Assembly: GCF_000003815.2 (NCBI RefSeq)
Contig: NC_049981.1
Span: 13,255,856 to 13,319,855 of the forward strand
Source: Branchiostoma floridae
Taxonomy: Eukaryota > Chordata > Leptocardii > Amphioxiformes > Branchiostomatidae
Direction of reading: 5' to 3'
DNA: 64,000 nt
A program made the position numbers and the translations under genes. Below are positions 1 to 64,000 of the stretch, piece by piece; the stretch's first letter is position 1, and each line of letters opens with the position of its first letter. A model generated the notes under the pieces. The model worked only from the letters and a program-made list of their open reading frames with translations. It was not told the DNA's origin and did not search any database.

Positions 1-3000
1 TCTGGTCAGCAGATGAGTCTGACCCAGGCCCGTCTGAAGCGCGCCGGGAAACTGACCACTGCCCTGGCCGACGAGCAGGACCGCTGGACAGTGAACGTTG
101 CTGAGTTTGAGCGTGACCTGGGGAACGTTGTGGGGAATGTGTTTGTGGCTGCAGCCTGTGTAGCGTACTACGGTGCCTTCACTAGCATATACCGACTGCA
201 GGTGACCACTTACGATACAATTTCAAACAATAGTTATAGTGATGATAATCTATGTCGTATGCCATAAAGCCACACAGAGAGTGCACTATCTTAATACAAC
301 TGAAGCAATGCAGTCTTATGGTAGGAAATACTGGCCTGTCTAATTTGTAACCACATGTAAATGATGCTACTGTAAGCTATTCTTGATGCACATTGGTTAG
401 ACTGTGGAAGGTGTATCTAAAAGTCCTCACTTTCATATTGAATCATATAGTAGGAGTAAGGCAGTGTATGCACAATGTAAGTTTACAAAGTTGTAAAGTA
501 AGTTTTTTTGCTTTTGTATTTCCAGCTTGTAGATCACTGGGCTCAGAGGTGCCAGGAACTGGAGATCCCTGTGTCACAGAACCTGTCCTTGTCAAGCGTC
601 ATGGCAGATCCGTACGAGATCCGTCAGTGGAATGTCGACGGGCTTCCACGTGACAATGTCTCCATTGAGAACGCCATCATGGTGACGCGGGGCCGGAGGT
701 GGCCTCTCATGATCGACCCACAGGAGCAGGCTAATCGCTGGGTGCGGAACAAGGAAGCAAGAAACGGGCTCAAGGTCATCAAACTGACGGACAAGGACTT
801 CCTGCGTACACTAGAGAACGCCATCAGGTTGGGCATGCCGGTACTGCTGGAGGAGCTTGGAGAAATGCTGGATCCCGCGCTGGAACCGATCCTCCTGAAA
901 CAGACCTTCGTACAGGGTGGCAGGCTGCTGATTCGTCTCGGAGACAGCGACGTCGACTACGACAAAAACTTCAAATTCTACATGACCACCAAGATGGCCA
1001 ATCCACATTACCTGCCTGAGGTGTGCATCAAGGTCACCATCATCAACTTCACTGTCACCAAGTCTGGGCTGGAGGACCAGCTTCTGGGGTAAGTCATGGA
1101 GTAAGGCAAGATTTAAATGTGGATGGCATTTTAGGTGCTTTGCTGTTGTACAATGTTGTACAGTTACAAAACAACATTCTATCACCTTGTTTGAACACAA
1201 TTGAGCACTATTTACAACTTCTGTTTGTGCATGTGTTATGTACAATTGCACCAGTATTAAATTCTCTCTGCATTGCTGCTACCTCCAGCAACTTGGGCTG
1301 TTTCAGAAAAACATCCCCTAGTAGATTTTATAGTTTCCATTCTGTTGTGTTGCAAAGGACTTTCCCACAAAATATGACATTTATATGATTTAAGTATAAC
1401 AAAGTAAAGTCTTGAGCAACAGTCCAAACCTGAACACTTGCAGTCCAAATGTAATGTGCTCTGTGTGTTTGGAACCAGGTTACACATGTGTGTGGCCCAA
1501 GGGCTACAGAAAAGGAGATTGGTGGTGCCTTATATGTCGAAAGGTATTGGAAGGATTTTAACTAAGTGGACTGTGTGGTTGTAGTGATGTGACCAGTCTG
1601 GAGCGACCTGACCTGGAGGAACAGCGGAACCAGCTGATCGTGAGGATCAACGCCGACAAGAACCAGCTGAAGGCCATCGAGGACCGCATCCTCAAGCTGC
1701 TCTTCCACTCCCAGGGCAACATCCTGGATGATGAGGAACTCATCAACACGCTGAACGAAAGCAAGGTGGGCATCACTGTTTTACCTTATTTTCATTGTAG
1801 AATCAGGTAATAATTATGCACTATATATGCGCTATTCACACTAAGAAATGTGCCTGTCTATGAAATACAGAAGTTTATTAAGTTACCGCTACATTGTGAT
1901 GTAACTATTGTTGTTAGTCAGTAGATCTATAATATAAAACAAGTTCATTATCATTATAAAAAGGTGGCTGTCTTGGCTGAAAAATATATAACACAAGACC
2001 TTGATGTTTCACTATCAATTAGTGTACATCATGACACACTATTCACCTAAACTAAAGGTTTTGAAAATGTGTACATCATTCTCTACATGTTCAGTTCCTG
2101 ATTTTCACTCTCTTTGCTCATTACAGGTGACATCTGGTGTAATCAATACTCGTCTGTCAGAAGCAGAGGAGACCGAAGCAAAGATCACCACTGCACGTGA
2201 GAAGTACCGTCCTGTGTCGGCACGTGGCTCCACGATGTACTTTGTGGTGGCTTCCCTGGCCGAGATCGACCCCATGTACCAGTTCTCTCTCAAGTACTTC
2301 AAGCAGCTGTTCAACATGACCATCGAACAGAGCGAGAAGAGTGATGATCTGAGTGTGAGACTGACCACTCTGCTTGACCAGACCACCATCGCTATCTACA
2401 CCAACGTGTCCCGTGGCTTGTTTGAGGTGCACAAGCTGGTCTTCTCCTTCATGCTGTGTGCGGAGATCATGCGGCAGGAGGGAACCATCAATGATGTGGA
2501 GTGGAACTTCTTCCTGCGTGGTGCCGGCAGCATNNNNNNNNNNNNNNNNNNNNNNNNNNNNNNNNNNNNNNNNNNNNNNNNNNNNNNNNNNNNNNNNNNN
2601 NNNNNNNNNNNNNNNNNNNNNNNNNNNNNNNNNTAACTGTACTGTCTGCTTGTTGGAGTGATTGATGTATTACCCATCACCAACAGGCATCTACTACGCA
2701 CCGGAGACGGAGACTCTTGCGTCGTACCGGCAGTACGTAGAGGATCTGCCCATCCTGGATGACCCTGAGATTTTCTGCATGCACGACAATGCCAACATCT
2801 CTTTCCAGGTCAGAACACCATGCTACATACAACAGAATTTTAGGCTAAGCATATCTACATTTATACACTCAGTCAATCCTGTACTAGTGCATGATGACCA
2901 CTTTTCCATTGTGGCCACTCTGGTCGTCCCACAGTTTTTTTCCCATGGATCCAAGCGTCAAAATTGCAATGAAAAACTTTCCCAAACATTATGATTGAAA

Positions 3001-5907
3001 GTCTTTTGGATATTGAAGTATTTTCAAATACAATCAGTCCTGGCTCTTACCTGCTTACATTATGTAAAAGAGGCCTCCTATAGCCTATGTTCTACCAACC
3101 TGATGAAATTAGGTTTGAAAGTCTATTGAGAAGTACTTCAAAAGTTGAAAGACTGAGCCAAAACCTTTCTTCTCTGTACGCAAAGGATACCTTTCTAAAT
3201 GTTCCATTATTTGTCTGTGTCTGCAGGTACAAGAGACAACAGCGCTAGTCAGTACAGTGCTGGAGGTTCAGCCGAGGTCCACAGGAGGGGGAGGGGGGAA
3301 GTCTGATGACGACACCGTGTACGAGCTGGCAGAAACCATCCTGGGGAAGCTGCCGGACAGCCTGGATGTGGAGAATGCTGACAGCTCCATGTTTGAGCCG
3401 GACAGCAAGGGTCGGCTGAACTCGCTGACTACAGTGCTGGTACAGGAGGTGGACAGGTTCAACTCACTGCTGAAGGTTATCAAGGTAGGCACTGCGCCAG
3501 TTATTAGTGGTTTTGTGGCAGTTGATTCTTGTACAATTTTTGTAAACTTTTGTCATTTGACAACACAAGCAGTTAATGTCATCTATTCAAATGCTCTCTT
3601 TTGCACAGAACTCGCTGAAGCAGCTGCAGAAAGCCATCAAAGGTCTGGTGGTGATGTCAGAACAGCTGGAGATGGTGTACGTGGCTTTCCTCAACAACCA
3701 GGTGCCTGGGCTGTGGGCCAACTCTGCGTACCCCTCCCTCAAACCACTGGCTTCATGGGTACAGGATCTCATCTATAGGACTTCCTTCATTGACGTGAGT
3801 GCCTGATCAATGATTGGTATTTCTAATGATCGATATTACTCAGGTCCTGTGGTTTCGAAAACATATCTTAACAGAATTTGTTTTTTGGCTATTGTTTTAC
3901 ATAGGGAATGGTCTTCTCAGGTTAAACCCTAGCTGTAATGGTCTCTGTAGAAAGTTAAAGGATAAACTTCACCTCCTGCATGAAAGTTCAGCTGTCTGGT
4001 AGAACATATGAAAACCTCATTGCAAAAACTCAGACACACAGTGGTAGACAGGCCAAAGAACCCTTTCTCCCTTGGTGTGCACAGTTTGTATTTGAATATC
4101 TTGCCAGACCACTAGATAATGCTTGGTTATATTACTACATGTATGTAGCACCTTTTACCTTCGTTCAATGCTGTATGAAAATGTGTCTTTTTTTTTTTCA
4201 GAACTGGATCCGACAAGGTCTTCCCAAGTCTTATTGGCTCTCCGGATTTTTCTTCCCACAAGGTCAGCTACTTACTATTCTACTCTGTCAGCACAGATAG
4301 ACTTCCATGTTGATTTATTATCAGTTATGATTGTTATGTCAGTTAATACTTTTTGAGTATAGCTGTTCTAACGCTAAATTTTGCATTTTTCTTCCCACAT
4401 GTTTCAGGCTTCCTGACAGGCACACTGCAGAACTATGCCAGGAGGTACGACTATCCCATCGATGCGCTGAGCTTCCAGTTCAAAGTGATACCGCACTACC
4501 GCGCACAGGCAGACGTCTACGAAGCACAGAAAAATCTGCAGTTTGGTGAGGAGATGGAGCTAGACAAAGAGGTAAGACTTTTTCTATCTTAAAGATTTGT
4601 GACATTTTTTTGAAGTTTTGATACAGGCTTCACTGTCAATAACAATGCAATGTTTGAAGATCTCTTAAGCATTCAAATCCATTCATGAAGTTTTAAAAAA
4701 ATCTCAGAGAAAAATGCATCAGATTCTGCAATTCCAATAAAACTTGCTTGGTAGCCCAAATCTATCCTGCTTCTTTCTAACTCTATAAACTTTNNNNNNN
4801 NNNNNNNNNNNNNNNNNNNNNNNNNNNNNNNNNNNNNNNNNNNNNNNNNNNNNNNNNNNNNNNNNNNNNNNNNNNNNNNNNNNNNNNNNNNNNNNNNNNN
4901 NNNNNNNNNNNNNATCACATACATAGACCAAATGTCATGATAATATTTCATCTTGGAGTATAACAAAAATATGCTGCAATGTCATGTACTTAGTTATACA
5001 AGCTTCTTGATAATGGTAATATTCTTTACTTGACATTGACCTTGGCAATCTGTTTGTCAGATTGATTCCCCCCAAGATGGCGTCCTTGTTCACGGCCTGT
5101 TCTTCGACTGCGCCCGCTGGGACGACGAGAACTGCGTGGTGGGAGACGCACTGAAGGGAACGATGAACGCGCCATTACCCATCATGCACATGGAACCACG
5201 CATGAACTACAGTCCTGATGCCACGGACTACCCCTGTCCGCTCTATAAAACATCGGCTAGGGCTGGAGTCTTGTCCACTACTGGTGAGTTAACTGCCGCT
5301 GTGCTCTATGAATAAGATTCAATCATTTTGGTTCATGTAGGTCAATAAAGGTTAGACATCAAGTCTCAAGGTACTCAAGCATCTGCTGTCTGTCATCAGT
5401 GACTCAGTCAGCGGTCACTGTCTGAAACTGTCTTACCTTTTGCAACATTCATCCAGCTACTTGAGTAATTTTGGTATTGAAGATTTCATTTTTTTTATCC
5501 AGCGTTACATTTGGTACATATGGAGGTCATCCATCCTTCTTGTTTTGCGATATATATATATATAAGGGGACAAAACCATCTTATTATTATAAACATAACC
5601 TTGTGCCATTTTGGCAAAGGTAGTGATTCTACCTTTCAATGTAAACTATTGAACGTAATCCATTTGATTGTCACAGATCTGTTCAAGTTTCCCAAGTATG
5701 CAAATAACTTACTACATGTTTTTTATGTAAATGACTACCTTCTGAATGTAAGAGTTATGCATGATAAATTCACCAACAAAACTGCCATGCCCTTTCCCCA
5801 CAGGTCATTCCACCAACTTCGTCGTCCCTGTCTACCTTCCCTCAAGCCAGCCGGCTGACTACTGGGTCAGCATGGGAACAGCACTGCTGTGTCAGCTGAA
5901 CGAGTAG
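1..5907 (+). CDS. DNAH6: Axonemal dynein heavy chain, DNAH6 type, C-terminal part (5' end outside window)
   Basis: Motor subunit of an inner-arm axonemal dynein that moves along microtubules using ATP in cilia and flagella. Visible exons: 1-201, 526-1088, 1585-1765, 2127-2533 (cut by a gap), 2687-2808, 3227-3484, 3609-3794, 4202-4262, 4408-4571, 5061-5283, 5804-5907. All phases join across GT-AG introns. The 450 residues before the gap cover the end of the stalk coiled coil ([10 protein letters not shown]), AAA5 ([56 protein letters not shown]) and the start of AAA6 (EWNFFLRG). The 371 after it are the dynein C-terminal domain ([36 protein letters not shown]), ending GHSTNFV...LLCQLNE then TAG. 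From memory, the AAA5 block and the ending fit DNAH6 better than DNAH3/7/12 or DNAH1. The family is about 4,100 residues long, so most of the gene lies upstream. Confidence 0.9.
2534..2633. other. Assembly gap (100 N) inside DNAH6-type gene
   Basis: Exactly 100 N, the usual placeholder for a gap of unknown length. The exon on the left stops inside AAA6 just after the FFLRGAGS segment. The next exon, at 2687, starts at the [10 protein letters not shown] segment, which in dynein heavy chains lies roughly 400 residues further on. The real gap is therefore much longer than 100 bp and should hold several exons. Confidence 0.95.
4794..4913. other. Assembly gap (120 N) in an intron
   Basis: A run of 120 N in the intron between exons 4408-4571 and 5061-5283. 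Both flanking exons are phase 0 and join as LDKE-IDSPQDG with no missing protein, so this gap costs no coding sequence. Confidence 0.95.
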
Positions 5908-7538
5908 AGTGTGTGCTGTCAAACTTAGCAAATCTGTGTACACTTACCTGTGACACAAGAATCTCAATGATTGATTCTTTAGAATTTTGTAAATAGGAAA
6001 AATGTGCCTCATAGCTGTCAGTGCCTTATTCATGTAGGAATTCAGTGCCTGGTACATAGAATTCTATTTGTTGTACAAAGAATGTGCCTGAGTTATGTTG
6101 TCATTGCTGAAGTTTGCTGACATTTTGAGTCCTTTGTATAATGTTATCCAGCACTTGCACTCTATCTCAAGTGATATAGATCTGTTTTGACAACCACATC
6201 TTTGTGAAGTTGTATTTTTGTACTTGCATAATTTGTGTTTTGATTGAGAATTGCCACTTTGTAAACATCCAGCATTTACTCAATATAAGAATTCTTGATA
6301 GCAATTATGAAGTATAGAACAGTACATGTGTTAGTGCCAAGGACTCTGTAATAGTACATCAAGAGGCTATAGGTGTTGTTATTTTCTACCCAATTTTAAG
6401 GGGGAAACCTCTTAAAAGATATATATCTCAATCCCAAATTGTTACTAAAACTATGCTATTATTAAAATTACTCCACAATGTGTAAAGTAAAGATTGCTGC
6501 TATTTGTGTGCACATTTTTGACACACTTCTTACCCTACTAAATGCCTATTTCAGTTATATGGTGTGTTATTCTTTTCAATTGTGTCAATTCTGATTGGTT
6601 ATTATAAGATATGCATATAGAGTGAGTTTTGTTGTGTGAAGAGCACTTAATGGTGATTGGATTTTGTGTATATTTGTTATGACAGTAAGAAATCTGGGTT
6701 AACATGTATGAAAAAAAAAATTACCAACTTTGTTGTGTGTAAATTTTGTTCAACATAGCTTGTACTCGATGCTAGACTGTAAATGTTTTGATGAAGAAAG
6801 AATGTACATTGTATTTTTCTGATACACCGTTTTCTTGCTGCACTGTCAAGGTAAGGTTGATTAAACTGGGAAACTGTCACATTGTCTTTGTGTTTTTTGT
6901 TTACATTAAAATGTTAACAGGTCTTCATTGTTCATTGTAATGTCAGGAGAAACGGTACATGACTATGAGATAAGCTACACTACAATATGTTGTAGCGTAG
7001 ATTGTAGCCAAGTTGTGTTCTTAGGTTTTGGTTAGATGCCTGAAGCTCACCTCTACACTGGACCAAAAGCTTAACTTCCCCTTCAAAAGACGACCTTTTG
7101 GTAGGCCCTTCTCAATGTCATTTTATATTGATGATAGTCATAGAATTAGAGACAAGTAAGGTGTCAAGGTAGAAACTATTTGCGTAGATAGAATTTGTGC
7201 TTTTTTGGGAGCAGATGTAGGTGCCACATAGTCGTAATATTTCAAACTTTTTCACATTTCAAGATCATATTTATCAGGACACTACAGTATACTTATTTCC
7301 TAGATTGCACTGTGTTTTATTGTTCCCGAACGGTGCCCAGTTTGGGGTCATCTGAGGTAACCAACAATGCCCGTTCCAGAACATATTTTTGCTTTGAATA
7401 TTCGAACCTGGCAACCATTCCAGTAAACACTGTAGAAAACACTTTCGCTACGAACTCACGCATTTCTTTCACGTGCCGTTTGCGAAGCGTTTTAGCGAAA
7501 CATTACGAAGATCTAGATATATAATTTCGGTATCAATA
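5908..7538 (+). other. 3' UTR of the dynein gene and intergenic spacer
   Basis: No coding frame is supported here. The sequence after the TAG is AT-rich and UTR-like up to about 6.9 kb. The stretch before 7539 (about 7320-7538) is richer in CpG and is the likely promoter and 5' UTR of the next gene; no TATA box is obvious. Short open frames at 6677-6880 (minus) and 7195-7524 (plus) show no recognisable protein and were left out. Confidence 0.6.
6860..6865 (+). terminator. Possible poly(A) signal of the dynein gene
   Basis: An ATTAAA hexamer followed 15-40 nt later by a T/GT-rich stretch, about 950 nt after the stop codon. A second ATTAAA lies near 6905. Either could be used; transcript 3' ends are needed to decide. 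Confidence 0.35.
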
Positions 7539-10500
7539 ATGTCGAAACAGGTAAAAGAGAAGTACAGTGACCTTTTGGCAAAGGATGCTGCTAAGTCGGA
7601 AAAAAAATTGATCAAAGAGAAACACGGACTTCACAGAGAAGAGGGTGAGCAAAGAGATGGACAGCTAGGTGAGAATTGCCACATTGTCCTGTCATTTGAC
7701 ATGTATCCATCACTTCTTATTAATTTAAGTGTCTACCTGTATCTAGAAAGAAGTAAACGCTTCTGTGTGCTATTTGCCCAAGGTGCGGTCTTTCTACAGC
7801 GTACAGATGAGGACCAAACTCTCATTGCCCAGTCTTCGGACAAGGTAACCACACTCACTGTTCAAACATTGCTTAAAAACACTCCGTGGTCCGTCCTCTG
7901 TTGATATCTGTTGTTCAAGTGTCTTACCAACAAAACTGGCACCCAATTCATTGGCCTGTACGTGATACAAGCGGGGTCTTGGACAATGCGCTTCTCCTAA
8001 ACAGACTCGTCTATGCCCGCTACTTGTGTTGATTTGTTATTCAGCACCAAGGACAGGTCTAAGTCCTAATGTGTGGAGTTTTTTTCATCGAGGAATGGTG
8101 TGTTTATCTTTGTGTGAATGGCTTTAGGTACTATAAACAGATATGTTTATATGTTTATGGATGGCGTTCAGTAAAGGTATAGGATTATTAGTAGGTAGTC
8201 TGGGTGTATTCATAAGTTACAACATTCTACATTAACAGTCCACCGTACCAAAGCGTGGTGCGGAAACAAGCAGCAGGGACCGAAGCCACGAACCGTACAG
8301 GTCGCCTTGGCTATCCAGCGACGCGGACTCCGAGGATTCCTCAGGGGGCGAGCGGAACCCGAGCCGAGACAGACGGCGACACAAACACAAGAAACACCAC
8401 TCACGCCGCAAGACGTCTTCACGGCACACACCATCTAAGGTAGCACACGTTTCAGCTGTCCGGGCACGAGAGAAAAAGAGACGGCCATCTCCTCCTCATG
8501 TCGTGTTGAAGCTGCGCCGCGTGGCGTCGTCTCCTCATCCTACAACCAAGGGAACAGCCAGCACAGGCCGTCACAACAAGGAGTACGTGGTAATACATGG
8601 AAACAAATTTAAAACACATAAAGTCGGGCATGGAGACACTGGCAGCTTCAAGCGACAGTTTTCCACCATGGGCTCAGATGAATCCTATCGTAAAGTGAGT
8701 AAAGATAACAGGCGTCGAATATCTTACGAACAGTACAAGGCAAACCTCAAGAGATCTGCCAGCCATAAAAGCAGGGTGGGCGCCAGAGCAACATTCGCGC
8801 CCTTTGCGACTGCTCACACTTCTAACGTCTCGGGCGAGACGGAGAAGAGTTACACTTTTGATAGCCAGATCCTTAAAGCGCGTCCGTTGAGTCAGTCTGA
8901 GGAGCAGCGACTTGCTGAGGTCACTGCAAGAATCCGCGCTCGTACAGGGGCGATATGTCCGCTCACGGCGGAGTATTCACTCAAGAAGATGCACATCCCT
9001 GCCCGCCGCCCGACATCGTCCCAAGTTGAGGTAAGCACCTCAGAAACATCCCAGCGCTTGAAGGATCACAGTACCACCGATCCTCCTCCCTGCTCTGCTG
9101 CTTCTGAAGCAGAATCAACTCAGACCGAATCTTCTGTTGGGGGAGAGGGCAAGGCTAAAGCAGTAGGTTACGGACATCACATCGCGTTCGAGCCTAAGTC
9201 ACAGAGAACACGCACCGGGATGACCCTTGCAGATTTCGTCAAAATGGCACAGGAAAGTGTCAGGAACGACCAACTGCTCGAGAAGTTCACCGCTCAGCAT
9301 GCCACGGAGAAAGCTGCGAAAGGAAATGTTACCCTCTACACTGAGCCGATTGACCCTACTGTCACAGAATCAGGACAGAAGACTTCAGCTTCTTCAGGAC
9401 GTCCGGACGGACGTGATGAATACAATCTGAGTCTGCCCTCTGGCGACCAGAAGTATACGGCACCTCCGGAGATTCCTCCGCTGAGTAGCGACAGAGCTGA
9501 CAGGGTACGCTTCAGTCACGGTGGTAGGGCTGAGCGAGCACACCCCGGCCATGATCACATATGGAATGGACGTGATGAAGGCTTCTGGCACCAGTCGCAA
9601 TATCGGATACAGTCCTCTCAATTGCCTGGCAGCAAACAGGTTAGTCATTCATATCTAATTACTATATCTTTGTTTGTCAACATCTTAACAATTTGGAAGT
9701 ATGCTAAAAAATTTCAGTCTCAAAGAAAGTCACTTTGAGAAAGTTCCTTGTCTATGTCTATGACGGAAGCAGAAAGTTATGATACGGGTAAAAGCAGTTT
9801 CTTTGAAATGTGAGTTTATCTGTGCCCAAATAAACGTACACACAGTAATACACTACACAAGTTGAAATGCTCAACATTTCCCCTAAATTAAAGTTTCATA
9901 AATAACATGAAATTAACAGATTTTTCAATATTAATCGATTATTCTTGAACAAAGACACATTTTGGTTAATACAGTTCTTTGCCGCACATGTGACAGGTTT
10001 CAGGGACTGCTCAGTTTTGCCACCAAGCGGCGACTGCTGTCGTTGCATCATCTCCCGGCACACAACGGGCTGACAGCCAATCAGAACCTCTGACGTCACG
10101 ACCCACACCTCTGGAGGTTTTACAGGTCAGATTTCTTCCTAATAAAAATACAAACAACTGCCTGTTTCTCAGTATTGTAAATGTTCGGGTTGAAGCTGAA
10201 ATTTGTCATCAGTGGTTGTAGAAGTAATGTCACGTTAGCTATGTTGCCACGTTTTGAACATATTTTCGATTATTATGCAGATGTAATTGAAAATTTTCAG
10301 TGACTTTTTTACTCCAGAGGGTGAGAGCCAAAAACAAGATCGCATCTAAAGACAGCACAGGCGGAGAGACCACTAAACCCGCGGACTCCGTTATGTCATG
10401 TGACACGGAAGCTGGGGATGCACGTCGTCATGGTAACGGCATCAAACGCGCCGACATCCACGGGCAGCAGTTGACGTCCCAACGCAAACCTCTGGTGTCA

Positions 10501-12918
10501 CCACCCATATCTCTGACGTCACCGACCAAACCTCTGACGTCACCACCAACACCTGTACAGGTCGGTATTTTTGCTGACGACAAAAATGCACCACAACATT
10601 GTAAATCTTGAATCTTTCCCAGTACAAAGATAATCGTCGTCATTGCGGTCGTCATCTACCTGAAGGAACGGTTAGTTATCTAGCCTATATTCTATACCAT
10701 TAACTGGGCGGTAGGTACTACTTTGTGCAAGCATGTTATAACCTCCTTGCTTTGTGCACATCGCTAATTTAACAACAGAACACAAGGTCAGCTACGCTAA
10801 CTCATCATATGCAACAGACCTAACATCCATACCATTCCCATGTGATTATGATATGTCATATGGAAGAACATTAAATCAGACTTGTTTTGCCTCTTTTTAC
10901 AGAATGCTTCAGATAACAATCAGCAGCAGGTGGAGACAGCCAAAGATGAGCCCACCAGCCGCCAGCACTCCATCTGGTCTAGCGACTCCGAGTCCGAGTC
11001 ATCAGATGACGAGTGCTGGTGCATGGAGTGTTTCAAAAGCCGCATCATGGGCTGGCATGTCCCTCACGTAGACAAGTTTGCCGCCATGAAACAGGCAGGC
11101 GAGAATCAGACCATCACTTCAGTGCCAGCAGTCGTCACGGCGACAGCAGATGTCCAGGAGAGTGCCGAGACAGCAGTAGCGACGTCTGCCTTATCAGAGA
11201 TACCGAAGCCTGAGGAGAGCCACGCTGGCACCACGACAGCATCAACGATTACTGTAAAAGATGTTAGCGCTGTGACAGAGACAACATCAGCAGAGACACG
11301 GAGTCAGAACAGCATCGAAACACCCATGACAGCTGTCCTGCCGATTAGCGCCACGTCAACAACAATGATGCAACCGATGTCACCTTTGGCGCCGAAAGAT
11401 CACATCACCCTTGAGGAAGCATTAGCAACCCTAGTTACGGCAGAAAGCGAGGGCAGTCCAAAGACAGCTGAAGAAGAATCCACAAAAATCAAGACACCAT
11501 CACATGAGTTTTCACAAGTGAATAGGAAGTCAGCAAAATCGTCTTCATCCCCTTCCCAGGAGGAATGGTTTAAGATATTTCTGGACGAGGCGTTTGTTGA
11601 CTTCCGTCCGGTATCTCCAACAGGGTCCATTCACTCCTCTTTGTTTGGCTCATCGAAGTCGTCGGAGGAAAACCAGACCGATTTTTCACTGGACACGACA
11701 ACACGGCCCGGTCAGAAGAAGGCGCATGTATCAGAGAGCACACAAGGCAGTGCCAGTAGTTACTCAAGCTCCAGGCCAAGTAACGACAATAATGTCAGGT
11801 CACATAAAACAAGGACTGTGTCTAAGAAAAGGGCGCAAAGCAGTCCAGATACAAGCTCCGATAAAAGTGCCCGAGGCAGTACAAGCGGTACCACGGCGTC
11901 CTTGAGCGTCCTGTCAATCAAGGGCCGTGATGACGGAATTAACGGTTCTAAGAAACGGGCGCGAAGCAAGTCAGATACCAACTCTAGCAAAGATGGACAA
12001 GACATCGGCAATACTTGCAGTGATACCTCTTCAAGCTCATTGTCGATCAACAAGTCACACCGTGCTGGCAAAATGATTGCTCATAGGAAAAGGGCGCGAA
12101 GCAGTTCAGAAACAAGTTCTACTAAAAGTGGCCAAAGCAGCACCAATACCAGTACCAGGAAAACCTTGCTGAGTGTCGGCAAGAAATCACGTCGAGGTGA
12201 CAAAATGAATGGTTCTAAGAAACGAACTGGAAGAATCTCAAATACCAGCTCTGGCAAAAGTGCCCGTGGCACTACCAGTGCTAGTGCTTCCTTGAGTCAC
12301 CTGCCAGACAACAACAAGACACATTATTGTGGCAAAAAGAAGCGGGTCCGACCGGACCCAGATCATGCCAGTGTAGAGAAAAGCACCCGCACCAAGTCTT
12401 CAGGACAAAGACCTCTGGTATCGATGTACTTTAGCTGTGAACCCATCGACTTCTTCGCCCCTGATGAAAAGAGAGACGACAGCGACGACGGCTATGAGAC
12501 GCCGTGGAACTTCGGTGTCACCCCTAATCTGTCCCTGAGTCGCTTAGACGACGGGCTGTGGCACTCCTCCAAGCCGGTAAGGAGCCTAAGCAGACCGCCG
12601 CCTCTTCCTCCTCCGTTGTATCATCCCCGTCCACCGGGGCTAGAGCACATCAAGGACAGCCCTCCCCCGACCAGCCCGGGCTCGCCGCGCCACCCTAGCT
12701 ACCCGCTCCGGTACGGGGCCACGGGGAGAAGCAAGCCGGCACACTACTACATGGCGCCGTACCACAGAGTCGGCGTTCTGGAGCACATCGGCTCCCCGTT
12801 ACAGTCCACCTCCACATGTCCCGACCACATGGTGGCCAGGTACCAGAACTACCTGTGGATCGAGCCGTACGACTGGGAGGGCACCGATATGTGTGACATG
12901 TTCGACGCGACTGAGTAG
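7539..12918 (+). CDS. Unrecognised Ser/Arg/Lys-rich protein, probably nuclear (six exons, 1326 residues)
   Basis: Exons 7539-7668, 7783-7844, 8239-9639, 9997-10125, 10318-10560 and 10903-12918 join in phase (1, 0, 0, 0, 0) to give 1326 residues. The start is ATG 7539 (MSKQVKEKYSDLLAKD), the stop TAG 12916-12918. Exon 3 is open for 88 codons before its first in-frame GTG at 8503; that stretch is RS-like (SRDRSHEPYRSP, DRRRHKHKKHHSRRK). Exons 4-5 repeat a P-L-T-S-P motif. At about residues 960-1150 there are five degenerate repeats, each with a basic cluster (SKKRAQSSPD, SKKRARSKSD, HRKRARSSSE, SKKRTGRISN, KKKRVRPDPD), which resemble nuclear localisation signals. The C-terminus is different: Pro-rich, then an aromatic/acidic end (QNYLWIEPYDWEG). 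Mostly low complexity and likely disordered. I do not recognise a family; chromatin or RNA processing would be guesses. Confidence 0.72.
11815..12390 (+). repeat. Five degenerate in-frame repeats with basic KKRAR-like clusters
   Basis: Within the last exon of the 7539-12918 gene, about 35-45 codons recur five times in the order basic cluster, Ser/Thr-Asp/Glu stretch, SSxKSxR, Ser/Thr-rich spacer. Copies have diverged at both DNA and protein level, so this is an old protein-level repeat rather than a young satellite. Confidence 0.65.
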
Positions 12919-14205
12919 GGGTGGGGGACTCAGTGTGACGACACTACTTTTTTTATTACTTTTCGTCAGAATCAGGGCTTAACTTGTTGTCATTCCGGCG
13001 TTATGAAATGTTTGTCTTCACTATGAAACTCTCAAATAACCGTACTTCAAGTATTCAGAACAAAACCACCAGAAGTGTCACGTAGAGACTAACCGTTTGG
13101 GCTAAGTCTAAACTAAAACTAATTTATCTTCATTCACCACGTTACACGATTGGTAAATCAGAGTAAGATTTGCATCGTGCGCGTGACAATTCTTAAAAAA
13201 ATGTTATCCACTGGGCAAATCTCTGTAAGATAACGGTTCTAACGTTCATTTCTAGGAAACAACTGTTAAAGAGTTTCTGACCAAAGATTTTAGTCGTGTG
13301 ATTCAATACATGAAACGATGACTTAAATGTACTTGTTTTAATCCGACTGTATTGTGAGACAGTGAGTATCATCACACATATAATTACAAATTTTCTGCAA
13401 TGTATGGACTGACAAAGCCGTTTAAATACAACCTTATATATTCTGTGATGACAGTACACGGATTGGTGCTCAGATACATTGTGTAATGTGATTGGGTGTA
13501 ATTTATAAATGTTCACAAGAAACGTTGTACATGTAGTTTTCGTTTCAAGTGTCATATTACAATAACGATATCTCAGTTTTCCATAAGAGATAGGACATGC
13601 ATGTCTAATGTATGATCGCAAGCACTGTTGTGGCAAAGTTGATCCTTCAAAGCGAAGAGCTCTGGCTTGAAATATAATGAGATATTGGGTCACAAATTGT
13701 TTCATATGAGTAGAATGTACGTTTCCTGTACATTGTCATTTTCTGAATCCCTACCACATTTAAATCTGAATCGCAATTTACGAAACAAGAAGACACAGAA
13801 CAAAAGCAAACTACGCGATTCTGTCTGTTAGTTATTAGTTAATAGATCAGCAGATCCGATTTCCTTTGAAAAAGCGGAAAATGTTTGAGTTGTTAAACAG
13901 AATGCTATAGTAGTTATTATCATAATCTAGTCATGTACATGTAGATAAATGTGGTTGTTCTATAGGAAAAAAAGTGTACTTGATTATATCTATTGACAGG
14001 ATTTTCGGAAGGATCCACTTTATCCAAATCTCAATCCTATGTCGTGAAACAAGAAAGTGTTGAGCTAGTGCAGCCGCACTATTGTCATTTGTTATTCAGT
14101 GTATTTAACGTTTAGATTGATAACCTTTTACACAATACATGTACTGCATGAACATCCAAACACTTCAAACACTTGCCTGTTCTAAACAGTGCAGTAGATT
14201 GAGGA
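12919..14205. other. Spacer between convergent genes
   Basis: AT-rich sequence between a plus-strand and a minus-strand gene, so it should hold both 3' UTRs. A 170-codon open frame on the minus strand (13193-13705) shows no domain or splice context and is probably chance. The 16-mer CAAATCTCAATCCTAT near 14024 recurs near 18039, beyond the receptor gene. Confidence 0.55.
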
Positions 14206-14242
14206 TGTGGCCCATGGTCTCCATCGTGAGTCTCTGCTTACT
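14206..14242 (-). repeat. Decayed repeat unit beyond the receptor stop codon
   Basis: Immediately past the stop codon the minus strand still matches the 45-bp unit (ACTCACGATGG then GGGCCACAT). The TAA falls where the Tyr codon would be, apparently through a 4-nt insertion. The tail was once at least one unit longer. Confidence 0.55.
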
Positions 14243-17177
14243 TTAAGGCTGGCGCTGTGGCCCTCGGTCTTCATCGTAAGTCACTGCATACGGCTGAAGC
14301 TGTTGCCCTGGGTCTTCATCATGGGTCACAGAATACGGCTGAAGCTGTGGCCCTGGGTCTTCATCATGGGTCACAGAATACGGCTGAAGCTGTGGCCCTG
14401 GGTCTTCATCGTGGGTCACTGCATGTGGCTGACGCTGTTGCCCTGGGTCTTCATCGTAAGTCACAGAATACTGCTGAAGCTGTGGCCCTGGGTCTTCATC
14501 ATGGGTCACAGAATACGGCTGAAGCTGCGGCCCTGGGTCTTCATCATGGGTCACTGCATGTGGCTGACGCTGTTGCCCTGGGTCTTCATCGTAAGTCACA
14601 GAATACGGCTGAAGGTGTGGCCCTGGGTCTTCATCATGGGTCACAGAATACGGCTGAAGCTGTTGTGCTGGGTCTTCATCATGGGTCACTGCACAAGACT
14701 GAAGCTGTTGCCCTGGGTCTTCATCCTGGGTCACTGCATGTGGCTGACGCTGTTGCCCTGGGTCTTCATCATGGGTCACTGCATGTGGCTGACGCTGTTG
14801 CCCTGGGTCTTCATCGTAAGTCACAGAATACGGCTGAAGCTGTGGCCCTGGGTCTTCATCCTGGGTCACTGCATGTGGCTGACGCTGTTGCCCTGGGTCT
14901 TCATCATGGGTCACTGCATGTGGCTGACGCTGTGGCCCTGGGTCTTCATCATGGGTCACTGCATACGGCTGAAGCTGTGGCCCTGGGTCTTCATCCTGGG
15001 TCACTGCATGTGGCTGACGCTGTTGCCCTGGGTCTTCATCATGGGTCACTGCATGTGGCTGACGCTGTGGCCCTGGGTCTTCATCATGGGTCACTGCATA
15101 CGGCTGAAGCTGTGGCCCTGGGTCTTCATTGTGGGTCACATCCACGTTGAAGGAGGTCACTGAAGAAGGCTGAAGCTCCTTATTTTCCCCGTCACCTGTC
15201 ACATCATTAGCAAAGGTCACTGCATGCTGCTCAGTGGTACAGCTGTCTTCTGACATCTGGTCACGAGTTGAGGTTGTCGTTGCACACGGTGGAGGCTTGC
15301 GAGTTTTCCCTTTCCCTGTCCCATCCATGTAGGTCACGGAATATGACTGAATGGAATCATTTTCTTCTGATGTCTGGTCAGGAGCTAATGTTGTCGTTGC
15401 ATATGGCGGAAGCTTGCCATTTTTCCCTTTCCCTGAAACATCCATGTAGGTCACAGCGTATGGCTGAATGGTACTGCTGTCTTCTGATGTCTGATCATGA
15501 GTTGGGTTCGGTCGTCCGTCTGTAGCTGAGATTCTGCCAGATGCCTGCAGCTCAGCGTCTGTGCACACCGCGTACGGTTCAATGTTCTGACATGATTCTC
15601 CATTCGGTACATTTTGTTCAGCATCACAGCAGTTGCAGAGTGAGAAGATAGCCACTAATGCCAACACAAAGAGGAGTGGTATGACGACAGCAGCGGTCAT
15701 GGCAAACAGATAATATAGACGTGTCTCCTCTTCGTTATTCTTGCTGATTCTGTCTCCTGGATGGATAGCTACATAGTCCATCTCTGTTGTATTATCAGAG
15801 ACTGATACGTCGCTTGTGTATGGTACCTCCGTGTGGTCCTCGGTTGGGATCGCCTCATTGTAGATGAGCTTGTTGACAGATGAACTGGTTGTTGATACAG
15901 TGCTTGTAGTGCCTGCTGTGAGGTACATATCATCACAATTTCCATCAGACCCGATCCTTTGACGTGACTTGTTCATGTTACTCCGGTCTACATTGGCCCT
16001 CAAGGTGCTGAGGAGAGTACCTCTCAGTTCAGCTGGTGAAGTGCACTTCAGAGAATCGGGGCTGGAAATAAAGTCCAAGTCCGGTAGGCTGCAGATGAAC
16101 CATTTGAGATTCTTGTTACAGTTCAGATCATTGTTTTCTATCTCAAGGCGTAAGTGCAGGATTTTGTTCAGCAACAAGACTTTGTGATTGATGGCTGTGA
16201 TGCGGTTTCCTTGTAGGTTTGCCCATTTCAGTGCTGTGGGCTGGAGGAGCGCATCAACAGGCACAGACCACAGGTTGTTGTTGGAGAGTGACAGGGAGAC
16301 AAGAAGATGTAGGCCCCTGAATGCATACTGGGAAATGGAGGAGATTGCATTCTTGTCGAGGGACAGATGAAAGAGACCCTCAAGTCCAAGGAATGCACCG
16401 GGTTCTGAAGATAAACAAAAGAGAACCATGAATAGTCCAATTGGGGACCGACAACAGCAACTACCCAGATACCAAAATGTGCACAGACTGTAACGACTGA
16501 TCCATTTACTCTGGGAATGATCATCATTTTTTTTTCATAAGTATGATGGGAGTGGTCGAGGTGTGGCTCCCCTCAAACACGGGGTGACATGCATGAGACA
16601 CAAGAAAGTATGATATGATATCGCTGATGGGGAATATGGCATTTAACTTACAACAGTTGCTACACATCAGCATATTTGATAACACACACGGCGTCAAAAT
16701 TGATCTCAACATACCTAGATTGGAGATGCGGTTGTCATTAAGGTAGAGGAATCGCAGCAGTGAGAGACCTCGGAAGGCCCCTGGCTGGATTGTGGAAACG
16801 TTTGACCTTCGGATGTGAAGGATCCAAACGTCTGAGAAGCTTGCAAAAGACCCCTCTGGTATTGTAGAAGACCAGAGATTCCTGATGAAGATTGATAGTT
16901 CTTTTCTGTCATCATCACGATCAGTCGGTATGTTGTTCAGACAGGTCGGTATGGAGTCCAGACACACAGGGAAACTGTACGTCCCTCCATACCCAACCCA
17001 GCTGCAGGGTGACCCCTCCCCGTCTTCATATGGACAGGGACAGTGAACTCGGGATTTTCCTGAAGGTTTATGTTCGAATGCATAACAGCAGACTATGCAC
17101 CGTGGTACTGCTTCAACCACAGCATACAGACGATTCGAGACCAAAAGTAGCACGAGCAACACCTTGCCTCCCGTCAT
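14243..17177 (-). CDS. Leucine-rich-repeat transmembrane receptor with a repetitive Tyr/His cytoplasmic tail
   Basis: Exon 1 is 16715-17177 and exon 2 is 14243-16404, joined in phase through a split Glu codon (CTA G / AA CCC) to give 874 residues. Residues 1-24 are a signal peptide (VLLVLLLVSNRLYAVV). Next come a Cys-rich N-cap, about five LRRs with typical spacing (LRFLYLNDNRISNLEPGAFLG, in part; LVSLSLSNNNLWSVP), and an LRR C-cap (NDLNCNKNLKWFICSLP). A Ser/Thr-rich stalk leads to one membrane helix at about 385-411 (FAMTAAVVIPLLFVLALVAIF) followed by CNCC. The tail has three older long repeats containing PYAVT/SYSVT/QHAVT, then 19 full 15-residue units and a partial one (residues 579-874). 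Likely a cell-surface binding protein with multiple phosphorylation or docking sites. The +3 residue after Tyr is Thr, so the motif is not an ITIM. The ligand is unknown and no named orthologue is recognised. Confidence 0.85.
14246..15133 (-). repeat. 45-bp coding minisatellite, 19 units plus 11 codons (receptor tail)
   Basis: Read on the minus strand, each unit encodes [HYQ]DEDPGxQxQP[YH][AS]VT. Of the 19 full units, 10 have Tyr, 8 have His and 1 has Cys at the key position. Units 2-10 form three triplets (His, His, Tyr or Cys) and units 13-18 form two triplets (His, Tyr, Tyr), showing a 135-bp higher-order period. Because 45 is a multiple of 3, other frames on both strands are also open for about 900 bp; these are shadows. 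Confidence 0.93.
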
Positions 17178-18395
17178 CGTTATGACAAGTAGAAATGTGT
17201 TCTGATATTTCTCAATGCATATCTTCAGTAATAACCACCTACATTTGCATGTGATAACTACAGGCTCCTAAACTGGGTCAGTTGCCAATTGTGTGACAGA
17301 TTAGTCTGAAGCAATAGCTGATATTTTTCATTTGGCATGTTTAAACGTTATTTTCTCCCAAAGCTTGATTTAAAGTAAAAATGTATTCTCGTAATCTTTT
17401 AATTTATAATCTTACAAAAGTCATCTAATTTATGCATTGCAATATTCTATTGCAAATTGTCTAGACCAGTTATCGACTTCGATATATTTTATGAATTGCT
17501 CATGTTTTCATTTTTGATATAATGATATGAAGAAAAGTTTTTATAGCGGGAACTTATCTCATATTTCATCAAGAAGTTAAAAAAATGGCTAACTTACGAG
17601 TGTTTGTAGAGATGCTTTCAACATGATCTAATATTAAACCAATGAATAGATAACACTTTCTGTACTTTGAGAGCTCATCAAGTAAACACAGTAGATATTG
17701 ACAGGAAGTATTTATATTGCATCGAAAAACCTTACAGCCAATGTCTATACATTTAATTCCCTCTGGCTAAGCAAAAAAAAAGAAAACACCAATTTGGATG
17801 ATTTTGGTATTATAAAAAAATGATTTGAGTATCAAAAAGGCCAAATGTTCTCAAGGGAAAGTGGATGATTCCCGTACATATCAAACGCTATTCATGACTC
17901 GAAATAGACATTGTGTGTATGAACACATATAGCGCTTTGGCTGATGTGACATGAGCTCTACCACGCCTTCAAAATCGATGTTTCCTTTTTACAATCGTGC
18001 TTTAAAAAATGCCATTTTGCATCTATGTGATGTTTATTCAAATCTCAATCCTATTTTGTAACAAGCGGGGTGGTTATGAATTATGTTAGGGTTGTTTTGG
18101 GGCAATAGATCCACCTTTTCTTTCACAATGCGGTCAGGTGTGTAGTTTAATTAAAAGTGTAATACAACTTTTGCCGCCGAAAGGAGCACATGATGCGTGG
18201 GATTTTTGGTAGAAAATCATCGTCTTTTGTTAATTCCATCTAATGACTAAAATGGTGATTAGATAAAGTGATATATTCCAATTAAGATTTAGGCCCACAT
18301 AACATTTCGATTTGACACATGTTCACATTTTTGACCTCTTTGACGACTTTGTCTCCGATGACCTTTATCTGAATATATGTTTATGATCGTTTATC
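17178..18395. other. Upstream region of the receptor gene; no gene seen
   Basis: AT-rich DNA without a supported coding frame. It includes the receptor's promoter side (17178 up to about 17.5 kb). Segments at 17183-17290 and about 17490 recur downstream in the duplicated block at 18.4-19.1 kb. Confidence 0.5.
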
Positions 18396-18600
18396 ACGTT
18401 GGACACGGTAAAATTCTTCACGTACAACATATAGATGGCTTGAGACCAAAGGTAGTACAAGTAACGCCTTGCGTCCAGTTGTTGACCACTTACAAATATT
18501 TCTCAATGCGTTATTTCACAGGAGCCACCTTACTTTGCATTCAATTTGTTATATAAAGGCATTATCTGGGTCAGTTGCCAATCTTGCTACTAATAAGTCT
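18396..18600 (-). pseudogene. Relic of a duplicated first exon of the LRR receptor
   Basis: On the minus strand this segment aligns with receptor exon 1 and its upstream flank (17131-17290). The signal-peptide region reads TGRKALLVLPLVSSHLY against TGGKVLLVLLLVSNRLY in the gene. The start codon is gone and the frame decays after about 25 codons. Upstream flank elements (TTTCTCAATGC, CTGGGTCAGTTGCCAAT on the plus strand) are shared in the same order. With the 16-mer shared near 14024 and 18039, this suggests an old tandem duplicate that lost its middle. Confidence 0.65.
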
Positions 18601-18830
18601 GACGTAGTTTTGGATGTTTTAAACATTGCGGAGAAAAGATTTGCGAAGCCTTCGACAGCTTTGTCTCAACGAACATTACTTTGAATGTACATGTATGTAC
18701 AAAATGTAAAGGTAGTATCTGGGTCAGGTGCCAATCTTGCTACATATTAGTCTGAAGTAGTTTTTGATGTTTGGGAAGAAACAATTTGCGAAGTCTTCGA
18801 CAGCTTCGTCTCAAAGAACGTTGACCAGAA
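18557..18830. repeat. Two tandem copies of about 147 bp in the duplicated receptor flank
   Basis: The plus strand segment starting ATCTGGGTCAGTTGCCAATC at about 18565 recurs from about 18715 with the same order of blocks (AATCTTGCTAC, TTTGCGAAG, TTCGACAGCTT, GTCTCAA). A further, weaker copy of the receptor flank spans about 18930-19060. Confidence 0.7.
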
Positions 18831-19060
18831 TGTACAAAATGTTTGAATCTTTGAATCAGTATGATAGCTGACTAGAAATGCTGCAAGCATACATGTACTA
18901 TGGTTCGATATATATAGCTTGATAACATAGAAAAATGTGTTCTGATGTTTTTAATAGATTTTTAATCATTATCAAAATATGCATGTCATTCTCAATATGG
19001 CGGTTTGTAATCTGCGTCTAATGGCGTCATACATTAGTCTGCAGGAATTGCTCATGTTTT

Positions 19061-21531
19061 TATTTTGGATTTTTTAAAACTGATTTTTAGGCCATTACAA
19101 TGGCCTACCAAATGGATGCCGTGTGCAATTTGGAGGTTAAAAATGAACATGCCTTCATTTTTGTTTTATCTCTCTTTTACATGTGGTTGACATGAAACGT
19201 AATTGCAAACCCACACACGCACGCACACGTACATTCATTCACAGACACACACACTGGCTGATGAGTCAGTTTTCTTGAATATTCCATCCATTTATTCATA
19301 TACATACCCTTTTCATTGTCTTTATTTCAAGCAAAGGTAATGAACAAGACACTTATACCAAGAAAGAAAGCAAGCATACATTTAATAAACAGAACAGCCA
19401 CCAAGTTCTCACAACAGTTTGAAGGCAAGTTCAGTTACTCTGCAACAACATCAAGTATACAGTAACATCTAATGACAATGGTTGTACCATAGCAGCTATC
19501 TTGACATTACTCAGCAGCAAGTGTGTACATTTCCAGCTGTTTTTAATGACCGTTAACGTCCATTTTGTAGCTTTCCACAGAAACACACGTTTGTACACAA
19601 TCATGCTCATCAAAGACAACAGTAGCTGACATGGAAATCTTCAATAGTAACATTTTTTCTTTTTCATCATGACACATCTTCATTGCATCTGATATATCTC
19701 ACCTATTTAGCACACATCTTAAGATAGATAACAACAATGAGCATGTATTGCTTTATTTATAACACTGTGAATTGATCATGGAAACCATCTCTATAGAGAT
19801 GCTATATATATTGCTAAAGGAATATCAGCATCTTATTGCAACATTTCAATTCCACTCAAAGCTTCAACTCAATTTTCTCATCTGTAAATTGTAATACAGA
19901 GGTATAATAGAGTTGTGGACATCATTGCTTTCACAGGTACCTGTGTGTATGTATCATTATACATCAATATAAATCCATAAAAAGACATGTGCAGAGAAGG
20001 ATTTTCATAATACAACTATGTTTTAGTTGGTAGGATAGAAGTTATCATACTTTCAACAACTTGTGGAATCTTCAGAGACAGAAAAAATAAAAAGAGATGG
20101 ATTCTAAACACATGGTTTAGTATTTTGATGGAGTATTCAAAAGCAATAAAATTGCATTTGTGTTTGTCATTTATTTAAGTTTGCAGTAGCTAAACAAATC
20201 TTGTCATATAATTTTCCAAACAAACTTTAATTTAGTTATATATTAGAAGCTGGCAATTGTGCATATCTAAAAGTCATGTTGAATAACCAACATCACTGTT
20301 GATATTCCATTTAAGAGATATGACAAAGGAAGTGGATATCCTGAAATGTATGCCAAGCATTATTTTTTTCAATTTTCAAAATAACATTTTCTACATTTTG
20401 CACAGTCATGGGCAAAATACAACAAATTTTAACACTTGTTGAGGTTATAACCTTATCTCCTACCATCAATGCAAATATGCACTTCTTGATTAGAAACAAA
20501 GAATGAAGATAAACTTTACACATAGTCATCCTAATTCTTCAGGGAACCAATCCAGGTATTATGTAGTAGGCAGCTGTCAAGTACTAAGGGCTAAAAGTGA
20601 CAGTAACATTTCATCAACTTGTATTAAGGTTCAAGAGGGGACGTTTTTTTCTGATTGTCATATTTTATGTGTGCAAAGGTATATTCCATTCAATTTAAAA
20701 AAAAAACATGTACTTGGATGGACTTGTGGAACAGTTAACATACCTACAGTAACATCCACCCAACTTATCCTAAGTTGTTAGTATAGCAGCCTAAACTGTT
20801 TTATCAAGTAGTGAATTCAGTGACACAAATAAACAGCACAAATTATCTCAGATGGTACAGGACCATCCAGTGACCTATCCTACATAAATTTGATATAATT
20901 ATATATCAACATACCTCTTCAGTGTTTTCCAAACACCTTAAACAAGGTAAGAATGTCTTTAAGTTAACCAATATGCCCAATGTTTTGCACCACTTAAACA
21001 AAGCATAAAATTACAACTTGCATATTACATTTACCTATTCTCATTACTGATAACACAAGCCTTATTTAAATAAAAAAATTCTCAAATCATATGGCATAGC
21101 TAATAGTAACCTATCACAGAATCTTTTTTATAGAACTGCCTGACAAATACTTTCATGACAATGTGATGAAGATTTTTTATACTTGAGGAAAGCTACTCCT
21201 ATAATAATATCTATACAATGGGAACCAATAAAATTAAATCAAATTAAATCAAACTAAATTACTAAATGGCAATGCCATCTCTCATCTGGTCATTTTTCTA
21301 TCAGGTATCTACTTTCAGTGCAAATTTTAAAAACAGCCTCACAGCAGAGCATTTATTGGACAAAAGTGACACAGAATTGTTAGTTTATGTGTTCCCTGTA
21401 CCTGATAATGTTAGATATATGACACAACATCTACATTGCCAACACTGCCATTGTCACTTGCCATGAGAAATGGTGCAAGTTTGATGCAGTGGACTGATGT
21501 TCTACTGAGGTGCTCAGAACGGCTGATGTTC
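19061..21531. other. Region downstream of VPS13; no coding sequence seen
   Basis: AT-rich DNA between the VPS13 stop codon (21532) and the receptor relics; most of it is probably VPS13 3' UTR or spacer. A short (CA)n-like tract lies at about 19205-19255. Minus-strand AATAAA hexamers occur near 19321 and 19752, but I cannot tell which is used. Open frames here are short and without recognisable protein. Confidence 0.5.
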
Positions 21532-24500
21532 CTATTTCGGTGCGCTGAACTTGTCCATGGCTTCCTTCAGTTTTCCCAGGACGTGCTATGGATAAAAGAA
21601 GTACAATCATGTAAAATAAGATGTGCAACATGCTCATGTAAGCACTGTCTATAAGAAAAAGAGCATTAAAAAGCACAACATCTTTCTGTATAACAAATTG
21701 CTACAAGTTGTTAGTAAACACTTGCTGGTAGCGTACTTAGATGTTAATGAACACTGTTATCAGTCAAATCAGAATTTCTATGGCTTGAAAAGGAGACAGT
21801 ACAAACTAAGAACATGTAAGTTTGGTACCCAATCCTTATGATTAAAATGTCTAATTAAAAATAAATTGTGCATAGACCAAAAAAGTACTTAGTCTACTGT
21901 TCCATGCCATATCAGTAATACAAATGTAAGTAAATATTAATCTTAAACTTGGAGCAACTACAAAACTGATCAGTCTACTCCAAAATTTCAAATATTCTTG
22001 TCTGTTGGGGTTAGACAACAGAAAAAAGGTTAATTTCATAACACATATCCAGTGTACCGGTACAAAACCATTTTTTTTTGTTCCACCAATCCAGAAAAAA
22101 TGGACCTGAAAATAATCAGTGGACTGGATGTTGGACCGATTAGAAAATTAACAGATTATACCGGCAGGCGTTCACATGTTTTGTCAGATACTTCACCAAA
22201 CAAAATTCATTGTAGCAAAATGGATAATTAAGTCCAGGTTCAGGTCCAGATCCTGTACCTGAATTTTCTGTACCGGTACCCACCCCTAACATATACCATA
22301 GTACAAACTGTATATGGTATTGAAGTTAGACATAATAAGAACACTATTATACAGGAACACAAAATCATGCCTCTAGTATTCCAACATCAATGGAGAAAAC
22401 AATAATTCCATGAGTTCCACACGAGTGTTAGTTGTCTTTCCAGACTACAGAACTAGAGGGAGCTGTGTGAACTCTACAAGACAAGGGGAGGAGGGTTTAC
22501 CCTGGCATCAGGCTCCCCGGGTGGGCGCTGTTTCAGAGGGAACACAATCACAGGGATTTCAACATGTGCAGCTAAACAGGACAATTCTCCACAAAACACC
22601 TTAGAATATTGCACTTGCTCAGGACATCATTATTCATAAACCAGTAGCCATTTTCCTTGTGGTGAAATGTTACAGTACAAGTCAATCACTGAAATTTGGA
22701 ATTTATGTGTATGATGACTTGTGGCAGGAAGACACACTCTATAGTGAAAATTTTTTAACCTTTTCACTATGGAATTTACCAACACAGATGAGCTTTCATT
22801 TGGAAGACGCAGTCTGCTTTCAAATTGACTGTACCAATCAATAAATCACTAAATAACTAGCCATGTGTAGACTATATTCAACAGAAAGACCTGATCACTT
22901 TGAAAACGATAATTTGTGATATGCAAACAACTTTAAATCTAATGTGATACAAACATTTCTATACTGATATCTAAGTCATCAAAGCTTTTAGCTGACCAAA
23001 TCAGACCAATTTAGGTTCCGGGTCGGAGTTCAAATCTGACCGGAGTTGGCGGAAGGGTGGTGTAATAGGCCGGAAGTGCACTGTTGTCTCCCTAACTTTT
23101 GCTCCCTATGGCTTGGTGATCGTTATAGCTGAGCATAGATTTGTCGTATTTTCTGAAAAGCCCGTGGGTTGTATTGTTTTTGTGCGAGGAGTAGTTGGTC
23201 GGCCAGCGAAACCATTTTTGTATTAGTCCGCTGCAACGGTGATGCGGTTTTTTCGCCTGATGACCCAAATAGCGGCGTTTTTCATGCGATTTCGAAGAAA
23301 TGACGTCATCGGAGATTGCAAAAAAGTTATCACATGGAATTTTTTTATTTTCAATTTACACAAACATGAAGAATTTAGCTTCTCTACCACGTAGGCCGTT
23401 ATCCTGGGAAAATTCATTTTTTCCAAGCAGTTTCGATCAAAAAAGTGTTAAAAAATTATAGTTTTCGGGTCCAAAATTAAAATTTTACTACATATCTAAC
23501 CAAAATAAAGAGGCAACAGACGGTACCAATAGGTTTGTCGGAAAGAGACAGTAAACGTCTTTCCGCCATATTGATTAAGTTTCGCGTCCTACGTTTACTA
23601 GCGGAACTGTAGCCCTTCGACCTGAGGCTGCCCGCCAACCTCCGAAATCGTAAAAGAAACTCCGGTCCGATACCTGAAGATCAGGTAAAGGGTGAATCCT
23701 ATTTATCCCAAGTATACAAAACAATGAATCATTTGCATACTCAGAAATCATTTGCATACTCAGGACAATAGTTGCATTGTTGAAGAAGTAAAGAAAACTC
23801 CCACCTGTGCAAATTTCTTGTCTGTAAAGTTGATGATCTTCCCAGCAGTGGGGCTCTTGAGGAAGGCTGGTTTCTTTACAAGCTGTCTGCCCTCCTGCAC
23901 AAGACAATGGGGCGATAAATGGTCATGATGTGCAGTCATAAAAATGGAATCTTCTATCTAGTTTAAAACATTTATTCCAAACAACCAGCAGCATGAAAAC
24001 ACAACTGATATCACTCAACTATTAGTAGCATCTTCTGGCATGTTAGTAACAATAATAGGCCTACAGAATAACCATACTTTTTTTTATCCAGGACCACCAC
24101 TTGCATTACACAATAAAAAGGAACTTGACCAAACACAATTATAGCAAGTAGTGACCCTGGTCTATTGGTCTAGTATTGAATGGTATGGCTTTTGTTGCCA
24201 GCTGTCAGCCAATCAGGTACTATCCCAACTGTTGTTGGAAGAGAAACTGTCATCCAATCATGTCACTGTTTACTGTCCAGAGGCAATATGATTGGCTGCA
24301 GCTATAGCCCTCTAGAGTCTTGTATAGGTCTAATAGCTTAAACAACTTCAAAAATATCTACTTAAAACTTCTAAGCAGTCCAACAGTGCAAACATGCAAC
24401 TAACCCCTCACTAGAAGTGTCAGGGTAACTTTGAATGATAGTTTTGTTGGACTTCCTATATGCAGTGTCATGCAAAATGGCCTTCTACAGCTAACATGTG

Positions 24501-27500
24501 TACTAATGTGCTGCTGGAACAAGAGGGTTGTAACAGTTGTGTATTGTGTAGGCAATGATTTTACCTTCTTCTTTTTCTGTCCATTGGGCCACACAGGGAT
24601 AGAATGGGGGAACACACAGGAAAGACATGGGAGTTATGTATAACAGCATAGACTTCATAGGAGCTTTGATAGGAACACTACATCATCAACATGTACAGTG
24701 TGGGTTCATATCATCAAATTCAGCTGGGTGCAAGAAATGTCACCTCGCCATAATTTGATGCTAATGAATCCCACAAAATGTACATGTTCTAAAACCATCC
24801 ATTCAAACAGATAAACGACAACCAAGCTTTACAGTATACAGAGAGACCAGAGTTCAACTTCTGTCAAGTATGGGACTTATAATATAAAAACCTCAAATTC
24901 TCAAATGATTTTACAATGTAAGCTAGATGAGATAATCTAACATAATTGAGACATAGAGGGGTTGAAGTACAAAAGTACATTAACAAGGTGCATAGAAATT
25001 ACAAACATGAAGTTCAAGAAAAATATTTCTCAATCCCATTAGTCTTTTATAGGGCCAATTGAAAACTGAAGACTCTACAAGTTTCGTAACAATTTTGGTT
25101 CAGATACCATTGGACAAACTCCATGTATCTAAGCAGGCTGACTTTGGGCATGGATTCTCAGATACAGTGACATCATCAATATGTGTGCACCCAAATCATC
25201 ATGCAACAGCTGATGCAGTGTAAAATGTATTCATTTGATGGCAATAAATGTTCATTTTTCCCTCTTGGAGTTCTTTAACCTTCTCCCTGCTTCCTATCCC
25301 TGCCACCAATACAAAGTTGATGCCAAGGTGATACTTTTGCAAGGAGAAAGTTAAACAAGGATAGACAAGTACACCCATGCAAAGACCACAGCACATGGAC
25401 AGAACAACAGACAGACACAGAGAGAGGTTTATGGTGACCTGTGACCTCTCACCTCTTCCTCCGCAGTTTCCTACATTATGCATGTTAAGTGGGAGGGAAG
25501 CGATGCATACATTAAATCTACTTTGAAAGCAGTATGGACTTGTAACGTGTGGTGCCAAGGTGCAAATGTATTGAAAGAAGCAAAACATTGTTGAATTATG
25601 AAACCAAATTTTAGGGCAATACTTGAACAGTAATCCATCACAATGCAAGGATTGCATGTAGTAATAATGACCTGAGATGTATGTAAACTCTGTCACAGTT
25701 TTCTTGCAGAAAATGATGCATTGGATGGGTTTATACAAGCAGAGAAGTTATACTTTCTTAATTATATCATAATGGTAGACATGCAATTCTATATATAGCA
25801 TCGGTGAAATGAATAATGCCATCAATGCTGGAACATTGGAGGGAAAATCACTATTCTCTTTACATTATGTTGATTGCAAACGGACATACACACAAACACA
25901 CACACACACATACACACACACATGCACACGTGCATGTGCACACACACAGACAGACACACATACATGGCTACAAACGTGCACACACATGGAAACAAATGCA
26001 CACACACATACAGACAGTGATACACACACAGCGATAGACACACAAACACATGGACCTGCAAACACATACAGACACTAATGCATATGCACATACACTCACA
26101 CATACACTAACTCTAGAACAGACACACACACACAAAACTCAACAGAATTGCACACTTTGACACACACACAAACATGGGCACACACACAGCAACACTAACC
26201 TACCCAGGTGTTTAGGCTGTACCCACCTTGGCAAGGATCTTAATGCCCTTCTCTACCAGGCTAGGAGGCTCCCTGAACTCATCAAACCTGTAGGCCCAGT
26301 CGCTGTCCCAGTGGCCAAAGATGTCCCCCTTGCTGCAGTACACTACTCGCCTGCCAGGGGGTGAATATGTGTTACCAATGGGTACATGTATGTCATTTAA
26401 TGTCATACTAATTTTCATTAGGCCATGGCAAGTTATTGTGCGCATTGATGTCATCCATAAAATTTACTTGCTGTGGCCTTAGTAACAGCTCCACCTCTGA
26501 GGGGTTGCCAAAACATGCATTGATTTTTAAGCACCAATGAAGTCCTATATAAGTCGTATATTCTGCAAGCGTAATTGGGAGTTACCATAATGAAGACTAC
26601 AGTAATACACAGCTGTGAATGGTATGAAGCCAGGTTTTAAAACTGTGATTGTTACAACTTACTGATTGGTGATAAGGAACACCTCCTTGGCATCTGTTGA
26701 CAGTACAGCATGGAAGTGATAGGTGTCTGTGGCTGCATACTTCCCCTTGGCCACATCCTGTAAGTACAGAAATTTTTACAAGAAAGGGTCATGGCAGATA
26801 CATATTGTGTGGTCTAAAAAAACAACACCCTTCCACAATTTAAAGCTGTGGTCGTATCTATCACATTATTCTTACATTTCAGAAAGACTATGTACAACTA
26901 ACTTACAGTTAACTTCTTTGTAAGTTTGCATCATTGTAACTGTCTGAAATCTACCTGTAGGACTTGGTTGCCCGAGGCCTCTCTCATGGCATATGGTCGG
27001 ATGATACCATCTTCATAGATAAGTCGAGGGGGGCGCAGGCGCTGTACCTCCTCCCCAACCTCTGCAGCTCTGTAAGTATACAAACAAAATCTACCCACGG
27101 CCAAAAACATGGTCTAGTCCAAAGCATATTCAAGCTTAAGTTGCAGTAAAAATGTGTTTGTAGTACATTTGAACAGAATTAACAACATGGCAATAGAGTT
27201 TTGAATAAGACAATGTAAGGATGGTTGCCATCGGTTGTAATGTGCTATGTTTCCAATAAGAAGTGTTGCATTGTGTTATTTGGCCAAGATTCCAAAGGAA
27301 CTCCTCCTCTCATTGGCTTAATCTTCATTTTATCAATCTTGACTCAAGATTCTTGGAGGGATAAGTCTTTGCCAACAAACCCCACAAGAAAGCAACACTT
27401 ATTGCCCAGAAGAGCAAGGGTTGGCTAATCTCAACTGCTTTACAGAGAATTCTTCATAATAGTCTTGTAAAAGCCAAGTTACCTCTTGACAGTGTTGAAG

Positions 27501-30500
27501 GTGCTACTGGCAAAGTCAATGACTCCTCCGGTTGGTCGTGCCACCACTCCCACAAGTCCCTTGCCCATTCCCTTGAAGAATCCCCCAACTCCTTCTTTCT
27601 TGGCACCTGCAAAGTTGAGGCAATTTAAGTCTTACAATACAGTATAGCATGACTGGTAAGTAAAAATATGGGGATTGCTACCAGAATGCTATATTTACAC
27701 CCCATATTCAATAGAAAGCTCTGATCTCTACCATCAAGAAGCTTACATTTTCAGGGACTTAAGTGTACTTGAATATAAATGATAGTCAAAGAAAAGTTCA
27801 ATAGATATGCACATTGGCAATGTATTCATGTGTATCTTATATTCCATATATTCCATATATTCAATGGTTTAATAGTCCTACATAATAAATGACTGACAGA
27901 GGTATATGCTGTTGAAATTCTTTTTCTTGTTAGAGAAAATGTCTTACCCTCCACAGGTTTGGTGACTACCCCTGTGACTCCTTCAACAAAGCCCTAGAAT
28001 GACAAAACAATGTTAGAGTTCATACAGACATTGTTTTCTCTATTAGAGGGTTTAATTAATTCAAGTAAGAAATAGATAATTCATTAGTTTGTTTCCAGGT
28101 TTGAATGGGTGCATGCTAGGTTGGGAATGTAAACTGGAAGAAAAAACATGATTAGAATAAAAAAGACAATGTCCAAAATGTCGTGTGACCTGAAGAAAAA
28201 AACAAAAGGCATTTACATGCCACATGCTTGAAATGCAGCCATGGAAATTGGTTAGAAAGCTGTGAAAGAAGCTGATATGCTGTTAGTGGTTCATCTTAGT
28301 ACCTAGATGAGTAAAGATGAACTGTACATATCATGTGAACTGCCTATTACAAGACTCAACATATAAGGTATGTTTGAAGCTAGTAACAAGAATGATAAGG
28401 CATGACATGTGCATGTGTACCTTACCTTCTGAACCTACAGAAAGGCACAGCAAATGCATGTGACAAGATGGAGAAGCATACAGATTGTACAACCATACAG
28501 ACACAACAAGGTATGAGCAAACACAAACACCACAATACTTCTGCTTCATACAAAATGGGTCTAATCTTGGCACTGTTGTAAAATTCATTTCCTGAATGTA
28601 CCATACACCTTAAAACGGAATATTGCTCTGCACAACTTGTATATGAAAAAGCATGGAAGAAGCAGTAACTGTAAGTTATACATACTTAAGTCGAGGGCAA
28701 AATCATTGTAGATGTACACTGTTCACTTGTGCATATAGAATATTTCAATCCTAATATTTGCATGAATGGTAAATCTCTATTCGTAAGGTCAAGGTGCATA
28801 CATTTTGATTTCTCTTATCCTTGAGATGTACACTCTAATCAGGGCTCGAAATACCTCCTGCATATGCAGGTTAGTGCAGGTAAAATTGGAGCTGTGCAGG
28901 TATTTCTGGTATCTACCTGCACCTAACCTGCACTGGTCCATGTACTCGGTTTTAAACATAAATGTCCTATGGTGTAGGTGCATATAGATTGTTATCAGCT
29001 GCATTGACTGTTACCACTTACTAAGTATAAATTAAAGAAAAAATAGCAATAGTTTTTGAAGTTTTAGTATGATCTATACTTCCTAAATTCAGAGTTGTGC
29101 AGGTAAAATTTGTCTGGCGCAAGTAAATTTCAACATTACCTGCACCAGTGCAGGTTTGCTGAAAAAAGTACTTCAAGCCTTGCTAATGAAAGCCTTACCA
29201 TGAGCAGCCCCTTCCCTCCTCGTGCCAGGCCCTCCTGTACTGACTGTGGCTGTTTGCTCATCTGCTGTAGTCTCTTCTGTTGGTAGTCATCATCCATGGT
29301 TAGGGCAGCCAGACCCTTCCCCACTGTACCTGTGATCCTGGACACTGCACCAGCAGTGCCACCTGGTAAACAACAAACAACAACAAGTCAACAATCTGCC
29401 AGACCCTTCCCTATAGTCCCTGACATGTGATCCTGGGCACGGCACCAGCAGTGACACCTGGTAAACAACAACAGTAAACAACAACAATTAACAAGTCAAC
29501 AACCTGCCAGACCCTTATTTATGGTTTCTGTGATTCTAGACACAGCACTGGCAGTACTGACACAAAACAACATTCTGCTATAATACCCTTCTATTCTGCC
29601 CCTACCATACATTTCAAGCATGTAAGTAAAATAAGGTCATGTTTGTAAGATGTAGGATCTAGCAAAGAGAGACAGTGAGCAAATTTCTGAGTTGTCCCTG
29701 TCCATGGTGCTGACCTTTAAATTGTTATACATGCTGGACTTTCCACTACATTCAGTATTGTCTTTGTTATCGTTTAAGTCTTCCTTGTAATGCATTTGTT
29801 TAATCAAAGACCACAAATGAAGACAATGGAATAACATGCTTTCTTACCAATGGCATGACCGACCAAGCTGCGCACTCCGAGGGCCAGGCCTTCTGCAAAT
29901 TCTTCAGGACCTTGAATTGCTCCCTGGGATAAAAGGCAGCAAAAGATCAGTTGGTACATTCTTTTGGTGGATAACATTCATGTAAGCTTATTTTTCATCA
30001 CCCAATCATGTCATCAGATTTGAATATGTGGGAGTTTATCCAAACAAGACAGTCATTACTTTTGAAGGGAAATCACTATTCAAGAAAAAAAAATTGATCC
30101 AACACTAAAAGTATATGTGCATAAAATACCTGGTAAGGCTCATAGAAGAGATCCCCTACCCCTTCAGTCAGGCCCCTGATGAGGCCAAAGGGGTTTCCAA
30201 GGACATCAAGGCCCAGTACTAACACATACATTTGCTTGATTGCCTGAAAAGTTAAAGCAAGGATTATCAGTAGAGTCTGTGATGTACAGTGCAACTACGA
30301 CAGTGGCAACAACAACAATGATCAGTAGCTTAGAAAAGCTCTATCAGACAGACGATGCTCACCTGCGAAGAGTAGTGTTTGACAATGACTCCAGTCAGCT
30401 GACTCTGGCTGTAGAAAGCATTTCTGCGTTCGAAGAAGGCTAGCCTGGAATAGAACAAAATAGTCAATCAATCAATCAACAAGTCAATCAATCTATCCGT

Positions 30501-30915
30501 CAATCAAAATCCTTACCTTATCTGTTTTAGATCAAGTATTGTACTTTGATATACCGGTAAAGCTGTTCAGGGGTAAAACATTAAACCCCAGAACAGGATC
30601 AAAACAGAAATTTTGATCACAATTCTATCTACTAGATTGTATTCAGTATGCCAATGGCTCCACCACTAAGGTTTTTTATGTCCTAAAATCCTTTTGATAA
30701 GGTACCTATCTTTTTCAAACACCTCAGAGGTGGAGGCATTTTACTCACTTGAACACAACATCCTGTATTTCTGTCAGTGTAACTCCCACACTCTGTAGCA
30801 GTAGGTTCAGAGCCTTGAAGTGGATCCCAGGAGCCGGAGCCTTCTTCTTCTCTTCTTCATCTGTCTTCTCTGCTTTGTCATCACCCCCTCCGTGTAGCGA
30901 GAAACTCAAATGGAC
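21532..30915 (-). CDS. VPS13A/C: VPS13 exon block 1: conserved C-terminal core and PH-like end
   Basis: Exons (plus coordinates): 21532-21585 (stop TAG at 21532-21534), 23805-23894, 26227-26350, 26663-26757, 26955-27069, 27483-27606, 27948-27993, 29199-29362, 29848-29923, 30130-30243, 30363-30444, 30749-30915. They encode [19 protein letters not shown], the glycine-rich amphipathic-helix core shared with ATG2 ([71 protein letters not shown]) and a PH-like tail ([30 protein letters not shown]). In the family this part binds lipid droplets and mitochondria. Each exon's phase was checked against its codon count. Confidence 0.92.
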
Positions 30916-33900
30916 CTATATAAAGATGCCACACTTCCTTTTACTAATTCAAAATAATTGCCCTTAAATTGCTCTTGTAGATTACAAATGTACAAAATAT
31001 ACATGGAAGTTACATTTTTGCACTGTGCTAATTTTCTCTGAATAAGTTTGATTGGGCAAATTCCCTTTTCATCATATGTATGAATTAATATAGAGTGACA
31101 TGTATTTCATGTATGTACTGAAATAAACCATCATAGTAACTTGACTTCTTGAATCAAAAATCAGTCTCCTAAACCTAAGTATGAAATGTTGGTGGGAATT
31201 AATTGAATCTGAGTACTGACCTTGATTGGGCCCAAATGAAGGTCGTCATAGAAATTTTTCTGTTCACCAATGGCACCTTCTACCATCATGGCCATCAGGC
31301 TGGTTTGGGACACTTTAATGTCTTCTTGGAAGTACTCCAACTGGAGGAGGATGGACAGATGATACATGAGTGGAAAAATGGTAAATCATTTACAATATGT
31401 GTGTGTCACATAATATAATGCTAGTTCACCTTTATCCGAGGGGTAACCTATATACGTTATCTTTGAAAAAGTTGACAGACGGTGGTTTCAAAATGCAATA
31501 TTTTTCAAAAAAAGAATAGTGATATCCCTAAAAACCCTGTTTTGTAAACAGCTGATATACATGTAGGTTACCCAGTAGATAAAGGTGAACTAGCATTACT
31601 GTTTAGAAGGTGGTGAAACACTAGTTCTGGGATTATGACACAAAAATGCAGAGAACCAAAGAAAAAAAGTTTTCCTTGCATGGTCTGTATCTCTATCTGT
31701 ATCTGTATCACATTCAGTATTACGAGAATAACCACCCTTTGGTGTGATACACCAGCAGGCACGTGGCGTGGCAGCAGTTGGTTATATCAAACTGAACAAT
31801 ACGTAACACTAAGCTTTGCACATAAGCAATATTTAAAGCTATCTAATGGGGTTGCCCCTACATACCTCTTGGTCAGGGTTGTGTTTTTGATCTGTAGTGA
31901 AGAGCTGTATAATAGCGGATAGGAAGCCCTGGTCCACACTCACAGCATACTCCTGCATTAGAGCCTTGAAGTATCTACAAGAATAGGAATATGACATGTA
32001 ACCTGTGAGCATGAAAATGTAGTTTCTGCGCTATTGATATAATTAGGGACTAAATATTCAGCAACAAGTACAGATGAACACAGAGAGCTGTGATAAAAAC
32101 TTGCATCTGGGTATAGACCTATCTATAGACAGTCTCTTTATAGACGGTTCCAAATTTGCAATCTAACAACAAACTACAATGTACTTGAACTGGCGTGGTC
32201 TTCATCCAACTTACTTGATCTGTCTGACATGGCTGTGTTCTTCTTGTCTCATCACCAAACTCAGCTCAGTAAAGGGTTTAGGAGCTGTGGATGAAAGTAT
32301 TCATTATTACTACCTAAAAGCACATCTAATTTTTACAAACTTCAATGAAAAAGCAGATACCAAAAGCCAAAGAAAATAAGTGTAGCATGTAAAAAACATC
32401 TTTTAAACACATTCCTTGCCTAACTTACCACTGTCCAGGGCGACTGACTTGGGCGGAGCTATGGGGTACAGGACACAGGGGAACACACAGGCAGGCAGCT
32501 GGTTGTCAATCTGGAAATAGATTATAGACATTTAGGTAAAACCTGAATGTCTTCAGAATTAATCACTTGTCCAATGAGCCAACACTTACACACATATCCA
32601 CACAGCTCCAGCAGGCCTATGTTTTCCGTTGATTAACAGAACTTTGCTGTGTGTGATGGAAAAATTTTAAAAACTAAATCCAGAGAGGACGTGAGATTCC
32701 ACAGGAAACAAATGACATTGTGTGCTAATGGAAAATGTTGGCCGTGCCTGTAAGGCTGACAGATTTTGATAAATTTCAGCAAAATCATTGGGTAAAATAG
32801 GAAATAAACATGGTCTAAAATAGGAAATAAACATGGTCAATGAGTATACTGACCTGTAGCCTGTTGACCTTGAAATGCAGAGCTTGTTGATGACAGGACA
32901 TCTTGACCTGTGCCCAGATACCCGGCTCAAACATACGTCGGACGTTCCTCTTGTTGGGTTTGTACATCCGCATCTCAGATACATCCACCTGGAGACCAAA
33001 GGTGAAAACAGAGCCTTTAAAACCTCGATGTTTCTTCTCACACTATTTGTTGGTGTTCTTCTCACACCATTTGTTGGTGTTCTTCTCACACCATTTGTTG
33101 GTGTTCTTCTCACACCATTTGTTGGTGTTCTTCTCACACCATTTCTTGTATAGTGTGGCATCTATCTTCAATTCAGCCATCAGGCCACATAGCCATGCAG
33201 GCACAGATACTACAGCAAGAGGTTAGTCCACTGGTAGTGGTGTATGTTTAACTACCATCCTATTTCTCATGATCAGAAGTGCTAAGTGCTAAGCAGAGAA
33301 GCAGTATGTGTTCGGTATGACTTGCTCAGGGAATCAAACCAGCAGCCTACCTCATACAAACGGATCACTCTACCCACTAGGCTGTTGTTGCAAATAAAAG
33401 CTAACAAATAAACCAAAACATTGTCCAGCTGCTAAGGTCCTGTGGTTGGTTTTTATCATTCTGAAACCCAGAGTCCAGCTTCAGATGGCTTGTGATTGGT
33501 CCTTACCTGAAACCCTGAGTCCAGCTCCTGAGGGTCTGTGATTGGAATGTCGGACAACTCGGACCATTACCAACTCGGCCCAGTCAACTCGGCCCATCTG
33601 CCGGGACAACTCGGACCATCCCCCCTGGACAGCTATCTAATTGATTTTTTTTTTCGAAAATGTAATCCCAACACTAGTTTACATGTATATACTCTGAAAT
33701 GAGAAAAGTGTAGGTTGGATTGATTGGAGAGTGTAATTCATCGAAGTTTTCGGCATTCCAGGCGGCGCACATTAGGTCGTTGACCCCGAAATACGCAGCG
33801 TGTGTGGACACGTGGATAGGTGTGAGGCGCTTCTAATAGAGGACAGTAGTAAACTTTATCATTACTTGCTCTTCGGAATAGTTTTAGACAAATAAGATGT

Positions 33901-36900
33901 GGGTATTGATCAGAGTATGAGTCATTCTTGTTGAAGATTAATTGCTAATTAAGAATTTTTTCAAGCCGACCGTGTCCACTTTGTTTTAATATTGCGGTTT
34001 TAATATCACCGGCGCCCGCGGTACATATGATACTAGATCAAAGGACCGCCACTCTGTATGACCATAACTTCTGACGTTCTAGTAGTAGCAGCTGTGGACA
34101 ATCTTTATAATACTAGTACAAATGTACCAAGAAATGTCAAATTAACTTTTTTTCAAAAGATAAGTAATTTGGTCCGACTGGTACATGGGGGTGGTCCGAG
34201 TTGACCAGGGGGGTGGTCCGAGTTGACCAGATTTTCAATGGGCCGAGTTAGTATTGGTCCGAGTTGTCCTGATTCCCTGTGATTGGTCCTTACCTGAAAC
34301 CCTGAGTCCAGCTGCTGAGGGTCTGTGATTGGTCCTTACCTGAAACCCTGAGTCCAGCTGCTGAGGGCCTCTGATTGGTCCTTACCTGAAACCCTGAGTC
34401 CAGCTGCTGAGGGCCTCTGATTGGTCCTTACCTGAAACCCTGAGTCCAGCTGCTGAGGGTCTGTGATTGGTCCTTACCTGAAACCCTGAGTCCAGCTGCT
34501 GAGGGTCTGTGATTGGTCCTTACCTGAAACCCTGAGTCCAGCTGCTGAGGGTCTGTGATTGGTCCTTACCTGAAACCCTGAGTCCAGCTGCTGAGGGCCT
34601 GTGATTGGTCCTTACCTGAAACCCTGAGTCCAGCTGCTGAGGGCCTGTGATTGGTCCTTACCTGAAACCCTGAGTCCAGCTGCTGAGGGCCTGTGATTGG
34701 TCCTTTCCTGAAACCCTGAGTCCAGCTGCTGAGGGCCTGTGATTGGTCCTCACCTGAAACCTGAGTCCAGCTGCTGAGGGCCTGTGATTGGTCCTTACCT
34801 GAAACCCAGAGTCCAGCTGCTGAGGGCCTGTGATTGGTTCCCTGCCCATGCTGAGGAGGATCTGGTTCTTGCGGTACGCCTCCTCCAGTAGGTTACACTT
34901 CTTCAGCGACAGCGGCTTCCATCTCCGCCGTAGCTTCTCCTCCCAGATCACACCCGAACTAACAATGAACAAAAGCAGGAACACATTGACTCAGTCATAA
35001 TTGGGACCTAGTGACAAGGAAGAGTTTGATGAAGGCAGCGGAACAATTACAAAAACCCTGGTCAAACAAAGCTTTTATTCAGAAACAGCAACCTAACATT
35101 TGCTGCAAAAAAGATAAGATTTCAGATGAAAATGCATGTTTTACCTTGTCTTGTGAAAACAGTTTTAATATTCATAAGTCAATTATGTATGACTGATACA
35201 ATTCCATATCAAAATGTCCAATCATTGAAAGTCTTACCTGGTGATGCCAATGTAGGATATCTCTGTCTTGGTCTCATTGTTAACTAGTGAGATCCCAAGT
35301 CCATGGATGTGCAGATTGATCTCTTGTTCTACTCTCTCCAAGTCAGCCTGGGATGGGCAAAAAAGTAAGGTAGGTGTCATTCAAAGTTTGCTTGCATTCC
35401 TTGAAACCATAAACATACTATGATCTGATATAATATAGCATCATGCTAACATTTGACTTTTCCTTCATGTGAGCATGTCTGTCTCACCTCATGAGCCCTG
35501 GTGGTGACGGCCAGGTCCTCAGTGAACAGCAGCACCCTCTGGAGGCCATCCAGGAATGACACCCAGTACAGCTTCTGGTCACCTGACAGCTTCACCTCTC
35601 CTATTCCATCCTAAAGACAAGACAAACCATGGATCAGAGATACCAGTGAACAAAGTTACCCAAGTTGCGAGCAAAGCACAAGTACACATAGGATGCATCA
35701 TCATGATTCTTACTTTTGATGTTGACAAAGGCAGGTGATTCTTCTAAGATGTCAGACATTGTCAGTTATTAAAAAGTAATATAGTGAACCTATAATTATG
35801 TTCCTCTTAAGGTATTATTGTATGTCAACATGTGCAACACATTTGCAGACTTGTTAATACCTTGAGAACCAAGGGGATGATTTACAAGGTTATCATTAGC
35901 ATGGTTAATGTTGAAATTACATAGCTGGTAGAATGCTGCAAAAGGACAGTAAATGCTTCATATATTCCAATTCATGGTGTATAACTTAGATGCATTGAAG
36001 ACTTATTGTCAGTAGTGGTGCAGTTGCAAAATCCCTCGTGATTAATGCAGATGCAGCACTGAACAAACCAGAATAAAAAAAATGCTGTGCTATACTGTGT
36101 CATACTGCTGCAGATCAATCCTCAGATTCTGAGAATTTGCTTAGTGGCTTTTCAGCAGAAAGATGTAGCAGCAAGGACACACGGCAGCTAAGGGTAGAAT
36201 TGCAGTGGTTAGGAAGAGCATGACTAAAGAAGAAAAACAGTAGAAAGAAGGACAAATCAATTGCAAGACAATCTCATTAGATGCTTTCCTAAGCAGCTTC
36301 AGCAGTTTGGATAATCTATTCCATTCTATGATAGCTGTACAAACAATACAGAGCCAGCCTTCTGTCTGATCATATATATATTTAGATGATGTATGTATGC
36401 TATAAACTTACATAAAATATATAATCCATTTCTTAAAGTATAGAAACGTTACCTTGATCAACTTGTCCTTGCCATTATGTTTCTCGTTGCCGTCTATGTT
36501 CCAAAGCAGTTCTTTCTTTCCTGTGGGGTCTGCCCATGTGTACAGGACTGCCTGCTGGGGGGCCAGCACATAGGTCTGCTCTTTCTTCTGCTGACTGAAA
36601 TATGACAAACAATACAGTATGAGACATTGTTAACATGCAATGTATGGCCGCTAGTGTTTTTCTACTGATCAACACCAAGAACAGGTGGGTTAGCCTTTGT
36701 GTGGATGGAATACCAAAGACAGGCATGTCTACCTGTGTGTGGATGGTGTTCAGCATCAGGGATGGACATGTTTGCATGTGTGTGGAAGGTGTTGAGTACC
36801 AAGAAGAGGCATTTTAACCTGTGTGTGGATAGTGTTCAGCACCAGAGACAGGCATTTTAACCTGTGTGTGGATAGTGTTCAGCACCAAGGACAAGCATGT

Positions 36901-39900
36901 TTACTGTGTGTGAATAGTGTTCAGCACCAAGGACAGGTGTGTTTACCAGTGTGTAGACAGGGTGGGGACAGGCATGTTGTACCATGTATTGATGACTGAC
37001 TTGAAGTTTACACATAATGCTCTCATGTCATCATAGCCACTTTCATACATATCCTACATTTCCTATCCTTATAAATCAATAAACAATATACTACTACCGC
37101 ATGGAAGCGGGGTGTTATTATACACCACTTTTTTTACAGGGATTACTGTAAAACAGCAAAAACAGTGCCACCCCATGCCATACCTCTGTGCGTAGTGGAT
37201 GAGGTTGTTTGCTGTGTGGTTGACTATGAGGACAGCAGCCGCCCCTGGGGAGTACCCACTGAAGCTGATGATGTTGGCTGACTCAGAAACCTGGATGTCT
37301 ACAAAGATTCCTCCTACCTGAAAAATAAACGGTCCAATGTCAAGTTACTATGGACACACCAAAATAACAGACACACTGAAAACAAAGACTGTGTACACTG
37401 AGTCAATTACAAATACCAGATTCACCAATGATAGATTAACACCCTTACCTCATTAACAAGTTTGAGAAGTATTCCGTTGTTATCCTGATTGAACTGGAAG
37501 TTTTCGGTGGTGTCCTGGCCAGGGGGCGAGGCCGTCAGCTTTGCTCGCAACTTCTGAGACTTGGGCTTCGGCCAGAATGGTGTACACTATACAACGGACA
37601 GAATGCTTGTCACATGTCTAATTCCAAACCAATACTTTTGAAACCCATACTTTTCTAAATAGTCATGATTAGTTATGATTATACCACATATAAACTGTTA
37701 AGAAACATAAAAAATGTCAGACCTAAATTTACTATAGCACATTGCATAGATGCAAAATACTGTGTTATCCATACATTCAATCACTCACTCACTCACTAAC
37801 TCACTCACGAATGAACGAACGAACAAACTCACTCATGAACAAACGAACGAACGAACAAACAAACAAACAAACTCACTCACTCACTCACACACGAAGGAAC
37901 AAACGAACAAACAAACAAAGGAACAAACGAACGACTGTTACCTACCCCTATGTCAGGGATCCCAGGAGAAGTTTCATCAAATAAAGGATACTACTACAAC
38001 TACATTTGTACTACTATTCCTTCCATCTCTCCCTCCCCAGACCCTACCTTCCCTGCAGGTACATCCAGCCACTCCTGACCCTCCTCCTCCTGCACACTGA
38101 TGTCAAACTGTGCAGAAACAGGGCACAGTATTGTACTGTTACTCCAGAGCAACAGCACATATATGCATGTATCGTTAGTGCATACAATTGTTACTAGTAT
38201 TGTTTTTCAAAGGTGTATGATAACAAATAATGCCTATATTGTATACTGTAGAATAATTTTGTCTACATTGCATATTGTGGAACAAAGCCAATCAGATTGT
38301 AAGGGCATATCACAAGTCAACATACTATCAATCTAAAATTCTGTCTTGAGCTATACTTTACATTTTCACAAAGGTTTCATAATCTAAGATGGAGGATATA
38401 AAGCATAAGGTGTACCTCTGCATGGTTGACCAGTAGATAATGTGGAGTGAAGATGACTTGTTTGGTCAGACTGAAGTTACTTAGCTGGATCTTTACACCA
38501 ATCTGAGGGAATACATAGGCATAGCAAAATCAATAACAACTCTTGACATAGCTTGCCTTCAAAATTGGATGAAAACAGAGGTGTACAAGGGATTATTCTT
38601 TTACATACCATCTGCTTCTACTACCAAATAAAATTGACTAGTAGACATCAACAAAAAATTGAATAAACTTAGAAGTAGACTATGTGAATTCTGCATAAGG
38701 TACTAATTTTGGTGAAAAAGATGATGATTCTGCTTTAGTTACCTCGTAGTTGATGTCCGTACCCTTGGCAGCCTTACAGGTGATAGAGCCAGAACTGCCG
38801 ACTGTATCTACAGAGAACTTGTCGGACCACTCTGACTGGGAGTCCACTCGTAGGAGGGCCTGAAACATACAAGTCAAAGGTACAGCAGCCATCCTCTAAT
38901 AAAATGAGAGCACACATTGACAATGACTAATAGTACCCTGTGGCTTGCATGCAACTTCCTTGAGGATCCCCATCCACAGCAATGCTCACAACATTTGTTA
39001 CACTGTCTTGAATACTTCACATTTGTGACTGGTAAGTTTTGATAACAAACTTAGTACTGGGCATACATGTATGCTATTTTGATGCTAGCTTACCTTTTTC
39101 TTGGCAAAGAGGCTCTTTGGTTTGAACGAGAACAAGACGACATCTTGTTGGTTGGGAGGATGACTCATGACTGCAGTATCATCAGATGCCTGAAGCAGAA
39201 AATACTACACTTCAGTTTCCTTCTGCTGGGTTATTGACTAATTAGGCAAATCAGACATATTGTTAACATAGTGCATTCAGCACAAGGAAATAAACCTGTC
39301 CTTGGTGCTGAATAACACAACTACACACTTGCATGTCTAGTAGCCATTAAGTAACTTCTAGTGGACTTTAATTGCATGTAAAGTTGTCAATTATCATACA
39401 TAACAATATTTTCCTGTAGTTAAACAAAACAATTTCATCTTGTAGACTTAATAGCATCCCACACAATTCATAAATAGCAAGTTATGATGAAGCATTTGTC
39501 CCTAATATGCAAATAATTTTCAAGACCTTCTAATGATATATCATTAGAAAGCAGTATAAAGTGCAAAAGGTCTAAGCTTTTGATTGTTATGTTTTAGATA
39601 AGCATGACTACCACAAGGACTAGTCTGGAGATGCAGCAAGACAGACATGGACATTTTAGAAAGACACAGACAAAGACAAATGCTCTAATGCCGATGTCGA
39701 TGAGTTTGACAGAGAAGACTGACCTCTTCAGCAGCAAACTGTCAAGGTTGCGGACAGAAGTGAAGAAATAGACAGACATGCACAACAGTTCAAAGAGCAT
39801 TAACTGTAGTGCCTATACTATTGTATGACCAACACACATGGACAGTGATTTATTGTAATGTAGAAATGTATCTCTAAATATAAGAAAACACATACTATAC

Positions 39901-42900
39901 ATCCAATTTGATCTTAGTAGATTATCTTTACAATTTAGCTTTTTAACCTTCTTGTTTCAATATAAAATCATGTTGATTGAGATACATGTTGTACATTTCT
40001 GTGTGAGGATGTGTTTACTACATGATTGCATGAATCCATAGCATGAAAATGACTAACCATCCACAGTAGAAACAAATTAAGCACTATTGAGAATTATTTA
40101 ACATCCTTTGCATAAGTATCTATGTTTGATTACTTTACACTCAGAGTCTTACTACTGTAATAATTTTGCATGCTTTCTAGGCCCTGAGAAGTTGGCATGT
40201 ATGGGCTACCTTGTACTGTAAGGTCAGGCCAGTCTTGTTCACCATCCAGTATGGACAAAACACTGACAGGTCCAGGAACCCTTCTGTCTGAGACGCCAGC
40301 ATGCCCAGGTCCTGACAACATAACATCAAACATCAGTCAATATCTAAACTGTATTACAAGACAACAAATACATCTCTGAAAGTTTCCAGTAATTCATACC
40401 AAAGCCTTCATCCAGTATGAATGACCTATGTGAATCAGCAATTGTTGAAGGGTCCATAGGTTTACACCACCCTGACTTTGACCAATAAAAGAAAAGCAAT
40501 CATCCTCAACTGTGGTAAAGCAGGATGCTTTTTTATCAATGCATGTACATGTATGTAGCATGCAATGCGGTGTTGTTCTTGCCGGGGCACGTTTATGGCC
40601 AAACAGACGTCTACACCACACAGACACGACCAGTAGCTGGCGTCATGTGTCCCGAAGTCACTGATAGTGTATTACTTTTTTGTATCAAATATACAATGTT
40701 TAAAATGTAGTATGTATTAAGGAATACAAACCAGAGTGTATTTCTGCTGGCCTTCATACCCCTCAAATGTGCAGACAGACAACTCTTGCATGTTGTTACT
40801 GATGTTTAACTTTCCAACCCATTCTTTTCCCAGGTAGTTCTTCACCTGCAGGAAAAGTTTAAAACACTTTTAAGTAAGCTTTGAATATCTTACATACAAC
40901 TCTTACATACATAAATCCTAAATCTGACTGGTTACAAAAGGATCATAGTTTCACATTCATGCAAATAAGTAGAAACACAAATGCAAGGGTAAATTGGACT
41001 AGGGACTGTATCTAATGTCCCAAATATGCAAATCCATGCACTAACCTGTATCTCCATGACAGTTTCAGTGGTGCTGTAAGTATAGAGGGGACAGTGAAGC
41101 CCCGGCCCTAGCCCCGCCTCCTCAGCTGCACCCTGCATGAATAAACATCATAGATGTCAATCACTATGTGGAACTTGGAAACATTGCCCTGTCTTTGATC
41201 GTGGTGATGTTCAAATCATACCTGAAGATTATAATTTTGACTGATGGTCTATTGCTATCTTAAGTAGGCAGTGTTAGCAAAAAAACTCACTTCAAAATCA
41301 ACTCTTTTCTTCTTTCTTTGATATTCCCAAAATTAGAATGCATGAGCAACTAAACAAATTATACAGACTAGTTGGCATGGCACATGCACAGTGACTGTAG
41401 CTTTGTCAAACAGTTAACGTATATTCTTTTGTCATATCAGAGAAATCTTTATTGCCATGCCCTCACTCGTTTTTTAGCTGTATTCACCATACAAACAAAA
41501 CAGAGTCTGTGCACATAGGACCACTTACCTTTTCACCCTATAGGGACAGCATTGTGGAACAACACACAGACACACAAACACAGATACAGAGGTCACAATG
41601 ATTGTCACAATACAGAGGACAAAGAGCAATAAAAATCACTAGTAACAGCTGTGCAAGATATTCAAAAGTGAAAAGATGATGATGATGATAAAGGAAAGGC
41701 ATCAATGTTCCTGATGATGACAATGATGTTGAATAAACAGATGATGATCAATGTTTGTCGATACAAAGTCACAGACAATATTCATCTTCACCTCATGCTC
41801 TTCCAAACAAAAACACAAGACAGGTAAATTCTACATGGGTTGAGTTTGAAAATGAATGACAAGGATACATGTATATGTACTGACATATCTTTTCATTGAA
41901 ACCAACTCAGAAGAATTATACTATGTGCATGTGTTGTATGTATGACTGCTGGAAATGAAAATCTACAGCAAAGAAGACATTGAGAGACCATTACATTCCT
42001 TTGACTGTGAAGAAGTTCTAAGACAAGAAAATTATCTCTGAGGGTGTTCTAGAAGAGTAATTGATACCAACACAAACAGACAGATAGATTCTACACTGAT
42101 GTCTGGTTCTACCTGCATGAGATAGTAGAGTGGGTAAGGCAGTCTGTTGTGTAGGACTGCGGTGGGCCTCAGGTGCAGTACAAAGCAGGGGGCGCTAACA
42201 GCCGTCCCTTCCACCCACGATAGGTCATCCTTCACTGCCTCCACCTGAACAGGAATAGCCAACATTTCATCTATTTGTTTCTTTGTTCACCTGTTCATTC
42301 ATTCGCTAATTGTTTGTTAATTTGTCTGTCCATTTATCAACAAAACTTACTTGTATATGTGGTACAAACATACAAGCAGCAGACATTTCCTTGTCAACAT
42401 AGTAATGATAGCTACATAGTGTCAAATTACATTCTGTTGATACCAATTTGTCTTCAGTTTAGGTTCCTATTACAAAAATACTGCTGTCATTTGCCAGTTG
42501 CTGCACAATAAATATAATGGTTAATGTTCCTTACACTTGTGTAGAAAGTTGGGTTCCCTGGGTTATCAGGCAGACATTGCAGGGTGGACCTGATTTTCTG
42601 ATGGGAAGTCAGCCCCTCTCTCCAGGGAATACTGGTACTGGATACCTGGTACCTGCAGGGAAAATAAGGGTAGAGGTAAAGGTCCCATAATCATTTTGAG
42701 GCTGTAACGGCAGTGGGTTGTTTACTAAGTCTTGTGCATGGTATTGAATAACAGAGCCGATCCTTAGGAGCTGTTGTCCTTCAGAGGAATCATCGTACAA
42801 AACATAAGTTTTGGTTTAACACTAAGCTACAATCAAATGTCCTACATGTTATAGTACACAATCACTGCAAAAGATTCACTTCCATAACTGATAATTTCTT

Positions 42901-45900
42901 TGTACATAAGCAATCCTAATTTCAGCACCAAGGACAGACCCATGAGTATTCTTCCTTGGTTGTAGGTATACTTCTGACAACATAAAGGCTGCCTTACCCC
43001 ATGCCCATAGGCCTGCAGTAGATTTCACTCCTGTAGGCCACAGTCAAGGGTACGCTGAACTCTGACCTGGGCTGGATCGTACCAAGTGACACCAGTTGAT
43101 TGGAGTCATCCCTGTACAAGAGCTCCATAGCAACTGGAAAGTCATTGTATACCTGGAAAAGTAACACCCAATCTCACATTTACAACTTGTATTAACTGAT
43201 TAATGCCTAAAATAATGGTCTTGAAGTGAGAAGAGCACAGGGAGCTATAGTCTTTTTAATACTTCTTTTTAACAGTGGGAAATATTTTGCGTTTGCCGCC
43301 AAATGTTGGCTTGCTAGTTTGCATCTTTGGCCATAATCAATTAATCAATTTCACCTGCAATGGTGACCTGAAGGTGATAGTCTTGGACCCATCAGAGGCA
43401 TTGATCTGACACACGATGGACATCACTGCTTTGTTCTCTGTCAGACTGACATTGTACAGTCTCCTGCCTGCCTTGTAGATAGGGATGTCCTTCAGTTCAT
43501 CATAGCCCTGAACCTGAGTACAAGGAACAATACACCAACATTAACAAATGTTAACTCAGCCCAGACAACAATAACATCAAATTACAGTCACATGACAAAA
43601 GTTAGTGGGTCATTATTCCTGAGGAAGGTTGAGGGATCAGTTGAAAATTGTGTATTTTTGCAATCATGATGGTTTGATTGATTAATTCAGTCATTATCTA
43701 CTGTTGAAGAGAAAGTATAAGATTCAAACATGCATAATACATCCACAGTAACTGAAGACTGGAAGACTAAATGCAGAGGACTTGGAAACCTTACCTGAAC
43801 AGAAACTGTGTGTCTGATAATGTTGTCTTGTTTGGCTAAGAAGGACTTCTTCATCCCGCTGTCAACTCCTCTTCTTGCTTCCATGTACAGGGTTTGGCTG
43901 TCCGCAAGGCGGTTCCCTGCAGGCTGCATCGCTGATGCTACAAGCTGGACATATAACGGATGTTATTCTACTTGTATGTTATAGAGTAGCCAGAGTCATT
44001 GCATTCATTACATATTGTGCCTGCATGTGTAGTTTATACAATAAGATTTCTAGCAACATTTCTTCACTATCTTTGACAAAAAGGTTAAGCATGTTTCTGG
44101 GTGTGTGTCTCAATAACTTGGATTGGTCATTATGATATTTGGTATGCTAGTAGGGTTGGTGAAATGAAGGAACAATTAGATGGATCCCCTAGCTGTTTTC
44201 TATCATGTAGCTGCAGTAAAACTTCCTGTTTTGATATCAGAAAGGAACAGTTTTCCTTTTGTACGTGTAACTGTGACATAGCATAGTGTAGAACACTTTA
44301 ACCTCCTGTCTTACCTGCAGAGTGGGCCCTGGGTGGATGGTTACATTGCACCCCATCTGTAACAAGAGATAAAAATGCCTGATGTGCTGTTATGACATTA
44401 CACAGACTATAAAGGCTTTAAGAGAGCATACTTTTGGTTACACACCCAATAACTCATACTGGCCTGCTTCTATATGAATGTACATGTCACAAAATAACTG
44501 CCAGCATTGAGTTACATTATTAGATAAGTGCTATTAACATAGATTTAACATTTAAAAGATTAAGAAAGTTTTGCTGACGTAGACTTATGAATTCTCTGAT
44601 CAAGTTGAGGATAAAATCATTCATAACGTAATTCAAGTTTGCTTAATCACACCGTACAAGGTTGTACATGTATAAAAGAGCATAAAATAACCTAATGTAA
44701 CATATCAATACAATTTATGGTGTTCGCATGAAATTCAATATCATGATGCTTTACCTCATTTTTCACCATGAAGGGAGAATGCATCTCTTCCTCACTGACT
44801 TTAGGTGACGTATCATACACAGCCTCACTGAAGGCCTGCAACAAACAGTTCAGTGTTGTGATAAATGTAGGACAACTCATATCTTTTGTTTATATCATAT
44901 GATATCATATGATATCAATTTTCAAATTGCATTGTATTGTATCCTATTGTATCATGCCATATAATACCTGGTCCAATATACTATATTTCATTCATTTGGC
45001 AATACACCAGATAGAAATTTAAGTGGATAGAAATAATTTTGCGAATGACAAGAGTTCAAGTCCTTACCTTCCCCATGTTGGTCAGCAGGGTTAGGAGAGC
45101 TTTACTGAAAACTATGTTCATGACATCACTGGACTTGACATTGATTGACATGGTGGGCGGAGCTGAGGGGATGACCTCCAAGTCTGCCTCTCCTTGTGGA
45201 GAGGTCAGCGGGCTGGCATCGTCCTCAACATTCTTGGTGACCTTTCAAAAATAGACAAGATTCATGTACAAAATGTATTGTTAGTTAAAATAAAAATGTG
45301 CCTATTGTGAAGAGCAAAGAAAACATTTGGCCATTGAAAGATGACTACAAGACTGACCTCTGCACTTAGTTCCCAAGGTCGTCGTTTTCCACCATCTTCC
45401 ACAGGCTCGAGGAGTGGCTCCCACACGGTCAGTGAGTCATTGTAGTACGCAACCTCCATGTTCAACTCTGCTGTTACATGCAGCTGTGGGAAGCACATTT
45501 GAAGAGTTAGAATGACATTTTGTAGACAGCTGCAGTTTTACATATAACCCAATGGAAAGCATGTAGTGAAGCTATTTGAATCTAAAATCACTCCATCTGT
45601 AACTATTACAGTAACTGTTACTGTCTAAGGTAGGATTCTCCTGACCTTTCCAGACCAGTCCTTGACCTCAGAATAAAAGCTAGCCTCCAGCACCAACATG
45701 GGGACAGTTCTGCTGCCCACACTGGCCTCCAGTTTCACCAGCAGACTGGGAACCTTCATCAGCAACTGTACAGGATCAAACACATCATATTAGTTTTGTG
45801 TGTTAACCCTAATTCATCTTAGTCTGTTGGGTAACCAATATTCATTGTTTTCAAAGATTATTTAGGGATATCAAGTTGATGGAAAGTGCAATATTTTGAA

Positions 45901-48900
45901 AATAACTGCAATGTTTTGAATGTATTGCAATTGTTAAACATCCATTGACATAATGACATCCCTAGCGTCCCTGTTTTCGAAATCAACGGTTATAGGTTAC
46001 CCCACCAACAAAGCTGAACATGCATTACTGCACAGCACAAAAAACATTATAAAATCTCTTTTAAATGCACTGAACATAAAGATACAAAAAAACATGATAA
46101 GAATGTACTTACCTCATTGAACACATTGGCATTGACAAAAATTGTGTTCTTCTACCAAAATTCTGTAGAATCCCTTAGAATTCATTTTTACCAAAGCCTA
46201 ATAAAAATAATTTTTCTGTACCTGTTCTCCTGTGCTGGGCATGTCAATCATCTCCAGTGCAGGGACTGCTGCTACATCAGCGATGGCAGCTACGCATTAA
46301 AAAGACAAGAGTAAAGTGTTCACAAGACTTAAAACACATTGTCATTCAAAATCCTTTAAACTTGGTAAAAGCCTGCTCATATCACTTGCATTAGAGAAAA
46401 ATCCAAGTCTAAAACATTTTCAGAAATCATGTTATACATTGAGGTATGTATTTAAAATTCTTTGTAATACAATATATTTGTGAGGGCCTGGTTATGTACA
46501 CACTGCACACACAAAAAAGGTACCATGGCTTTAATGCCAAATTTAATGTTGAAGACTTCATGTCCTACCTGGTTGAAGGAACCAGAAGTTGCACTCCTTC
46601 AGACTCTTGATACACCACAGGTCAACTGGAACTGCAGAGGTCTTCTTTCCATTCTCATCAGCCTGGGATTTTTACAGACACCTCAAGTCAGTACAAACCG
46701 TTGGAAGACACTGCAGTGTACAATTTGCTTCATTCCAAATGTAGCCAAAGGGTAAAGAATACAAAAAATAAAACCTGTACTACTGGATAAATATGAAAAC
46801 AGGTATCGAAAATAGGCGCCTTTGATTCAGGATGTGTCACCTTTATCAATATTCAGCAGCTTGAAACAGAATGCCTGACTTTTTTGACTGTGCAGCTTAT
46901 TCAGGAGATTTGATAACAAAGATAGTACATCAAGAGTTGAAGCAAATCCTTTTCCAGCCGTATCCTCAATGTCTGGAGACTTTTTATAGTACTATGGCAG
47001 TTGGTGTAATTCTGAGAGTTGCTGTTACTGATCAAATCGTTTCTGATGCATATCAGGAACAAATGGAACTGACCTGTTGCGGCGTGAGTGATGCAGTGAT
47101 GGCTGTGATGGTCCTGATGATGGGAGGAGAGATGGTCAGCTCCAGGTCACTAGTGGTGATGTCAATGTGCATGCCCTGTCCCTGGGGGGTCTTACTGTGG
47201 AGGGACACGAAGCAGGGGTGCAGGATCTGGGCAGAGGAGAGAACACTGGTGAGTATATCAGCATCATTCTCATCATCATTATTCTCATCATCGTCATCAT
47301 CAGTGCAGAATGCAATGATGTAGCTAAATCAAACTTTCAACCTTCTTTAGAACACAAAAAGTCAAAATGACGGACAAATACCAAATTATTAGCCTGTCAG
47401 TGATTAAATCTCGTTTATAGCAGCCCGCCCATTATCCGCTGGCCTCCTACAAAAATGTAGTTACAGCCCTGGACAGCGGAGTTTGCGTTACACAGACTAC
47501 CAAATTATGTTTCACCAAAAATATGAACATTTATCATTATGATGTACAATAAGCCAACTAGAATCCAGAAAATTAGACCACAACTTGCAATGTATAATAT
47601 TTGTACAACATGTATAGCTATGAAAGATTACTATTTTAACAGCAATTGTTGTTATTAATAAAAATAGAATAAAATAAATGATAAAATAATTATTGTACAT
47701 ACAAAATGTATACATAAAAATGTAAATCTTAAGGAATGGTGACTTACATTCATATTTTTGCCTTTTCTCTTGCTCTTCTCAAAAGGACAGGAAACGATCT
47801 GCAGATCCTTCACACTCCCGGCCATCATCTGGAACTCTGGAGTAATCTTCATCTGGAAGTGAACTTCCGTCTGAAATTTGAAACATACAGAATGTCAACT
47901 TCCATAATATATAACCTTCTTCCAGCAGATGCAGCCTTTTGGTATCAAATTTGTATTTGTTATTGGTTTAGATTAGAAGGAAAAAGGTTAAAGGGATGTT
48001 AAGATCCATCTGGTAAATATTTCATTCCGTTTCATTCAATTACCGGCAAATTTTGGTTGTTGGATTTTTTATGTCAGTGAATTAATCATATGACTTTGTG
48101 TAAGGTTTCATAACCTACAAAATGTAGTTGCATAGAGATTTGGTTTATTTATTATTTGATAGATCAATATTCCTGAATTGCAACACTTTGATTGAGATGG
48201 CATCTGTAAAAATATAAATCAAAAAGTTGCAACATAAACTATAGGCATATGGAATGTGGGTGGTTTGCCAATGAGTTCATTTGCCTCTTGCCTAAGTGCT
48301 TATGCCAGCTGCTGGCCCCTTACTACTCTTATTATGGCTTGCCAATTCTCTTCTTTGGTTGTGTGTCTTCTACTCTAGTCTAGAGTTTCCAAAATTTTCA
48401 AATTAAAGATTTTTAAAAACAACTGTTACATTTTCCAAAACATGTGTCAGGGTTATAAACAAGCACCACTTTTTCCTTAGCCCCAAAGCTATCTGCCATC
48501 CAAATAAAATGACTATAGCATGTGGAACAAACAAACACAAGTGCCTCTACAGTAAAAAAGAAACCTGCTAGTGACAGGGCACCTTGTTCAAACTTATTTG
48601 TGGATACCTACCATTTGTAACACCTTATACTCAAAGCCAGCAAAGCCACCTGATCATGCTATAATGCTGTTGACACCAAGTTATGCTGACCACAAACAAA
48701 ACCACCCACAAACCACCATCACTTAACAGGGTTGGACAAGTTTTCTAAAATTCATTTGTCCTATCGGGCAAGCACATAAAAAATTTACTTGCCCGAACCA
48801 ATTTTTCACTTGCCCAAAATTCAAATGTCACTGTTACAACTAATACTAGTATATGCATTTTCACTTCCAGCAATGGAATTCTCTGTTGACCATTGCTTGA

Positions 48901-51900
48901 TGTCATGACAGTAAAAAGTAACAAGTTATCATCAAAATTGCACTCAATCAATGGAAGAATGTAACTTGCCCGATCGGGCAAGTGGTGTAGGTCATTCCTT
49001 GCCCGAACAGCACTTTCACTTGCCCGGGACAATAGGGCTAGTGGACTTGTCCAACCCTGCTTAAGATTTGCATAATGTTGCATGTGAATGATTAAACCAT
49101 TCACAGATGACAGATTTCATTTTGCTGAGAATCAGAGTGAATTTGCAGCAATGCTTTTACTAATTGCGGGATTCTGCCAAACAGAACACATCGTACCTCC
49201 TCCATGTCTGCCACTGTTGTTGTACCAGGAGGCTGACTGATCAAGACTGTCTATAGACCACACAATAAGGGGATCAAAGCAACAGTACTCTTGCACAAAA
49301 TATCACAAAAGGTTTACAAACACAAGCAAATAGTTTTATTGGGTAGTAAGACAGAAGGACTACCAAAATGGTAGAAAGAACTTCGACTTTATAACTTTGC
49401 CATCCTAGTATTGTCCTTGTCACTATAAGACAGAAATGAAAATGCAGGACCATCAGTTACTGATGTACTGTTTGTACATATTTACTTACATCCAACACCA
49501 GTGCTGGTTGGTCCTTAGTCTTGGAGTCTGCAATGAGGATGATTTCGGGGCGTCCCATCTTCAAGTTCAACTCAAGGTCAGACTCAGGGGCATCCGGCTT
49601 AGTGGAGACTTCAGCAAGGGAACCTAGTGAATTACAAAATGAACTGTTAGAGAATGACTTTATGCAAGCTAGCCTTATGCATATGCCTGTTAAAGTCCAA
49701 TTTGATAGTCCACCTTGGCCTTGTCAGCAGGCACAACCAGATGTAAGTTAGTGATAATGATTGTTTGCCTGTTTGTATTTGTTTGTTTTGCATACCTGGC
49801 AAACCACCTCATGGCATAACACACCAGGTTTGTATTGAAGAGTACAACCATCAACGGTTAGTATTGTCTGTGTTATGAACCTTGAACCCAACATGTATTA
49901 TTGAGATACAGTTTTTTCTACCTGCAGCAATCTCTTCAAACAGTGTTTCTGCAGTCAGCTCATCTATGTCTGAAGCAGAAGTTCATCATTTCATTACATA
50001 GCATTCCATGTTAACAGTGACAATTTCAAAACTACATACACTTTGAAAGTTCATCTGAAATGGTGGTTAAAAATGTACAAACTGACCTTGGTTCTAACAC
50101 AACCATGTACTAAGCATACTGAATTTTCTGCTGTTTGTTTCTTCAGGTTCAAAGTAATAAGCATCCATCAGGACATGTTACTTTGTGGACTATGTCATGA
50201 TGACACCATTGTTCCTACATGTAGCACTTATGACTACATTTTTAGTTGTGTACAACAGCAAAATATAAATAACATCTTTAAAGTTAATAGCATACAAGGT
50301 TATGTGACAAATTGGTGGACCCTTTGATAGCCTATAGGTTCAAACAAAGGATGACATGTCATTTTTTTTATTATAGTGTATAGCAGCTGCCTTTTTTAAT
50401 CTTGACTGTGAAATTTGAGAGGGATGAGTCAAAGCATACTTACTGTACAATTCTGTGAGTATTCTAATACACCAATTCCCCCTTACTGCCACTAGGCAAT
50501 ATCCACATAACTGCAGACTCATATTACGACAAACAAACACACCAACTAATTACAATACCACTATTTTTACAGAGGTAAAAATGTATAAAATGTATTTTTG
50601 GTACCAACTGTTATTGCAGTACATTACCTGGTTTTGACTGAGCAGGCAGTGTTTTGGTTCCAGTTTGTGGAAGCCCCTTCTGGAAGAAGTCTGCTACAGA
50701 CAGTATATACTCCAGACAGACACACAGGTAGATCTGTTCCACACACACATCAACTGTGGAAAGGTAAAAAGTTAACGTCCATCAAGTACCAAGTTGTGTA
50801 TAGGCTGTAGAGTATTGCATCAACTGTACATGAAGCAGGCACTCACTTTCCTCACTCTTATTTATTTGGTGGTTGCAGCAAATGACTAGGCGTTATGACA
50901 CCATATGGGGGTCATCAACTATATTATGATATGGTCTACACAAACTGATTCATGCCCCTTTGCCTGATTTTCTCCAGTCAATCTGGTTGAGGTGGGTCAT
51001 CAGCCCTTAACTGTTATATCACATACCATTAGACTGAAACAAAATGTCTTTAAAGCCAGGTTTGTTTTTTCATTAGTACACAGCCTTCAGCACCAAGGAC
51101 AGGTCTATACCCTCATGGTTAGAAATCCATGTTCAATATCTACTATGACCAACTAGACTTCAGAATTGTGGGTTGCTTTATGATGTGATAACTTACTTTT
51201 CTTGTTGAGCTTGTTGTCCTGGACAAAGTCAACACTGACCATGGAGTTGCTTCCTTGTGAAGCTCGTTGAAACATCCTGTAAGATTATTAAAATGATTAA
51301 CACTTTCACAGCTTTGTGGAATTGCAAACAGACTGTTTTATTATTAAGTACTTCCAATGTATGCATATAGAAATCTACACATTACATTTGCAAACAGTAC
51401 ATAAAGCTATTCAACAGTACCTGTTACAGAAAGCAATAAAAGGTACAACATAGTGTACAAAGATATTTTCGTGTACAATGATATATTTTACCAGAATCTA
51501 CACCAAGTAGAAAGACAATGGATTTAGGGGGGCTTGGGTTCACCAATGCCTTGCCTTAAGTTAGAGTACAACTTTTTCTTTTTTCATTCCAAGTATTTAC
51601 AAATGTAACGTTATATTCTTGGTTGTTTGTTCTCCCAAAGTCTACAGCAACAATTTCTTTTGGCATTTTCATTGTTTCAATGGACCCATTTCTTTTGCAA
51701 GAAGCGCAGAATATTCTACAAGGAACTCTACTTTTCTAGAAGCATTCATTGACTAATTTATAAAAAAAGGGTGAGTTTAAAGCAAACATCAGTCTTAGTG
51801 TTGTGTACATGTAGTAACATTGTCATTACTATCAAATTGAATGCAAAAGACAGATTCTTACCTGAAATAGGGAAAATGACTTTTTACATCATGGAACTCA

Positions 51901-54900
51901 TCTTCTACACTGTTATAATTGTTTATTCATGTTAGTGTGTTAATGTTGGATTGTATGGATTTGAATTCCAACATAAGTGTGATGATGGGGTAGTATATTT
52001 GTTATTCATTTTATAAGTAGTCAGTTATCAACCAGGAAGGTTTGGGCATACAAGGAATAGGAAATATTATAAAAGTCGTGGGCAATCATTTCAGTAGGAA
52101 ATGTTTAAGGTAGGGTTGACAATGATTTTTAGGATATAAACAGAGAGGAAAAGAGAGAGAAAGAGAGAAAGCCTGTTAAGATATCAACTTGATGATTTTG
52201 ATTTAATGCCATGGAACATTTCATGTGATTCGATACACAATATCAGGACTATGACACTTCAGAACACTACAAACAGTAGTCTTTGCTACCTTAACACTAG
52301 CCATCCTGTAGAAAGGCATTGTTTCTTCTGGTATACCAATATTCATGATAGTTACTGTAGCGAAATTTTTTTTCATAAGAGGACTTCTAGATAAATTATA
52401 TATATGAATAGTACATATCTTGTGCTTAGATGAAATAATCAAATACAATGTGTAAAAAATCCTAGTTTCTGTGCTTGAATATTGGCTTATTTGTACATGT
52501 ACCATTATTGTTTATTTTCAAGATAGGTGTACATGTACCAGATATATCTGTTTAGTCTCTTATCATGATTGTTACCTTGTGATGCCGTGCTCCCTCCCTG
52601 GTCTGGTGTCGTCTAGCGTCATGTCGACCAGCGCCACACGTGTCTCCATGGAGTTATCAGACTGCATCCTCCCTTCTACCTGTATTGTGTGCAGCAGGAA
52701 ACTGCCCAGGCAGGTCTTCTGGTCTCGCACACAAACACCAGAGGCACAACTCTGTAGGAAAGGTTGGCCAATAGAATGAAGACCTATTTGTGTTGATAGG
52801 TCAGTACTGTCAGTGTGAATGTTGTTCAGTACTGAAGGACGGTGCTGTCAGTGTGAATGGCATTCAACATGTTAATCAGTACCAGGGACAGTGGTGTCAG
52901 TGTGAATGTCATTCAGTACCGAGGACAGTGCTGTCAGTGTGAATGTTGTTCAGTACCAAGGACAGTGCTGTCATTGTGAATGTCTTTCAGTACCAAGGAC
53001 AGTGCTGTCAGTGTGAATGTTGTTCAGTACCAAGGACAGTGCTATTAGTGTGAATGTTGTTCAGTACCAAGGACAGTGCTATCAGTGTGAATGTTGTTCA
53101 GTACCGAGGGCAGTGCTGTCAGTGTGAATGTTGTTCAGTACCGAGGGCAGTGCTGTCAGTGTGAATGTTGTTCAGTACCGAGGACAGTGCTGTCATTGTG
53201 AATGTCTTTCAGTACAAAGGACAGTTCTGTCAGTGTGAATGTTGTTCAGTACCAAGGACAGTGCTGTCAGTGTGAATGTTGTTCAGCACCAAGGACAGTG
53301 CTGTCATTGTGAATGTCTTTCAGTACAAAGGACAGTGCTGTCAGTATGGATGTAATTTAGTACCAGTGACAGTCTAAATTGAATATAAGCTTAGACAGCC
53401 ACATACAATACTACATCATGAAAAATAATAATTCAAAGAACTGGATAAAGTCTCAAAAGAGTCAGATATTTCATGTTGCATCTGCGTAGTTAAAATGGTA
53501 GAAACCCCAACTCACCAAATCTGTCTTTCCTGTATGTAGAGCTGCTGACAGACTCTCCAACTCAAACTTGAACTGAAGTTTGGTCCAGACTTCAGCAAAG
53601 GCAACCCTTGGAGCCTCAGCTGCAGTTCAAAGTTGAAATAATTGTAATTTTACAGTAACATCTTGCATACTCCCAGAATAATAGAACACAACAATGCAAT
53701 CAGAGATGGCAGACTTCACCCCTTTGAAGAAAAGAACCCAGGCTGAATATACAGAAACTACAGTGTGGTAACAGTTACACACGCTGACAAATGTACAGAC
53801 AGACATGCCCAAAACAAAAGTTCATTACCTTGAAGGCAAAAAGTGACATTGTGATAAGTAACAAAACTGGGATGATACTGAGTGGTATTGATAGAGTATT
53901 ACACATTCAGGGTTTGAGGCACAAGCTAATCAATGGTACAATCCGTATAGACATCAGTGAACAAACCTTTGGAAGTATCTGACTGTTCTCCAGGGACCTT
54001 CAACTCCATAGCGCCCTCTGGTGGTGACTCAGGCTGAACTGCAGCAGGTTTCCCCTCATTCAGGTTCTGATCTAGAGTGGCCATCATCATGGTGAAGTCA
54101 TCCTGGCCAAGCCTCACCTACATGACAATAGATGAAGTCTCAACATTTCTGAATCTTCCTCTATCTTAAACAGTAATACTGTAACTTCTAAATACATTAT
54201 ACATGCATCAAACAAGAGCACCTGACTCCATCTGCAAAATATGTTTTACCATATGATTATATGACCCGCTCTCTCCCCATGATGATACAATACAGATCAT
54301 ACCAGCTATAATTGTACCTTTGATGAGAATATAGGTGAGATCACTATTTATGATTTTATTATACAAAACACATCAAAGAGAGCTACTGATAATTTTGCTA
54401 AGAGGAAAAAAGATGATAACAATACTTTTCCTTTACCCTAAAACAAGCAATAGTATAATAGCTATATAAAAGCTACACAATAATGCCTTGTCTCACTGAC
54501 ATCGATGCACATCATTAGCTATCTTTACTTTGGAGCAGGCAAACTACATGTATGTTTCAATATAAAAGTCAGAAGACAGCATACATTGATAGTCTCCAGT
54601 TTTCCTGATATGTCGACCTCCGGTACGTCATGATACCAGCCAGCGGCGAGGTTCCGAGTGATGGATAGGCGGAGGTTGACAGGTTCAATCAGCAGGATTT
54701 CTGCCTTACACTCATCCTTCTCCATCAGTCCCCTGTAAAGTATAGACAGGTAAAAAAATTGTTATAAACAAACCAAAGACCAACCAATTTAACAATTAGT
54801 ATATATCCTCTGCGTGAGTTCTTGATAAAGCATGACTAACTTCAGAGAAACCACTGCTCCTGAAAATTTAAAAAAGATCACATTTCAGCACCAAGGACAG

Positions 54901-57900
54901 GATCATGCACTGTACAAGGGACACCTTTATTCATGATGAATGACTTTTTTGTGAATGTAAGAGAGTCTGGAAAGCATTCTTGACCAACCTGGACATCTTT
55001 AATGCTGTCAGGTCAATCTTCATGCTGTCTAAGACAGCAGGCACATCCTTACTGGCATCTCCACTGATGCGGAAACTGTTCTGCACTGTCAGCTTTCCCA
55101 GGTCAGCTAGCAGAGCTTGTCTGAAATTTAAAAAAAAAAAGACAAAACTTATTATATGAACATTCAAGATTGCAGTTAGCAATATCTTAAAGCCTTTAAT
55201 GATATACAATGAAGCTTGAAGGCAAATAGACTATTCAGGTATGACTATCTAAGTAATATTATTACCATTTGAATTCCTTTCCTCAAACTGTGTGAGTTTA
55301 ACATTCTTACTTGTTTGTAGACAACTGTGGAATGACTATGACAGGTGCATTGACTTACCTGTTTGTAGACGACTGTGGAATGACTATGACAGGTGCATTG
55401 ACTCACTTGTTTGTAGAAGTCTGTGGAATGACTATGACAGGTGCATTGACTCACCTGTTTGTAGACGACTGTGGAATGACTATGACAAGTGCATTGACTC
55501 ACCTGTTTGTAGAAGACTGTGGAATGACTATGACAGGTGCGTTGACAGAGATGTCCAGTGCTAGTCTGGTGCTGGTCTTAGAGAAGTCCTTGGCACTCTC
55601 CAGGGCAGCCTGGGTGGCTTGAGCACCAGCCTCTGACAGAGCAGCTTTGGCAGCCTGGAACTCATTCCCAAACGCCTGGAAAGGGAACATAAAAAAAGTC
55701 ATAATGGAATGCTAAAATTAAAGAAAATCATATTTTTTTCATCGTTGGGTAAGAGGATGGCAAAGTGGTCTTGTGCTTAGGGTTTTTGACTGAGTAGAAA
55801 AGTTCTGTGTTTGAATCCCTTGCAAGCACCAATGTTGTGCCCCAGGGAAAGGCTTTTATCTCACTTGACTAAGTGAGTTGTTATTAATTAGCTTTGCGTA
55901 CGGACATAATTTCAGAGGGGACATTAGGTCTTCCAGGTCTGATGTCATGCAGCTTGTATTTACTTCACAAACCACTTGTGTTACTCCTTGCTGTTACTTG
56001 TTATGCAAAACAACCATGATAACATGTTTTGCTTGAGCTCAAGAAAGTTATCTTCACTAGGCTGAAGCACTTACATTTGTAGCCTTGAACAGTCCAATGT
56101 GATGTGGGTGAATGAAATATTGCATGAGTGAATGAATGAAAGATTGAGTGAATGAATGAAAGATTGACAGAGTGACTACATGAAGAAGGGAAACATTGAA
56201 TGAGTGAGAGTGAATGACTATTTTAAAGTAAGTAAATGGAAGATTGCATGAGTGACAGGAATGAATGACTATTAAGTAAGTGCAAGATTGAGCTAATGAA
56301 TAGAATGGAAGATTGAATGACAGACAGAATGATGTACTGAATTTTAAGTGAATGAAAGATTGAATGATTTGATGGTCAGATGACAAGACAGTATTAACAA
56401 AATAAAGGAACGGACATACCAGCAAACATAGCACACACATACAAACAAAAATAAACATTGCACTCACCACCAGGCCCTCTACAAACTTGTTGAGGAAGAC
56501 GACTCTGATACAGCCGACCTGCAGGCCTACACTGGTGTCCACCACACTCATGTCCCTGTAACCCTGGCCTTTAGTCGCATCATTGTAGACGACAATGTTC
56601 AGGGCAAACACCTCCTTTCCAACAATGGACAGAATCTGGAGAAGAAAGAAAATATCTTAGGTATTTCTAATGATATTATCAGCGCATATCATGCGTATGA
56701 TGTATGATGAACAGTAGTAGAACATACTTTAGATTCTTGTCACGATGGTAGTTACTGTTATAACTGCTAACTTAATTAATCTTATAGCTACCTTTCAAAG
56801 GGTATGCATATTAAGTTGTATTTACCTTTGGGTAGAGAGAGTTACGTGTTGGATCCTGCACAACAATGTCCTTCAGATGTGTGTTGACTGTAGTCATGTG
56901 TTTTTGCACAACAACCCCTGCATCAAGACCTGTCAGAAGAAAAGTTGCAATTTTTAAACTAGATTGTGTGTAAGTCATATTTGAAGAGTGAAACAAAAAG
57001 TGCTCTGAGAAATTGCAACAACTCTATAAGGACAGGTTGCTCCCAACTCCTAATGTATTCCTCATTCCAAACCATGGTTCATTTCCATAGGAAACAATGG
57101 TCTGCCTATGCCTAAATCTCTTATAAATATTGTTAAACTACATGTACATCACTTATAGGACAAAAATAAAAAGACTGCAAGATTTCAGAGTAGTCAGCCC
57201 CAGGCTTTAGCCAATAGTCTGTATTATAAAAACACACACCTTTGATCTGTACATCAGCCAGAGTAGCTTCATCTGTACATACAACCACAGACAGGGTGTC
57301 CAGCCGGGCATCGATCTGGATGTCAATCTCATCTGTCTGCTCCTTCTTCTTCTTCCACTTTCCTGTAAAGTGGACATTCAGAAGTTAGGTGATGTCCTTG
57401 GTGCTGAAATAGGGGTCCCTAACCACTGGTTATTTTTGGGGAGTTAAATTTGCAGTAGAAGGGGTTTTACTATGTTTTAAGTTCACGGTTGAAACATTTC
57501 TGTAGTAGAGTACTAAAACACACATTTGTTGTGTCATGAATTTGAGGGGCAGATGTCACCACTGCACTGAAAACATTTTAAGATTTACAGTAATATGAAA
57601 GTGAGGATTCCGAAGAGCTAAGGCGGTTGAGAAGCAGGTATATGTAACCTGGGTGGGTAAATGTTAATGGAGGTTAACACATTCTCTGATAATAAAATCA
57701 GAAAAATCAACTTAAGATGCCATTTCAGTTAATATGTACTTGAACATGTGGTAAGATTCTACCCACTGATTCGTCAGATGCCAGGGGGACAAGCGGGTCT
57801 TCATCAAATCATGTAATGCAGAAGACTGACATTACTATACATCAGTGTTGTGGCTCATCTATTATATATATCATAGTGCAGCAAAATGGCAATGAGTGAT

Positions 57901-60900
57901 ATGCTGACAAAATGCTATGTGCTGTGCTTGCTGTATATTACTGTATACTTACTGTGTGTTACTGTATATTTACTGCAAACATTGCAGGGACTGATTATTT
58001 CTTCTTTTACTCTTAAATGATATTGAACAGCTTGTGCATTACAGATCACTGCAATGACTGTGTGGCTGTGATCTACATTACCATGTAGGGCTGTGTACCG
58101 GTACTCTCATGTACCTGTAGCTGTGCCAGGTACTGTAAAACTGTTTAGGTACAGGTCCAAAAGCTCACCACTAGTTGGCTATATATATTATATTATATAT
58201 ATATATATAGCTTAAAAAGATAACCGTCTAAACTTGTTTAAGCATAGGACAGGTTCAGATCTAGACTTGTACGTAAACTGCTGCACCTGTAACTGTACCT
58301 GTACCTGTTATTACTTTTAGGTACACAGCCCTATAAAATGTGATTTGGATTGCTCAGCAAGCGTTTACCCTTAGCAGCAAAGGCAGCAAAGATGGCTTCT
58401 GCAGGGACAATGTTCCAATGAAAAAGGAGCACAGAGCAGGGGACAAGAAGAGAACATACAATATGAGCACCACATTATGTTACAACAGGTTGAGTCATCA
58501 GTTACAGCCCATGAAGAGAACATACAATGAGTACCACATTTTGGATAAAACAGGTAGAGTGAATCAGTTACAGCACAAGCATCAGCAACAGCAACAAGAT
58601 TGCAGCATTTTAAGTAGTTAGGACAGATGAAACCCACTCCATGTAACTCAGTCATGCATTTACCAGTATTAAAACTCACACATCACCCAACAATTGTGAA
58701 GTTAACACTTTATTCTATGCATTCATGCATTATCAATCAAGGCACCAGCAACATCAACAACATTGCAACATCTTAAGTAGGACAGATGAAACCCCATTCC
58801 ATGTACATGTAGCTCCATAACTTGCCATTACTGGTATCAATGCTCACACATACATCACCCAACAATTGTGAAGTGAACACTTTTTTCTAATGCATGCATC
58901 AAACTTCAAACAGACTTCCAATGGCTTACAGATGGGGTACTGTATCAGACACTAACGATGACACAAACAACATACTACAGTCGGATTCACAGTAATTATT
59001 GACAATATAATCATCCAGGATCATTGATATTGTGATTGGCTTGGCAATGGTGTGAATAATTTTGTTGTCAATTAGTAAAGGTACTAAGAAATCCATATCT
59101 GAGGTGTTACCAAAACATACCTGAAGTGCTCTTTTCCCTATCTCCCTTTTCTTCCTCCTTCTCTGGTCCTAAGGACAGTTGAGAATCCTCCACACTTGGT
59201 TTCAGACTGTCCACAAAGTCCAGCAGGTTCACCAGAGCATCGCGATGTAACACGACCTTGAGGGTGGAGAAGTTGACCTTGAGAAGTTGCTCCGTGCTGT
59301 TGTACACCGTGGCATAATCAGGACTTGACTTCTCAACCTGGAAAATAATGTATACAATGTCATAAAGATTTGGCAAAAAAATACAAAGTATGCAATACAT
59401 CTGTAACAGTTGATTTTCAAGTTGTATACTTGAAGATTTGGGGGAAAATGCAAAGTAAACAGAACATAATATGTTGATTTTTAAGTTGTGTTCTCAATGA
59501 ATTGTTAGACCTTTTCTTTTACAAGAATCCACTTTACAAAGCTTTTCTACCTCAAGCAATTAAGTAAGCATACAGTTTCAGTGGGTGAATAAAGTCAAAA
59601 ATAAGCTTTCTTCACAGTTCTCTTTTCCCACACTAGTTGTTCTGTTGCTAATTTTTCACTTTAAAATATCCAAGAGCAAAGAAATCAAATTGGTATAAGT
59701 GGCCCTATCTGGATTTGTGAAGAAGGCAAACCAAATTGTTTGTAATATAATACAACAAGATGTTGGATTTGAAAGGAGACAACAGTGAAGTACATGTACC
59801 TTGGTATACTGGACACTGAGGAGCTGTGCTGAGGTCCCTCCAGTGGCTGGGGTACTGATCATACTTAATGGTCCACCATCCATTCCTACGGTATACAATG
59901 TAAAAACATCAACACTTCTGCATAATCAAGGTAGAGGTAAAGGCAAAGTAGCCATCCTTTATTGAGATGAAGCATGATACTTTTTTAATTGCCATGTCAA
60001 CATTCTCTGCCTTGCCAAATGCCATACAGGTTTTTCATTTATTCATATTAATCTATTCATTCACTTGTTCATTCATTGATCTATTCATTGATGTAACATC
60101 CATTGGCATATTACCGGTCGGTTTACTGCAATTTCTCAAGCAATGCTAATTTGGCAAATGATCAACGCATCATTTTCTCCAGTTACATGTTGCTGTTACA
60201 GCTTACCTTTGCCACTTCTTCTGTGTAAATTATTTTGTCTCTCTGGTCCTGCTAAAAACATAATATCGTAATTGGAACACACCGCGGAATTGCACGGAGA
60301 ACGGGCGCGTGGTTGGAAGGGGGTGCACTATACCGGCCGAACGAAACACGGCACAATTAACTGCCGCTATGTACCTTTACATGTATACATCCTCTGTTGT
60401 TCCTTCCTTTCCTGTTAGTAGTTGCACAAAACAAAAATCTGCATGAGCATACAAAAAGTCATGAGAAAATGGGCGTATACTGACAAGAATTTTCATTTAA
60501 TTTTGGTAATTTTTGACGTAAAACTTTACTGCTGGCCGTAGCATTAAAAATGGCGGGAAAATGGCGGCGTACGTTCAATTTGACCCATTCAGCCGTAGAT
60601 CCGGGCGATAATGCAACGGTTCCTCACACTTCTACACGAGTTGTAGGTCACCAAAAGAAATTCAAGATTGCTGTTGAATCATGCTCATCTTGTGCCGTGA
60701 GCACATATGATTATTATCTACAAATCTGGCGATGAACGTGACAGTGTGTTTGTCCCACGACGAGCTCGCCTGCCCCGAAAATGACCTGACAACTTTTGGC
60801 CTTGTTGTCTTCGAATGCATTGTTATCGATGCTTTGTAAATTATGTATTGGACACCTAGATGTCTGAAGTGTGCATACCTCAGAAATAACTATTGTTGCA

Positions 60901-63900
60901 TGTGTAGATCTCTTTAAGTTCCACTATTTTTAATCGACCGGTATAAGGCTTATGACCGGTATTATGCCAATGCATGTTACTCATCCTTCATTAATTCATT
61001 TGTTGTTCAAGCCATACAGTTCAGCACAATGGCTGCAAACAGCCTTTTTTTATACTGTGCTATTAGTATGTAAACTAGTCTACATGTGTTCTACTATTTC
61101 CATCCATTTATTAATTATCTTGCGATTGTTGAAGCCTTGTAGTTTAGCACTTGTAAACAAGCTGCAAACAAGCTTCACTACACTACTGAATAAACCAATC
61201 TAGTACAGTACCCATCCACAATGATTCATCATTAATTCAGTTCTACTACATTATCGTAACATTTACAAGCCCCCCTAATGAGGCTACCTTTACCTTTAAA
61301 CAGCATGTGCTGCAGCCCTATCCCCCCCAGGAAGGCATGTGCAGACAGGTCCCAGGTTCTCTTCCTGACCTCTGCCCCCACAGACTGAACTGCCAGCCTC
61401 AACAGCTGCATGTCGACATTGTTCTGTAGCCTCGAGATGTTTATGATGACCTAGGAAAGGTGGGCATCAATGTTAGTTCACCTTTATCCTCTTGGTAACC
61501 TATATCCGTTGTTTTTAAAAATGAGGTATTTAGGGATATCCACGGATGGTGGTTTCAAATTGCAATATTTTCAATTTTCAAAATGTTACAGTTTGAATTT
61601 TGAAATAATCATCCGTCTGCTTGTTATCCCTAAATAACCTGTTTTAAAATATAGGTTACCAAGTGGATAAAGGTGAACTAGCATTATATACATGTCAACC
61701 ATTATTTCATGTGTGGGTGTGTACATTGTAAGTGTGTGGGGTGGGGTTGGGGGTTGGGGTTGGGGGGTAATTGTGTTTGTGAGAGTGTGTGTATAAAATT
61801 CTACATATAGATTTGTAGCCCCCTTGTACCAAATTGTCTTTACCTCCTTGATCTCAAAATGAAGTTCTAACTCAGTCTTCTGTTGCCCTTCTTCAAAGCT
61901 CTTTTGTGACGGCAGCCTGCCAAGTCCCACTGGGGTCTGCCCACCTGAGGAGTCTGAAGTGTGGAAGTCTTCTTCTGCTGATAGGTAGATTGACTCCTCA
62001 CTCTCACCTGGGTACAACAATAGACTATTATATACGGCCTCCATTGGTCAGCGATCACCATGGTACATGTAAGTCCTATTTGATGTCACCCCTCCACCTT
62101 TGGCTACTGACCTACACTATCAACATGAGAGCCTATGACACATAGGGCACATCTGTAACTGACTCAGGTCAAAGTTCTGTTGTGACGGCAGCCTGCCATC
62201 TCCCACTGGGGTCTGCCCACCTGAGGAGTCTGACGTGCGGAAGTCTTCTTCTGCTGATAGGTAGATTGACTCCTCACTTTCACCTAGGTAGAACAGTACA
62301 CTATCATATAAGTGGGGCTTTTTGTCTTCCTCTGCTTCCAAAAAGAAGTCAAACCCAACCTGTTTAAAGACAGCCAACACTAGTATTCGAGTAGTCTCTT
62401 TTTACAATAATATTTATTACTATCCATTGTCACATGTATTTGTGTGTTCCCTATGTATCTACCATGTATTTGCTATTAGCCTCCGGGCATGAACTTGCAA
62501 ATAAACTCCATAATGTACAAAATGTATGGCCTCCTTTGGTCAGAAATGACCCAATTTATATCAACTCTACAGCTTTGGCTAACAGCTTTGGCTAAAGTAT
62601 TTGACTTTGACATTATTACTGTCCGATACAGGAATGACAGCCTCTGCCACATATGGCACATCAGTAGGCTGTCTCAGGTCTATGTCTTCTAATACCAAGA
62701 TACAAAAATAGCATACTAGTATCTCATTTGATTTGTTCATCTCACTTTAACAGAGCTTTTGCCAGAAAATAGTTTCATCTGGACATTACACAAAATAATG
62801 TTCTGCAATAGATCATATTAAATTTCACATACTTCTCATATTTCTTATGATGTAAAATGTTTAAGTGTTATTGTTATGATAACCTACTTTCTGCGACCTT
62901 CCCCACTGCCATGCTGCTGACGACCTTGAACACGTTTGTTGAGGAAGAGTCATCAACGGCGAGACGCACCGGAACCTGTGGGGGAAAAATCATCATCGTC
63001 AATATTACAATCATGTCCTTTTCATGAAACACCATCAGCAGTGACATTGCTGTTTTTATGGTACTGAAATGCTATCAACCAAAATATTTTCCTTTCCATT
63101 GTACTGAAATACCATCAGCAGTGACATTGTTCTTTCTATGGTGCTGAAATGCCATCAACCAAATATTTTTCCTTCTATGGTACTGAAACACCATCAACCA
63201 GCAGTGACGTTGCTCTTTCTATGGCACTGAAATGCCATCAACCAAAATATTTTCCTTTACATGGTACTGAGACACCATCAGCCAGCAGTGACATTGTTCT
63301 TTCTATGGTACTGAAATGCCATCAACCAAAATATTTTCCTTTCCATGGTACTGAAACACCATCAGCATCTTCACTGTACTTTTCATCCATCTAATGGTAG
63401 TCTTTTTTTATCATTTACACCTACCTGCAGTTCAGGTGCTGTCTGCTGGGGGGCAGCGGGAGGTGGTGGAAGGGGGATACTCTGTACAAGACTGAGGATT
63501 TCTTGTAACTTCTTGTCCGACATGTTCAGCTGGATCAGGGGAAGGTGTCCAGAAACCTTGATGCTAAAAGAACAAACTTCATATTGTAATATGAACTGTT
63601 ACAGTCATATTGTCATTTATATTGGAATGATACAAAAACATCTCAAACAATATTATCATCATTCCTTATGCCTATTGCAGTTGTAAGGCATCTTCTTCTT
63701 CCGTCAAATTCAAACTAGAAATTGCTTGAGAAAAAGTGCAGTCCAGTCCTTTTTCGATATCAGATAGTGCAATGGCGCCTTGCTATGACTTGTTTTCATA
63801 GCCAAGCCCAACGCCCCATCTTCACTTATCTTGATGGTACTGTTACATACTTTGGCATTCGGACATCGTTGTCCACCATACACTTTTGCAGCAGCACATC

Positions 63901-63968
63901 CAGGCCCATGGGCTGTACAACATGCAGCTTAGTGTTAGCTTCCTGTCTGGCTGTCCTCCAGTCTTCAC
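21532..63968 (-). CDS. VPS13A/C: VPS13A/C-type bridge lipid-transfer protein (5' end outside window)
   Basis: VPS13 proteins are long hydrophobic-groove rods that carry phospholipids between membranes at contact sites between the ER and mitochondria, lipid droplets or endolysosomes. I traced 68 exons on the minus strand (listed by block in the next entries); they join in phase without a stop to give 2566 residues. Diagnostic pieces: FFAT-region exon ([14 protein letters not shown]...FEIKE), VAB/SHR-BD segments ([31 protein letters not shown]), the conserved C-terminal core ([60 protein letters not shown]) and a PH-like end finishing DKFSAPK. The C-terminus mixes features that, from memory, separate human VPS13A and VPS13C, as expected of the gene before the vertebrate duplication. 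The N-terminal chorein domain and roughly 700 residues lie beyond position 64000. Confidence 0.93.
22050..22290. mobile_element. Possible inverted-repeat element with GTACCGGTAC ends
   Basis: TGTACCGGTACA occurs near both ends (about 22053 and 22270), with GGTCCA/GGACCTG-type motifs between. It resembles the 58086-58333 element in style, but exact ends and a target duplication are not clear. Confidence 0.4.
23007..23690. mobile_element. CpG-rich segment with inverted ends in the last VPS13 intron
   Basis: The composition differs from the surrounding AT-rich intron. The left side has GGTTCCGGGTCGGAGTTC then CCGGAGTTGGCGG; the right side has CCGCCAACCTCCG then GAAACTCCGGTCCGATACC, roughly inverse in the same nested order. 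It contains a TGACGTCA at 23301-23308. No coding sequence recognised. A non-autonomous DNA element is the simplest reading; a regulatory island is the alternative. Confidence 0.45.
25877..26200. repeat. (CA)n-rich tract
   Basis: An imperfect CACACA/ACATAC tract, about 320 bp, in a VPS13 intron just downstream (plus sense left) of exon 26227-26350. Open frames through it are artefacts. Confidence 0.95.
28840..29182. mobile_element. 343-bp terminal-inverted-repeat element
   Basis: The left end is CAGGGCTCGAAATAC; the right end inverted is CAAGGCTTGAAGTAC. Flanks share CTAAT (28835-28839 and 29183-29187). Internal CTGCACC/GGTGCAG-type motifs are repeated near both ends. No coding sequence. Confidence 0.68.
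29300..29565 (-). repeat. Tandem copies of an acceptor and exon start in VPS13 intron
   Basis: The 5' end of exon 29199-29362 plus its acceptor (GTTTACCAG / GTGGCACTGCTGG on the minus strand) is repeated upstream at about 29391-29485 and, more decayed, at about 29500-29565, a period near 100 bp. The first copy keeps a usable acceptor but runs into a stop in the exon's frame. Confidence 0.75.
31221..38502 (-). CDS. VPS13A/C: VPS13 exon block 2: segment between VAB and C-terminal core
   Basis: Exons: 31221-31340, 31866-31974, 32215-32284, 32429-32510, 32854-32988, 34799-34958, 35238-35347, 35488-35610, 36453-36594, 37184-37317, 37449-37586, 38048-38107, 38416-38502. Recognisable pieces are [56 protein letters not shown] (after a split Ser), and [20 protein letters not shown]. 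The exon ending at 34799 has a second good donor 45 nt downstream inside a minisatellite (see findings). Confidence 0.92.
31418..31596. mobile_element. 179-bp inverted-repeat element (MITE), copy 1
   Basis: The ends are ATGCTAGTTCACCTTTATCC and its near-perfect inverse, with a second inverted block (GGTAACCTATA). It is flanked by TA on both sides, as expected for a Tc1/mariner-type insertion. Intronic in VPS13. Confidence 0.75.
33036..33150. repeat. 24-bp minisatellite in VPS13 intron
   Basis: About 4.5 copies of a 24-bp unit (TTTGTTGGTGTTCTTCTCAC then ACCA). Since 24 is divisible by 3, it opens long frames on both strands, but it lies in an intron and the frames are not genes. Confidence 0.9.
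33170..33390 (-). mobile_element. tRNA-derived SINE
   Basis: The minus strand from about 33385 downward has tRNA-like promoter boxes: an A box (TAGTGGGTAGAGTGATCC) and, about 30 nt on, a B box (GGTTTGATTCC). A tail continues to about 33170. Fold and flanks do not suggest a functional tRNA. Confidence 0.6.
33425..34850 (-). repeat. 46-bp splice-donor minisatellite in VPS13 intron (about 14 units)
   Basis: On the minus strand each unit is the last 40 nt of exon 34799-34958 (ending GGGTTTCAG) plus GTAAGG. The authentic exon end is the first unit. Eleven further units follow down to 34277, then two more beyond an inserted 733-bp element (33544-34276). Nearly all units keep a perfect CAG/GTAAG; the one at about 34706 has lost it (GT to GA). 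Confidence 0.93.
33544..34276. mobile_element. 733-bp non-coding DNA element with inverted ends, inserted in the minisatellite
   Basis: The left end reads GGAATGTCGGACAACTCGG and the right end, reversed, reads GGAATCAGGACAACTCGG. Several ACTCGGACC/ACTCGGCCC motifs sit inside each end in opposite orientation. The flanks are identical 8-mers CTGTGATT at 33536-33543 and 34277-34284, and the uninterrupted repeat unit has this 8-mer once. An 8-bp duplication fits hAT-type or similar transposases. No transposase is encoded, so it is a non-autonomous element. Confidence 0.8.
36665..36975. repeat. 42-43 bp minisatellite, about 7 units
   Basis: Units contain TTCAGCACCAAGGACAGG, then a short spacer, then CCTGTGTGTGGATAGTG. 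It lies just upstream (in gene sense) of exon 36453-36594, in the intron. Confidence 0.8.
37775..37935. repeat. Tetranucleotide tract (CACT)n / (AACG)n / (AACA)n
   Basis: Mixed CACT, AACG and AACA tetranucleotide runs, about 160 bp, in the intron between VPS13 exons 37449-37586 and 38048-38107. Confidence 0.92.
38743..45483 (-). CDS. VPS13A/C: VPS13 exon block 3: VAB (SHR-BD) adaptor-binding region
   Basis: Exons: 38743-38859, 39094-39189, 40210-40311, 40732-40845, 41046-41132, 41529-41537 (9-nt microexon), 42113-42244, 42535-42652, 42998-43152, 43355-43513, 43795-43944, 44315-44356, 44755-44835, 45068-45241, 45358-45483. Repeated beta-rich modules such as [43 protein letters not shown] and [17 protein letters not shown] are typical of the VAB domain, which binds Pro-x-Pro adaptor motifs in the family. 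The acceptor of exon 45068-45241 (GAAAG) is weak and less certain than the rest. Confidence 0.9.
41529..41537 (-). CDS. VPS13A/C: 9-nt microexon of VPS13 (Gly-Glu-Lys)
   Basis: Read on the minus strand: CTATAG / GGTGAAAAG / GTAAGT. Both neighbours (42113-42244 and 41046-41132) end and begin in phase 0, so the 3 codons can be included or skipped without a frameshift. The strong splice signals argue it is real; whether it is constitutive is unknown. Confidence 0.6.
45646..55675 (-). CDS. VPS13A/C: VPS13 exon block 4: middle of the lipid-transfer rod
   Basis: Exons: 45646-45765, 46222-46289, 46569-46662, 47074-47226, 47748-47870, 49197-49250, 49490-49623, 49922-49969, 50628-50753, 51197-51276, 52576-52751, 53516-53619, 53967-54117, 54585-54732, 54989-55120, 55503-55675. 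These encode amphipathic beta-strand repeats (for example [40 protein letters not shown]) and acidic linkers, as expected of the repeating-beta-groove rod. The exon ending at 55503 is followed by a minisatellite that copies its end and its donor. Confidence 0.9.
45830..46027. mobile_element. Diverged third copy of the same MITE family
   Basis: It contains GGGTAACCAATAT near the left end, TTTAGGGATATC and GTGCAATATTTTGAAAAT inside, and TATAGGTTACC followed by GCTGAACATGCATTA at the right. The order matches copies 1 and 2 but the outer inverted repeat has decayed. Confidence 0.5.
48727..49059. mobile_element. 333-bp terminal-inverted-repeat element
   Basis: The ends are CAGGGTTGGACAAGT and its exact inverse, with inner inverted motifs CTTGCCCGA / TCGGGCAAG. 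The flanks share CTTAA (48722-48726 and 49060-49064). Non-coding; intronic in VPS13. Confidence 0.75.
52800..53370. repeat. 37-bp minisatellite, about 15 units
   Basis: The unit is GTGCTGTCAGTGTGAATG then TTGTTCAGTACCAAGGACA. It shares the core TTCAG[CT]ACCAAGGACAG with the 36.7-kb array and with single copies elsewhere. Intronic in VPS13. Confidence 0.9.
55306..55545 (-). repeat. 48-bp splice-donor minisatellite in VPS13 intron (authentic end plus 4 units)
   Basis: Read on the minus strand, each unit is about 43 nt of the end of exon 55503-55675 (ending CTACAAACAG) plus GTGAG. Donors are spaced 48 bp apart at about 55503, 55455, 55407, 55359 and 55311. Two have drifted to CAA/GT. In the exon's own frame the first intron codon is TGA, so use of a distal donor would truncate the protein. 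Confidence 0.92.
55745..55900 (+). mobile_element. tRNA-derived SINE-like element
   Basis: A tRNA-like head (GGATGGCAAAGTGGTC, then GTGTTTGAATCCC) is followed by a stretch containing CCAGGGAAAGGC, a type of conserved SINE body I recall from several invertebrates. It sits in a VPS13 intron. Confidence 0.5.
56100..56375. repeat. Degenerate GAATGAAAGATT repeat
   Basis: Repeated GAATGAATGAAAGATTGA-like stretches with decay toward the right. It ends about 90 bp before exon 56468-56635. Confidence 0.8.
56468..63968 (-). CDS. VPS13A/C: VPS13 exon block 5: N-terminal-most visible part with FFAT-like exon
   Basis: Exons: 56468-56635, 56826-56929, 57240-57362, 58369-58398 (30 nt), 59121-59337, 59800-59885, 60207-60248, 61294-61450, 61844-62007, 62888-62975, 63425-63563, 63851-63968. 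Exon 63425-63563 contains the family signature [17 protein letters not shown]. Exon 61844-62007 encodes the acidic FFAT-like stretch [12 protein letters not shown] and ends LELHFEIKE, which corresponds to the VAP-binding site region known in VPS13A/C. The exon at 63851-63968 opens with the last two bases of a codon, so at least one more exon lies upstream of the window edge. Confidence 0.91.
58086..58333. mobile_element. 248-bp inverted-repeat element with TAGGGCTGTGTACC ends
   Basis: A perfect 14-bp inverted repeat (TAGGGCTGTGTACC and GGTACACAGCCCTA) encloses GTACC/ACCTGTA-type motifs and a (TA)n tract at about 58185-58209. Non-coding. Confidence 0.68.
58449..58900. repeat. Two nested tandem duplications in a VPS13 intron
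   Basis: A block of about 60 bp beginning GAAGAGAACATACAAT occurs twice (58449-58560). Then a block of about 170 bp containing AGGACAGATGAAACCC and CATCACCCAACAATTGTGAAG occurs twice (about 58570-58900). Confidence 0.8.
60270..60780. promoter_or_regulatory. CpG-rich island in a VPS13 intron, candidate internal promoter
   Basis: It stands out from the AT-rich intron through many CpGs (ACCGCGG, GGGCGCG, CGTACG). It contains ATGGCGGGAAAATGGCGGCG near 60549, which includes an E2F-like GGCGGGAAAA and two ATGGCGG cores of the YY1 type. A 61-codon plus-strand frame starts there but has no recognisable protein. Confidence 0.35.
61470..61684. mobile_element. 215-bp inverted-repeat element (MITE), copy 2 of the same family
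   Basis: It shares ends with the 31418-31596 element (TAGTTCACCTTTATCC ... GGATAAAGGTGAACTAGCAT) and internal blocks (GGTGGTTTCAAA, TGCAATATTTT, ATCCCTAAA). The right flank has TA; the left flank does not clearly. Confidence 0.72.
61737..61768 (+). other. G-rich run with quadruplex potential
   Basis: Six runs of 4-6 G separated by T or TT (GGGGTGGGGTTGGGGG and onward). It lies on the strand opposite to VPS13 transcription, so the transcript would be C-rich while the coding DNA strand pairs with a possible quadruplex. Confidence 0.6.
61900..62660. repeat. Segmental tandem duplication around the FFAT-like exon
   Basis: Besides the exon copies, the flanking intron is repeated. CTCCATTGGTCAG at about 62040 matches CTCCTTTGGTCAG at about 62530. 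The run ATAGGGCACATCTGTA...CTGACTCAGGTC at about 62144-62170 matches ATATGGCACATCAGTAGGCT...CTCAGGTC near 62650-62680. About 190 bp is present only in the right-hand copy. Confidence 0.65.
62165..62283 (-). pseudogene. Partial duplicate of the FFAT-like VPS13 exon
   Basis: The minus strand has an intact acceptor (CTACCTAG / GTGAAAG) in the same phase as exon 61844-62007. About 105 nt are nearly identical, encoding [20 protein letters not shown] and on to GRLPSQQ. The second half of the exon and its donor are missing, and the frame then runs to a stop. Either a dead duplicate or an alternative exon with an unseen donor. Confidence 0.65.
63025..63370. repeat. 78-84 bp minisatellite, about 4.3 units
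   Basis: Each unit alternates an ACACCATCAGCAGTGAC block and an AAATGCCATCAACC block with TTTTCCTTTCCATGGTACTG between. Intron between VPS13 exons 62888-62975 and 63425-63563. Confidence 0.85.
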
Positions 63969-64000
63969 CTACAAAACAAATATAGCACTGCTATATACTG

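Follow-up and report, generated by a model that had tools for sequence, protein, structure and literature searches.

The VPS13 locus and its two arrays

We analyzed a window of 64,000 nt from Branchiostoma floridae (NC_049981.1, positions 13,255,856 to 13,319,855 of the forward strand). It contains exons of a VPS13 gene on the minus strand, with the following features.

34799 to 34958, minus strand: VPS13C-like exon of 160 nt (open frame and VPS13C match), whose last 40 nt (34838-34799) are repeat copy 1
32879 to 32988, minus strand: the 110 nt taken for the frame test from the next exon, which begins at base 32988
33425 to 34838, minus strand: 46-bp minisatellite (array 1), 15 copies including the exon copy, CAG/GTRAGG in 12
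34793 to 34798, minus strand: donor 1, CAG/GTAAGG, predicted productive 5' splice site (the frame and the match to VPS13C both continue when it is spliced in silico to 32988)
34748 to 34753, minus strand: donor 2, CAG/GTGAGG, 45 nt downstream (copy 2 is one base short)
34702 to 34707, minus strand: copy 3, donor destroyed (CAG/GAAAGG) as judged from the sequence of the copies
33544 to 34276, no strand: transposon-like insert of 733 bp that splits copy 13 and has subterminal repeats and imperfect inverted ends
34277 to 34284 and 33536 to 33543, no strand: target duplication AATCACAG, an 8-bp direct repeat flanking the insert
55503 to 55675, minus strand: VPS13 exon of 173 nt that ends in array 2 (Pfam VPS13_M, E 2.1e-10, 39.9 bits, below the 50-bit curated cut-off)
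55310 to 55546, minus strand: array 2, 48-bp unit, 5 copies (TRF and reading of the donors)

We found that the exon at 34958-34799 alone aligned with VPS13C residues 3115-3149 (E 1.8e-5) and that, joined to the next exon, it aligned with residues 3115-3187 (E 1.4e-6). This upholds the choice of VPS13 as host gene in an earlier, sequence-only reading of this DNA. Further exons with this orientation, at 55 kb and 59 kb, matched VPS13 Pfam models (E 2.1e-10 and E 6.2e-5), in both cases below the curated cut-off. The intron between the exon at 34958-34799 and base 32988 is 1,810 nt long, and the upstream intron is 279 nt long.

On the minus strand, this exon terminates in ...GACTCTGGGTTTCAG, followed by GTAAGG. 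As the sequence-only reading had stated, the unit of array 1 is the last 40 nt of the exon plus GTAAGG, which we saw both on the minus strand and with TRF (34276-34838, 46 bp, 12.3 copies, 97% match). After copy 1 (34838-34793) come copies 2 to 12, the split copy 13, and two decayed copies, number 14 beginning at 33500 and number 15, which is partial, at 33450. The earlier figure of about 14 units after the exon is right if the decayed copies are counted. The same reading had described a ladder of near-perfect donors. We did find donors in a row, but CAG/GTRAGG is kept only in copies 1, 2, and 4 to 13; copy 14 reads CAG/AATGAT, and copy 15 has no donor. Variants are shared between copies in blocks (G or A at position 12, C or G at position 9), which fits unequal exchange, as would be expected of such an array. 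Outside array 1, no ungapped alignment of the unit in the window exceeded 27 of 46 letters, which excludes chance for array 1, and a search of the genome with the array matched a single place. These results confirm that the exon-end minisatellite in VPS13 is real, with a copy number taken from one assembly.

A transposon had also been placed within the array, and the insert in copy 13 bears this out. Transposons of the hAT type leave an 8-bp target duplication and have short inverted ends. The insert has an 8-bp duplication and imperfect inverted ends.

Array 2 was absent from the sequence-only reading, and VPS13 thus has at least two exon-end arrays. Its unit is the last 44 nt of the exon at 55675-55503 plus GTGA. 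The donors read, in order, CAG/GTGAGT, CAG/GTGAGT, CAA/GTGAGT, CAG/GTAAGT, and CAA/GTAAGA, so that GT is kept in all five copies. The downstream intron is 382 nt long.

Minisatellite-like tandem repeats across exon-intron boundaries are described in amphioxus globin genes in the available text of PMC3087553, where the Adh3 cases are named mirages and somatic instability is reported for Adh3. The sequence-only reading had correctly named the class and its instability, for Adh. According to the same text, units are 10 to 72 bp long in Adh3 and 150 to 160 bp long in the globins, and mirages seem to be without effect on regular splicing (PMC3087553). Part of a second paper adds PGBD5, mentions TnC, and likewise treats splicing as apparently undisturbed (PMC3902484). 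The VPS13 arrays are mirage minisatellites, and VPS13 is a gene new to this amphioxus class. Their units run across the boundary (40 exon nt and 6 intron nt in array 1, 44 and 4 in array 2) and, at 46 and 48 bp, lie within the published length range. Many but not all copies carry AG/GT (12 of 15 in array 1; GT in 5 of 5 in array 2).

Donor choice and reading frame

We spliced each of the 12 donors of array 1 in silico. Donors 1 and 2 kept the frame, donor 4 shifted it, and the other nine met a stop. If used, donor 2 would add 15 codons in frame. In array 2, only donor 1 kept the frame, and donors 2 to 5 met a stop at once. The differences between exon and array that we checked were all synonymous (3 of 3). 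Because the later donors break the frame or meet a stop, donor 2 of array 1 excepted, we infer on coding grounds that donor 1 is the productive one and that donor 2 of array 1 would be tolerable. The frame consequences argue for an unchanged VPS13 mRNA.

How the first donor is chosen had been called an open question in the sequence-only reading, but a tested general answer exists in the available part of PMC9225289. In minigenes with two identical CAG/guaagu donors, an exon-definition setting, and 365-nt introns, the upstream donor was used exclusively (PMC9225289). The same part of that study reports that natural donor pairs matched for strength prefer the upstream donor in long introns, that natural human events overall favor the downstream donor (about 60%) before strength matching, and that at 3' splice sites exon definition merely weakens the upstream preference (PMC9225289). 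The choice of the first donor would be best explained by exon definition. Since 3' splice sites keep their upstream preference in weakened form, acceptor arrays would be less well explained in this way. Counting against exon definition, array 1 has an upstream intron of just 279 nt, and the intron that follows array 2 is just 382 nt long. The cut-off between short and long introns in the minigene and donor-pair study is reportedly 250 nt.

Recurrence across the genome

We counted places in the whole genome, on both strands, where two copies of a 9-mer lie 25 to 55 nt apart, with the reversed pattern as the control. We found 681 tandem pairs of CAGGTAAGG versus 2 for the reversed pattern, 181 versus 0 for CAGGTAAGC, and 144 versus 8 for CAGGTGAGG. 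We had expected any strong donor to be greatly enriched. This was rejected, as the AAG-type donors AAGGTAAGG (112 versus 48), AAGGTGAGT (63 versus 22), and AAGGTAAGT (31 versus 11) reached just 2.3 to 2.9 times their reversed controls. CAGGTAAGT gave 298 pairs versus 8, a count that we did not take as evidence of mirages because most of the places listed belong to one dispersed, transposon-like repeat. Since the reversed control is lenient, we added a dead-donor control in which one base is changed. This pattern, CAGCTAAGG, gave 51 pairs (versus 1 reversed) in 10 clusters in all. As single words outside arrays, CAGGTAAGG and CAGCTAAGG are about equally frequent (5 and 3 in 628 kb, both strands).

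Among the matches listed, which cover the first 83.8 Mb, CAGGTAAGG forms 17 clusters, or about 104 by extrapolation. We took open frames plus Pfam or PDB matches as exon support; a codon-usage score separated exons poorly. Fourteen of the 17 listed clusters start at exon ends supported by open reading frames (13 of the 16 fetched, plus VPS13), and in 9 of these 14, VPS13 apart, the exon has a Pfam match. Four other arrays from the same fetch all start at ORF-supported exon ends. Another 20 arrays were less uniform: 7 lie clearly and 4 plausibly at exon ends, 4 have no 5' end in the stretch, and 5 are not at exon ends or are doubtful. Pfam matched 16 of 28 exon peptides of the pattern arrays, 11 of them above the curated cut-off; the matches include huntingtin, PDS5, the dynein motor region, TMEM237, HNF-1, and the BACK domain.

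We also sampled 250 kb at positions fixed beforehand (C1, 8.0-8.2 Mb, and C2, 8.00-8.05 Mb; 1,212 N). This sample held three exon-edge arrays, too few cases to show enrichment over chance placement. One is of the donor type and lies in a tau-tubulin kinase gene; it has 37 copies when matched loosely, and its exon resembles TTBK1 (E 1.3e-26). The other two are of the acceptor type and lie in one gene, one at a WW-domain exon that resembles NEDD4-like ligases (E 1.7e-38) and one at an exon supported by its open frame only, with no Pfam match. In exon-edge arrays, the copy contiguous with the exon comes first in the donor type and last in the acceptor type. Taken together, these data suggest that the mirage class is genome-wide and occurs at many exon ends.

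Origin of the arrays and relation to known systems

We determined where units break within the intron in 29 arrays: 26 of the 40 pattern arrays fetched, both VPS13 arrays, and the TTBK array. The other 14 of the 40 (L035, L041, L043, L048, L050, L051, L052, L053, L054, L056, L057, L059, L060, and L066) were left out because they had no clear exon, had a single pair only, or did not reach the 5' end. In 13 of the 29, the unit extends no more than 8 nt into the intron, against 5.1 expected from uniform breakpoints (P = 0.0004) or 6.1 under a looser null (P = 0.003), these nulls being simple (uniform) and the alignment ends ambiguous. Without the two VPS13 arrays and L063, the excess is weaker (10 of 26; P = 0.003 to 0.03), and in the Pfam- or PDB-supported subset the count is 6 of 17 (P = 0.02 to 0.10). 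A strict rule written down beforehand, that units break at +6, was rejected, as the intronic part spans 0 to 60 nt over the 29 arrays; what remains is the excess at 8 nt or less. In several of these arrays (L039, L040, L042, and L045), the exon shows an AGG or AGT that corresponds to positions +4 to +6 of the donor. The breakpoint often lies within the donor, which suggests that arrays may be born from microhomology.

According to the model that we favor, a founding tandem duplication would have run from a point within the exon to one slightly past the intron start (6 nt in array 1, 4 nt in array 2). Because such a duplication spans the exon end and the intron start, each copy would come with its own exon end and 5' splice site. 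The array would then grow within the intron, and it would survive because splicing continues with the copy that adjoins the exon. The founding step probably began from short homology that the AGG or AGT of the donor (+4 to +6) shares with a similar exon motif 25 to 60 nt upstream. We give a probability of about 0.8 to this reading, in which each VPS13 array is a mirage minisatellite with a donor-seeded founding duplication, kept since splicing uses the exon-adjoining copy.

Alternatively, CAGGTAAGG could be a generic minisatellite core that expands easily and resembles a donor by coincidence. Its 681 pairs do stand far above the other good donors AAGGTAAGT, AAGGTGAGT, and AAGGTAAGG, the dead-donor pattern still exceeds its own control, and some donor-bearing arrays, including L035 and L043, are dispersed transposon-like repeats and not exon ends. 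However, a single donor-killing base lowers the pairs from 681 to 51 and the clusters from about 104 (extrapolated) to 10 at similar single-word frequencies, CAGGTGAGG and CAGGTAAGC are raised as well, and most of the CAGGTAAGG clusters among the matches listed begin at ORF-supported exon ends, many with Pfam matches. We consider a generic core unlikely. Less probable still is a regulatory ladder, in which later donors would be purposeful, donor 2 adding 15 residues and the rest giving early stops that tune VPS13 output. That donor 2 is strong and in frame and that nine later donors lead to a stop would suit such a role; against it, the copies vary block by block as in neutral repeat turnover, those at the edge decay, the array harbors a transposon-like element, and 32 of the 36 later donors of the tau-tubulin kinase array score below the first by a scoring matrix.

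The assembly itself might have produced the copy number or the whole array. The units are near-identical and come from a single assembly, and, as the available text of PMC3087553 reports, an older draft contained a misassembly of one published globin mirage. We regard this as highly improbable, given that the copies differ in shared blocks, the insert with its clean target duplication splits array 1, the array search matched one place, and the same architecture occurs in many genes.

Beyond VPS13, the donor-seeded reading could be widened to say that 5' splice sites breed minisatellites. The AGG or AGT homology of a donor, chiefly CAG/GTAAGG, would pair with an exon motif 25 to 60 nt back and start a duplication, exon definition would shelter the array from selection, and ladders of donors or acceptors would be present at hundreds to thousands of exon edges. 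We offer this tentatively and think it somewhat likelier to fail than to hold. If it is true, splice-site choice could be studied throughout the genome on natural ladders, in huntingtin, PDS5, dynein, and VPS13 among other genes, and these ladders, perhaps unstable in somatic cells, would be a lasting source of raw material for changes to introns. For testing competition among donors, a dozen near-identical sites after a single exon are cleaner than most constructed minigenes, and VPS13 is a conserved gene whose protein is kept by none of these sites beyond the first or second. Should the class be as frequent as the counts suggest, proximity rules could be tested on many natural arrays with existing RNA reads, and minisatellite birth could be tied to splice-site sequence. 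The wider genome count is the part that could change views.

Recursive splice sites also juxtapose AG and GT, with a pyrimidine-rich tract before the AG. We rejected this identity for the VPS13 arrays, as pyrimidines fill just 8 of 17 positions upstream of the AG in array 1 and 9 of 17 in array 2. In the literature that we searched, which included few subscription journals, we found no genome-wide account of amphioxus exon-edge arrays, and just PMC3087553 and PMC3902484 treat such arrays.

As far as the available portions of these two papers go, the VPS13 arrays share with the mirages of Adh3, BflGb6, BflGb9, PGBD5, and TnC tandem units across a boundary and several copies with splice signals. 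Also common to them are the possibility of either boundary, the predicted removal of the array as intron, and edge copies that are not homogenized. They differ from the published cases, as described there, in the gene, in having two arrays per gene, and in the insert inside an array; here, moreover, the class is counted by whole-genome patterns and its breakpoints are measured. Intron gain by tandem duplication of AGGT-bearing sequence is the subject of PMC4974935 and PMC3443670. The VPS13 arrays resemble this process in that tandem duplication copies a splice-site-like sequence, but VPS13 shows no new intron; an existing intron gains copies. In human segmental duplications, boundary tandem repeats change splicing and create introns in young paralogs, with 27 intron modifications after manual inspection, as part of PMC2812944 describes. 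Those repeats are likewise minisatellite units at exon edges and change the exon-intron structure. Judging from that part, they alter splicing in young paralogs, whereas VPS13 is a conserved gene whose frame argues for an unchanged mRNA.

Splice signals in repeats outside the window

We found that the tau-tubulin kinase gene carries an exon-end array of 37 copies (assembly G000, contig C1, 8071482-8073395), in which only 4 of the 36 later donors reach the score of the first.

We also observed a 50-bp tandem repeat that is scattered genome-wide in G000. One example lies on C1 at 8046852-8047196 (locus L007), and others are among the places listed for one of the donor 9-mer patterns. Every unit has both a CAG|GTRAGT donor and a tract that resembles an acceptor, and copies frequently occur in opposed pairs with about 1 to 2 kb between them. 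The repeat is transposon-like, with both kinds of splice signal on board.

Coding repeat and gene neighborhood in the window

At 14247-15139, on the minus strand, we found a 45-bp coding repeat (19.8 copies) in a single open frame, with the tyrosine motif YAVT or YSVT in every unit. An LRR-type exon (LRR_8, E 3.6e-9) lies about 2 kb away on the same strand, and the repeat may be an LRR receptor's tail.

502-1089, plus strand, dynein heavy chain exon (AAA_9, E 5e-70)

Given this exon, the LRR-type gene region is flanked by two large genes.

VPS13 region and a possible paralog

Further minisatellites were found in the VPS13 region:

36712-36954, minisatellite
52869-53373, minisatellite
63036-63366, minisatellite

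Our scan, whose codon score is weak, found no exon-edge placement for these.

Elsewhere in G000, VPS13_M matches (contig C262, 525390-530540) fall inside a run of 1,883 open codons on one strand. This differs from the VPS13 gene of the window, which is divided into many exons, and the stretch may be an intron-poor paralog.
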